This document shows positions 1-46,599 of a DNA stretch of 46,599 nucleotides, one piece after another (the stretch's first letter is position 1; every line of letters starts with the position of its first letter). Where the stretch lies: contig SYJV01000117.1 of NCBI GenBank assembly GCA_005798335.1, positions 1 through 46,599 of the forward strand, given 5' to 3'. The stretch comes from Planctomycetaceae bacterium. GTDB taxonomy: Bacteria > Planctomycetota > Planctomycetia > Pirellulales > Pirellulaceae. Below the pieces are notes generated by a model. The model did no database searches. It had not been told where the DNA came from and saw nothing but the letters and a program-made list of their open reading frames with translations. The position numbers and the translations under genes were made by a program.

Positions 1-275
1 AAGTAGCTGCAAGGCAAGAGCTTATCCAGTTGGACTTGCAGCCATCGCTGGCCCTTGTCGGCCTGACAAGTTGGGCAGTGTCGGTTGCCGCACGAACGTG
101 ATACGCTATGCGACTTGCCACACTGCTGACAAGCGTAGACGGCGATCCCCAAGTTACCAGTCCGACAATTCTCGATAGCCCACATGGCCTTCAGTTGATC
201 TGCGGGCATGCTCGAGGCGAACTTCTGTCGGTAGGCTTGGCCATAGAGCTGAAAGACTTCAGCGACTGAGTACAT
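1..275 (-). CDS. IS91 family transposase, N-terminal part (runs off the window)
   Basis: This is the first 91 codons of a transposase that continues beyond base 1. The start is the ATG at 275, 15 bases after the integrase stop. The translation (MYSVAEVFQLYG...) contains a Cys-rich cluster: a Cys near residue 37, then CQQC, then CGNRHCPTCQ near residues 65-74. That is the zinc-binding domain in front of the HUH/Y1-type catalytic domain of IS91 transposases. The catalytic domain lies outside the window, so activity cannot be judged. It belongs to the mobile remnant together with the integrase fragment at 290-511. Confidence 0.8.
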   Translation of the reverse strand, partial: MYSVAEVFQLYGQAYRQKFASSMPADQLKAMWAIENCRTGNLGIAVYACQQCGKSHSVSRSCGNRHCPTCQADKGQRWLQVQLDKLLPCSY

Positions 276-289
276 GATGGTGATCAGCT

Positions 290-511
290 TCAGCCCATCA
301 GCGCTCGAATCTTGTCGATGACGAGTTGATCTTTGTGACCTTTGCCGCGCCGCACGTGGACGAGCATGCGCTGGGCATCGATGTCGGTCACTTGGAGATG
401 CAGAGCTTCTTGCATACGCAGTCCCATGGAGTAGACGGTCCAGAAGAAAGCATAGTGACACGGCAGTTGAATGGATTCGAGCAGTTGGCGTGTCTGGTCG
501 ATCGACAGCAC
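290..511 (-). pseudogene. Tyrosine recombinase (phage integrase) fragment
   Basis: This is a 73-residue open frame with an in-frame TGA just upstream of its GTG start codon. The segment GLRMQEALHLQVTDID matches the start of the catalytic domain, where the first catalytic Arg sits in GLR. The GKGHKD segment matches the beta-hairpin carrying the catalytic Lys. The rest of the domain (HxxRH box, the second His and the nucleophilic Tyr) is missing because the frame stops at ALMG. The N-terminal SAM-like core-binding domain is also missing. It is therefore an internal fragment, not a working recombinase. Confidence 0.75.
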
Positions 512-654
512 CCCTCAACCGGACTCACCAGACAGCTTTACTCAATTCGAATCATGCCAGACTTGCATTTGAGACTCTACAATCGTTAAGATGCTATACC
601 AGTAGACTGAGCGTACAGGCGGAATCCGCATAGCCGGGATCGCACAGTATTCCC

Positions 655-700
655 CGCCGCAGGCGTACTCGTTCTCTTCGTTTTGAGTACGCCTGCGGCG
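655..700. repeat. Perfect 16-bp inverted repeat
   Basis: Bases 655-670 (CGCCGCAGGCGTACTC) and 685-700 are exact reverse complements around a 14-base loop. The hairpin lies between the mobile remnant and the 3' end of the CocE-like gene (minus strand). It could work as a terminator or be one of the many REP-like palindromes of this genome. No clear T-run follows the stem. Otherwise the 512-786 spacer shows nothing recognisable. Confidence 0.6.
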
Positions 701-786
701 TCAAACGCACTGCCTCATTTGTGCTAATCACTTCTGATATCGAATAGCACAGATCGCAAGGCCGAGGCACAGACGATGAATGCGTC

Positions 787-2493
787 CTACTGCTTCACAG
801 GCAGCACAATCCGCGATGCCTTCAGCGACGTGTGATAAACCGACTCCGTCGAGACCAAAGTCTTGGCACCGAAGGGGCCTTCGCCAGTATTCGGATTGCG
901 ATCGTAGAGAGGAAACAACGACCCGCAGATGTCGACTCGCAGGCGATGACCGTTTGCAATCATCGCGGCGCAGGGACCGAGATCGACGGTGATTTCGTAA
1001 ACCTTTCCAGACTCCAGCGGTGATGATTGAAGCAGCGAATCGCGATAGCGACCTCGCAAAATACCGGTTGCCAGATTCTGAGCAAACCCGTCCGGTCGCA
1101 CGTCGACCAGCTTACCTGCCCAATCCGCGTCCGGCGTGTCGGCGCTGACAAACAGTTTGGCTTCGATTGTGCCTGCAATGCTAAGCGGCTCTGTCAGCAC
1201 ATCGCTTGAATAGACCAACACATCATCGCGATCTTCAAGAGCACTTTGATCAACCGGTCCCCAGACGGCAGCTTTCATGGGACGAGTCTCCGTGACTGGG
1301 CAGGCTGGAACCGGATTCGCCGGATCCGCGCGAAACGTGTCGACCGGTTCGTTGGCAGTTGGTACTTGTCGATTCAGCTTGCCGGAACCACTACGAGTAT
1401 TCGCCTTCTTGTCCGAGTGCAGATAGAACGAGGTCGATGCAAAACCTTCAGGCGGCCAAGTCTGCGCGTCGTGCCACACGTTGTCGCCCATCGAAAAATA
1501 TCGAACCGGTGAAAAGGGCTTCGCTAGGGCTGCAGAATCTTTTTTAAGATGGCGATCGAACCAATCGAGCTGCAGAGCAAACGAATCGATCGTCGCTTCT
1601 GATCCGAAATCGACGTCCGCGACTTGCGACTTCCCGATCGTCCCATGATCCCACGGACCGAGTATTAGTCGCTGTTGGCTACGTACTTTCGGATCGCGTG
1701 CCTTCTTCTGCATAATGGAAAAATTGTCGACCGATTCGCGCGAAAAGTAGTCGTAATAGCCAACGACATGAAGCGCAGGTAATTGAAGTTCTGGCAGACG
1801 GGATGTGAGATCGAGCCGCGTCCAAAAGCCGTTGGGTTCGGGATGCGTCAAGAAAGCATCCAGCCAAGGCATGGGCCAACCGATCGCTTCATCGACATCG
1901 CTGAGCGGTAATTTCAACAGAGCGACATTCATATCACGAGGCTTCAAATCGTCCGGTTTAGCCGTGTTGCCCGCGATCCAACTTGATATCAGCGCCAACC
2001 GAACCGCTCCGCCTAGATGGATGTTGCGATAGAAGCTACTCCAGGTTGCTTGCGGTGCGATTGTAGCTAGCCCCGGCGGGTTTTCGACTGCGGCTTGCCA
2101 CTGCACTGCGCCGACATACGAACCGCCGACCATCCCGACTCGTCCATTGCACCACGGTTGACGCATGATCCATTCGATCGTGTCAAATCCATCTTGCCCT
2201 TCGTTGTTGTAGGGAGCCATCACACCTTCGGATGCTTTGGTTCCACGACAGTCCTGCGCCACAAAGATGTAGCCTGCTTTAGCCCAACGCTCGCCCGTAG
2301 CTTTCTGCTTCGTGCGATCATACGGAGTCCGCATCAACACAATGGGTGCCTTCGCGACCGCATCATCGCGATACACATCCGCGACGAGCTTCACACCATC
2401 GCGCATCGAGACGTTGACGGACTCAGTCTTGACCTCGGCAAACGCCGATTGGGAAATAACGAGTGTGACCAGAACGAAGATGGTGGGCTTCAC
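787..2493 (-). CDS. Secreted CocE/NonD family hydrolase (S15 / X-Pro dipeptidyl-peptidase type)
   Basis: 568 residues from a GTG start with an AAAGGAAA ribosome site nearby. An N-terminal signal peptide ends in QSAFA, so the protein is exported. The alpha/beta-hydrolase core shows TPYDRTK, the oxyanion-type DCRGTKAS, the nucleophile elbow GGSYVGA (Ser in GxSYxG), a likely acidic region GYYDYFS and the catalytic His in GPWDHG. The C-terminal third (AKLFVSADTPDADW onward) is the jelly-roll domain of the CocE/S15 family. Members cleave X-Pro peptides, alpha-amino-acid esters or acyl esters; the substrate here is unknown. It is the last gene of the long minus-strand locus, 84 bases after the 438-codon secreted protein, which suggests a role in the same degradation process. 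Length is usual for the family. Confidence 0.85.
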   Translation of the reverse strand: MKPTIFVLVTLVISQSAFAEVKTESVNVSMRDGVKLVADVYRDDAVAKAPIVLMRTPYDRTKQKATGERWAKAGYIFVAQDCRGTKASEGVMAPYNNEGQDGFDTIEWIMRQPWCNGRVGMVGGSYVGAVQWQAAVENPPGLATIAPQATWSSFYRNIHLGGAVRLALISSWIAGNTAKPDDLKPRDMNVALLKLPLSDVDEAIGWPMPWLDAFLTHPEPNGFWTRLDLTSRLPELQLPALHVVGYYDYFSRESVDNFSIMQKKARDPKVRSQQRLILGPWDHGTIGKSQVADVDFGSEATIDSFALQLDWFDRHLKKDSAALAKPFSPVRYFSMGDNVWHDAQTWPPEGFASTSFYLHSDKKANTRSGSGKLNRQVPTANEPVDTFRADPANPVPACPVTETRPMKAAVWGPVDQSALEDRDDVLVYSSDVLTEPLSIAGTIEAKLFVSADTPDADWAGKLVDVRPDGFAQNLATGILRGRYRDSLLQSSPLESGKVYEITVDLGPCAAMIANGHRLRVDICGSLFPLYDRNPNTGEGPFGAKTLVSTESVYHTSLKASRIVLPVKQ

Positions 2494-2577
2494 GGCTAAT
2501 TTCCTTTGATTCGAGTTGGTGATAGGCGCAGATGAAACGCCTGCGAACGAAGAATAAAGAACGGTTTCAAAATAGGA

Positions 2578-3870
2578 TCAGTATTTCGGGAAGATGGCCG
2601 GGGTTGGGAAACGCTCTTCGAGGCTGTCGTTGACATATTCTTCACGAGGAATTTGCCTCCTGGGCCAGCTTTCCGGACGGACACGGATGACTCGCGTAGG
2701 CCGGATGCCTTCGATGATGAGGTCGGTCTCGAATTTGATCTGAATGCCGCTGCTGCCCAGGGGGATTTTTCCCGTTGCCACGGCGATCTCAATGATTTTG
2801 CCATTGGAAGCCATATGGCCGGGGCCGTAGTGGCCTCCGGCATGCTTCAAGGTGTTCTCGGATCCGTTGATTTGACCTTGGACGTCTTTCTGGAAGTCGG
2901 CGTAAAGCGAGGCATCCATTCCGCCGAAAAGAGTCGCGGTGACGGTGGCGCGACCGAACTTGCCATAATCGACTGCATCCACCCAAGCTGGCATCCAGCG
3001 ACTGCGGATGAACACTTTGTGCGCCTCAGCCTGAAACAGAGCAGCCTGCTCGATGGCGGCGTCGTCCAGCCAGATGTCCGAGATGTGAAAACGTGTGAAA
3101 GCACCGCTCAACCCATCCCCAGGCGCCGGCTTCCAAGTGACCCCAAGCAAGACAGGCTGCCCACCAAGGCTCTTCTTTCCGCTGGATGGCCACGCTTCCT
3201 CTGCAACCATGCTCGCAACGGAGATGCGCTCGCTGCCGCGCCAAATGCGGGTGGCGGAGTCGAAGGTCATCATGTCCTCGGTCGCTTTAACATCGCTGCC
3301 TTGTTTAGGTGCACGGGTGGCGGTGATGGTGCCTTCGCCGTTTTTGATTTCTACCTCCTGCAGCTTCCATACAAGTCGCTCGCGCAGGCAGTGGCTCGGC
3401 TCGTCTTCGAGCAGCAGAACGTGGTTCTCGGCGGGGAAAATGCCGGTGCCTCGATAATGACCGGCGTCCTTTGTCTTGCTGTTCGCCGGCAATACCGGCA
3501 CGGCGGACGTCTTCGGATCAGGCGGGAGGAACGCCCGCACATGCATCACGGTGCCGAGCGGGATGTCCCGCAGGTCCGCCGGCGCACCCTGATACCGAAC
3601 GATGCCATACGGGAGCATAGCAAAGGGGTGAGGGTCGTTTCGATAAAACTTGCCCGTTCCCTCTACACGAATGCTGCCCCGACGGTTCGCGTGATCCACG
3701 AAGACGAGTTCACCTCGATAAGCATGCGATTTTTCCAATGGTGGGAACTTGCCGGCTTCGGGGCGAAATGGTTCGTCTGCAAACGCAGCAGAGGACATCA
3801 GAAAAACACCGAGGCACAGCGAAGCGGCTCTTGAGCCGCGAGGCGGCGAAATCAGATTCAATTTATCCAT
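2578..3870 (-). CDS. Secreted protein of unknown function
   Basis: I do not recognise a family. The preferred start is the ATG at 3870, which has AAGGA six bases upstream. A longer frame from 3894 would begin inside an AAATGAG-type repeat. The N-terminus has basic residues, a hydrophobic stretch and ASAAFADEP-like cleavage residues (actual segment SSAAFADEP), so it is probably exported. The mature part starts with KFPPLEKSHAYRGELVFVDHANRRGS and has no obvious enzyme motif; it is rich in beta-strand-like segments. It lies between the DUF1552 gene (upstream) and the CocE-like hydrolase (downstream), in the same orientation with short gaps apart from repeats, so it is probably co-expressed. Confidence 0.75.
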   Translation of the reverse strand: MDKLNLISPPRGSRAASLCLGVFLMSSAAFADEPFRPEAGKFPPLEKSHAYRGELVFVDHANRRGSIRVEGTGKFYRNDPHPFAMLPYGIVRYQGAPADLRDIPLGTVMHVRAFLPPDPKTSAVPVLPANSKTKDAGHYRGTGIFPAENHVLLLEDEPSHCLRERLVWKLQEVEIKNGEGTITATRAPKQGSDVKATEDMMTFDSATRIWRGSERISVASMVAEEAWPSSGKKSLGGQPVLLGVTWKPAPGDGLSGAFTRFHISDIWLDDAAIEQAALFQAEAHKVFIRSRWMPAWVDAVDYGKFGRATVTATLFGGMDASLYADFQKDVQGQINGSENTLKHAGGHYGPGHMASNGKIIEIAVATGKIPLGSSGIQIKFETDLIIEGIRPTRVIRVRPESWPRRQIPREEYVNDSLEERFPTPAIFPKY

Positions 3871-3880
3871 TACGTTCCTT

Positions 3881-3990
3881 TTTGCATTTTTCAATTTTCA
3901 TTACTCAATAATCATTGTCTTCCCGGCTGTGGCGTTTTGCAGACCGGACGAATGAGAAATGAGAAATGAGAAATGAGTAATGCAAAATGC
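3881..3990. repeat. AAATGAG-type palindromic simple-sequence repeat (copy 1)
   Basis: Left arm 3881-3917 is built from GCATTTTTCA and CATTACTCA. Right arm 3951-3990 has GAAATGA units in tandem and ends in GTAATGCAAAATG. CATTACTCA and TGAGTAATG are reverse complements, so the arms can pair imperfectly around a 33-base middle. It sits between the DUF1552 stop and the next gene's start. The same composition recurs at 5414-5513, 5886-5937, 6001-6103, 18533-18598 and 18985-19070. Confidence 0.7.
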
Positions 3991-3997
3991 TGGGGCC

Positions 3998-5371
3998 TTA
4001 TATGTCGAGCACTCTGTTACTATCCCCAAACTGCTCTGTCTCCACGCCCATGCGCTGGGCCATGAGGAGAAGCAGGTTACTCATGTGAGCGGCGTTGTTG
4101 GCGGGGCGGCTGCAGAGTTGGTAATGCGCAGAGGTGAGTGCACCGTCGGGACTGAGCGCATAGCCTTGGAAATCTTTGGCGTCTTTGTTGAAGTCGAGAT
4201 GGCTGCCATGCTTTAGACCGAGGTCGGTGCCGCCTGCGAGCACGAGCGGAAGGTTGGCATTTCCATGGCTGTGGCCGTAAGACATGCCGCTACCGAACAG
4301 CGTCATGGTCGAGCCGATGAGTGGCTTGCCATTGAGGTCTTTCGTTTCCGTGAGTCGGGTGAGGAAGTAGCTGAATTGCTCGATGGCGAAGGTGTCGTAG
4401 TTTGTTAGCTTCTCTATGTAACCAGCATCGCCACCGTGATGGCTAAGCTGATGGCGCGACTCGGTGATGCCAATCTCGGGAATGGCAAAAGCATCTCCCT
4501 CGCCACCGAGGCTGAAGGTGGCCACGCGCGTCACATCCGTTTGAAACGCGAGCACCATGAGGTCATAAACAGTACGGAAGTAATCCCCTGCCATCGTTTG
4601 CGCGATGTCGCGATTGCTGCGCTTGCGATCGGCGTCGGAAATTGTCGGCAGCGGCGTGTCGAGCCACGCATCAGCTCGGCGCGTCCGGATCTCAGCCTCT
4701 CGGACCGAGGTGAGGTATTGCTCCATGCGCCCCTTGTCCTCCGCGCCCATCTTCTTCTCTAACTGACTTACTTCGGCGAGGTTCGCGTCAAGCACGCTCC
4801 CCTTGCGGCGCAATGCGCGGCGTTGGGCCATTTTGCCACCCTTTGGCTCTTCAAAGAGCGACGCAAAAATCTCGCTGCAACGGCGCAACGCGGGCAACTG
4901 CACGCCATCCGCCGTCCATGCGAGCGAACCCTGCGTCAGCGCGACCTCCATCGAGGAAAAACGCGTGTGCGGCGCAGTGACCTCCGCCATCTTTTGGTCC
5001 ACCGAAATTGTGTTGCGATTCGACGGTCCGATCTTGCCGCCGGTGAGCCAGACATTGATGCAATTGTGATGGTGGCCGAGCGCTCCGGGATGATGCAGTC
5101 CGCTGATGGGCGTGATGACCTCGCGATGCTTTTCCAAAGGCTTGAGCGACCGCGAAGACTGATAGTCCTTGCCCGACTTGAGAATCTGGTAGTTCAGCGA
5201 ATGCACGCCATTCGCGAGGTAGATAAAGGCACTGCGTTTCGGCGTAGTGGTTTGTTGCTCGTCTGCCCGCAGCGGGACCATGCATTCCAAAAACGGCAAC
5301 GAGATGCAACTGCCCAGGGCGCGCAATGTGTGGCGTCGGTTTATAAGCCAAGATTGAGAGAGATAGTTCAT
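3998..5371 (-). CDS. DUF1552 domain-containing protein
   Basis: 457 residues. The N-terminus [20 protein letters not shown] is the Tat-like RRxxLRxLG export signal that starts nearly all DUF1552 proteins (compare SRRxFLRGxGxxxxLPxLE). The body carries family-typical segments: [69 protein letters not shown]. The repeated His and Gly-rich motifs suggest a metal-dependent, sulfatase/phosphatase-like fold, as proposed for the related DUF1501 family; activity is unknown. In planctomycetes DUF1552 genes usually follow DUF1592 genes, as here, and the pair is thought to act together. A broken four-helix-bundle gene with its repeats now separates the two. No strong ribosome site was seen. Confidence 0.9.
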
Positions 5372-5413
5372 TGTTCGTAGTTCTTTGTTGGAGATGCGTT
5401 TTTAGGGGCAATA

Positions 5414-5513
5414 AATGATTATTGAGAAATGAGAATTGAAAAATGCAAAAGTTTGGTGTTTTTCCGGCTTGAATTCATTCTGCATTTTTCAATCTCCATT
5501 TCTCATTACTCAT
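5414..5513. repeat. AAATGAG-type hairpin element (copy 2)
   Basis: The left arm (GAGAAATGAG, then AATTGAAAAATGCA) and right arm (TGCATTTTTCAAT, then CCATTTCTCATTACTCAT) form an imperfect hairpin of roughly 24 bp with a loop of about 25 bases. Its first 32 bases are identical to those of the copy at 6001-6103. The two copies flank the four-helix-bundle gene at 5510-5901 as direct repeats. A related single arm lies at 5886-5937, at the 5' end of that gene. Confidence 0.75.
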
Positions 5514-5901
5514 GACTGAGTCATGCGATTGGGCGATAGGTTCGATTTCGCGGTAACGAGCGACTTGGCGATGATCTTGCAGAGTTGGTCGCATTCATCT
5601 TGAAGTTGTTCGAGTCGTTGTTCCGGTATTAACTCAGACTTGACAATCAAGCGTATCCAAACCGAGCTTTCTCGAAGTTCTTTGAGAACAATTCCAAGCT
5701 TGTGAACGAAGTCGCGTTTGCTTTCGGCTGCGCATGCTTCGGCGTAATTGGGAGCCGGAGAAGTTCCAGAACGAACAAGTTGCGCGGCGATGTGTCTCGC
5801 CAGCCGCGTGTCCGGCAAGGCATCAATTGCTTTGCCAACTCGACTGCAAAATCCAACAACCGTTCTTCGATATCTGCTCCTTTCCTGCCTTCATTTTGCA
5901 T
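5510..5901 (-). pseudogene. Four-helix-bundle (S23/IVP-like) protein, frameshifted
   Basis: Two overlapping minus-strand frames make up one gene. The 5' frame (from 5901) encodes RKGADIEERLLDFAVELAK. The 3' frame encodes DALPDTRLARHI, RSGTSPAPNYAEACAAES and KRDFVHKLGIVLKELRESS, ending at 5510. These are hallmark motifs of the four-helix-bundle family named after the 23S rRNA intervening-sequence protein (TIGR02436). One base appears to be missing near 5830, right after the ELAK codons; restoring it gives about 130 residues, the usual size. Its 5' end lies inside an AAATGAG-type repeat and no convincing ribosome site is visible. The molecular role of the family is uncertain; it is not a canonical transposase. 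A sequencing error could also explain the frameshift. Confidence 0.8.
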
Positions 5902-6000
5902 TTTTCAGTCTCCATTTCTCATTACCCATTACTGAGTCAGTTAGGCGGCAACCACGATGCATTAGGCGGTTCATCGTTCGTTGGAGTCCTCCAGGTAATG

Positions 6001-6103
6001 AATGATTATTGAGAAATGAGAATTGAAAAATGAAAAACTTGGGTGTTGTTCGGGTTTGGCTTCATTTTGCATTTTTCAATCTTCATTTCTCACTACTCAT
6101 TAC
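6001..6103. repeat. AAATGAG-type hairpin element (copy 3)
   Basis: This is the same element as 5414-5513 in the same orientation: the first 32 bases are identical and the loops are similar (GGTGTT, then CGG, then CTT, then CATT). The right arm is GCATTTTTCAATCTTCATTT followed by CTCACTACTCAT. It lies ten bases from the DUF1592 stop codon. With copy 2 it brackets the broken 4HB gene. Confidence 0.75.
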
Positions 6104-6112
6104 CCCCTCGCT

Positions 6113-8614
6113 TCATCGCTTCCTAATTAGATCCGATATCGACACCGCTCGCACGAGGTCGCGAACTCGATATTGGTTCTTCTTTGCTTCCTCTGCAATC
6201 AACTTCAGGTCGTCTTGATCATCCACCGTCAGCACTCGGCGAAGAGCATAGGTGCAGAGATGTTCAACAAATGCTCGCGCGATCTTGTCGCGATCCTCCA
6301 GCAGCAATTGCTTGAATTCGACGGAGTCTTTGAACGAGCGACCATCGAGCATCACTCCCGAAGCGTCGACCAATGGATCCTCACCTGTCCCGGATGGAAC
6401 GCGTTCGTGTGTTCGCCACTTACCAATAGCGTCATACTGGTCCAATGCGAATCCAAGCGGATCAATTCCTTGATGACAAGCAGCACAACTTGCGTTCTGA
6501 GCATGCGCGGCAAGCTTCTCGCGAATAGTCGCTTTAGGGCTCTGTGGCGGATTTGGCTCAATCGGATTAACGTTAGCCGGAGGGGACGGCGGAGTCTTAT
6601 TGAAAATCGCTTCGCTGACCCACACGCCGCGATGCACTGGGCGATGGCGCGTGCCGTCAGAGGTGAGGCCGAGCACAGCGCCCATCGTGAGCAGGCCGCC
6701 GCGATGATCCTCGGGCTTCAGCGACACTCGCTCAAAGCCGCCCGACTTCGATTCCGGCAGTCCATAGAACTCGCAAAGCCGTGCATTGGCCACGGTCCAG
6801 TCGGAATGGATGAAGCTGTCGATGGACAAGTTTTTGTCAAACATCTCACGAAAAAACTCCACCGGCTCGGTGCGCATGCTGTCCTCCAGCCACGCGTCGT
6901 AGGTGGGATAGAGCTTCTTGTCCGGCGGGAACATTCCGACGCGATGCAGTTGCAGCCACTGTCGGGAAAAATCGTCGATGAAGCGGCTCGTATTGCTGTC
7001 CGCGAGCATTCGATCGACTTCTTTTTTCAAGCCATCGCCCTTCAGTGAGCCGCCTTTGGCTGCGGCAAAGAGCGCCTCGTCCGGCATCGAGCTCCACAGG
7101 AAATACGAGAGCCGTGTGGCCAGTTCCGAGTCGTTGAGATGCTCGCGGGCCACCGGATCGCCCTCGACGATGTAAATAAAGTGCCGCGAGGTCAGCACGC
7201 CCTGCATGGCAACGCGATAAGCATCCACCAGCTTCTCGCCCGCGTCGCGTTCCTCGCGATAGGACTTCAAGTACTCTTCCAGTTCGTCCACCTTCACTGG
7301 GCGACGCCACGCACGCTCGGCGAAGCGATGCAAATGCTCGGCAACCATCTCGGACGTCGCGTCATCCCGTGGCACCACGTCTTTGCGGCGCGACATTTCT
7401 GCCTCGGACACTAGCGGGCCTTCCCACTCGATCCAATCTAGCAGCACCGTTGAGAAAAGACCGTTCCCCTTGTCATCGAACATTTGCGGCGCGTTCGGGT
7501 TCAGCAGCATCGTTTCACTACTGTGCGTGAAGATGTAGCCGCCACGGCTTGCGAGCGCATTACGGAAAGCCGCGCCTTGCCGACGGTCGATCACGTCCGT
7601 GGCCACGACGCAGAAGTCGAGCTGCGCGGGCATTTCGAGGAAGACCTCAAATTCAAACACCTGCGGCTTGTCCTCCGGCGCATTGATGTCGAACTCGATG
7701 AGCCCGTCCACCGTCTCCTCGCTGGTGCGTTTGCCGATGCTCAGATGCGCCGTCTGGCCGCCCAGTGGACGGATGCCGCTGGCCTGAAGACGCAGCTTGT
7801 AGAGCCCGCTGTGCTCGGGGCCTGTTTTCCCAAACCAGTTGGGCGCGAGCGCCTGCTGTGTCGTGCCGGGGTACATCAGATAACGCAACGACCGCTTGAT
7901 GCCGAAACGATCCAGCGCCACCTGCTGCTCCTTGCCACCACCGTAGCGCAACTCCGCCGCCGTTTTGCGAACGATGCGGGCCTCTCCGGATGCTGCGGAA
8001 GAAGCGCGGTCGAGTACAACTTCTGCGGCATGATAGTAACGGTCTACATGCGATGGCGAGAGCGAGAGTTCCGAGCCGATTCGCTCATAACCATGCCACA
8101 GCGTATCTTCGTTGAGCTCGCCCGGTTTGGTCGGATCGTAGCGAACGCCCAGCAGGTCATAGACTGTGTTCTGATATTCCTTACGGCTTAACCGATAATG
8201 GGCTACCATTGGCCTCGCCGCCATCCTCGCGGCTCTGCCCTCCTTCATTTTTGCGTCCAGTTGCAAGACAAACTCTGCGATTTCCTCCTGAGTCGGTCGC
8301 AGTTCATTCTTCGGCGGCATCTCGCCGCTATTCACTTTATCGAGAGCCTCCGCCCAATGATGAGTGTCCGAGCCTGACTTGAAATCCCGCGAAAGTTGAT
8401 CGATCCGTAAATCACCTTCTTCCTTTTGAGGTCCATGACACCGAACGCAGTGCTTGGCGAGAAACGCATCGAACGGTTCCGCTCCGCATGTAACACCGGC
8501 AAAGCTCAAGCAGGCAATGGCCAATGTTATGGTCGTTATTCGGTTCGCGAAAATACAGCGCAACGAACCTTTCGCGGAGCGAAAGGCGACACTCACGTTA
8601 CCAGTTCTTTTCAC
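6113..8614 (-). CDS. DUF1592/DUF1588 planctomycete cytochrome c-like protein
   Basis: 833 residues from a GTG start at 8614 that overlaps the stop of a DUF1501 tail (GTGA), a relic of translational coupling. The order is: signal peptide ending in GVTCGA; a PSCyt1-type haem site CVRCHG (residues 56-60); DUF1587 around [19 protein letters not shown]1595 and DUF1592 around [22 protein letters not shown]1588 around [18 protein letters not shown]; a second Cxx[16 protein letters not shown] (about 710-714); then DUF1585 with [13 protein letters not shown]. These are multidomain exported proteins probably carrying c-type haem; electron transfer or oxidative attack on polymers is inferred, not shown. 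The partner DUF1552 gene lies downstream. The N-terminus ([18 protein letters not shown]) is encoded by a REP-like repeat. Confidence 0.92.
8541..8592. repeat. REP-like repeat (CTTTCGCGGAGCGAAAGG) inside a signal-peptide coding region
   Basis: The palindromic core CCTTTCGCGGAGCGAAAGG and the neighbouring TTCGCGAA form is a degenerate copy of the elements at 11123-11224 and 13912-13981. It is translated as residues about 8-24 of the DUF1592 protein, just ahead of the hydrophobic core of its signal peptide. Confidence 0.65.
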
Positions 8615-8706
8615 ACCAGAATTTCCTTCACCACCGAACCATAAACATCGGTCAGACGGTAATCGCGGCCGAGAAGTCGTCGAGTCAACCGGGTGCGATC
8701 GATCCC
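8611..8706 (-). pseudogene. Orphan 3' end of a DUF1501 gene
   Basis: The minus strand encodes [20 protein letters not shown] and then [11 protein letters not shown] before a stop at 8611. It matches the C-terminus of the DUF1501 protein at 9628-11109 ([20 protein letters not shown], then [10 protein letters not shown]). Homology stops abruptly above about 8706. The stop overlaps the DUF1592 start (GTGA), so this was probably the original 3' end of the upstream gene before repeats and a 4HB gene separated it. Confidence 0.75.
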
Positions 8707-8836
8707 AAAATTCACGCTATGGTCAGCTCTGACTCGGGCCATACTAAGGAGGATTGTGATCGCAAAAGAGTAAACGATGTTATTGAAGAGTTTGCTGTCA
8801 TGTATTGAGGACTTCGCATTATGGGAAAGACTGGCT

Positions 8837-8938
8837 CCTACTCTTAATCTTAATCTTAATCCCAATCCCATTCGGTCTTTCGTCCATGATAGCAGGCGGT
8901 CGGCAATAAGAGTAAGAGTAGGATTAAGATTAAGACTT
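8837..8938. repeat. TAATCT-type hairpin element H1
   Basis: The left arm contains CTTAATCTTAATCC and the right arm GGATTAAGATTAAG, exact complements, around a middle with TCGGTCTTTCGT and GGCGGTCGG. The middle resembles that of H3 (9590-9698). It lies just downstream of the intact 4HB gene (minus strand). Confidence 0.75.
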
Positions 8939-8957
8939 GGGAGGGAAGAGCGTTGAG

Positions 8958-9323
8958 TTACACCGCGCGATCAGGTGAGTTTGGGCGAATTAAGCCAACG
9001 AGCATCGATACGACCTCGATCAACATTGTTTTGCCGGCTTCAGCCGTATCGAGGCCAATCTTTCTTTTGGCAACTAGGACATCAAGACAGGCAGCGCATT
9101 CCAACGCAGAGCCGCGGGCTGTATCGAAAAACTTGCATCGATCTTTGGGCGTCGATTTTCCGTTACCCTCTGCGATATTCAATGGGACTGATGTTGATGC
9201 CCGGTCAAGCTGATCATGAGCTGCGATCGACTTTGGAATTGATTCTAGCAAGTCAGTGGACCACGCCACAAACTTGATCGATTGTTGGTAGACGCTCAAT
9301 TTCTCGTGATCAAACTGCTTCAT
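8958..9323 (-). CDS. Four-helix-bundle protein (S23/IVP-like), intact
   Basis: About 121 residues from ATG 9323; an upstream ATG at 9347 lies in the hairpin repeat. The translation MKQFDHEKLSVYQQSIKFVA and then the hallmark LDRASTSVPLNIAEGNGKST, RCKFFDTARGSALECAACLD identify the four-helix-bundle (TIGR02436) family in its usual length. It is the only intact one of three members in this window, and of a different subtype from the copies at 5510 and 18614 (no APNYAEA motif). It sits between TAATCT-type hairpins H1 and H2, inside what was a DUF1501-DUF1592 operon junction. The first 54 bases of its sequence are duplicated at 9535-9588. Family function is unresolved; relatives include proteins encoded in 23S rRNA intervening sequences and bAvd of diversity-generating retroelements. 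No reverse transcriptase is seen here. Confidence 0.85.
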   Translation of the reverse strand: MKQFDHEKLSVYQQSIKFVAWSTDLLESIPKSIAAHDQLDRASTSVPLNIAEGNGKSTPKDRCKFFDTARGSALECAACLDVLVAKRKIGLDTAEAGKTMLIEVVSMLVGLIRPNSPDRAV

Positions 9324-9340
9324 TCGCGAAATCCTACTCT

Positions 9341-9478
9341 TGATCATAATCTTACTCTTATATCATAATCTTAATCCTGATCCCCGCCGGCTTTGCCTTC
9401 GTCCCCACTCCGCCCCAAGAACAAGGGATTAAGATTAAGAGTAGGATTAAGATTAAGAAGGGTTAAGAAGGGTTAAGA
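9341..9478. repeat. TAATCT-type hairpin element H2
   Basis: The left arm (CCTACTCTTGATCATAATC, CTTAATCC) and right arm (GGATTAAGATTAAGAGTAGG, GATTAAGAAGGGTTAAG) are imperfect inverted repeats around a GC-rich middle. It lies directly upstream of the intact 4HB gene and directly downstream of a duplicated DUF1501 tail. Confidence 0.75.
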
Positions 9479-9532
9479 CAGAATCTCCTTCACGACCGAT
9501 CCATGCACGTCGGTCAGACGGTAATCGCGGCC
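9473..9532 (-). pseudogene. Second duplicated DUF1501 3' end
   Basis: The minus strand encodes [19 protein letters not shown] and a stop at 9473-9475, the conserved C-terminus of DUF1501 proteins. It is fused at 9532/9535 to the duplicated 5' end of the 4HB gene. It differs from both other tails by several bases (VHGS for VYGS, KEILS for KEILV), so the duplication is not very recent or came from a paralogue. Confidence 0.75.
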
Positions 9533-9534
9533 GA

Positions 9535-9588
9535 ATCGATTGTTGGTAGACGCTCAATTTCTCGTGATCAAACTGCTTCATTCGCGAA
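9535..9588 (-). pseudogene. Duplicated 5' end of the four-helix-bundle gene
   Basis: These 54 bases are identical to 9277-9330, the first codons of the intact 4HB gene (MKQFDHEKLSVYQQSI) and a few bases upstream. The frame then runs straight into the DUF1501 tail copy, so nothing functional is encoded. Confidence 0.8.
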
Positions 9589-9589
9589 T

Positions 9590-9698
9590 CCTACTCTTGA
9601 TCTTACTCTTAATCATAATCTTAATCCTCAGTCGGTCTTTCGTTCGTCGCCCCAAAGGCGGTCGGGATTAAGATTAAGAGTAGGATTAAGATTAAGAA
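9590..9698. repeat. TAATCT-type hairpin element H3
   Basis: The left arm is CCTACTCTTGATC, then CTTACTCTTAATCATAATC. The right arm is GGGATTAAGATTAAGAGTAG, then GATTAAGATTAAGAAG. The middle TCGGTCTTTCGT ... GGCGGTCGG matches H1. It overlaps the 3' end of the DUF1501 gene and encodes the last 23 or so residues of that protein. Confidence 0.75.
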
Positions 9699-11109
9699 GA
9701 ATTTCCTTCACGACCGAACCATAAACATCGGTCAGACGGTAATCGCGGCCGACGTGACGGTGCGTTAGGCGAGTGTGGTCGAGTCCCAACAAGTGGAGCA
9801 TCGTCGCGTGCAAATCGTGAATGTGGATTTTCCCTTCGATGATTTTGAAACCCATGTGGTCCGTTTCGCCGAAGGTAAAGCCGGGCTTGACGCCGCCGCC
9901 TGCCATCCATGCACAGAAACTTTGCGGCTGATGTTCGCGACCATGCTTGTCGATAGGCGCAGTGCCGCTCAAGTCCTGGCTCCATGGCGTCCGTCCAAAT
10001 TCACCGGACCACAGTACGAGCGTGTCTTCAAGCATCCCTCGTTGCTTCAAGTCCTTAACGAGCGCCGCGACCGGCTGGTCGGTTTGATTGCAGAGCTTGG
10101 GCAAGTTGCCTCGAACATCGCCGTGATGATCCCAACCATTCATCGTCACTTGCACAAAACGAACGCCCGACTCACTTAACTTGCGAGCCAACAAACACGC
10201 GCGAGCGTTCTTGTCGGCTTCCGTGTCCTTCGCTCCAATGCCGTACATCTTGAGCGTTTCTTCACTCTCCTTCGAAATGTCGACGAGCTGTGGCGTATCC
10301 GTCTGCATGCGAAAAGCGAGTTCCATGTTCTGAATCATCCCTTCCATGTTCGCGTCACCATGGAGCTCACCGAGAAGCTGTTTGTTCATCCGCTGGGTCA
10401 TATCCATCCGTTTGCGCTGGACGGCATCCGTTGCCGATACGTTCTTTAGATTATCAATCGGCGACGTTGTGCTATTCTGTGGAACCGTAAGGGCTGTACC
10501 TTGATGCATGGCCGGTAGAAACCCCGAACCGTAACTACGAACACCGCCTGGGTGAATGGTGACGAAACTCGGCAAGTTTTGGTTCTCAGTACCAAGCCCA
10601 TAGCTGATCCAGGCCCCCATCGAAGGTCGGACTTCGGTGAAGCTGCCGGTATGGAATTGATTCGTTGCGCTGGCGTGTTGCGGATTGTCGGCGTTCATGC
10701 CACGCAACAAGCAGATGTCGTCCGCAATCTCAGCTAGATGCGGCATCAAGTCGGAGATCATCATGCCCGATTGACCGCGAGGTTTTACCGGAGCCATCGC
10801 GCCGAGCGCTAGGAACCTCTCAGTCCCGATCTGCGTTACATTCTTATCAAGCGGAGAATCAATCGCCTCACCGTGTTTATTGGTGATGTATGGCTTGGGA
10901 TCAAAGAGATCCATCTGGGAAGGACCGCCCGCCATGAATAGGAATATGACGCGTTTCACTTGAGGAGTGACATCCAGGACACGCCCGCTGAATGCTCTCG
11001 TCGACTCACTTGCTGCAGCATGCATCATGTCATGCAAGGCCAATGCTCCGAAACCACAAGCTGCATGTTGCAAACACTGACGACGATTTGGAAGGAAATT
11101 GAAGTTCAT
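9628..11109 (-). CDS. DUF1501 domain-containing protein
   Basis: 493 residues; ATG 11109 has a GAGG-type site upstream. The N-terminus PNRRQCLQHAACGFGALAL is a Tat-like signal. Family segments are VKRVIFLFMAGGPSQMDLFD, GQSGMMISDLMPHLAEIADD, NQFHTGSFTEVRPSMGAWIS, NGWDHHGD, LWSGEFGRTPWSQ and KHGREHQPQSFCAWMAGGG, ending in [21 protein letters not shown]1501 proteins have an alkaline-phosphatase/sulfatase-like fold and are exported; the substrate is unknown. In planctomycetes the gene nearly always follows a PSD1 gene, as here (PSD1 ends 117 bases upstream). The C-terminus is odd: family members stop one or two residues after KEIL, but here a repeat-encoded tail with two LNLNP segments follows, because hairpin H3 replaced the native stop codon. 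Confidence 0.93.
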   Translation of the reverse strand: MNFNFLPNRRQCLQHAACGFGALALHDMMHAAASESTRAFSGRVLDVTPQVKRVIFLFMAGGPSQMDLFDPKPYITNKHGEAIDSPLDKNVTQIGTERFLALGAMAPVKPRGQSGMMISDLMPHLAEIADDICLLRGMNADNPQHASATNQFHTGSFTEVRPSMGAWISYGLGTENQNLPSFVTIHPGGVRSYGSGFLPAMHQGTALTVPQNSTTSPIDNLKNVSATDAVQRKRMDMTQRMNKQLLGELHGDANMEGMIQNMELAFRMQTDTPQLVDISKESEETLKMYGIGAKDTEADKNARACLLARKLSESGVRFVQVTMNGWDHHGDVRGNLPKLCNQTDQPVAALVKDLKQRGMLEDTLVLWSGEFGRTPWSQDLSGTAPIDKHGREHQPQSFCAWMAGGGVKPGFTFGETDHMGFKIIEGKIHIHDLHATMLHLLGLDHTRLTHRHVGRDYRLTDVYGSVVKEILLNLNPTLNLNPDRLWGDERKTD

Positions 11110-11122
11110 GATTGGCCTCTTG

Positions 11123-11224
11123 GATAGTCGCCTTTCGCTCCGCGAAAGTGATGTTCAATGTCGGCTTTCGCTCCGCGAAAGTGCGTCTCTTTATGTTCCT
11201 TTTGCGGAGCAAAAGGCGACTATC
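11123..11224. repeat. Compound REP-like element (CTTTCGCTCCGCGAAAG type)
   Basis: Outer arms GATAGTCGCC (11123) and GGCGACTATC (ending 11224) are complementary. Inside are two copies of CTTTCGCTCCGCGAAAG (7-bp stem) and one CTTTTGCGGAGCAAAAG. It lies between the PSD1 stop and the DUF1501 start, so it would be transcribed as a branched structure in the polycistronic mRNA. Related copies lie at 13912-13981 and 8541-8592. Confidence 0.8.
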
Positions 11225-11226
11225 TT

Positions 11227-13998
11227 TTACAGTCGAAATACAAAATGGTTGGACGAGAGCAAGCTGTGGCAAAGCTCTTGCCAAGCAACGCTCTCGCTGA
11301 TCGGTTTCTTCTCGCTTGTTTCGAGCGATTGAGTCTCTTTGATAAAGTCGGTTGCATTGCTCCGTTCGGCGGCAGTGATCGGTCGACTCAAAACACTCAG
11401 CCAAAGCTGCTCCAGTCGCTCGTCATGCGTTTTCGATTCCGCAAACAATCGATCCACGAATAACTTGGCTCGCTTGCGAAAATTGCCGTTGTTCATCAAA
11501 AACAGCGACTGCGTCGGCACAACCGTCTGATTTCGCTGTCCAGCAGTCTGAGCCGGATTCACGAAATCAAAGTAACTTCGAACCTTGTCCTCGCCCGTAA
11601 ATCCGGTTCGCATCACCGGCAAATAGATAGTTCGTTCGAATTCTTGCGATGAACGCGGTTTCTTGTGAGAGTAATTGGGTGGGTTCACACCCTTTGCAGC
11701 CAAGGCTCCTGTATTCTCGACCGTTTCGAGAACCAAAGACGGACCGCCGTGGCTTTCCTTCAGTTCGCCGCTAATGGCAAGCGCCGAATCTCGAATCGCT
11801 TCCGCATCCAATCGTTGCCGATTCATACGCCACAGCAAACGATTGTCTGGATCGATCTTCAGCGACTCGGCTTGATTGGTGCTATTCAATCGATAGGTAC
11901 GACTTAAAACGATCGAGCGAATGAGTTGTTTTTGCGACCAACCATTCTTCATGAATCGCGTCGCCAAATGATCGAGCAAATCCGGATGCGACGGCGTTTC
12001 CCCGCGGGCACCAAAGTAATCGACCGAGCGAACCAACCCTTCGCCAAGCAGTTTCTGCCAGATTCGATTCACAGTCACGCGAGCCGTCAACGGATTCTTG
12101 GTATCGACCAACCAATCGGCCAATTGCAGTCGGCCACTTTGTCCGGCAGGTATCTCGGGGAAGTCATGCGTAGATGCGACTCGCACTGCCCCTCGGGGAA
12201 TGATCTTGCCCGGAGCGTACGGATTGCCTCGAATGTACACCGGCATATCGGCCGGCTTTTCAACATCGCGTATCGCAAAGGCTTTCGGCAGCTTGGAGCT
12301 AAAGAACTCGGCGTGTTGAATGTCCGCGTCGAGTTTCTTGGTTTTCTCGGTCAGCTCGTCGCGTTGTTTTGTCAGTTGTTCCATAGTAGTAGGCACACTC
12401 CGTGTGCCGTCTATCTCTACTTTGTCCACTGATTCAGGCTGTTTGTCTGTGGTTTGAATTTGTTCCGTTTTTTGGTTGCGAGGCGCAGCTCTTGTGGATT
12501 TGTCGGTTTGATCGGACGGCACGGATAACACGGACGGCGTGGACGGCACACGGAGTGTGCCTGCTACTTCTTTTTCGAGCTTGGCGATTTGAGCAACAAT
12601 CGCTTTCTTTTCGTCATCGAGCTTTTTTTTCTCGGTCTTCAAGCTCGCGAGCTTCTCGGCGTGCTCTATTTCGAGCTTTATGCGAGCGTCGATCTGCTCA
12701 GGGGTTTCAGGAAGTTCCGTCGAGTTCAACGTGCTCCAAACACCAAACGGAATCTTGTGCGTTGATGAAGAGCTACGAAGCATTCCGGCGATGCCGTAGT
12801 AGTCTTCCAGTCCAATCGGATCGAATTTGTGATCGTGGCAGCGAACGCAACCCATCGTCATCCCAAGAAACGTCGTACCGATCTTACTGACCTGTGTATC
12901 GATGTGGTCAGCTTCCATCTTGGCTTTATCGGGTTCGACGATCTCCACGTCGCCAAGCACCAAGAAACCCGTCGCAGTAATGCACTCGGCTTTCTCAACA
13001 GCGGAGGAGGTCGCCATCAAGTCACCGGCAATCTGCTCTCGAACAAAACGATTGAACGGTTTATCTTTGTTGAACGAGTCGATCAAATAGTCTCGGTATC
13101 GCCAAGCGTATTCGGCGAAGACACTATTGGAGGTCCCGATCATATCGGCATAACCAACCAAGTCCAACCAATGCCTTGCCCAGCGTTCGCCATAGGCACG
13201 CGATTTGAGCAAGCGATCGACGGCGGTCGCACAAGCATGCGGCGAGTTGTCTCGAACGAATGAATCGATTTCGCGGGGAGTCGGCGGCAGACCTGTCAGA
13301 TCGAGGCTGACTCGGCGAAGCCAAGTGTATCGATCGGCATCTGCAACCGGTCTGATTCCGGCTGCTTCTTGTTTCGCAAGGATAAAATTGTCTAATGCAT
13401 CCAACGGCCACGAGGGATCGCTTACCGATGGTGCTTCGGGACTCGCGATCGGTTGAAAAGCCCAGAACTTGCGACCTTCTTCAACATCAATCGTTCGAGC
13501 AGGTGGTAGCTCTTCTGCGACACGTGGATCGGGCGCTCCCATCACGATCCATTTTTCAAAATCGGCAATGATTGAATCTGAGAGCTTAGCTTTCGGCGGC
13601 ATTTCGAGATCTTCGTAGCGAAGCGCCTTGATCAGCGAACTTGCTGTTGGATCTTTGAGGTCGATCGAAGGCCCACTGTCGCCACCTTTAAATAGCCCCG
13701 CTCGATGATCGATGCGCAGGCCACCTTGAAGGATTTTCGATTGGGGCGAGTGGCATTCGTAGCAATGCTCGATCAAGACTGGACGAATCTTTTTTTCGAA
13801 GAAGGCAAGCTGTTCCGGTGTAGCAACCGGCTCGTCAGCGAAAGTTGTCGAAGAACAGAAGAATGCACAAAGTAGTAGGCACACTCCGTTTGTTACATTC
13901 CATAGGCTTAGGATAGTCGACTTTCGCTCCGCGAAAGTGGCGTCCCGCAACGCACCTTTTGCGGAGCAAAAGGCGACTATCTGGCTGCTTTGGTTCAT
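11227..13998 (-). CDS. PSD1-type protein (PSCyt1, DUF1549, DUF1553)
   Basis: 923 residues. The ATG at 13998 overlaps the GntR stop (ATGA), suggesting coupling. The order is: signal peptide (hydrophobic VCLLLCAFFCSS before FADEP); PSCyt1 haem site CYECH (79-83) with GGLRIDHR; DUF1549 with RRVSLDLTGLPPTPREID and RHWLDLVGYADM; a second haem-type site CVRCHDHKFDPIG (384-388); a Lys/Glu-rich coiled coil (about 430-565); then DUF1553 with RVTVNRIWQKLLGEGLV and RLDAEAIRDSALAISG. These are planctomycete exported proteins with probable c-type haem, paired with DUF1501; redox chemistry on polymers is proposed but unproven. Two oddities: residues about 477-538 are encoded by an inserted 184-bp element, and residues about 7-42 come from two other repeats, including part of the signal peptide core. 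Confidence 0.93.
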   Translation of the reverse strand: MNQSSQIVAFCSAKGALRDATFAERKSTILSLWNVTNGVCLLLCAFFCSSTTFADEPVATPEQLAFFEKKIRPVLIEHCYECHSPQSKILQGGLRIDHRAGLFKGGDSGPSIDLKDPTASSLIKALRYEDLEMPPKAKLSDSIIADFEKWIVMGAPDPRVAEELPPARTIDVEEGRKFWAFQPIASPEAPSVSDPSWPLDALDNFILAKQEAAGIRPVADADRYTWLRRVSLDLTGLPPTPREIDSFVRDNSPHACATAVDRLLKSRAYGERWARHWLDLVGYADMIGTSNSVFAEYAWRYRDYLIDSFNKDKPFNRFVREQIAGDLMATSSAVEKAECITATGFLVLGDVEIVEPDKAKMEADHIDTQVSKIGTTFLGMTMGCVRCHDHKFDPIGLEDYYGIAGMLRSSSSTHKIPFGVWSTLNSTELPETPEQIDARIKLEIEHAEKLASLKTEKKKLDDEKKAIVAQIAKLEKEVAGTLRVPSTPSVLSVPSDQTDKSTRAAPRNQKTEQIQTTDKQPESVDKVEIDGTRSVPTTMEQLTKQRDELTEKTKKLDADIQHAEFFSSKLPKAFAIRDVEKPADMPVYIRGNPYAPGKIIPRGAVRVASTHDFPEIPAGQSGRLQLADWLVDTKNPLTARVTVNRIWQKLLGEGLVRSVDYFGARGETPSHPDLLDHLATRFMKNGWSQKQLIRSIVLSRTYRLNSTNQAESLKIDPDNRLLWRMNRQRLDAEAIRDSALAISGELKESHGGPSLVLETVENTGALAAKGVNPPNYSHKKPRSSQEFERTIYLPVMRTGFTGEDKVRSYFDFVNPAQTAGQRNQTVVPTQSLFLMNNGNFRKRAKLFVDRLFAESKTHDERLEQLWLSVLSRPITAAERSNATDFIKETQSLETSEKKPISESVAWQELCHSLLSSNHFVFRL
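12385..12568. repeat. 184-bp element with 27-bp terminal inverted repeats inside PSD1
   Basis: The left end (12385-12411) and right end (12542-12568) are inverted repeats matching at 26 of 27 positions. Each contains the palindrome GGCACACTCCGTGTGCC or its complement. The element is translated without a stop within the PSD1 coiled coil (AGTLRVPSTPSVLSVPS ... DGTRSVPTT). A further partial copy (GTAGTAGGCACACTCCG) occurs at 13873-13889, within the signal-peptide region of the same gene. Confidence 0.8.
13912..13981. repeat. Compound REP-like element at the PSD1 N-terminus
   Basis: Outer arms GATAGTCG and CGACTATC enclose CTTTCGCTCCGCGAAAG and CCTTTTGCGGAGCAAAAGG. It is translated as PSD1 residues about 7-29 (VAFCSAKGALRDATFAERKS), ahead of the signal peptide core. 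Confidence 0.8.
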
Positions 13999-14690
13999 GT
14001 CAACTTCTCCAATCGTTCGATGACGGCTTGCATGTGTTTTCGCATGGCCGCTTCCGCCGCATCCGGATCATGTTCGCCGATGGCTTTCACGATGGCTTTA
14101 TGCAACCGGCGACCAAGTTGATTATCTTTCTGCGTTGGGGTCGTTCGCACCATCTGAGCCATGACGAACTCGTAAATGACTTCCATCAAGTTCTGCATCA
14201 ACTTGTTGTCGGCTATTGCCAAGAGCTTGCGATGGAAGCGAAAGTCGATCTCAAGCACGTTCGCATAGGGCATGTCTTCATCATCCATTTGCTTGAGCAA
14301 CTTGGTAAGCTCAGCGACATCTTCGTCGGTGGCCTTTACAGCCGCTTGCCGAGCGGCCTGCAATTCGATGGCCGAGCGGAGTTCCGCATAAGAAAGTAAC
14401 TCTTGAGGCGAGATCGTGACAGCCGTTTGCAGCAAGCGCACGCAGTTGGTCAGACTGCCCGTATCGCCGACAAAAGTCCCGCGGCCGCGCTGGATATCGA
14501 CCAACCCTGAGCTCTGAAGCCGAGCCAACGCTTCACGCAGTACCGGACGGCTGACTTGCAATTTCTCTACTAGTTGATGTTCGCCAGGCAAACGGGAACC
14601 GGCGGCCAGCTTCTCGTCTTTGATGACCTTCGCAATACGGTCGACGACCAAATCGACCGTCGTCCGCCGTTCAATCGCTGTCCATTGCAT
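13995..14690 (-). CDS. GntR family regulator, FadR/FCD subfamily
   Basis: 231 residues from ATG 14690, which has GGGAG eight bases upstream; a longer frame from TTG 14708 is less likely. The N-terminal winged helix-turn-helix (about 10-75) has GSRLPGEHQLVEKLQVSRPV then LREALARLQSSGLVDIQRGR, typical of GntR. The all-helical FCD ligand-binding domain follows (about 100-225), with ELRSAIELQAARQAA and DFRFHRKLLAIADNKL; conserved Asp and His residues would bind metal and a small carboxylate. It is the first gene of the long minus-strand locus: its TGA overlaps the PSD1 ATG. It faces the divergent 263-codon gene and symporter, so it probably controls both arms in response to a sugar acid or related metabolite. 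Confidence 0.92.
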   Translation of the reverse strand: MQWTAIERRTTVDLVVDRIAKVIKDEKLAAGSRLPGEHQLVEKLQVSRPVLREALARLQSSGLVDIQRGRGTFVGDTGSLTNCVRLLQTAVTISPQELLSYAELRSAIELQAARQAAVKATDEDVAELTKLLKQMDDEDMPYANVLEIDFRFHRKLLAIADNKLMQNLMEVIYEFVMAQMVRTTPTQKDNQLGRRLHKAIVKAIGEHDPDAAEAAMRKHMQAVIERLEKLT

Positions 14691-14704
14691 CCAAAATCTC
14701 CCAA

Positions 14705-14740
14705 ACAAGGTACTTGTCCGCGAGTTCGCTTGTAAGACAT
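14705..14740. promoter_or_regulatory. Candidate GntR/FadR operators upstream of the regulator gene
   Basis: Two short inverted repeats lie directly upstream of the GntR start: ACAAG-GTA-CTTGT at 14705-14717 and TTGT-AAG-ACAT at 14730-14740. FadR-subfamily operators usually have a short palindrome with a GT...AC core, which the second resembles. They lie in the divergent promoter region (14691-15110). The match is by eye and no promoter hexamers were assigned. Confidence 0.3.
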
Positions 14741-14877
14741 GTTATTACGCAGTGATGGCTCCGTCAACATGGTGTGAGATTTTGTCTGAACAGCCTGACG
14801 CTTGCGATGATAACTTGGTAATCATCGTATTCTTTCAGTTTGGAATGATCGCGAGCAATTCTGGTCCACCACCGGTG

Positions 14878-15018
14878 ATGCGGCTGCTGGTTATACTGAG
14901 TATTCTCGTCGCAGCAACGATCCCTAGATGGAAGATGATGCGCTGGTATTACCGCTGGCCAGTCTACGTTGTTTGCGTCGCAATCGCGTTAGCGCTGCTG
15001 GGCGTACGCTTCGCGTGA
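14878..15018 (+). CDS. Possible small membrane protein
   Basis: An open frame from ATG 14878 gives 46 residues with two hydrophobic stretches (LLVILSILVAATI and VYVVCVAIALALLGV) separated by a basic, aromatic loop (PRWKMMRWYYRWP). An in-frame ATG at 14845 is an alternative start. No ribosome site is evident. The composition fits a small two-helix membrane protein, but it could be chance in a divergent promoter region. Confidence 0.3.
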   Translation: MRLLVILSILVAATIPRWKMMRWYYRWPVYVVCVAIALALLGVRFA

Positions 15019-15110
15019 GGTTAGACTTGATCGTCGGTTTTTGAGGGTGACGGTTCCGCCAATCTTGTTCGTCGAGCCAAAGCGAGATTCTACGTATTAA
15101 AGGAAGTTGA

Positions 15111-15902
15111 ATGCTCATTACCGATTTCACTAGGTCGTTTGTCCGGATTCGGATCGATCTGGACAAGACTAAGCCCAGGACGATCAGTCAACCGCCGCCG
15201 TTCACGTTGAATAATGCGCGGTTCCCATCGGAGTGCCTCTGCCGAGTCACTCAGGGGGAAGGTTCGGCCGCGCGAGCGGTGGACTACATGCTCGTCGCCG
15301 CTTGCAAAGCGGAACAAGTCCACGTACGAGAGAATATCTGGCACGATCCGGCCGCCGACATGTGTCTGGTCGCGTCGAGCGATGAGTTTCTGATCGTCAA
15401 GAGTTGGGATCGCAACAATCGGGGTGTCATGCTCAGTCCTCCAACTCTGGGCCAGCAGCCCGAGCGCCAGGCGGGCAAGTGGGCGGACGCTTTCACGGAT
15501 CTGCGCATCGACAGGAAGGAGTTATCCGGCCAACTCCTGGCGTCGACCGAGGAAATCGTCGCCGCCGTGCTCGGCAACCGGCCACTCGTTTCCCAAACAG
15601 AGTTTTCAACGCCCGAAGGTTCGCGCGTATTCTTAGAGTATCCGGTGAAAGTGATCAACGTGAGTGAACGCGACATGTTCTATCAAGTCGATACCGGACC
15701 TGTGCTCGTTCCGGACGCCGACGCATTCGATGGTACGCACGGCATCTCGGCACTGCGACTAGCGTTTATCGCTCACAACACACTTGGTTGCACCGAGATG
15801 CTGCTGAATGTCCCCACTCCAATCGGGCAAGGCCTCAGCGTCAATCACTACTCCAGAGTGCTGAAGGTTGCAGCCGAAAATCGCATCATCGCGTTCGATT
15901 GA
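15111..15902 (+). CDS. Conserved-looking protein of unknown function
   Basis: 263 residues; AAGGAA stands seven bases before ATG 15111, a good start. I do not recognise a family. There is no signal peptide or membrane segment, so it is probably cytoplasmic. The protein has mixed alpha/beta composition with segments such as VHVRENIWHDPAADMCLVAS, YPVKVINVSERDMFYQVDTG and GTHGISALRLAFIAHNTLG. It is the first gene of the plus-strand arm, divergent from the GntR regulator and 56 bases ahead of the symporter gene. That placement suggests an enzyme or accessory protein for the transported compound. Confidence 0.75.
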   Translation: MLITDFTRSFVRIRIDLDKTKPRTISQPPPFTLNNARFPSECLCRVTQGEGSAARAVDYMLVAACKAEQVHVRENIWHDPAADMCLVASSDEFLIVKSWDRNNRGVMLSPPTLGQQPERQAGKWADAFTDLRIDRKELSGQLLASTEEIVAAVLGNRPLVSQTEFSTPEGSRVFLEYPVKVINVSERDMFYQVDTGPVLVPDADAFDGTHGISALRLAFIAHNTLGCTEMLLNVPTPIGQGLSVNHYSRVLKVAAENRIIAFD

Positions 15903-15958
15903 AAGTACGCATTCAAGTAACATCCCGCTAACGGTTAGAGGTAGGAGATCTTCTTCCA

Positions 15959-17422
15959 ATGCAAATTCTCGACATGGCCGTGATCATCCTCTACGCGTTC
16001 GCCATGTTGGCGGTGGGGAGATATTACAAGTCTCGCGTGCAGTCTTCGGATGACTATTTGCTCGGCGGGCGCATCATGAGCCCGTTGATGATCGGGCTAT
16101 CTCTGTTCGCGACGTTGACCAGCACGCTGTCGTACTTGGCCGTTCCCGGCGAGATGGTCAAGCACGGTCCGATGATATTTGCACAGATCGCTGCCTATCC
16201 GTTCATTATGTGGATCGTCGGCTGGATGTTAATTCCACAGATCATGAAGCAAGAAGTCACCAGTGGCTATGAATTGCTTGAGAAGCGGCTGGGACTCTCG
16301 GGGCGGTTGCTAGGCGCGAGCATGTTCATGGCCCTGCGCATTGTCTGGATGTCGGCAATCCTTTACGCCACCACTAATAAAGTGCTCATTCCGCTACTGG
16401 GACTTGATCCTTTTTGGGCACCATTTATCTCGGCCGCGATGGGCATCATCACGTTAGTCTACTCGGCCGAAGGTGGAATGCGCGCCGTAGTAATCACAGA
16501 TGCCATGCAATCGTTCATCATGTGCGCTGGCGCGGTTGTGACCATACTATACGTCACCGCCGATCTCGGATCCTTCGGAGCTTGGTGGCCCACGACTTGG
16601 GTGTCCCATTGGCAGGAGCCAGTCTTTTGGTTTCGAACTGACGTCCGTGTGACGTTTATGGGCGCGTTTCTGAATATGCTCGTCTGGATGACTTGTACTT
16701 GTGGTGCGGATCAAATGGCCATCCAGCGTTATCTTTCGACCCGCGACGCCAAGTCCGCTCGCCGATCGTTGGGAGTGCATTTGTTAACGGAAATCCTCAT
16801 GATCGCACTGCTCGCCCTGGTTGGCTTGGCCGTGCTCGGATACTTCACGGCTCACCCAGAAGGTTTGAAAACGGGGACCACTTTGGTCGACCAAGCCGAT
16901 GAACTGCTACCACTGTTCGTCGTGACGGTCTTGCCTGCCGGCCTATCGGGATTGGTCATCGCCGCAATGCTCTCCGCCGCCATGTCGAGCTTGTCGTCCG
17001 GAATGAACTCGGCGAGCGCCGTCATCACGACCGACTTCATGATTCGGATTAAAAGGGAACAATGGTCGGAGAGCGAACGTGTGCGAGTGGCACGCGTTAC
17101 TTCCGTGATCGTTGGTGTGATTACGGTCCTCTTGAGTTTGTTCGTGGGACAACTGGCCACGAACTTGATGGAACTGTGCATCAAGGTCGTAAATCTGTTG
17201 ACTTCACCGCTGTTCGTGCTGTTTTTCCTGGCGATTTTCGTTCCGTGGGCCAAACCGCGTGGCGGGATCGCCGCCACAGTGGCGGGCATCGGCGTGGCAG
17301 TGGGCATCGCTTTTTTCAAGCTCGGCGGACTGGAGTTCCTCTGGACGGGGCCGGTGTCATTCGTCGTAGGAGTCGTCGTGGGAAGTTTGGTCAGCCTGCC
17401 AAGCCATGAAAAGAAACGTTGA
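15959..17422 (+). CDS. Sodium/solute symporter (SSS family)
   Basis: 487 residues, about 13 predicted membrane helices. Typical features are the start LYAFAMLAVGRYYKSRVQSS, DDYLLGGR, the helix-1/2 region SLFATLTSTLSYLAVPGE, and ISAAMGIITLVYSAEGGMRA. Helix 8/9 features include LSAAMSSLSSGMNSASAVIT. The SSLSSGMNS segment corresponds to a Ser-rich sodium-site region of the family. It would import a small organic solute (sugar, sugar acid, amino acid or sialic acid are all possible) with sodium across the inner membrane. AGGAG lies about 11 bases before the ATG. It follows the unknown 263-residue protein and precedes a class IV aminotransferase, consistent with an uptake and catabolism operon under the GntR regulator. 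A large inverted repeat follows the gene. Confidence 0.93.
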   Translation: MQILDMAVIILYAFAMLAVGRYYKSRVQSSDDYLLGGRIMSPLMIGLSLFATLTSTLSYLAVPGEMVKHGPMIFAQIAAYPFIMWIVGWMLIPQIMKQEVTSGYELLEKRLGLSGRLLGASMFMALRIVWMSAILYATTNKVLIPLLGLDPFWAPFISAAMGIITLVYSAEGGMRAVVITDAMQSFIMCAGAVVTILYVTADLGSFGAWWPTTWVSHWQEPVFWFRTDVRVTFMGAFLNMLVWMTCTCGADQMAIQRYLSTRDAKSARRSLGVHLLTEILMIALLALVGLAVLGYFTAHPEGLKTGTTLVDQADELLPLFVVTVLPAGLSGLVIAAMLSAAMSSLSSGMNSASAVITTDFMIRIKREQWSESERVRVARVTSVIVGVITVLLSLFVGQLATNLMELCIKVVNLLTSPLFVLFFLAIFVPWAKPRGGIAATVAGIGVAVGIAFFKLGGLEFLWTGPVSFVVGVVVGSLVSLPSHEKKR

Positions 17423-17437
17423 TTCACTTTCGATTGA

Positions 17438-17567
17438 GAGGCTATCCGGAAAGGGGTCTGACACTTTGCTAAGTTTACTTGGCAGCGTCGAAGACGTAAC
17501 AAAAACAATTCCTTGCTGTTTTGCAGCTTTATTTGGCAGAGGGTCAGACCCCTTTCCGAATAGCCTC
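17438..17567. repeat. 130-bp inverted-repeat element (GGGGTCTGAC type), possible terminator
   Basis: Left end 17438-17462 (GAGGCTATCCGGAAAGGGGT then CTGAC) and right end 17543-17567 are inverted repeats with a couple of mismatches. The middle is AT-rich and non-coding. It fills the gap between the symporter and the aminotransferase. It resembles a MITE; the strong stem could also attenuate transcription between the two genes. Confidence 0.75.
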
Positions 17568-17590
17568 TTACTAGTCCAACGGAGCAATCC

Positions 17591-18544
17591 ATGAAGCAAC
17601 GCATCGTCTATTTTAACGGCCGATTTATTCCGGAAGCTGAGGCTCGTGTTTCGATCTTTGATTCCGCGCTCATGTACGGCGATATGGCCTTCGAGATGAC
17701 CCGAACCTACAACCGTCAACCGTTTAAGCTGCGAGAACATCTCGACCGCTTGTACTCCTCGCTGCGGCTGCTGGAAATTGACTGCGGTTTGTCCATTGAA
17801 GAAATGGAGCGGATCACGCGGGAGACGCTCGACCGCAATCTGCCCAGCGAGTCAACTGACGTGGATTGGCAGATCATGCACGACGTCTCGCGTGGGCCGT
17901 TGGATGTCTACCGCACGGCTTTTCCCGAGCCTCTGCGGCCAACCGTGTCGATCAACTGCTGGCCGATGATCACACACATGGGAGGCTTTGCACCCAAGTA
18001 CGCCAGCGGCGTCGATATCGTGATTCCGGCACAGCCAGCGGTACCGGCGCATTTGGTCGACGCCAAAGCGAAAACACGCAGCCGTTTGCATTATCAGTTA
18101 GCCAATTTGCAAGCCGCCCGCATGGGTGCGGGGCGCTGGCCCGTGCTGCTCGACCCCGACGGCTTCCTGGCCGAAGGCCCAGGTTGGAATATCTTTCTCG
18201 TCAAGAACGGCGAGATCCTGACCCCCGAACCTCGCAACATCTTGCTGGGTGTCAGCCGCGCGACGACGATCGAATTGGCTCGCGAGTTGGGCATTCCAGT
18301 ACGTGAAACGAATCTCGGTCGTTACGAAGCACTGTCTGCCGACGAGATTTTTTGCACGGCGACGTCCTACGCCCTCGTCCACGCAACAACGTTTGAAGGT
18401 CAACGGATTGGCAGCGGCAATATGGGGCCAATCTTCAATCGCTTGTTAGAGGCGTGGAAGAAATTGGTGGGCGTCGACTTCGTCGCCCAGGCTCGAGACT
18501 ATGCTTTACGACTTCCCGATTGGCTGAAACGCGATGAGAAATGA
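17591..18544 (+). CDS. Class IV aminotransferase (PLP-dependent)
   Basis: 317 residues. The start YFNGRFIPEAEARVSIFDSA, LMYGDMAFEMTRTYN is the usual N-terminus of fold-type IV enzymes (branched-chain aminotransferase, D-amino-acid aminotransferase, aminodeoxychorismate lyase). Lys161 in AKTRSRLHYQLANLQA is the likely PLP-binding lysine, and Glu195 in LAEGPGWNIFLVKNGEILTP the residue contacting the pyridine nitrogen. The C-terminal GVSRATTIELARELGI and DEIFCTATSYALVHAT match the cofactor phosphate-binding region. Substrate cannot be decided; the TRTYN region near residue 36-41 is unlike typical IlvE. Encoded after the symporter and before a broken 4HB gene and an aldo/keto reductase. Its last codons and stop merge into an AAATGAG repeat. 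Confidence 0.88.
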   Translation: MKQRIVYFNGRFIPEAEARVSIFDSALMYGDMAFEMTRTYNRQPFKLREHLDRLYSSLRLLEIDCGLSIEEMERITRETLDRNLPSESTDVDWQIMHDVSRGPLDVYRTAFPEPLRPTVSINCWPMITHMGGFAPKYASGVDIVIPAQPAVPAHLVDAKAKTRSRLHYQLANLQAARMGAGRWPVLLDPDGFLAEGPGWNIFLVKNGEILTPEPRNILLGVSRATTIELARELGIPVRETNLGRYEALSADEIFCTATSYALVHATTFEGQRIGSGNMGPIFNRLLEAWKKLVGVDFVAQARDYALRLPDWLKRDEK

Positions 18545-18598
18545 GAAATGAAAAGCGAAAATGCAAAATGAAAAGTGAAAAATGAGAAGTGAAAAATA
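18533..18598. repeat. AAATGAG-type simple-sequence repeat (copy 4)
   Basis: Imperfect units GATGAGAAATGA, GAAATGAAAAGCG, AAAATGCAAAATG and AAAAGTGAAAAATG run in tandem, beginning inside the last codons of the aminotransferase. It is the upstream flank of the third 4HB gene. Parts can pair with the GCATTT-rich arms at 19031-19070. Confidence 0.7.
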
Positions 18599-18613
18599 GG
18601 CGAAGGCGACGTG

Positions 18614-19110
18614 ATGCAATCGAACGGGCGTCGAAGCGGCGAGGATATTGAGGAGCGACTTCTTGAGTTCGCAGCCCAGATTGGCAAAATCGTTGACGTG
18701 TTGCCCGAAACTCGGCTGGGGCTACACATTGCCACCAGATCATTCGTTCAGGGACATCGCCAGCTCCGAATTATGCGGAAGCTTGCGCGGCGGAAAGCAA
18801 GAAAGATTTCGTGCATAAGCTGAGCATCGTGCTCAAGGAACTTCGCGAAACTCGCATCTGGATTCGCTTGATCATCAAGGCTGCGCTCATTCCCGACGAT
18901 CGTATCCAACCGCTGCTTGACGAATGCCAGCAACTCGCAAACATCATCGGCAAGTCGATTGTCACCGCCAAATCAAATAACAGACAATGCAAAATGATAA
19001 ATGCAAAATGCAAAATGTTAACACTGGTCCAATTTGCATTTATCAATTTGCATTTATCATTTTGCATTTTCCTATCCACTGAGGAAACACCATGCAACTT
19101 CGTCCGTTAG
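18614..19110 (+). pseudogene. Four-helix-bundle (S23/IVP-like) protein, frameshifted
   Basis: The first frame (ATG 18614) gives SGEDIEERLLEFAAQIGK and DVLPETRLGLHIA. The rest lies in another frame: QIIRSGTSPAPNYAEACAAE, SKKDFVHKLSIVLKELRETR, IRLIIKAALIPDD and IIGKSIVTAKS. Joined near 18735, where one base appears to be missing in GCCACCAG, it is a full 4HB protein closely related to the one at 5510-5901. The 3' end reads through into a repeat and stops at 19110, overlapping the aldo/keto reductase start, so the native stop was probably lost. It interrupts the aminotransferase to aldo/keto reductase gene pair. Sequencing error is an alternative for the frameshift. Confidence 0.8.
18985..19070. 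repeat. AAATGCAAAATG-type hairpin (copy 5)
   Basis: Left arm 18985-19019 (tandem AAATGCAAAATG units) and right arm 19031-19070 (TTGCATTTATCA units) are near-complementary around ACACTGG, so the RNA would fold into a long AT-rich hairpin. It ends about 20 bases before the aldo/keto reductase ATG and could affect its translation. Confidence 0.75.
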
Positions 19111-20087
19111 GTTCCAGCGGTTTGCTCGTGTCACCCATTTGCCTGGGCACGATGACGTTCGGCACACCGGTTAGCGAGGAGGAAGCAATTCGCCTCACGC
19201 ATGCAGCCATCGACCTGGGGATCAACTTCATCGACACGGCCAACGTCTACGAAGGCTACGCGCGCTATCTTGGCAGCCCCGGAGGCATCGCCGAGGAAAT
19301 CGTCGGCAAGGCACTCCGGGATCGCCGCGATCGAGTGATCTTGGCGACCAAGGTTGCCGCCCCTGTTGGCGTTGGGCCACAGGATCGTGGCTTGTCCGCA
19401 GTTCACATCCTGCGCGAACTGGACCGCAGTCTGAAACGGCTGCAAACCGAAACAATTGACCTCTACATCATTCACTGGCCGGACAGGTACGTGCCACTGG
19501 AAGTCACATTGCGAGCAATCGACACGGCGGTGCGTCAGGGCAAGATCCGTTACTTCGGCGCATCGAATCATTCGGCATGGCAACTATGTGAAATGCTGTG
19601 GCTGGCCGACCGAAACCAATTGCCGCGCGCGATCAGTTCGCAGATACCTTTCAGTCTGTTGCGGCGGGAATTGCAGAACGATCTACCTTTCTGTCAACAG
19701 CATAGCATCGGGGTCACGCCGTACCAATCGCTGCAAGGAGGGCTGCTGGCTGGGAAGTACCGCCGAGGCCAGCCACCGCCTGCCGATTCACGTGCCGCCG
19801 AAAAACCTGAGTGGGTCTGGAAACAGGATGATGCCTTGTTCGACCGCTTGGAAGGAGTCGCCGAACTGGCCGCCCAAGCCAGTGTCCCCATGTCGCAGTA
19901 TTCTCTCGCGTGGACGCTTGCGCAGCCCGCGATGAGTTCGCTGATCGTGGGCGTCAAGAATCTCGAGCAGATTCAGCATGCAATCGCCGCGGCGGACCTC
20001 GTCATTCCCGCGGAGCATTTTCCAAAGCTGGATGCGATCTGTCCGCCGCCGTGGCGACAACCAGATCCAGTTCGCGGTGGTATGTAG
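19092..20087 (+). CDS. Aldo/keto reductase
   Basis: 331 residues, a TIM-barrel NAD(P)H oxidoreductase. The N-terminus LRPLGSSGLLVSPICLGTMT is typical. The catalytic tetrad is visible: Asp48 and Tyr53 in FIDTANVYEGY, Lys87 in ILATKVA and His128 in YIIHWPD. Later segments GKIRYFGASNHSAWQL, QIPFSLLRRE and the cofactor-binding SLIVGVKNLEQIQ agree. It reduces aldehydes or ketones, or oxidises sugars; the substrate is not known. The gene closes the plus-strand arm after symporter, aminotransferase and the inserted 4HB remnant. GAGGAAAC stands shortly before the ATG. Confidence 0.92.
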   Translation: MQLRPLGSSGLLVSPICLGTMTFGTPVSEEEAIRLTHAAIDLGINFIDTANVYEGYARYLGSPGGIAEEIVGKALRDRRDRVILATKVAAPVGVGPQDRGLSAVHILRELDRSLKRLQTETIDLYIIHWPDRYVPLEVTLRAIDTAVRQGKIRYFGASNHSAWQLCEMLWLADRNQLPRAISSQIPFSLLRRELQNDLPFCQQHSIGVTPYQSLQGGLLAGKYRRGQPPPADSRAAEKPEWVWKQDDALFDRLEGVAELAAQASVPMSQYSLAWTLAQPAMSSLIVGVKNLEQIQHAIAAADLVIPAEHFPKLDAICPPPWRQPDPVRGGM

Positions 20088-20219
20088 TGCTTCTGGCAGC
20101 CACTCGTCCATGGAGACTTTCAACATGATCAACCGTCGCCGGCGCAATCACAAGTCGCCTTGCCCGCATTGGCAAAGCCTCCTCCCGCCGCACTGTCGGT
20201 TGGATTCAAATTTTAGACG

Positions 20220-20341
20220 CAATACCGTTCAACGAACGTGGGATAAGCTTCCAGCTTGTCAACCTGTAGCGGAGTTTCGCCATTGCTTGCACAAGATATT
20301 GACAAGCTGGAAGCTTATCCCACGTTCGTTGAACGGTATTG
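20220..20341. mobile_element. 122-bp MITE, copy A, with 10-bp target-site duplication
   Basis: The ends are inverted repeats of about 42 bp that begin CAATACCGTTCAACGAACGT and continue GGGATAAGCTTCCAGCTTGT; the middle is about 35 bp and non-coding. The element is flanked on both sides by the identical ten bases ATTTTAGACG (20210-20219 and 20342-20351), a clear target duplication. A second copy, inverted, lies at 29525-29646. It encodes no transposase, so it must have been moved in trans. The other bases of the 20088-20518 gap hold only the weak remnant at 20376-20447. Confidence 0.9.
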
Positions 20342-20375
20342 ATTTTAGACGGTCCTAGACAGACTGCGAGTGAAG

Positions 20376-20447
20376 ATGGCGAATTGGCAAAGTGCGTTGG
20401 AACTGGATGCGAAGCGAAACGTGATCTCGGGGAGTACGGCGGACTTG
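20376..20447 (+). pseudogene. Possible N-terminal remnant of a small planctomycete protein
   Basis: The short frame MANWQSALELDAKRNVISGS then TADL recalls, from memory, the N-terminus of a small uncharacterised planctomycete protein family. The similarity stops after TADL and the rest (YRIVGVLQVRLQADQ) does not fit. It lies between MITE copy A and the convergent 526-codon gene. The assignment is weak. Confidence 0.25.
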
Positions 20448-20518
20448 TATCGAATCGTCGGTGTCCTGCAGGTCCGCTTGCAGGCTGACCAGCACGATGA
20501 AGAACCAACAATGTTGTC

Positions 20519-22084
20519 TCATGGCTGCACCCCACTCCTCACCATTCCGTCCAGCTTGGGACCGGAAAATCGGCCGTAGATCCCCTCGCCCCAGCGAACG
20601 GGCTTGAGTCGCGAAACGGACCGCAATCGTTCGGCAAGCGGACCAGTGACAGCGGTCTGGGCGAGTTGCTTGCCGTCCTGGGAGATCGACATCGACCTGT
20701 CGCGGAGGGTCAACTCGAATGTCGTGGAACCGGCGGTCCAGGCCGTGCTTGCTCCCAGGTGGCCGGGCGTCGTCAGACGATAGACGGTTCCGTAGCTCTT
20801 CCACTTGTCTGGCGCCAGAAAGGGAAACTTGCCCGCGTCCCACTCGCACGGGCTTTTGGCGGATGTCGAGACGAATAGGTCGGCCCCGCTGGTTACGATA
20901 CTCGTGACGCGCTGGCCCCACAGATTGCTCACCTCATTGCCGCGATTCTCGATATCGTAAGGATGCACGATTTTGTCGGACAGTTGCGGATGGTCGAACA
21001 TGCGGCGAACAAAGGACCATTTCCTAGAGTCCGGTTGATATCGCCACAATTCGCCCCAGGGCCAGACGCCGACCAGCGGCTCGCCTCCGTAAACGACGGT
21101 TGTTTGCGCCTCGCGAGCACTTGCCGAGACGCCTGGGAGGACCGGTGGCCACCCGGCTCGATCGGCAATCGCTCGGCCGTCGTACTCGAAGAGTCGGCCC
21201 GTCGGGTATTGCCCCATCAACAGCCGGTCGTGAAAGGCCATGGTCGAATAGAGCTGGTAGCTGACGCCTAGTTTCGGCTCCAGCAACATCCGCCACGCTC
21301 CATTTTCCAGGACATAAAAACCGCCGATATTCGAACCCGTCACGATTTGCTGGCCGAGTTGTCCCCAGGCGAACGTCGTTTCGCCGACGACCGGCAGCGT
21401 CATCACAATCGCCTTGGCAAGATCAACCTCCTTCTCCTCTGGCGTCCAGCCGCAGGCGTACAGCTTGCTGAAGCCGTCCTCGTCATTCTGATACGCGCGG
21501 TAGCCGCCTGGGCCAGGGTTGACGTGGTAGAAACAGAGGTAGCCGTTGGCGTAGAAGAACAATTGAAAGCTGCCATGCTGAGGACGAGCAAGCACTGTCC
21601 GACCGTCGTATTTGACCGTGCTGTCGCCGAGTTCGAGCAGCCCCTTCCCCACTCGCATTGTTTCCTGCGTTCCGCCGATGTCGGACAGACCTCGCCAATC
21701 GTTCGCTCCGGCATCCCAGGCTTTGAGGCCACCGTACGTCGAATGAACAATTTCATCTCGTCCGTAGAGATACGTGCCGCACAGGTGGTTGGGGCGGGGC
21801 AGCGGCTGTACCACGAATTCTCGCTGGCCGTCGACGGGTCGCACAAAAAACTGCAAGGCGTGGCGGTCGGCACGCATGCGGGTGTTGTAGACATTCTGAA
21901 ATCCGGCCCCGATGACGAGCGACCCATCCTCACTTGCCGTCTCAAACAACGAGCCGAAGTTCTGTCCCAGATCGGCGCCGCGGTCCAGCACGACTCTGAA
22001 CGTACTCTCCTCCGCGGCAGCCGCATTGGCGACAAGCATGATCAGTACACTTAAGACATTTCGGACAATTGACTTTGGGTTCAT
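20519..22084 (-). CDS. Secreted protein of unknown function, beta-propeller-like
   Basis: The frame opens at 22099; ATG 22084 (MNPKSIVRNVLSVLIMLVAN) gives a better signal peptide ending in ANAAAAEE, for 521 residues. I do not recognise a named domain. The protein has many repeated aromatic and Gly motifs of the form LxVYGGEPLVGVWPWGELWR and LLMGQYPTGRLFEYDGR, typical of beta-propeller blades (Kelch- or sialidase-like). The C-terminal part (ELTLRDRSMSISQDGKQLAQ) looks like a beta-sandwich. It is transcribed alone on the minus strand, convergent with the aldo/keto reductase and divergent from the PPC/PSD1/DUF1501 set. Confidence 0.7.
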   Translation of the reverse strand: MNPKSIVRNVLSVLIMLVANAAAAEESTFRVVLDRGADLGQNFGSLFETASEDGSLVIGAGFQNVYNTRMRADRHALQFFVRPVDGQREFVVQPLPRPNHLCGTYLYGRDEIVHSTYGGLKAWDAGANDWRGLSDIGGTQETMRVGKGLLELGDSTVKYDGRTVLARPQHGSFQLFFYANGYLCFYHVNPGPGGYRAYQNDEDGFSKLYACGWTPEEKEVDLAKAIVMTLPVVGETTFAWGQLGQQIVTGSNIGGFYVLENGAWRMLLEPKLGVSYQLYSTMAFHDRLLMGQYPTGRLFEYDGRAIADRAGWPPVLPGVSASAREAQTTVVYGGEPLVGVWPWGELWRYQPDSRKWSFVRRMFDHPQLSDKIVHPYDIENRGNEVSNLWGQRVTSIVTSGADLFVSTSAKSPCEWDAGKFPFLAPDKWKSYGTVYRLTTPGHLGASTAWTAGSTTFELTLRDRSMSISQDGKQLAQTAVTGPLAERLRSVSRLKPVRWGEGIYGRFSGPKLDGMVRSGVQP

Positions 22085-22318
22085 CTTTGATTCCAACATG
22101 ACATAGCCAAGACCCTTTAGAATCCACGCATCGAACCAGCATGGCAGGAATCTCGTTTACCGACTAGCCGCCGACGAGCCACAGGTGCCTGTGCATCGAT
22201 AAAATTATAAAATAAGTAGAATTACTCCGAAAGTACTTCCTTCAATCATGTAGAATGTCCACAAGTTCGGGCAACTCCATATTGATTCTATTTGGCCAGT
22301 AATTACGAGTTGGTTCCA

Positions 22319-24169
22319 ATGCTCGTTCTCGAAAGAAAAATACTATCGCGAGCCGGAAGGTGGGGGCGGATCGCTCTGCTGGCGCTGTGTGGGACCTGCT
22401 TCACTGCTGGCGAATTACGCGCTCAGCCCGTGATTAAATCCGTCTTCCCGTCCGCTGCCCAACAGGGCAAGACGATCACAGTCGAGTTTCGTGGCTCGAA
22501 TCTGGGCAACGCTTACGCCCTCTGGGCGGATTCGCCGGGCTTGGAGGGCTTAGTCAAACCGGCGGAGTCGATCGACGAACCACCGGCGCCGCAGTCTCGA
22601 TCGGCTGAGCCCAACTCCAAGTCAGCTCGACCTCCCCAGCCTGTCGTCGTGCAACTGCGCGTCGATGCCGCAGCGCGGCCGGGAACCCATCGTGTGCGGT
22701 TGGTTTGTCCAAATGGTTTGTCAAACGCGATTTCCTTTTTCGTAACGGATCAGCCGGTGGAAATGGAGGCGATGCAAGCGCAACACACGCCAAAAGACGC
22801 ACAGGCGGCCCAGGTGCCGGCGCTGATCAATGGACGGCTTGATAAGAGCGGTCAGGTCGATGGCTATTCCTTCATGGCGTCGGAGGGGGACGAGCTGAAT
22901 TTTGAAGTCATCCAGACTCAGGAACTCAAGCCGCGACTGGCTCTGTTGGGGCCATCACCCAGTTGGTTTAGCACGGAACGACTGGAACGGCACCTGTTTG
23001 TTGAGGAGCGGCAATCCGACCTGGTGCCGACGGAAGCCAGGGGAACCTTTCGGGTGCCGCGCGCTGGGCGCTTTGTTATTCAGGTTGCTTCCTTGTTCGG
23101 TCAGGGTTCAGTGGATTCAACGTATCTGCTGGCAGTCTCCCGTGGTGACAATGCCCCACGGCGGGTTTCGCCGCCATCGTCTGAGTGGCATGAGCGCAGT
23201 TTCACGCGCGAAATCGAGAGCAGTTGGCTGAGTTCGGTCCAAGCTCGTGCGTTCAAGATGCAGGAGTTGGGAGCGTTGAGTCATGTGGTTGAACCCACCG
23301 TCGCTGCGGCCGTGCCTGATGGCGGCGAAGTAGATACGCGACTCTCGGCTGATACTGCCCAGGCCAGTAACGCCGATGTCATTGATGGAAAGTCGGAATC
23401 GGGAATCGCCCTTCCCGCCATCCTGGAAGGCACGATCGGCAAGCCAGCGGACATCGACAGTTATCGTTTTAACGTGCGGGTGGGCGACGAAATTGCCATT
23501 GAAATCGAGACTCCTGAAACGCATTTGCCAGCGTTCAATCCTTGGGTAGCGATTCTGGACTCTGAAAATCGCGAAGTTTTTTCGAACCTACATCGCAGAG
23601 TGTCCCTGTTTAACAACAACGCCGAGCGACAGGTTTACATCGCGGAGGTCGTGCCCAAGATCGTGCACCGCTTCGAGAAAGCCGGAGAAGTTACCTTGCA
23701 GGTGCGGGATATCACTTCCAAGTACGGCGATGCGACGTATCGCTATCGGATTCTCGTTCGTCCGCAAGTGCCGCACATCGGGGAAATCTCGCTGGGTGGC
23801 GTGGATTATCTGAATCTGGAACGCGGACGAGCCGGGCGCGTGACCCTGACGACCAGCTACGAGGAGGGCTTTTCGGGAAACGCTACGTTTGTGTTCTCCG
23901 GACTGCCCTCGGGCGTACAGGCCTTCCCCTCGGATACTGTGGTCGATCGGAAGGCCCCAACCCAAATCACGGAAAACGCGCAGACCGTGCTGGCACCGAC
24001 CAGCGAGACCACGCTCGTGCTGGCGGTGAGCCCGGATGCGCCCTTAACCCGCATGCCACAAGTCGTGCGCATTGAATGCCGCGCGCTCGAGCAAGGCAAG
24101 CTCGGGCCGGCGCTGCTGGTTCGGGAGCTGCCCATGATGGTGGTCGCTGAAGGAGAGAAAAAGCCGTAG
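22319..24169 (+). CDS. Exported protein with pre-peptidase C-terminal (PPC)-like domains
   Basis: 616 residues from ATG 22319 (a TTG nine codons upstream is less likely). The signal peptide ends near ELRAQPV. A TIG/Ig-like segment (VIKSVFPSAAQQGKTITVEF) starts the mature protein. Two PPC-like domains follow: INGRLDKSGQVDGYSFMASE near residue 169 and LEGTIGKPADIDSYRFNVRV near residue 368. PPC domains are beta-sandwiches that bind surfaces or sugars. Such proteins commonly precede PSD1 and DUF1501 genes in planctomycetes, as here, and are presumed to act with them outside the cytoplasmic membrane. A repeat element of about 100 bp separates it from the PSD1 gene. Confidence 0.8.
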   Translation: MLVLERKILSRAGRWGRIALLALCGTCFTAGELRAQPVIKSVFPSAAQQGKTITVEFRGSNLGNAYALWADSPGLEGLVKPAESIDEPPAPQSRSAEPNSKSARPPQPVVVQLRVDAAARPGTHRVRLVCPNGLSNAISFFVTDQPVEMEAMQAQHTPKDAQAAQVPALINGRLDKSGQVDGYSFMASEGDELNFEVIQTQELKPRLALLGPSPSWFSTERLERHLFVEERQSDLVPTEARGTFRVPRAGRFVIQVASLFGQGSVDSTYLLAVSRGDNAPRRVSPPSSEWHERSFTREIESSWLSSVQARAFKMQELGALSHVVEPTVAAAVPDGGEVDTRLSADTAQASNADVIDGKSESGIALPAILEGTIGKPADIDSYRFNVRVGDEIAIEIETPETHLPAFNPWVAILDSENREVFSNLHRRVSLFNNNAERQVYIAEVVPKIVHRFEKAGEVTLQVRDITSKYGDATYRYRILVRPQVPHIGEISLGGVDYLNLERGRAGRVTLTTSYEEGFSGNATFVFSGLPSGVQAFPSDTVVDRKAPTQITENAQTVLAPTSETTLVLAVSPDAPLTRMPQVVRIECRALEQGKLGPALLVRELPMMVVAEGEKKP

Positions 24170-24205
24170 ATAGTTGTGCTTCGCCTAGGCATGATATTGG
24201 GGTTC

Positions 24206-24304
24206 GAGAGTAGAGCAATTGTCCTCAATTGCTTTGGCAGCGATTGAATTGCAAGGCAACGATTGAATTGCAAGGCAACGATTGAGGACAATCGTTCCAC
24301 TCTC
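24206..24304. repeat. Inverted-repeat element with internal 19-bp tandem repeats
   Basis: Ends GAGAGTAGAGCAATTGTCCT and, as reverse complement, GAGAGTGGAACGATTGTCCT are imperfect inverted repeats of 24 bp. Inside, GGCAGCGATTGAATTGCAA (24236-24254) is followed by GGCAACGATTGAATTGCAA (24255-24273) and the start of a third unit. It lies in the gap between the PPC gene and the PSD1 gene and could form a transcribed hairpin. Confidence 0.75.
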
Positions 24305-24336
24305 AGAAGTTGTGCAGAGAACACGAGTAGAGATTG

Positions 24337-26850
24337 ATGATGTTGAAGACTTCGCATTTTACGGTGATTGCATTTAGCTGGCTGGTCTCATTGGCTAGCG
24401 TGTCGCTAGCGGACGCTGGCCTCGAGTCGGAAAAACTAGTTTCTCTAACCATCGTGCCCGCCGAAGCGACGGTATCCGGGAATGGTTTATCCCGACAGTT
24501 CGTTCTGATCGGAACGTATGCTGACGGTTTCAATCGTGACCTAACGTTGCGGGGCGACTGGACTCTTTCCGACCCAGACGCGGGCGACTTTCTGACCGGT
24601 GGCAGGTTGACCGCCCGCTCGACTGGGAATGTTACGCTCACGGCGCGGTTCGCGGGACGCACCGCTACCTCAGCCGTACGAGTGAAGGTGTCCGAAGAGA
24701 AGCGCCCGTTCAGTTTCCGACGCGACATCGGTGCCATCTTGACGAAGCGGGGATGCAATACGACGGACTGCCACGGCACAGTGAAAGGAAAAGGAGGGCT
24801 CAAACTCTCCGCGAATGCTCTCGACGCGAAAGAGGACTTCGGCTGGATCGTGGAAGGCGGTACGTTCCAGGTTCTGACTGCGGAGTCGAAGGGACCAAGG
24901 ATTCCTCGGGTCGACAAGAAGAACCCTGAGCAGAGTCTGATACTCACCAAGCCGACGGACGACGATCACGGCGGCGGCAAGCGATTCGACGTGGGCAGTG
25001 CGGATTACCTTGCGATTCTCCAGTGGATCCGACGCGGTGCCCCATACGGCGAGGAAACTGAAGGCTCTGCCGCAGTTGTGAAGGTCGACGTATTTCCGCC
25101 CGAGATTGTGTTGGAAATGTCCGGTCAGCATCAACTGCTAGTCACGGCTCATCTTTCCGACGGCAGTACTGAGGATCTTTCCGGCCAAGTGATGTATGTC
25201 CCTACGGATCCTCTAGTGATCGAAGTCAGCGATACGGGTGTGGTGAAGCCGCTCAAGCCAGGCGAGACTTCGATTCTGATTCGCGCCGCTGGTTTCGCGG
25301 TCAGCACTCGGGTAGGTGTTGTTCAGGAGGCGGTCGCGAATTACCCCGAGGTCAGGAGCCGGAATTTCATCGACCGCTTCGTCTTTGCCAAGCTGCGGAA
25401 GTTCAACGTCGTTCCATCCGAGCTTTCATCGGACGCTGAGTTCCTGCGGCGCATCTGTCTGGATCTGGCGGGGACCTTGCCACCCCCAGAGCGCGTTCGC
25501 GAGTTTCTGTCGAGCATAGATCCCGACAAACGAAACCAGTTGATCGAGTCGCTGCTGCAATCGCCGGAGTACGTTGACTATTGGGGCTTTCTGTTCAGCG
25601 ACCTGATGCGTGCCACATTCGTGACCTCTAACGATGCAGCGATGACGAAGGCTTACGAAGACTGGGTCGTCAACAGCATCGCGGCCAACAAGCCTTACGA
25701 CCAGATGGCCCGCGAGAAGATTGCGGCCACCGGGTTCTCGGCACCGGCCCGCAACCTGCAATATGTCGGCGAGCCGTTAGCGCCAGAACAGATTATGGCT
25801 GAACAAATCCGAATTTTTTGGGGAAAGCGTTTGGATTGCGCGCAGTGCCATAACCATCCGTTTGAGATCTGGACTCAGAATCAGTTTTGGGGGCTGACGG
25901 CTTACTACGGTGGCTTGGAAGAACTGCGTGGTAGCAAGGTTTTTTTTGATCGGCTGGACCGCGACTGGGGCAAGCCTGTGGCACATCCACGTACGCATGC
26001 GAAGGTCAGTCCCACGTTTATCGACGGTACGCCCCTGTCAGTAGATGAACGGTTAAGTCCTCGAGCGCGGCTGGCGGAGCAGATTATTGCCAGCCCCGAC
26101 TTTGCCGAAGCCGCGGTGAACCGTGTTTGGGGTTATCTATTCGGTCGCGCCATCGTCGCTCCCGTCGATGACTTCCGCGCGACCAATCCGCCCACCCACC
26201 CCGAACTGCTGGACGCCCTCGCCAAAGACTTCCGTGCCCGCGGCTACGACCTGAAGCAGCTCATCCGCACGATCGTGCAGTCGAGAACTTATCAGCTTTC
26301 CGGCGAACCCAATGATACGAACCGAGATGACAAGATCAATTACTCGCGCGCGTTGCCGCGGCCCATGGAAGCAGCGGTGCTACTGGATGCAATTTCGAGC
26401 GCAACGGGAGTCGAAGAGCATTTCAAGTATCACGCGATGGCTGGCGGGGCGGATCGCGTGCCGCCGCCGGGCACGCGGGCGATGCACATGAATCCCGACC
26501 TTTGCCCGTCGCAGTTCATGGATGTCTACGGCCGGTCGATGCGTAAACAGGCTCCGCTCGGTCCGCCAGAGCCAACTCTGGCGCAGGCGCTTCACATGTG
26601 GGCAGGGCAGACCTATACCGTGAAAATAGCGGAGAAGGGTGGACGGCTTGATAAGTTGCTCGCCAAGGGGTCGTCGGATGCCGAGATCATCGACGAATTC
26701 TATCTTGCCGCATTGACTAGACCGCCAACGAATGAGGAGCAGTCGCAACTGCTCGGTTTGCTCTCAGGGCACCCGGAGCGCCACCAACAGACTTTGCAGG
26801 GATTCGTCTGGGCGCTGCTGTGCTCGGGCGAGTTCGCTACCAACCACTAA
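24337..26850 (+). CDS. PSD1-type protein with Ig-like domain (DUF1549, DUF1553)
   Basis: 838 residues from ATG 24337. The order is: signal peptide (SLASVSLADA); a bacterial Ig-like (Big_2) domain LVSLTIVPAEATVSGNGLSR to about residue 120; a cytochrome-like site with C-x4-CH spacing, CNTTDCH (about 139-145); a second Ig-like stretch; DUF1549 with LRRICLDLAGTLPPPERVRE; a CxxCH site LDCAQCHNHPFEIWTQ (about 501-505); and DUF1553 with AAVNRVWGYLFGRAIVAPVD and PRPMEAAVLLDAI. This is the Ig-bearing subtype, unlike the copy at 11227-13998. It probably works with the PPC protein upstream and the DUF1501 protein starting 16 bases downstream. Haem binding is inferred from the motifs only. Confidence 0.92.
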   Translation: MMLKTSHFTVIAFSWLVSLASVSLADAGLESEKLVSLTIVPAEATVSGNGLSRQFVLIGTYADGFNRDLTLRGDWTLSDPDAGDFLTGGRLTARSTGNVTLTARFAGRTATSAVRVKVSEEKRPFSFRRDIGAILTKRGCNTTDCHGTVKGKGGLKLSANALDAKEDFGWIVEGGTFQVLTAESKGPRIPRVDKKNPEQSLILTKPTDDDHGGGKRFDVGSADYLAILQWIRRGAPYGEETEGSAAVVKVDVFPPEIVLEMSGQHQLLVTAHLSDGSTEDLSGQVMYVPTDPLVIEVSDTGVVKPLKPGETSILIRAAGFAVSTRVGVVQEAVANYPEVRSRNFIDRFVFAKLRKFNVVPSELSSDAEFLRRICLDLAGTLPPPERVREFLSSIDPDKRNQLIESLLQSPEYVDYWGFLFSDLMRATFVTSNDAAMTKAYEDWVVNSIAANKPYDQMAREKIAATGFSAPARNLQYVGEPLAPEQIMAEQIRIFWGKRLDCAQCHNHPFEIWTQNQFWGLTAYYGGLEELRGSKVFFDRLDRDWGKPVAHPRTHAKVSPTFIDGTPLSVDERLSPRARLAEQIIASPDFAEAAVNRVWGYLFGRAIVAPVDDFRATNPPTHPELLDALAKDFRARGYDLKQLIRTIVQSRTYQLSGEPNDTNRDDKINYSRALPRPMEAAVLLDAISSATGVEEHFKYHAMAGGADRVPPPGTRAMHMNPDLCPSQFMDVYGRSMRKQAPLGPPEPTLAQALHMWAGQTYTVKIAEKGGRLDKLLAKGSSDAEIIDEFYLAALTRPPTNEEQSQLLGLLSGHPERHQQTLQGFVWALLCSGEFATNH

Positions 26851-26866
26851 CCAGAACCAAGCAACG

Positions 26867-28213
26867 ATGGCCATGAAGAATTTCCAGAACCCGGACTGCG
26901 ATTGTCCAGTAGGGAGTAGGCGCTCTTTTCTGCGCGCCGGTTCGCTGAGCTTTCTAGGTCTGACACTGGCCGACTACCTGCGTTTCTCAGCCACGCCGGC
27001 GCTGGCGACCGAGACACACCGCAAGGCGGGCGCGGTCATTCTGCTTTGGTTGGAAGGCGGGGTCAGCCACTTGGATACTTGGGATGTGAAGGCCAACTCC
27101 GGCTTCCGTACCATTCCAACGAATGCAGCAGGCGTACGCATTTCCGAAATCTTGCCGCGCATGTCCCAGCACATGGACAAGCTGTCGATCATCCGCTCCA
27201 TGAAAACCTTTGAAAGGAACCATCCGCAGGGAACGATTGAAACGCAGACCGGCCATCGACCGAACCCGGCGATGAAGTTTCCCAGCCTGGGATCGATTGT
27301 CTCCAAGGAGTTGAGTGGCCAGAACAACTTGCCGCCCTACGTGGTCGTGCCCACGCCGTCCGAGAACGACTTTTTCAACTATGAAGAGGCTTACAAGGCA
27401 GCGTTTCTCGGGCCGCAGTATGACAGTATGATTTTGCCCGATCCGAGTCAACCAGAATTCACCGTACCAGATTTGAGCCTACCCAAGTCGATCACGAAAG
27501 AGGCAATTGAAGACCGTCGAACGATGCTCTCCATCGTCGACAAGTTTTACCGTTCCCGGGAGCACGATGCACGCTTCGTCAAGATGGACGAGTTCCGCGA
27601 GACAGCGTTGCGGATGATACTCTCTCCCGACGTCAAGAAGGCGTTTGATCTGTCACAAGAATCCGAACAGACGAGAGACCGCTACGGACGAGATCGAGTT
27701 GGACAAAGCGTGCTTCTAGCGCGCCGGCTGGTAGAAGCCGGTTGCCGCTTCGTGACTGCCGCCGGCTACCGACACGGGGAATGGGATACGCACGGCGAAA
27801 ACGAGAAGCGGTTGAAAGAAAAATTGGTGCCACGGCTGGATCAGAGCCTATCGGCTTTGCTCGAGGACCTCCAGCAGCGCGGTTTACTGGAGTCGACCGT
27901 CATAATCGCCACTGGGGAATTTGGCCGTACGCCGGATATCAATCCCGGCCGCGGCCGGGATCACTGGCCAGATTGTTGGTCGCTGGTTTTGGGCGGAGGT
28001 GGCCTTCAAGGCGGACGGATTATCGGGGCCAGCGATGAACGCGGCGCCTACGTGGCCGAACGGCCGGTTTCCATCGGCGACGTCTACGCCACGATCTACA
28101 AGGCTTTAGGCATCGACTGGGCCAAGACCTACACCACACCGGTCGGGCGGCCGGTTTACATCGCCAACGGCTTCGATGATCAGGTAGGCTCGCCTATTGC
28201 GGAGCTGATTTGA
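26867..28213 (+). CDS. DUF1501 domain-containing protein
   Basis: 448 residues. ATG 26867 fits best; the open frame before it overlaps the PSD1 gene. The Tat signal is SRRSFLRAGSLSFLGLTLAD. Family segments follow: KAGAVILLWLEGGVSHLDTW, RISEILPRMSQHMDKLSIIR, HPQGTIETQTGHRPNPAMKF, GEWDTHGENEKRLKEKLVPR, IIATGEFGRTPDINPGRGRD and HWPDCWSLVLGGGGLQGG. It is likely an exported, metal-dependent sulfatase/phosphatase-fold protein of unknown substrate, coupled to the PSD1 gene by a 16-base gap. The C-terminal GRPVYIANG differs from the KEIL ending of the other copy, so this belongs to a different subgroup. A sialidase-like gene follows. Confidence 0.93.
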   Translation: MAMKNFQNPDCDCPVGSRRSFLRAGSLSFLGLTLADYLRFSATPALATETHRKAGAVILLWLEGGVSHLDTWDVKANSGFRTIPTNAAGVRISEILPRMSQHMDKLSIIRSMKTFERNHPQGTIETQTGHRPNPAMKFPSLGSIVSKELSGQNNLPPYVVVPTPSENDFFNYEEAYKAAFLGPQYDSMILPDPSQPEFTVPDLSLPKSITKEAIEDRRTMLSIVDKFYRSREHDARFVKMDEFRETALRMILSPDVKKAFDLSQESEQTRDRYGRDRVGQSVLLARRLVEAGCRFVTAAGYRHGEWDTHGENEKRLKEKLVPRLDQSLSALLEDLQQRGLLESTVIIATGEFGRTPDINPGRGRDHWPDCWSLVLGGGGLQGGRIIGASDERGAYVAERPVSIGDVYATIYKALGIDWAKTYTTPVGRPVYIANGFDDQVGSPIAELI

Positions 28214-28274
28214 TCACAATGCCGAATTTAAAGCATTAGCAAAAAGGAGATGAGAAATCCGAAGCACTAACAAA

Positions 28275-29522
28275 TTGGTCAGCGGAGCGCTCGCGGTATT
28301 GGTTATGATGACCATTGCGACAAGCTGTAGGCTGTCGGCGTTTGCTGACGAACCCAACAACTTTGTGCGTATACGAGTGATCGACGATAAGTCGACAGGC
28401 GATTTCAAGGCGTACCGCAAGATGATCAGCGGGCCAGGGCATAACGAGCACCCACCCTATCCCGGCTGCACCGGCTTCATCGGTTGGGAATCGGTCACTC
28501 GACTGAAGAGCGGCGAAATGCTGTGCAGTTTCAGTGCTGGATACTGGCACGTCTCGTTTCCAACGCCTTGGGACATTAAGCCCGATTTGCTTGCAAGTTG
28601 GCAGAAGGTTGGATTTCCCAAGTCCATCGACGCGCCCACTGGAGGACGCACTTTACTGTGCCGTTCCCGCGATGACGGAAGGACCTGGTCACAGCCGGTG
28701 ACGTTGATCGATACACCCGGGGATGATCGACATCCCGTGATCGTCGAGAATCAGGACGGATCGCTTCTTTGCGCCTTTTTTGCAATCGACAATTGGTACG
28801 GTTACGACGCGCCTCCGCCAGGCCGAAACAAAAACAGTCGCGTGGCTACTGCCCGCTCGACAGACAACGGCAAGACCTGGTCAGAGCCAGTCTTTATGCC
28901 TTCGCCATTTGAGTATTACGACCGCATGTGTGGCAAACCGGTCGTGTTGCCAAATGGTCACCTGTTGTTACCGACATATGGGATGCCGAAATTTGGCGGT
29001 GCTGAAGAATTGGGAGTGTATCGCAGCGAAGATTTCGGAATGAGTTGGCGATTTGTCTCGAAATTGAAGGCCAAGCAGAAAGCACTCGATGAACCGGCAA
29101 TGACCCTCGCTCGCGACGGTACTCTGGTAGTGATCGCTCGACCTGAAGGAGAGATTGCTTTCTCGAAGGACGAGGGAAAATCTTGGTCAGCGCCCGAGTT
29201 GACGGGCATCGCTATGGACGCCCCGTGTTTGATCACATTAAATGATGGCACAGTTGTCTGTATTTTCGGATGGGGAGCGACTGCTGGCATTCAGATGATG
29301 TGGAGCGACGATCACGGACGAACATGGATTACACCCGCCAAAGACCGCGGATTCAAGATAGACGATTCCACGTACACGTACGCGATCGGCTGCGAAATGC
29401 CTGACCATTCCATTTACCTGGTCTACTATGATCCGCGCGGTGACCAAACGCGGACTGCCATTCTGAGCCTGCGCGTCCGCATTCGGCCGGACCGACAAGG
29501 CATCGAAATCTTGCCTCCTTAA
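28275..29522 (+). CDS. Sialidase-like (BNR/Asp-box) exported protein
   Basis: 415 residues from a TTG; an ATG at 28305 is an alternative. Five Asp boxes (SxDxGxTW) are visible: SRDDGRTW (about 131), STDNGKTW (195), SEDFGMSW (251), SKDEGKSW (297) and SDDHGRTW (343). They mark a six-bladed sialidase-type propeller. The N-terminus is a signal peptide (ALAVLVMMTIATSCRLSAFA). True sialidase activity is not certain, since many planctomycete BNR proteins have other substrates. The start is odd: AAGGAG abuts an ATG at 28250 whose frame stops at once (MRNPKH, stop), and dropping one base would join it to the main frame with a better signal peptide. It probably belongs with the PSD1/DUF1501 set. Confidence 0.85.
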   Translation: MVSGALAVLVMMTIATSCRLSAFADEPNNFVRIRVIDDKSTGDFKAYRKMISGPGHNEHPPYPGCTGFIGWESVTRLKSGEMLCSFSAGYWHVSFPTPWDIKPDLLASWQKVGFPKSIDAPTGGRTLLCRSRDDGRTWSQPVTLIDTPGDDRHPVIVENQDGSLLCAFFAIDNWYGYDAPPPGRNKNSRVATARSTDNGKTWSEPVFMPSPFEYYDRMCGKPVVLPNGHLLLPTYGMPKFGGAEELGVYRSEDFGMSWRFVSKLKAKQKALDEPAMTLARDGTLVVIARPEGEIAFSKDEGKSWSAPELTGIAMDAPCLITLNDGTVVCIFGWGATAGIQMMWSDDHGRTWITPAKDRGFKIDDSTYTYAIGCEMPDHSIYLVYYDPRGDQTRTAILSLRVRIRPDRQGIEILPP

Positions 29523-29524
29523 TG

Positions 29525-29646
29525 CAATACCGTTCAACGAACGTGGGATAAGCTTCCAGCTTGTCAATTTCTTGTGCAAGCAATGGCGAAACTCCGCTAC
29601 AGGTTGACAAGCTGTAAGCTTATCCCACGTTCGTTGAACGGTATTG
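29525..29646. mobile_element. 122-bp MITE, copy B (inverted relative to copy A)
   Basis: Same length and ends as 20220-20341 (CAATACCGTTCAACGAACGT ... CGTTGAACGGTATTG), with the middle in reverse orientation. Flanks are TCCTTAATG and TCCTTAAATG, a target duplication of about 9-10 bases with one indel. It inserted right at the stop codon of the sialidase-like gene. The remainder of the gap to 29934 shows no convincing gene. Confidence 0.9.
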
Positions 29647-29934
29647 TCCTTAAATGACCCCAGGGTAGCAATTGATTTGATGGATTGTATTGAAGCGTTT
29701 GGGCACTCTTGCGCGTCATGCGATAGTTATCCGTGCGCCGATCCTCCGCGAACGCGAAAAACTGTTGGACCGACTCGGCAAGATGATCTTTCGGAATTGA
29801 ATTTTGATAAAACTTTTGTGATCGCCGGTTGAATATGGTTGCAAATGGGTAAGCGAGACCGTACGTTAACGTTAGTTGAATGAAACTATTCGTTTCAACG
29901 AAGATTCTTCCACTGGCCACATACTGCTGGAGCC

Positions 29935-30714
29935 ATGTTCATGGCTGATCTATCGAGTGTGGGAGTTGCAAATCCGAGTACATCGAGCGCAAACCCGGTG
30001 TTGAGTCTCATTCTGGCCCTAGGGGCAGGCTTACTCACATGGGGATTTATCCATCTCCAAGATCCCCAAGGGGATGGTATAGGCCTTTTTGAGGTCGATG
30101 AGAAGTATCATATCCGTGGATTGGGCGAATCGGATGAGAGATGGTCGGCATATCTGGAGCAACAGTCGCGCGTGGACTTGCAGAATGCGGCGCTGGTCAT
30201 CGGGATTTTAGGTTCCGCCCTTGGAGCGGCCTTGGCGATTGGCGGACCAGCAGGTCTTCCCATTTCAAAGCGCTTACCGATCGGCATACTGTTCGGTGCA
30301 GTCGTCGGCGTTGTGGCAGGGCTGGCGGGCAGCATGTTACAACAGTCATTCGAGAAATCGAGCCAAATCTCAGTTGAACTTTCCGCATTTGTCAATGCAC
30401 TTTTGTTCGGCATTTTGGGATTCGGCTTGGGCGCGATGGTTGGCGGCTTATGCGGGTCTGCAAAAGCAATTGTTGAACGGAGTGTCATTGGCTTGGTTGT
30501 AGGAGCACTGGCTGGTTGCGCATATCCCATTATAGCGTACGTTTTCATAGCCAACGTCAACATCGAGGCCTTCATTCCAAGAGTAACAGCCGCCCGCGTA
30601 CTGTGGTTGGGTGTGGGCACCAGCGTGATTGGCTTGCTGATTCCCTGGGGAGTTGGGAAGCGGATTGTGGAAGTGTCCAAACTAGTTGACAGAAGTGCTC
30701 CAATGCACACTTAA
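29935..30714 (+). CDS. Multi-pass membrane protein of unknown function
   Basis: 259 residues with about six hydrophobic segments: LSLILALGAGLLTWGFI, LVIGILGSALGAALAIGG, IGILFGAVVGVVAGLAG, LLFGILGFGLGAMVGGL, SVIGLVVGALAGCAYPIIAY and LWLGVGTSVIGLLIPWG. Gly- and Ala-rich helices like these are common in small planctomycete inner-membrane proteins. A soluble stretch between the first two helices (DEKYHIRGLGESDERWSAYL) has no recognised motif. GGAG lies just before ATG 29935. It precedes a lipoprotein and a DUF1559 gene, though functional linkage is uncertain. Confidence 0.7.
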   Translation: MFMADLSSVGVANPSTSSANPVLSLILALGAGLLTWGFIHLQDPQGDGIGLFEVDEKYHIRGLGESDERWSAYLEQQSRVDLQNAALVIGILGSALGAALAIGGPAGLPISKRLPIGILFGAVVGVVAGLAGSMLQQSFEKSSQISVELSAFVNALLFGILGFGLGAMVGGLCGSAKAIVERSVIGLVVGALAGCAYPIIAYVFIANVNIEAFIPRVTAARVLWLGVGTSVIGLLIPWGVGKRIVEVSKLVDRSAPMHT

Positions 30715-30725
30715 CTGAGGTCATA

Positions 30726-30747
30726 TTCCGAGTATTGATACTCGGAA
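30726..30747. terminator. Perfect 22-bp hairpin, possible terminator
   Basis: TTCCGAGTAT and ATACTCGGAA pair around TG only 11 bases after the membrane-protein stop. No T-run follows, so it could be a Rho-assisted terminator or a processing site. Confidence 0.4.
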
Positions 30748-30789
30748 CTACTACTGCTGATGTTGGTAACCTTTTTCAGGAGTTATTGA

Positions 30790-31233
30790 ATGCCCCTTCT
30801 TGTAGGAAGATGTAGTTTATTTGCCGTAGTTGGACTGTGTTGCCTCATCGGATGTGGTCCCAGCGATCCGCTAGGGCGCAAGCCGATCTCGGGAGTCGTT
30901 TCCATGAATGGAACGCCAGTTGTGGCAGGCACCATTAGCTTCGAACCTCAGGGAGGCGGTGCTTCGACTTCAAGCGGTGCCAATATTTCTAACGGAAAAT
31001 TTGCAATCGAGAAGGAGTTCGGTTTGCCGCCTGGAAAGTACCTTGTCAGAGTTAGCATTCCCAAACCAGGCACCGGCGGTGTTTTTAAGGAAGGCACATT
31101 GCCAGGCGATATGCTCGCGCCACCAGAAGAAATGGCCCCGGCGGATTGGAATGCGAATAGCAAACAAACGATTGAAGTTAATGCATCAGGACCGTTTGAG
31201 TTTACTTTCGATGTAAAAACAAAGACGAATTGA
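30790..31233 (+). CDS. Lipoprotein with carboxypeptidase-regulatory-like fold
   Basis: 147 residues. The signal peptide ends in the lipobox LIGC, so the protein is likely lipid-anchored. The mature part (PISGVVSMNGTPVVAGTISF, EPQGGG, NGKFAIEKEFGLPPGKYLVR, VSIPKPG) matches the beta-sandwich of small planctomycete lipoproteins that are encoded next to DUF1559 pseudopilins. That is the case here: the DUF1559 gene starts 125 bases downstream. Function is unknown. CAGGAG lies eight bases before the ATG. Confidence 0.8.
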   Translation: MPLLVGRCSLFAVVGLCCLIGCGPSDPLGRKPISGVVSMNGTPVVAGTISFEPQGGGASTSSGANISNGKFAIEKEFGLPPGKYLVRVSIPKPGTGGVFKEGTLPGDMLAPPEEMAPADWNANSKQTIEVNASGPFEFTFDVKTKTN

Positions 31234-31358
31234 CTAAACTATGAACTGGTGACTTAGCCGACGCTAAGACAATTTAATTGAGTTTTGTTACTTTACCATG
31301 CGGTGAAGTTCTTGTAACGGTTGATGTTTCTGTTTGTTTCTCTTTAAGGAGACCTTGT

Positions 31359-32327
31359 ATGTCAGTTTTGAGTCGTAGACGGGGCTTTACGCTCGTCGAA
31401 TTGTTAGTGGTGATCGCGATTATTGGTGTGTTGGTGGGATTGTTGCTGCCTGCGGTGCAATCAGCACGTGAAGCAGCACGGCGCATGCACTGTTCGAACA
31501 ACCTCAAGCAACAGGGGCTTGCCGCGCACAATTACATGGATACCCACAAGGCGTTACCGACTGGGGAATACCTGTGCTGTTGGGGTACATGGCAGCTTCA
31601 ATTGCTTCCGTTTATGGAACAAGGTAACATGTTCCAACTATATCGATTCAATGGAATGATGGTTGATTTTGGTGCTGGTACACGATACGGCAGCACCATA
31701 AACCTGCCTGTAACAAGAACGCAGATTCCCTCGTTCACTTGCCCCAGCGATAGTATCACCTCTGCGCCTAACAACTATAACGGCATAACTTTCCATAACT
31801 ACGTTGCCAATCACGGCAATACGACCCTGAACCGGAAAACCCCGCACGGGACAACCAGCACAGGTGCTCCTAATATTTATGGTAATGCACCTTTCAGATT
31901 TGTTGGTCCAGCTGATAAGCCACAGAACATCAAATTGGGCGAAGTGTCGGACGGTACTTCTAATACATTAATGTTTTCAGAAACCGTACAGGGTCATGCA
32001 GGTGACTTGCGGGGATTTTCTTGGTGGAATGGTGGCGCTCACTTTTCCACATTCCTTGCGCCAAATACTAATGCGCCCGATGTTGTGGAAAACATCGCTT
32101 ATTGCAAGGGTATACCTGGAGTTGCTGGGTACAACCCGAGGAACCCACCCTGCGCGGCACCGACTGCGGCCTTTCCTTCCACAATTGCAGCTCGCAGCCG
32201 CCATGTTGGAGGTGTTCAAGCTGGCATGTGTGATGGTTCAGTCCAATTTGTGAGCAATTCGATTAATCTCGACATTTGGCGAGCATTAAGCACCGCAAGT
32301 GGAGGCGAGACTGCTAGTCTGGAGTAA
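31359..32327 (+). CDS. DUF1559 domain protein (prepilin-like)
   Basis: 322 residues from ATG 31359, with AAGGAG seven bases upstream; a longer frame from 31278 lacks such a site. The N-terminus [20 protein letters not shown] is a type IV prepilin cleavage site and helix (cut between Gly and Phe, Glu at +5). The conserved DUF1559 region follows with [31 protein letters not shown]-like [15 protein letters not shown], and the C-terminal [20 protein letters not shown]. Planctomycete genomes carry many such pseudopilins, believed to form surface fibres through a type II secretion-like system. The upstream lipoprotein is its usual neighbour. Confidence 0.93.
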
Positions 32328-33085
32328 CGTCGGGCGTTGATCACAATTTCGGCACGTGAGCAATGCATGCAGTAAACCTTGGGCGCTAGCCGTGGACGGG
32401 TCGTCATAGCGGTTGATTTCAACGGAAACCGTCATGGCGGCCCGCTCACGGCGATCAGTGGCACTCAATTCGATGTTCCAAGATTGCGCTGGTTCTTTTT
32501 GGCAGTGGAAAGAAAACCAAAACTGCAGGCCTGCATTCCGAGGTCCTTCACCCAGCGAAGTCGGTGACGTTCAGTTGTTCGGTGTAATGTTCCCAATTAT
32601 GGAAACCAAATTGGGCAATCGCTAATCTCCGCTACCCCACTTCTTCCATCGGCAAGTAACGCGCTGCTAATCACGATCAGTTCTCCTTTAATTTCGGACA
32701 AGCTGCTGGTCAAAATTCCCGCAGGCTCGATTCGAGATTTGGCAGGAAACGCGATTTTCGCACACAGCTTTCGAATCAATGTATTGCTGGGTGACTCGAT
32801 CGTGCATGATAAATGTATCCGGCTTCGTCAACACGTTTCTGTCGATGCATACATGCGATCCAAGTGCAAAACCCATAGCATACGGGTTCAACACCCTACA
32901 AACAACCCCCGTCCCCTTTTCTCTGCCGACTTCGTTCGCCAAAGCGCGTTCCACGCTTCGACATCGCGACATGAACCAAGGACCAAGGGAGCTAGAGGCT
33001 AATGGCACTGCGCCTTCTCGCGATAGGCCAAGTTTCATGAGGTTGCGGGCTCGCGCCCCTGTCTTGCGCCATTGCTTCCAATAAC
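32328..33085. other. Gene-free stretch
   Basis: About 760 bases after the DUF1559 gene hold only short open frames with no recognisable motif on either strand. No repeat or RNA structure stands out. Together with the broken genes downstream it looks like decayed DNA. Confidence 0.5.
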
Positions 33086-33289
33086 ATGCTGTCGATTCCT
33101 GTCAGAAACTGGGCCATTTTTCCGGTTTGGCTGGTGGGTTTGAGAGTCAAAAACGAGAGGCGTGAATGGTCGCCCATCCAACGCCAATCGCCTTCTTTGG
33201 AACCCGTAAGATTGAATCGTAAACGATTTCCAAGCAATTACTTACGCTCGGAGGTGGCGGCTTCGATATCCGGTTGCCGCGCGGCAAGC

Positions 33290-33475
33290 GAAGTTGACTG
33301 GACCAAGTTCCAAACTGCGTATGGTCGCGCTGATGATGTACCCGCCGAACTGGTGCGTCTAGTTTCGACCGATCGTTCAATCGCGATGGATGCGACTCAT
33401 AAATTGTGGTATGGTCTTCGCCATCAGCACGCATATATCTCGGACGCTGCTCTGTTGGATCAGAAGCTTAAGGCG
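33290..33475 (+). pseudogene. N-terminal fragment of a HEAT-repeat-type protein
   Basis: The frame encodes VDWTKFQTAYGRADDVPAEL, VRLVSTDRSIAMDATHKLWY and GLRHQHAYISDAAL, which resembles the N-terminus of HEAT-repeat proteins that start with xDWxxxxTAYGxAxxVPxxLxxL and LWxxLxHQxxxxxAALPALP. The similarity ends at DAAL and the frame stops 12 codons later. It abuts the 5'-truncated cadherin-like gene, so both look cut at the same point (about 33465-33480). The open frame extends upstream to 33086 without similarity. Confidence 0.55.
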
Positions 33476-33489
33476 TTCCCGACCCGAGC

Positions 33490-36048
33490 GTGACTTACAC
33501 GAGCCCCAATTCGACTGGCTCGCTTGCATTTACACCTACCAGCAATCAATTTGGCTCGGCCACGATTACCGTCACCGTCAAGGACAATGGCGGTACGGCC
33601 GGCGGCGGCGTCGATACGGTGACAAGGACGTTCACAGTAACCGTCGACCCCGTCAACGACGCACCGACTTTGGATCCCATTCCCGACCCGGCAACGATCC
33701 AAGAGGATGCGGGGCTGCAAACGATCAACATGAACGGAATCTCCGCCGGCCCCAATGAGAATCAGGCGATCACGATCACGGCGGTGTCCAGCAACCCTGG
33801 TCTGATTCCGAATCCCACGGTCAATTACACTAGTCCAAATTCGACGGGGACGCTTACCTATACACCACTTGCCAGCCAATCGGGTTCGGCCACGATTACC
33901 GTCACCGTTCGCGACAATGGCGGTACTGCTAACGGTGGCATCGATACAGTCACGCGTTCGTTTACCGTTACCGTCAATCCCGTAAACGATGCACCTACGC
34001 TGGACACGATCGCGGACCCGGTTGCGATTCTGGAAGGATCCGGAGCGCAAACTGTGAACTTCGCCGGAACCTCGGCTGGGCCCAACGAGACACAAGCTTT
34101 GACCGTTTCGGCAGTTTCTAGCAACCCGAGCCTAATTCCAAATCCGGCAGTGACGTACACGAGCGCCAATGCCACCGGTTCGCTAACGTTCACACCGATC
34201 GCTGACCAGTTTGGAAGCGCCACGATTACTGTGACCGTGCGCGACGACGGCGGCACGGCCAACGGTGGTGTCGACCAATTCGTTCGCACGTTCAACGTTA
34301 CTGTCACGCCCGTAAACGATGCGCCAACGTTGGACGCGATTCCCAGCCCAGTGCCGATTCGATCCGACGCTGGAATTCAGACTGTAAATCTTGCCGGGAT
34401 CAGTGCCGGCCCCTTCGAAACGCAAGTTCTAAAAATAGCGGCAACGTCGGACAACCCGTCGCTGATCGCAAACCCAGTCGTTAACTACACCAGTGCAAAT
34501 CCGACGGGCACGCTGACTTACACGCCGCTTGGAAATCAAGCCGGTAAGGCGACGATCACTGTGACCGTTACGGACGACGGTGGAACGCAAAACGGAGGTG
34601 TTGACACAACGTCGCGTACTTTTGTAATCGATGTCATCGTAGCCAACTTGACGCCCACTCTGGACGCGATCACCAATCCCGCGGCGATTAACGAAGATTC
34701 GCCAACGGTATCAATCAATCTGACGGGAATCTCGGCTGGAGGAAGTGAGTCGCAACCGCTGGCAATAACCACATCATCAGATAACACGGGCTTGATACCG
34801 GTACCGACCGTAACGTATTCAAGCCCACAGTCAACTGGCACGCTTTCGTACGCACCGATTGCCAACCAATCGGGCAGCGCGATTATCAAGGTCATTGTCG
34901 AAGACGGCGGGTTGGACGGTAAATTGTCGACAGCCAATGACAACGCGACCACCAGCCGACAATTTACAGTCACAGTTAATGCAGTCAACGATCCGCCGAT
35001 TGCAGCCAGCGATTCGTTCAACTTGAATCAAGGCGCTGTGACCGTTCTGGACCTGCTGGCCAACGATTCCGATATCGACTCGACCATCAACGCCAATTCG
35101 TTTGAGTTCAAATCGGGGCCTGTCGGCGGTACGGTGTCGATCAACAATGGTAAAGTCGAGTATCGGCCAAACCAGACTTTCTTCGGTCAAGATTCGTTCT
35201 CCTACCGTGTGGCCGATGCTGAGGGGTCGTTCTCCGACTTTGCCAACGTCAAGATAGCCGTCAATGCGATTCCGGTCGCGGTTGGTGAGGAGAAATATTT
35301 GAACGCTAGTGGCCCGACCAACGTTGACATCGTTGCCAACGACAGCGATCCAGATGGGGCGAATCCAGATTTGCAAATTATCATCGTCAACGCTCCGGAT
35401 CCGAGCATTGGTCAATTCGCAATTACACCGCAAAACTTGGTGCGGTTTACCCCCGGCCAAGCCTTTACGGGCTTGATCCAATTGCGTTATCGATTGCGCG
35501 ATGCTCAAGGCGCCGAATCGCCGGAGGCAATCGCACAGCTTGGCGTCTACAATCAGAATCCCACCCTCCGTGAGGACGTCAACGGCTCAGGCCAGATCTC
35601 TGCACTGGATGCATTGTTTGTCATCAACACGTTAAACGTCCTAGGCGGACGCCAAATTCCTCCCAGCAATCGTCAAGCTCCCTATTACGACGTTAGCGCG
35701 GATGGTTTCGTTACCGCGCTGGATGCGCTGATGGTAATCAACTATCTCAATACGCATCCGAATGGCGAAGGTGAACGTACTCCGTTGAATTTTTTAGCGC
35801 CATCAGATTCTGTTGGGGTTGAGGACGGACAGAACCGTGACTCAGGCGAATACTTTGCAAGGCAGCCCGAAATCGAATTACTTGCGACTAAGCCGGTACG
35901 GCTCGCCAATAAACCATCGCCCTCGTGGCACATCGCGCCAAGCGATTCGGAACGAGATGGGCCATTTGATCAGCCGGAGGAATCCGATCACGCCGCCATT
36001 GACGAAGTTTATTCAAGCCTAGTCGAATTGTTGGCGGCGAACTTTTGA
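33490..36048 (+). CDS. Cadherin-like repeat and dockerin surface protein, 5'-truncated
   Basis: 852 codons; the coding frame continues back to 33472 (PDPSV in front of TYTSPNSTGSLAF) and then meets a TAA. It begins in the middle of a repeat and has no signal peptide, so the 5' part is lost. There are five tandem units of about 110 residues (330 bp) with VNDAPTLDxI, GISAGPxE, NPxLIPNPxVxYTSxNxTG and GSATITVTVxDxGGT. Two cadherin-like domains follow (LLANDSDIDS, IVANDSDPDG). A dockerin type I pair ends the array (residues about 695-755): REDVNGSGQISALDALFVIN and DVSADGFVTALDALMVINYL, with calcium-binding Asp/Asn. It would be a cell-surface adhesion or cohesin-binding protein. As it stands it is probably not exported. 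Confidence 0.85.
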   Translation: MTYTSPNSTGSLAFTPTSNQFGSATITVTVKDNGGTAGGGVDTVTRTFTVTVDPVNDAPTLDPIPDPATIQEDAGLQTINMNGISAGPNENQAITITAVSSNPGLIPNPTVNYTSPNSTGTLTYTPLASQSGSATITVTVRDNGGTANGGIDTVTRSFTVTVNPVNDAPTLDTIADPVAILEGSGAQTVNFAGTSAGPNETQALTVSAVSSNPSLIPNPAVTYTSANATGSLTFTPIADQFGSATITVTVRDDGGTANGGVDQFVRTFNVTVTPVNDAPTLDAIPSPVPIRSDAGIQTVNLAGISAGPFETQVLKIAATSDNPSLIANPVVNYTSANPTGTLTYTPLGNQAGKATITVTVTDDGGTQNGGVDTTSRTFVIDVIVANLTPTLDAITNPAAINEDSPTVSINLTGISAGGSESQPLAITTSSDNTGLIPVPTVTYSSPQSTGTLSYAPIANQSGSAIIKVIVEDGGLDGKLSTANDNATTSRQFTVTVNAVNDPPIAASDSFNLNQGAVTVLDLLANDSDIDSTINANSFEFKSGPVGGTVSINNGKVEYRPNQTFFGQDSFSYRVADAEGSFSDFANVKIAVNAIPVAVGEEKYLNASGPTNVDIVANDSDPDGANPDLQIIIVNAPDPSIGQFAITPQNLVRFTPGQAFTGLIQLRYRLRDAQGAESPEAIAQLGVYNQNPTLREDVNGSGQISALDALFVINTLNVLGGRQIPPSNRQAPYYDVSADGFVTALDALMVINYLNTHPNGEGERTPLNFLAPSDSVGVEDGQNRDSGEYFARQPEIELLATKPVRLANKPSPSWHIAPSDSERDGPFDQPEESDHAAIDEVYSSLVELLAANF

Positions 36049-36066
36049 TAAGCGCGAGGCTTAGCT

Positions 36067-36280
36067 TTAGTGCACTTCTTCGCGGATGGGAATCTCGATT
36101 GCCCCGGCTTCGCGATCGTTGCGGACTACGAGAATGTTGTCGGTTAGCGCTGGGTGATTCCATGACTTTCCGTCAAGCGCTTCCAGCTTGGTCAACTCTC
36201 TGTGTTCGTCTGGCGCGCGGTGCAGACGTCGTAACCTGACGACACAAGGACGTATCCGCTATCGAGCGAATTGCCGCCTC
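36067..36280 (-). pseudogene. C-terminal remnant of a PQQ-like beta-propeller protein
   Basis: The minus strand encodes RAPDEHRELTKLEALDGKSW then NHPALTDNILVVRNDREAGA and IEIPIREEVH with a stop at 36067. The motif LDGKSWNHPAL...LxVRNDRE is typical of the C-terminal blade of planctomycete PQQ-binding-like propeller proteins. Further upstream, DSGYVLVSSGY lies in another frame, so the remnant is also frameshifted. No start or export signal remains. Confidence 0.6.
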
Positions 36281-36339
36281 GTCGACGAGGGGAGGTGCCT
36301 AACGATGGGAATGTCGTGTTGCTCGATCAGGTGATGACG

Positions 36340-36368
36340 GTGTCGCCAGCTTTCAAAGCTAGCGACAC
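36340..36368. repeat. Palindromic repeat GTGTCGC...GCGACAC
   Basis: GTGTCGC and GCGACAC enclose AGCTTTCAAAGCT, giving a nearly continuous hairpin of about 13 bp. A related half (TTAGCGACACCGTC) lies at 36527-36540. The rest of 36281-36547 shows nothing else. Confidence 0.55.
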
Positions 36369-36547
36369 AATCTTGTCGATTCATTGCAAACTCCCTGATT
36401 GAAATGGGCTTAAGCTAATTCGACAAACGCAAATTCTTTTTGGTAAACACTAAGTATGTTTGCTGCAAACGACGATTATAACCACTCGTCCAGCCACACT
36501 GCAGCATCGTCGTAGGTGCGCGATCCTTAGCGACACCGTCCGCTGAC

Positions 36548-37222
36548 TCAGTTGGATGCTTCGGGCTTGCCGGTAACTTTGTCCTCATCGAGGGCGTAAA
36601 TCAGCCAGTCATCTCCGCCTGAGCCATTGAGGAAATCCATTTCATCATCGAAACAGTCGTCGACTACCTGTGGCAGTAACCCACCTGCTCCTTTTAGGTT
36701 TTGCACGCGGGATGCGAAAAGGTCTGGGCCGTTCCATACGGCCAACACGGCTCGCCAGAACGCAAGGTGATCGGTGTGCGCACGGTTGTCCTTCAGCGTG
36801 TAGCCCGCGACCAAAATGTCGTCGTTGGCATTGCCAAGTAAACTGTCTGCGCCGTTTCCGCCGATCATTATGTCGCGGCCACCTCCGCCGATCAACTGAT
36901 CGTTGTCGTCTCCGCCAAAGAGCAAGCTACCGCCATTGCCCGCGTTCAATCGATCGTTGCCTGAATCGCCGTATAGCCAGGCTTGGTGCGTGACTCCGCC
37001 GACAACTTGGATGTCATCGTTTCCAGCGAGCCCATATGCGATGATGCGGCCCGTGGGACTAAACGACGCTACGATGACGCCGTTGAGCTTGGCGACTACT
37101 TCGCCAGCAGTGTTGCCAGGGATGAAAAGAATCTGATCGTTTGCGGGCGTGCCAATAACGACTAGATCGCTGACGCCTTGGACAGTCGCCGTAACAGTCG
37201 GCGTCCCCACGACCGTAAAACC
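36548..37222 (-). pseudogene. C-terminal part of an RTX-type surface protein
   Basis: About 225 residues at the C-terminus of a larger protein. There are several Gly/Asp-rich calcium-binding nonapeptides: GLAGNDDIQ, GDSGNDRLN, GGDDNDQLI, GGGGRDIMI, GGNGADSLL and GNANDDILV. They are followed by the planctomycete RTX tail (TDHLAFWRAVLAVWNG, LNGSGGDDWLIYALDEDKV). The 5' part is missing: coding similarity ends at about 37205-37222, where a fragment of an IS66 transposase begins on the opposite strand. No start codon or signal peptide remains. The intact parent would be exported and calcium-binding. Confidence 0.75.
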
Positions 37223-37469
37223 TACGAACAACACAGCCGAGAGGGCCCTTCGTCCGGCAGTTATCTATAGAAAGCTCAGCTTCGGAACGCAAAGCCCATC
37301 TGGCAGTCGATTCATTGAACGCATGTTGACGGTCACAGAGACATGCCGCATACAAGGACGCTCTACATTCGAATATATAGTCGAAGCCGTACAGGCACAC
37401 CTCAACAAAACCCAAGCCCCATCGCTGTTACCCAAAACCAAAGCAAACGCTCGAAAAAAAACCGCTTAG
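37206..37469 (+). pseudogene. IS66 family transposase, C-terminal fragment
   Basis: The frame encodes TVKPTNNTAERALRPAVIYR, KLSFGTQSPSGSRFIERMLT, VTETCRIQGRSTFEYIVEAV and a stop at 37467-37469. PTNNxAERALRPxVxxRK and FGTQSxxGSRFxERMLTV are signature segments of the IS66 (DDE_Tnp_IS66) C-terminus. The catalytic DDE core upstream is missing. The bases that follow (to about 37505, near GTGAACGGTTACC) may be the element end. The 37470-37750 stretch contains nothing else. Confidence 0.8.
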
Positions 37470-37750
37470 TCGAATACAATAGACCTCGGCCTGTGAACGG
37501 TTACCCTCTCCTTTAGGCTATGAATTAGTTCGATGCTTGCGCAACTTAATCATCAGGTAGATTCGCAAGACAATCGCTATCGCAACCGCATGTAGCAGCA
37601 TTGCCTGCTGCTACCCACGGTTGTTAATAAATTCTCAGCCTATGAAAGTCGGTTCCGAAGGTGCGTCCGATCCGGAAGAGCATGACGATTTCGAAGCATG
37701 AGCCTGAGGGATTTCAGGCCCGGGGACCAACAATCGCGACACGAACTTTC

Positions 37751-40700
37751 TTATCGATGAATAGCCAATCGGGCCAAGCTAACCACCTCCAAAAGATTTT
37801 CGTCGAGTAAATCCTCTGAAACTGATGCGGATTTCTTCGGTGCATCGAACTGCGACTTGCTCGAGGTGATTTGACTTCGCACTTGCAACTTCGCCGGACC
37901 CTCATCGAAACTGGCGAACAACTGGTCGCGAGCTTGGTTTTCCTCAACGTCTACGTTGGGCAAACGAACGGCGCCGTGGGCACTTGGACTTGTGACATCT
38001 AACGGAAGACTTACTGGTAAGACCAAGCTGGGGCCAAAGAACGCGAGTGGCTGGCTTAGGCTGGCTAGGTTGCTTCCGTTGCCATTGATTGTCAACCGAT
38101 CGACAATGATTGACTCACTGAAGGTGCCGTTACCTGTGATGCTTAACTGGGCCTTGGGCGCGTAAATCGTGCCGTTCAAACCGGTGGCGGCATCGCCGCT
38201 GATGGTCAGCGCCTTGGTGTTGCTGGATGGCTGGAAAATCAAGACTCCAGTCAACGGCCCGCTAGTTGCCGGGGTCAGCGTGACAGCACCATTGCCATTG
38301 AAGCTGATTGACCCAGTGTTGCTGTTCGCGCTAGCCGTGTTGACGATGGAGATTTCATTGCCAGTGACACTACCGTTTCCGCTGACGCTGAATCCACCTC
38401 CCGCGAGAATGTAAACACCTGGGTTAAGTGTCAGTCGGCCATTGCCGGAGACGCTGATGCTGGTGTACGTACCAGGGTTGATGGTTCGAGAAGAGTTACC
38501 AGTGACGCTTACAGCCGCCAGAACGGTTCCGAGGGCGGGGGTTGCAAGTCCAGCCAGCGGGTCGGGTACAAACGTGTTGGTAACCGGTCCAATCACCTGA
38601 GCGTTGCCGTTCGTTTTGATGCCTCCTACTACGTTGAATTTGGAGGCCGTCAAGCGAACATTCCCGGATGCCGTGATGGCAGTAGGACTATTGGAATCCA
38701 CCACCACGACACCTGTTACATTGACAGTGCCATTACCAGACGCGGTGAAAGCCCCAGCAGCAGTTGTGTGCAACACGAAGATAGACGGGTTGGCTGCTAA
38801 GCTAGTACTCTTAGTAACGAATCCTTGGTCGTCGTCCGTGAGAGTAAAGGTAATCGTGTAAATCCCATGCCCGGCATAGGTATGGCTTCCCATAGCACTG
38901 CCAATGCCCGTCCCGATTGTTTCAGTAACAGTGCCGCTGGTAAAATTGCCATCGCCCCAGTTGATGGACACTGTATGGCTATCCAAACTTCCGACGTCGG
39001 TGAACGCAACTGAATAGCTCACGCTTTGTCCAGGCACAGCGGTGGCAGGGCCCGAAATGAAGCCAGCCATCACCGGCTCGACGTTGGTGACGGTTAGCAT
39101 TGTCACAGGGGAATCGACAACATGAGCCTGACCATCATCGACACGAACTCGGACGTTTGCAACCGTTAGAGGCCCATCGTTGATTCCAAGCATTTGAAGT
39201 TGAGCCCAACTCAATGTTTGACTTACGCCACTGGCATCACCGAACACTCCGTCGCCATTCACGTCCCAGGAGTAAGTCAGCGTGTCGAGCAGATCGGGAT
39301 CATATGAGCCGGACCCGTCGAGCGACAGTGAGCTGCCTTCGGCGATCGAGTACGGCCCGCCAGCGTTCGCAATAGGAGGACTGTTCGGGCGGAATGCTGG
39401 GCCGCCTGGATCTTTCAGTTGGCCATTGGCGGACAAGTCATCGTCGCCACGCTGGCCGTCCACGAAATGGAGAATGATTATCTCCGGTTCCGTGTCGGCA
39501 TCGGGCCCAGCAAAGATTTCCGCGCCTGTTAAACCGTCGAAAAGGAACTCGTACCAATGTGGCGTGGGATCGTCTACAGTACGACCATATTTGTAGTAAG
39601 TATTGACCATAGTGTCGTCCGGCAAGATCAGCGTTACGGTGGTTGCGTTCCCAACGCTGACATTTTCGACGGTGAACTCCAAATGACCGATCGGAAACTG
39701 GATGCCGGCCGGGCTGTTCGCTGGCGATGGGTTCTGGATGGCCGCCACCGCGACCATGTTCGTATTGGTAGCTGAAACCAGCGTGACGTACTGCTGGTCG
39801 GCGCTGTTGGGGAGTGAGGTGACTTCGCTTTGCTGGCTGTCCGGGATGCTGTCGCTGTTCCCATCACCGCCGTTGGGACCGGCGTCTTCCAGCGCGTCGC
39901 TAACTCCATCGGTATCGACGGAAGTTTCGAACGCTCCAATATCCACGCGTACTCCATTTATGCGGCTGTACGGCATGCCGCGCTGGTCGGTGGTGACGCC
40001 CGGAGGGACCAAAGCGTCGTTGCCGGCATCAATTGCTGGGCTGCCGGGCAGCAGGGCCATCGTCTGAGTGGGGCCGCCGTAGTTGCCCAGTTGTGCCAGC
40101 AGCGGGTTGAGCGGCATGAGCGGCAGGCCGGGGGGCGGTTTCAGATCGGAGAGGCCCCAGCCGCTGCTGCCGCTATCGTCGCCGATCAGGTTGTTGCCGC
40201 TGCTCGTGACATACCCAGAGAAATCGGGGCCTCCTGCGGGAGCAGTGTTCTTGGCAATGATCGTGTTCTGGACGGTCAGCGAAAGGTTGGTGCCGATATT
40301 TCTGATGCCGCCGCCGGTGAAGAAGGCGGAGGAGTTACCGGACAGGGTGCTGTTGCTGACCGTCGATAAGCCTCCCCAGTTAAAGATACCGCCGCCACCG
40401 TTGCGGGCAGTGTTGTCGGCGAAGGTGCTGTTCACGACCGTGAGCTTGCCCCCCGTGCCCCCACTGCTGATCCCGCCGCCCCAGCCGGGCTGACCGGTTT
40501 GGTTGTCACCGACTCGGTTATTGGTGAAGGTACTGTTGCTGACCGTCACCGTCCCCAGATAATTATTGATGCCACCGCCAGCGGTCCCAGATCCTCCAGT
40601 AGTCCAGTTGTCGGCGAAGGTGCTGTTGCTGACCGTCAGCGTGGCCCCGTTATTAAAGATGCCGCCTCCAAAGGAACCGGAACCGTTGTTGGAGAAGGTA

Positions 40701-41371
40701 CTGTTGCGGACGGTCAGCATGGCTTCGTAATGGTTCTTGATACCGCCCCCCCCGCCGCCATTCTGGGTGGAGAAGTTGTTGGAGAAGGTACTGTTGCTGA
40801 CCGTGAGTGTGCCGCCGTTGTAGATGCCGCCGCCGCCAGTGATGATGGAGGGGTGGCTGTTGAGAGGGACGAAGACCGTCGCCAGGTCCCTTCCATTAGA
40901 GATGGTCAGGCCGTCAAGCTCGACGGTCGATCCGACCATGACCGTGAAGATTCTATAATCGCCGCCCGTGTCGCGGCGCACCGTCAAATTGGCGGCGCCG
41001 GGGCCCTGAATCTGGATGTTGCTGTTCAGGTCCGGCAACGCTCCAGAGAGGTTGATCGTGCCCATGACGCTGAAATTAATGACGTCGTCGCCGTAACCGC
41101 CAACGCCCATCACGTCGGAATTCACGTTGGCATTACTGTTGGCCGACGTAATTGCCTCGCGAAGAGTCACCAGTCCATCAACTGCAATCGTGTCGCCGGT
41201 ACCTGTTACGGTGACGGTCGCCAGCAAACGGCGGTCTTCTAGTTGCTCCAGGAAAAGCCGTCGCCGACGTGCGGCATTTCTATGCGCGATTAGCGAGCGG
41301 CGTGCTCGGGGTTGGTCGATTGGGGCGCGGAGTTTGTTGGATCGAGCTAGCAGGGCAGCGAGGTAACGCAT
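37751..41371 (-). CDS. Large surface protein: planctomycete export signal, beta-helix and PKD-type domains
   Basis: 1206 residues. The N-terminus is Arg-rich and carries LFLEQLEDRRLLA, the planctomycete extracellular signal. A CSLREA-like segment follows (VTVTGTGDTIAVDGLVTLRE). A right-handed parallel beta-helix covers about residues 120-400 with repeated LTVSNSTFSNN and GGGIxN rungs. A choice-of-anchor Q segment comes next (LAQLGNYGGPTQTMALLPGS, PAIDAGND). Then PKD-like domains occur (NAGGPYSIAEGSSLSLDGSG; FTDVGSLDSHTVSINWGDG; GSHTYAGHGIYTITFTLTDD). The last third has repeating SGNGxxT/ITGNG strands typical of an adhesin stalk. It is probably displayed on the cell surface, possibly binding sugars or other cells. 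Stop at 37751. A structured region lies in its 5' leader. Confidence 0.88.
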   Translation of the reverse strand: MRYLAALLARSNKLRAPIDQPRARRSLIAHRNAARRRRLFLEQLEDRRLLATVTVTGTGDTIAVDGLVTLREAITSANSNANVNSDVMGVGGYGDDVINFSVMGTINLSGALPDLNSNIQIQGPGAANLTVRRDTGGDYRIFTVMVGSTVELDGLTISNGRDLATVFVPLNSHPSIITGGGGIYNGGTLTVSNSTFSNNFSTQNGGGGGGIKNHYEAMLTVRNSTFSNNGSGSFGGGIFNNGATLTVSNSTFADNWTTGGSGTAGGGINNYLGTVTVSNSTFTNNRVGDNQTGQPGWGGGISSGGTGGKLTVVNSTFADNTARNGGGGIFNWGGLSTVSNSTLSGNSSAFFTGGGIRNIGTNLSLTVQNTIIAKNTAPAGGPDFSGYVTSSGNNLIGDDSGSSGWGLSDLKPPPGLPLMPLNPLLAQLGNYGGPTQTMALLPGSPAIDAGNDALVPPGVTTDQRGMPYSRINGVRVDIGAFETSVDTDGVSDALEDAGPNGGDGNSDSIPDSQQSEVTSLPNSADQQYVTLVSATNTNMVAVAAIQNPSPANSPAGIQFPIGHLEFTVENVSVGNATTVTLILPDDTMVNTYYKYGRTVDDPTPHWYEFLFDGLTGAEIFAGPDADTEPEIIILHFVDGQRGDDDLSANGQLKDPGGPAFRPNSPPIANAGGPYSIAEGSSLSLDGSGSYDPDLLDTLTYSWDVNGDGVFGDASGVSQTLSWAQLQMLGINDGPLTVANVRVRVDDGQAHVVDSPVTMLTVTNVEPVMAGFISGPATAVPGQSVSYSVAFTDVGSLDSHTVSINWGDGNFTSGTVTETIGTGIGSAMGSHTYAGHGIYTITFTLTDDDQGFVTKSTSLAANPSIFVLHTTAAGAFTASGNGTVNVTGVVVVDSNSPTAITASGNVRLTASKFNVVGGIKTNGNAQVIGPVTNTFVPDPLAGLATPALGTVLAAVSVTGNSSRTINPGTYTSISVSGNGRLTLNPGVYILAGGGFSVSGNGSVTGNEISIVNTASANSNTGSISFNGNGAVTLTPATSGPLTGVLIFQPSSNTKALTISGDAATGLNGTIYAPKAQLSITGNGTFSESIIVDRLTINGNGSNLASLSQPLAFFGPSLVLPVSLPLDVTSPSAHGAVRLPNVDVEENQARDQLFASFDEGPAKLQVRSQITSSKSQFDAPKKSASVSEDLLDENLLEVVSLARLAIHR

Positions 41372-41398
41372 GGAGGTTGGTCCTTGAATGCAGCCTGC

Positions 41399-41504
41399 TA
41401 TAATAAAAAACGCGACTCCGGCGCGCAGACCGTGCGCCGCAGGACGTACTGGCCGGTGAGGGTGTTGTTTAGCCGCAAGTCCTCACCGGCCGGGGTTTTT
41501 CGAA
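41399..41504. ncRNA. Candidate structured RNA or double terminator in the leader of the surface-protein gene
   Basis: On the plus strand TATAAT (41399-41404) with TTGGTC 16 bases upstream is followed by two hairpins: CGGCGCGC-AGACC-GTGCGCCG (8 bp) and GGCCGGTGAGG...CCTCACCGGCC (11 bp, loop 19), then GGGGTTTTT. This looks like a short transcript with its own terminator. On the minus strand the same hairpins end in TTTTTTATT, which would suit a terminator after the WD40 gene or a leader of the surface-protein gene. The strand is undecided. The rest of 41372-41566 is featureless. Confidence 0.4.
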
Positions 41505-41566
41505 TAGTGGTCAGTTGTCAGTGGTCAACGATGGGAGTGTTGTGCCGTCTTCTGTCGTGCTTGAGA

Positions 41567-42622
41567 TCATTTGACTGTCTCCTGAGCGGTACGCCAGAAT
41601 CGGATCTCGCCGCGTTGTCCGTTGGCTGTTGCGCCGGCGGTGGCCAACGTCTTGCTGTCGGGTGAAAACGCCGCGCAATGGACCGGGCCGGTGTGACCCA
41701 CGAGAGGGAATAACTCTTGCATGGTGGCTACGTCCCAGAGCTTCAGTTCGTCGGGGGTGCCGCCGCTGGCCAAAGTCTTGTTGTCAGGGGAAAAAGCCAA
41801 GCAGGTTACACGTCCCTTATGTCCACTTAGATTGGCGGTTTCCCGATCCGTGCCGGTGTCCCACAATTTGATCCGCTTGTCATGAGCTCCCGTCGCCAAC
41901 GTCTTGCCATCGGGCGAATAGGCCAGGCAAATCGGCCCGCGATTGTGGCCAGTCTGGAGTTCGCGAAGCCGGCCGGTAGCCAAATCTAAACGCTGCACAA
42001 CACTTATTTCGACTTGGAATGCTAGTGTCTTTCCATCCGGGGAAATCGCGATGCAGTGGGAGTCCAAGTCATGTGTCGCAGGCTTCAGTGCGTGGAGTCC
42101 CTTGCCTGTTCGTGTATCCCAGACTCGGATCGCCCCATCCTCGAAGTTGCCAACCAACATTCCGCCATCCGGCGAAAAGATCAAGGACCGGATGATCACT
42201 TCGGGGCAAGGAATCGCCAGCCGCTGGTTTCCCGTAATCGGATCGACGAGGTAAATGGTGTCAGAACTACCCATAGCCAAGACCCGGCCAGTCGGGGAAA
42301 ACGCCACACAACGCACGCCCTGATCGGAGTGATTCCACGCAAACTCCTTTGCATTCCCCATCGGAACATGCCATAGCTGTCCCTTGTTCTGCCCGATGGA
42401 TGTCGCCAGCAATTCGCTATCGGGAGAGAAACTGATCGAGTTGACCGGAGCTGGTTGGTCGGGCGGTGATCTCACAGGGTACGCTGCTGAAACGTCCCAA
42501 AGTTTTATGGTCCCATCGTCGCTAGCGCAGGCAAGCGACCCGCCGTCCTGGGTGAAACGTACGGCGCGCACGCATCGTGTTCTCGGAACACTGCTTGTGG
42601 GCGACCACTGCTCAGTTCCCAC
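41567..42622 (-). CDS. WD40-repeat region: 3' part of a frameshifted kinase gene
   Basis: Eight or so WD40 blades in this frame: AVRFTQDGGSLACASDDGTI then KLWDV, SISFSPDSELLATSIGQNKG, CVAFSPTGRVLAMGSSDTIY, SLIFSPDGGMLVGNFEDGAI, CIAISPDGKTLAFQVE, CLAYSPDGKTLATGAHDKRI, CLAFSPDNKTLASGGTPDEL and CAAFSPDSKTLATAGAT. The frame overlaps the kinase frame (42505-44997), and the real blade boundary runs from the kinase frame (REHD) to this one (CVRAVRFT). One base is missing near 42578. This is therefore the C-terminal part of one kinase/WD40 protein, not a separate gene; an independent start (MGTEQW at 42622) has no support. Confidence 0.85.
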   Translation of the reverse strand: MGTEQWSPTSSVPRTRCVRAVRFTQDGGSLACASDDGTIKLWDVSAAYPVRSPPDQPAPVNSISFSPDSELLATSIGQNKGQLWHVPMGNAKEFAWNHSDQGVRCVAFSPTGRVLAMGSSDTIYLVDPITGNQRLAIPCPEVIIRSLIFSPDGGMLVGNFEDGAIRVWDTRTGKGLHALKPATHDLDSHCIAISPDGKTLAFQVEISVVQRLDLATGRLRELQTGHNRGPICLAYSPDGKTLATGAHDKRIKLWDTGTDRETANLSGHKGRVTCLAFSPDNKTLASGGTPDELKLWDVATMQELFPLVGHTGPVHCAAFSPDSKTLATAGATANGQRGEIRFWRTAQETVK

Positions 42623-44997
42623 AGTTGCGCCACACCACTGTCATAGCTTGCCGCCAGCAACTGGTTATCGGGTGACCACGCTACCGATTGCACAGAGTAC
42701 TGCTGCTGAGGAATAAAAGTGGTCTTCTCCAGGCCAGTGCGCGGGTCCCAAATCTTTATCGTGAAGTCGTGGCTGCCTGTTGCCAACAAAGTGCCGTCGA
42801 GCGAAAACATCGCTGTGAGCACTGTGTCGGTATGACCGCGCAGGACGTGACGCTCTTGACCGCTTGCCACATCCCAGATTCTCACGTGCTTGTCCCAGCT
42901 GGTCGTCGCCAGCGTGTGGCCGTCCGGAGAAAGCGCTAGGGGGAAATGACCGTCCAGTTTCCGTTGCTGCCGCCCCGACGGGAGGTCCCAAAATGTGGCT
43001 GCCGTCGCATCCCATGTTTCACTTAATTCGCCGGTGACCAGCAGCTTGCCGTTGGACGAGAATTCCACACGGTGGACGGGCATGCTCATCCCGATCAGCG
43101 TCGGTGTGGATTTCGCTTGACCGTCGGCAACCTCCCAGAACTTGACACTCCGGTCATCGCTGGCCGTCGCCAACGTTTGACCGTCGGGAGCAAACGCGAC
43201 GCAATTCACTTCGCCGGCGTGTCCACGGAGCGTGTGTCGCAATTGTGCCGTGGCGAGATCCCACAGCTTTGCAGTTCCGTCCTGGCTGGCTGAGGCAAGG
43301 GTCTTCCCATCCAATGATATCGCCACGTGATAAGCCTTGCCCTCGTGACCGTGCAGCGTCGAGCGAGCAGATTGGCCACACAATCCTTTCAAATAGTACC
43401 AGGCAAAGCTGCGCAGATCCTCCTGGTCGAATTTGGGTTCATGTCGAGCGAGCAGGTGACGGACATGAACCACGTCGTTAGTTTGCGATGCAAAATCCCA
43501 CGCATGCCAGGCCAGTTTCATGTCCGACGCATAGAGATAGTGGCGAAGCGATTCCTCGCGCGCCAGAACAAGAGTCTCCTGCTGACGAGCTAAATCTAGC
43601 AGCCGGACAGCCTCGGTAGCTTGACGTTGGGCTTCGAGGTCGCTTGCCACAGCCAAAATGCGTTGGCGCTCGCCTTTAGCCTCGGCCAGAGTTGCGCGCA
43701 CCGCCTGCCAGGTGCTCACGGTGGTGCCGATTATCAGTATTGCAGCGACCAGCAAGGACGTTGCCAGTGCCGTTTTGTTCCTCCGAGCAAATTTCTGGAA
43801 GCGATATGCCATCGATGGCGGGCAGGCTTGAACTGCCTCGTCATTCAAGTAATGCTGCACGTCAGCCGCAAAACCGCTGGCCGATTCGTAGCGGCGGTTG
43901 CGATCTTTTTCCAGGGCTTTCATCACGATCCAGTCAAGTTCGCCGTGAACGGATGACGTGATGCGACGGGGATCGGTACTGCGCCGCTCAGTGACAGTCG
44001 ACAGGGCGCGTGCGTCCAGTGTACTGATCCGAGAACTGGGACGCGGCGGATCTTCTTCACGCAGTCGGCGCTTCTGCTCTTCGAAGTTCGTATTCTTCAG
44101 CATCTCCCTATCGAACGGAGTGGTGCCGGTGAGCAATTCGTAAAGCGTCACACCCAGCGAGTACACATCGCTGCGGGTATCGACGCCCAGTTGGTTCGTT
44201 TCGGCTTGTTCCGGGCTCATGTAGAGCGGAGTTCCGATGTACTGAGAATAGCTAGTGAACTGCATGTGATCGGTAAGCTGCGCGCCGAAAGCTTTGGCGA
44301 TGCCAAAGTCGATAACTTTCGGAACGGCTAACACGTCGAGCATCGTGACCAGTACGTTCGTCGGCTTGAGATCGCGATGGATGATGCCTTTCTGGTGAGC
44401 GTGCTGCACGGCTTGACAGACCGGCAGGAACAGTTCCAGGCGCTCGCGGATCGTGAGACGCTTCTGATCGCAGAATTCGTTAATCGGAATGCCTCGAACT
44501 AGCTCCATTGCAAAGTAAGGTCGTCTCAGTTCCGTTGTTCCCGCATCAATGATCCTCGCAATATTGGGGTGATCCATCAGGGCCAGCGCCTGCCGCTCGG
44601 CATCGAAGCGAGCGATAACCTGACGACTATCCATGCCTGGTTTGACGATCTTTAAAGCCACGAGTCGTCTAACAGGCGTTTGCTGCTCGGCTATGTAGAC
44701 GACGCCCATGCCGCCTTGGCCGATTTCCTCAATCAGCTTGTAGGGGCCAATCTGCGTGCCTGGCTTCTCGGCAATTGACTGGTCGACCGTGGCAGATTCT
44801 TCGCCGGAGAAGATCGAAAGTGGGCATTCCAGAAAATGTTCGACTTCGCCAGGCAATCCCAGCAACTCCACGACACGATCATAGAGCAACACATCCTCGC
44901 CGCAGACCTGATTCAAGTAAGCGGTACGTTCATCCGCCTGCTCAATCTTGCGCGCCTCGTGGAAGATGGCTTCTTCATTTACTGCTAATTGTCGCAT
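42505..44997 (-). CDS. Ser/Thr protein kinase with transmembrane helix and WD40 repeats (frame breaks before the end)
   Basis: From ATG 44997 (longer frame to 45114 rejected). The kinase domain shows IGQGGMGVVY (residues 92-101), Lys116 in VALKIV, HRDLKPTN (207-214), DFG (230-232) and SPE (261-263), so it looks active. A transmembrane helix follows (about 409-430, ATSLLVAAILIIGTTVSTW), then a coiled region and WD40 blades from about 540 (STLHGHEGKAYHVAISLDGK). After REHD the frame drifts; the true continuation is in the next frame (41567-42622), giving a protein of roughly 1150 residues. The ECF sigma gene lies 195 bases upstream, the standard planctomycete arrangement, so kinase and sigma factor are probably one signalling unit. 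A single-base deletion or a sequencing error explains the break. Confidence 0.9.
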   Translation of the reverse strand: MRQLAVNEEAIFHEARKIEQADERTAYLNQVCGEDVLLYDRVVELLGLPGEVEHFLECPLSIFSGEESATVDQSIAEKPGTQIGPYKLIEEIGQGGMGVVYIAEQQTPVRRLVALKIVKPGMDSRQVIARFDAERQALALMDHPNIARIIDAGTTELRRPYFAMELVRGIPINEFCDQKRLTIRERLELFLPVCQAVQHAHQKGIIHRDLKPTNVLVTMLDVLAVPKVIDFGIAKAFGAQLTDHMQFTSYSQYIGTPLYMSPEQAETNQLGVDTRSDVYSLGVTLYELLTGTTPFDREMLKNTNFEEQKRRLREEDPPRPSSRISTLDARALSTVTERRSTDPRRITSSVHGELDWIVMKALEKDRNRRYESASGFAADVQHYLNDEAVQACPPSMAYRFQKFARRNKTALATSLLVAAILIIGTTVSTWQAVRATLAEAKGERQRILAVASDLEAQRQATEAVRLLDLARQQETLVLAREESLRHYLYASDMKLAWHAWDFASQTNDVVHVRHLLARHEPKFDQEDLRSFAWYYLKGLCGQSARSTLHGHEGKAYHVAISLDGKTLASASQDGTAKLWDLATAQLRHTLRGHAGEVNCVAFAPDGQTLATASDDRSVKFWEVADGQAKSTPTLIGMSMPVHRVEFSSNGKLLVTGELSETWDATAATFWDLPSGRQQRKLDGHFPLALSPDGHTLATTSWDKHVRIWDVASGQERHVLRGHTDTVLTAMFSLDGTLLATGSHDFTIKIWDPRTGLEKTTFIPQQQYSVQSVAWSPDNQLLAASYDSGVAQLWELSSGRPQAVFREHDACAPYVSPRTAGRLPALATMGP

Positions 44998-45191
44998 TAC
45001 GTTTAACCTAACCGTGGCGTGCCGTGAAAAGGGTGAAAAGTACGTCACTTGTATATGCATTGAGCTTGTACAAATCGAAAAATACTGGCCACACCGGAAA
45101 CATGATTGCCCCACCTCTAATCACAATGCGAAATCCAGAAGCCAAAACCCTAATGGTTGGTACGCGATTTCCGAAAATAGTCAGAATATCT

Positions 45192-45758
45192 TCAATCGTT
45201 GTTCGTTTTGAAGATTTCGACGCGTAGCCAGTTCTTCGCGTAAGCCCAGTCGTTCTCAGCAGTTGCGATGGAAATGTTCAGTGCTGCTGCGGCTTGCGCG
45301 CTGGTAAGTCCCGCAAAGTAACGGAGCTTGACCAGGGCTGCCTTACGAGCGTCTAATTCTTCCAACTGGGAAAGGGCTTCGTTCAATGCCAGGACATCCA
45401 CGCTGGGGCTCTTGGTGGTTGGTTCTACTTGAGCGAGCTCGATTCGCTCCCGCTCGCCGCCAGCCTTCTTACTTTGTTTGTGACGTGCGACCTCGACCAG
45501 AATCCGCCGCATCGCTTCTGCCGCCGCAGCGAAAAAGTGTCCACGGGAATCCCACCGCTGGTCATTCCCGCTGCCAACGAGCCGCAAATACGCCTCGTGA
45601 ACCAACGCCGTTGCCTGTAGCGTCTGCCCCGGCTTCTCCTGAGCCAGCTTCACCGCAGCCAACTTCCGCAGCTCGTCATACACTAGCGGTAACAACAGTT
45701 CCGCCGACGACGTATCACCGCATTCGACTTGCGACAGGATGTGCGTGAGATCGGACAT
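45192..45758 (-). CDS. ECF RNA polymerase sigma factor (Ser/Thr-kinase-linked type)
   Basis: 188 residues from ATG 45758; the frame opens earlier at 45863 without support. Region 2 covers ELLLPLVYDELRKLAAVKLA, TLQATALVHEAYLRLVG and the RWDSRGHFFAAAAEAMRRIL segment of the PF07638/TIGR02999 group. Region 4 covers LSQLEELDARKAALVKLRYF, AGLTSAQAAAALNISIATAE and NDWAYAKNWLR, the helix-turn-helix that reads the -35 box. Members of this group are typically encoded beside a Ser/Thr kinase, as here. It would direct transcription of a stress or surface regulon; which one cannot be told. Confidence 0.93.
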   Translation of the reverse strand: MSDLTHILSQVECGDTSSAELLLPLVYDELRKLAAVKLAQEKPGQTLQATALVHEAYLRLVGSGNDQRWDSRGHFFAAAAEAMRRILVEVARHKQSKKAGGERERIELAQVEPTTKSPSVDVLALNEALSQLEELDARKAALVKLRYFAGLTSAQAAAALNISIATAENDWAYAKNWLRVEIFKTNND

Positions 45759-46062
45759 AGGCTTGCGATCGAAGGAAGAAGAATCTCGCTGCGTAAGATT
45801 GTAACGGAACGCTCGCTCGCGTGCATCAGGATGTTTGTCCAGAGGCTGACTTCTCTTACCCACAGAGGGTTCAACCTCTGCATTGTCGCCGACAAAAGAC
45901 GAGATCGAAAAGCGGCATGGTTCAAAAAGGGGTCGATCGTATGGAAAATCAAGGCCAAAAAACGTGAATCCGAGCCACGGCGTTGTTGCATAGAACAGCT
46001 ATGTATAGTAGTGTAAGGTACGCGCGTTTTGAGGACTTCTAAAATCCCGGGCAGATGTAACG

Positions 46063-46431
46063 ATGAATGTTACCAAGGATCTTATGGCCGCTTCGGCCAC
46101 GCCAATCGTGTTGGGAATCTTGGACGAAAACGAGAGTTACGGCTACGCCATCCTGAAACGGATCAGCGCGGTGTCCGGTGGCCAGTTGGAATGGACGGAC
46201 GGGATGCTCTACCCGCTGCTGCATCGACTTGAACGTCTGGGGTACGTCAAAGCGCGCTGGCGGGCAGCGGAAACGGGTCGCTTGCGCAAGTACTACAGGA
46301 TCACCAAGCAAGGCCGTGAGGCCCTTGGTACGCAGCGCAGCCAGTGGGAAATGGTTGACAAAGCAATGCGAACCATCTGGCACGAGATGTCCTTGACTGT
46401 ATCGCCCAAGGCAACACCAGTAATAAATTAA
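46063..46431 (+). CDS. PadR family transcriptional regulator
   Basis: 122 residues. The winged helix carries VLGILDENESYGYAILKRIS, LEWTDGMLYPLLHRLERLGY and KYYRITKQGREALGTQ, the standard PadR signature (GYxI, E..G.LYP.L..LE..G, YY.iT..G). It is a DNA-binding repressor, with the C-terminal helix used for dimerisation. In planctomycetes and acidobacteria such genes commonly precede membrane or permease genes; here another frame starts 12 bases after the stop. The 45759-46062 gap between the divergent sigma-factor gene and this one would hold both promoters; I could not assign promoter hexamers there. Confidence 0.92.
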   Translation: MNVTKDLMAASATPIVLGILDENESYGYAILKRISAVSGGQLEWTDGMLYPLLHRLERLGYVKARWRAAETGRLRKYYRITKQGREALGTQRSQWEMVDKAMRTIWHEMSLTVSPKATPVIN

Positions 46432-46442
46432 GGCCACCAATA

Positions 46443-46599
46443 ATGGTAGCTAACAACATGGAAATGGCAGTCGAAAAAAAGGCCAGTCTGGCAGCCAAAA
46501 AGTCGGCCAGTGAAAGGGGGGTGACTTGGGTGTGCCGAGTGGTTCGAGTATGTGGTTTTGCCACTTACACGGACGCACTCGGAGAAACCTATGGTACTC
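46443..46599 (+). CDS. Start of an unknown gene (runs off the window)
   Basis: An open frame from ATG 46443 continues to the window end (52 codons): MVANNMEMAVEKKASLAAKK and then SASERGVTWVCRVVRVCGFA. It starts 12 bases after the PadR stop, so it is probably co-transcribed. The visible part is Lys/Ala-rich at first and has no recognised motif. Genes next to PadR regulators often encode membrane proteins, but that cannot be seen here. Confidence 0.5.
   Translation, partial: MVANNMEMAVEKKASLAAKKSASERGVTWVCRVVRVCGFATYTDALGETYGT

Follow-up and report, generated by a model that had tools for sequence, protein, structure and literature searches.

A mobile-looking four-helix-bundle gene cassette and its duplicated gene ends at a DUF1501/DUF1592 junction of a planctomycete

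The intervening sequences (IVSs) of 23S rRNA are among the described systems closest to the locus reported here. Heptamer repeats, whose number varies between strains, are described ahead of their S23p open reading frame (ORF), together with excision by RNase III (PMC4990558). The protein family concerned, PF05635, is also described as resembling Avd, an accessory protein of diversity-generating retroelements (DGRs; PMC10053308). A four-helix-bundle (4HB) protein of this same family is encoded in the window, i.e., the whole stretch of 46,599 nt of planctomycete DNA that was analyzed, and here, as in the IVSs, the ORF lies within complementary ends. However, the window unit is located between the protein genes DUF1501 and DUF1592 instead of in 23S rRNA, and the arms of the 4HB cassettes are hexamer or heptamer arrays. 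No Rfam match at gathering scores was obtained in the window. In contrast to DGRs, a Pfam scan of 27 of the window ORFs revealed no reverse transcriptase, and, unlike integrative elements with an att site at a gene end, the scanned ORFs included no integrase, the 4HB gene being the only gene between the hairpins.

All elements of the junction lie on the minus strand. The DUF1501 gene (PF07394; 9628..11109) runs through the end of its gene body, termed tail 1 (9698..9752), into hairpin H3 (9589..9697) and stops 22 codons past the residues KEIL. H3 is composed of a TTAATC arm, a GC-rich loop and a GATTAAG arm (RNA fold z = -3.2). It is followed by a 54-bp 5' fragment of the 4HB gene (9535..9588; 7 nt before the ATG plus 47 nt of coding sequence), which is identical at all 54 positions to 9277-9330, and by tail 2 (9480..9534), which reads KEILS and then ends with a TAA stop codon derived from the repeat. 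Hairpin H2 (9331..9472), whose fold does not stand out clearly from shuffled sequences (z = -1.4; 19 of 200 shuffles fold equally well or better), precedes the intact 4HB gene (8958..9323), which scores above the curated cut-offs for PF05635 (23S_rRNA_IVP; 74.7 bits vs. 33.8) and TIGR02436 (70.5 vs. 24). Behind this gene lie hairpin H1 (8836..8938), which has loop motifs in common with H3, and a spacer (8673..8835) whose last ~42 nt are diverged DUF1501 sequence that continues unbroken into tail 3 (8618..8672). This third tail occupies the native position and ends in KEILV, and its TGA (8611-8613) overlaps the GTG start codon of the downstream DUF1592/PSD4 gene (6113..8614). Coordinates and alignment thus confirm the order that a sequence-only reading had given for the array, with three DUF1501 tails, three TTAATC hairpins, the 4HB fragment and the intact gene. 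The cassette arms exceed all 30 shuffles (z = 11.5), and a genome search for the arm motif with up to three mismatches returned six matches, all of them in this array.

Tails 1 and 3 differ at one of 55 positions, whereas directly upstream they differ at 16 of 37 (Fisher p = 5e-7). Tail 2 carries five differences from tail 1, four of them synonymous, and six from tail 3, and it retains the His (DVHG) of the orthologs in two relatives (G010 and G008). A search of the 8.46-Mb genome for the 24-mer CGGCCGCGATTACCGTCTGACCGA gave three exact matches, all of them in the array, and a single further match, on contig C13, with three mismatches. A Pfam scan at E <= 0.001 assigned no family to the 86-aa frame of tail 3, yet none of 20000 shuffles matches the DUF1501 proteins of the window, G010 and G008 as closely as do the 14 residues that precede the conserved part of this tail. 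As judged from these residues, the DUF1501 likeness of tail 3 is one of about 32 codons, not 18, so that the duplicated stretch probably measures about 96 bp.

A junction without a cassette is found in G010, a genome of the same genus. There, a DUF1501 ortholog of 77% identity ends in CTCGCGTAATGACA, with its TAA overlapping the start codon (ATG) of a DUF1592-like frame; this frame can be read for 66 codons, up to the contig edge, and is close to the window protein. The gene is cut at that edge, and no DUF1592 match at E <= 1e-100 was found in G010. The empty site in a relative that had been anticipated for a mobile cassette therefore exists.

With moderate confidence, we favor the explanation that a mobile 4HB cassette was inserted at the DUF1501/DUF1592 overlap with a long target duplication and that a local tandem duplication followed. 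In this scenario, a single insertion of a small cassette (arm/hairpin, 4HB gene, arm/hairpin) at the place where DUF1501 overlapped DUF1592 would have duplicated ~55-96 bp at the end of DUF1501. Tail 1, as the left copy, would still complete DUF1501, while tail 3, as the right copy, would keep the upstream region and start codon of DUF1592; long target duplications of this kind may survive because both genes remain readable. Tail 2, H2 and the 54-bp 4HB fragment would have come later, through local tandem duplication or unequal recombination. Because the near-identity of tails 1 and 3 gives way to divergence directly upstream of the 55 bp, gene conversion, by which the two tails would have become alike, has to be added.

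The cassette is not the only one of its kind in the window. A second cassette with ATGAGAAATG-type arms (5415..6110, minus strand) lies between DUF1592 and DUF1552 and consists of a hairpin, an arm, a frameshifted 4HB gene and another hairpin. A hairpin of this ATGAG type that stands alone, lacking a 4HB gene, is located between DUF1552 and the next gene (3876..4000, minus strand). On the plus strand, a third cassette with ATGAG-type arms and a broken 4HB gene (18536..19080) has the stop codon of an aminotransferase gene, at 18544, within its first repeat. In the genus, 4HB (23S_rRNA_IVP) genes are present in 14 of 15 genomes.

Related loci were collected in a wide set (79 relatives used of the 80 listed among 446; L068, cut at a contig edge, was dropped) and a genus set (49 of 59 matches used, leaving out nine that were weak or partial and one that lay at a contig edge). 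The inverted arms score above every one of 30 shuffles in 68 of the 74 usable wide-set relatives listed, which belong to several phyla, and in 32 of 47 genus loci. The building block of the arms is the hexamer C-N-T-N-N-T, whose positions 2, 4 and 5 vary to all four bases across loci; adenine-specific variation as in DGRs was consequently rejected. Each arm resembles its own partner more than the arms of other loci (mean 25.6 vs. 15.6 in the wide set and 18.5 vs. 9.7 in the genus set). Strict base pairing was rejected as the cause of this likeness, as the order of units adds nothing once the common vocabulary is allowed for (2 of 63 loci at p < 0.05, Fisher p = 0.57; in a first version with phase ambiguity, 5 of 74 loci, Fisher p = 0.40). 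A tree proof of transfer between phyla was likewise rejected: eight Planctomycetota rows need five changes, and the well-supported branches allow a single origin.

Neighboring genes were called as longest ORFs, not curated genes, at the 95 of 128 loci with an arm z > 4 (91 with a left and 84 with a right neighbor). For co-directional left neighbors, 35 of 71 stop codons are situated within 30 nt of the arm, with a median distance of 10 nt, which upholds the proposed tie to gene 3' ends. Direct repeats flanking the cassette score at least 12 in 7 of 94 own pairs, compared with 0.13% of mismatched pairs; the other 87 cassettes fall below this score, and one of the seven above it (L094) has its repeat away from the arm edge. 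The mean shared string at the edges is 4.09, against 3.30 in swapped pairs, and 9-bp repeats were identified at L060, L073, L077 and L128. This excess is carried by a subset of loci, and a universal short target duplication was therefore rejected.

Among six long edge repeats, three are host duplications (the window locus, L075 and L084) and two are arm-unit matches (L102 and L037). The sixth, at L198, is a diverged repeat of 90 nt. At L084, a 47-48-bp host copy takes in both the upstream stop codon and the beginning of a pdxB-like gene, and at L075, 45 bp from the beginning of a CHASE2/cyclase gene are copied; in both cases the downstream gene is open to its end. In the 170 nt upstream of the pdxB-like start, eight inspected relatives of 15 listed show no arms by eye, and their upstream genes differ, so that a clean empty site for L084 was rejected. 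A tandem copy of the cassette in L083, from a Desulfococcaceae genome, carries 12 nt of the end of gmd and 24 nt of the start of an fcl-like gene. The gmd call passes its NCBIfam cut-off (587.9 vs. 415), while the pdxB-like and fcl-like names denote best NCBIfam matches below cut-off (382.7 vs. 434 and 438.7 vs. 500, respectively).

Purely local tandem duplication is a possible, though rather unlikely, alternative. According to this explanation, the cassette, inserted without a target duplication, once lay downstream of DUF1501, where its inverted arms promoted slippage or illegitimate recombination that multiplied tail and cassette together. It accounts for the fact that tail1-H3-4HB' (218 bp) aligns from end to end with tail2-H2-4HB' (258 bp), with an identical left arm and 4HB part, and tandem copies have arisen independently in L083 and, in decayed form, in G014. 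However, tail 3 abuts DUF1592 without an intervening cassette, like the native tail in G010, whereas if tail and cassette had simply been copied together, a cassette would be expected beside DUF1592, barring its later loss. Moreover, the copied stretch in G014 begins at the DUF1592 stop codon, and just 8 nt of the gene end match by eye. Within the favored explanation, tandem duplication keeps a smaller part: since the exact tail-hairpin-4HB order was seen only in this genome, local duplication explains the repeated unit, while the mobile part of the sequence-only reading stands, as the cassette looks mobile and lies just after gene ends.

An assembly artefact, in which hairpins and near-identical tails were mis-joined from short reads, appears improbable. 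The draft genome comprises 558 contigs and hairpin repeats are difficult to assemble, but the three tails and the two units differ at several positions, which makes simple read duplication insufficient, and similar structures occur in unrelated assemblies. Least probable is the original proposal of a cassette that has DUF1501 ends as its target and a captured DUF1501 tail within the element. Three tails within 1.1 kb speak for it, as does a tail 2 that looks copied from another working DUF1501 gene, given its His and mostly synonymous differences, but DUF1501 lies directly upstream in one of 128 loci among the matches listed, the window locus itself, other cassettes duplicate whichever gene they adjoin, and the tail 24-mer has no exact match elsewhere in the genome.

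A further comparison is provided by MITE-like, non-autonomous derivatives of ISKra4. The genome G060 contains 14 matches to the window 4HB protein, and eight further copies of a 558-bp reference element are 98.7-99.6% identical to it over the 245-524 bp present, while their flanks differ. The 21-bp ends of these 4HB elements also bound a complete insertion sequence of 1998 bp whose transposase passes the ISKra4 model NF033572 (209.1 vs. a cut-off of 205). Of nine two-ended copies read, four have a clear target duplication of 9-11 bp, one has a weak one (6 bp exact) and four have none. The window cassette differs in its repeat arms and in the length of its host duplication: a repeat of 55 bp or more departs from the ~9 bp expected of an ISKra4-derived MITE, inspection by eye showed no terminal repeats like those of G060, and ISKra4 matches in the window genome are below threshold (best 114.6 vs. 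205). The window cassette may move by itself or with a helper enzyme.

Taken jointly, these observations can be read, tentatively and with more doubt than assurance, as a multi-phylum group of tiny mobile cassettes that have one 4HB gene between arms of fixed grammar, settle at stop-start junctions and can produce target duplications of ~45-100 bp, and in which the 4HB protein, a relative of Avd, acts in movement or arm making. The arm grammar is C-N-T-N-N-T in the window subfamily and often heptameric in others. If this reading is true, the long target duplication would permit entry into overlapping genes with neither of them broken. The data connect 4HB genes with a cassette of conserved grammar and with gene junctions, and in one genome also with an insertion sequence. 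Consequently, the spread of intervening-sequence ORFs becomes testable outside ribosomal RNA, and a route is suggested by which insertions into overlapping genes are tolerated.

On the minus strand, the gap between the DUF1501 gene (9628-11109) and the DUF1592 gene (6113-8614) holds, in the order given by the sequence-only reading, a copy of the DUF1501 3' end (tail 1, 9698-9752), hairpin H3, a 54-bp 5' fragment of a four-helix-bundle (4HB) gene (9535-9588), tail 2 (9480-9534), hairpin H2, the intact 4HB gene (8958-9323), hairpin H1, a spacer and tail 3 (8618-8672). The intact 4HB protein is assigned to PF05635/TIGR02436 by profile match, and 2GSC is the sole solved chain that matches it at E <= 0.01 (E = 1.2e-6). 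Within the 8.46-Mb draft genome, a 24-mer of the tail has exactly three copies, all in the array (one match with 3 mismatches lies elsewhere), and a genome search found the arm motif confined to the array. RNA folds were compared with shuffled sequences for H3 (z -3.2, 0/200 as good), H1 (z -2.6, 5/200) and H2, whose fold (z -1.4, 19/200) is not clearly above chance. At the DUF1592 start (8560-8600) lies a CGCCTTTCGCTCCGCGAAAGG palindrome, presumably REP-like and read in frame as AFRSAKG; similar palindromes occur near 11150 and 13960.

We infer the order of events in the array from draft assemblies rather than sequencing reads. Orthologs of the DUF1501 and DUF1592 neighbors were searched in 60 genomes. 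In a genome of the same genus (G010, contig C714), the DUF1501 ortholog (77% identical) ends with CTCGCGTAATG, its TAA overlaps the ATG of a DUF1592-like frame, and the cassette, i.e., the 4HB gene between repeat-built inverted arms, is absent. This frame aligns with the window protein through a 20-residue stretch; no DUF1592 match is listed for G010 because the contig holds only the first 66 codons of the frame. The DUF1592 ortholog of G014 (79%) has upstream of it a GntR/FCD regulator, as does the window operon, and a short stretch resembling the DUF1501 tail. These two regions lead to the conclusion that in the native arrangement DUF1501 overlaps DUF1592. As tail 3 overlaps the DUF1592 start, it occupies the native place and tail 1 is the extra copy.

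The resemblance of tail 3 to DUF1501 extends beyond the part recognized in the sequence-only reading: in comparisons with three DUF1501 proteins, the 14 residues preceding GRDYR outscored every one of 20000 shuffles each time, and a Pfam scan of the frame at E <= 0.001 gave no family match. Since the DUF1501 likeness continues upstream, the duplicated stretch probably measures about 96 bp. Tails 1 and 3 differ at 16 of 37 compared positions in the upstream part and at one position in the last 55 bp (p = 5e-7), and we infer that this near-identity reflects later conversion between them. The units formed by tail 1, H3 and the 4HB 5' part and by tail 2, H2 and the 4HB 5' part align end to end, with identical left arm and 4HB part and differing tail and loop. 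Tail 2 departs from tail 1 at five positions: four changes are synonymous and the fifth puts in the His present in the orthologs of G010 and G008. Origin by tandem duplication, or by recombination with a diverged allele, would account for this second unit. Second copies also exist elsewhere: in L083 (Desulfococcaceae) one includes pieces of host genes, 12 nt from the end of gmd and 24 nt from an fcl-like start, and in G014 a decayed cassette follows the first in the DUF1592/DUF1552 gap, its alignment starting at the DUF1592 stop codon (gene-end likeness 8 nt by eye).

A collection search found 446 4HB relatives; the 80 listed include, by their titles, Planctomycetota, Verrucomicrobiota, Kiritimatiellota, Lentisphaerota, Desulfococcaceae and others, and 79 formed a wide set. 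A genus set comprised 49 of 59 PF05635 matches from 15 genomes of the genus. Among loci with enough flank, inverted arms exceeded all 30 shuffles in 68/74 (wide set) and 32/47 (genus set). In the wide set, a periodic 36-mer was stronger than 10 shuffles in 148 of 154 flanks, with period 6 in 146 of those and the unit C-N-T-N-N-T (C 0.96, T 0.93, T 0.97; remaining positions free); the three values are partly due to construction, as the phase was chosen to fit these anchors, which leaves the period unaffected. The genus set showed periodicity in 72/96 flanks, with period 7 in 41. Left neighbors terminate towards the cassette in 71 of 91 cases (median distance from stop codon to arm, 10 nt), and right neighbors begin at it in 64 of 84 (median 25 nt). 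As co-directional neighbors are usual in bacteria, only the closeness of gene ends to the arms is telling, and it could result from selection against hits inside genes. At E <= 1e-25, a search of 392 planctomycete genomes found the 4HB subfamily of the array in six, the window's own included. Further 4HB genes of the window (5510-5901 and 18600-18990, both apparently frameshifted) have ATGAGAAATG-type arms and are unlike the 8958-9323 gene in arms and protein. Two more in this genome, L006 (C499, 2040-2540) and L007 (C75, 1750-2390), differ in their arm units as well (TAAG followed by three free bases; AATGACC/GGTCATT); in C499 the opposite frame's stop lies, by eye, inside the repeat.

The proposal that cassettes target DUF1501 ends was rejected, as DUF1501 is the immediate upstream neighbor at 1 of 128 loci. 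The same planctomycete gene group adjoins other cassettes at different junctions: DUF1553/DUF1501 (L031, L063, L094, L095, L106), DUF1592/DUF1552 (window, G014, G024; without cassette in G048 and G027) and DUF1552/next gene (L050, L051, L053). Such genes are common in this genome, with at least 27 DUF1501 matches (27 scored of 198 candidates), and their abundance may explain the association. At the window's DUF1552/next gene junction, which in L050, L051 and L053 holds a full cassette with other arms, lies a solo ATGAG-type hairpin without 4HB (3876-4000); like a solo LTR, it could be a recombination remnant.

Evidence of movement comes from Verrucomicrobia ADurb.Bin070 (G060), with 14 matches to the window 4HB. 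Eleven loci (L243-L253) carry the terminal sequence GGCGCATGGCAGTTCTGTTGG or a close variant of it and differ in their flanks. Relative to L245, where the copy is 558 bp long, eight of the other loci are 98.7-99.6% identical over the 245-524 bp present; L247 and L253 carry deletions or have diverged more. Several contigs break within the element. A search with <=3 mismatches places this end at 41 sites in the genome (reversed control, 0); between two of them lies an insertion sequence of 1998 bp that encodes an ISKra4-family transposase (UPF0236 in Pfam) and shows a 9-bp duplication. Among nine copies with both ends read, a 9-11-bp duplication is present in four, weak in one and absent in four. 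Judged from these shared ends, copies and duplications, the 4HB unit, arms included, travels like an insertion-sequence passenger in at least this genome. Elements with the same 21-bp ends range there from the full insertion sequence to a miniature element, including 218-352-bp elements without a full 4HB gene (L264/L265, L268, L271, L279, L285, L288). Edge repeats of 9 bp also occur at L060, L077 and L128. Two cassettes without G060-type ends show longer host duplications, of 47-48 bp covering both the stop of the gene upstream and the beginning of a pdxB-like gene (L084) and of 45 bp over the start of a CHASE2/cyclase gene (L075), both downstream frames being open. A diverged 90-nt direct repeat spans the cassette of L198 (G005:C2), beside L040; the contig has another 4HB at a distance of about 3.5 kb.

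The 4HB family is described as resembling Avd (PMC10053308), and heptamer repeats are described in front of the S23p frame of a 23S rRNA intervening sequence (IVS; PMC4990558). PMC2672173 deals with insertion sequences as 23S IVS, and PMC10910872 is a further source. Judged by titles and abstract openings, with preprints and most subscription journals outside the scope, the literature searched yielded no description of intergenic 4HB cassettes. In cassette movement, the 4HB may be a passenger. Insertion into an overlapping gene pair would be tolerated through the tail duplication, one copy ending DUF1501 and the other keeping the DUF1592 start region, and this duplication looks like what lets such an insertion survive.
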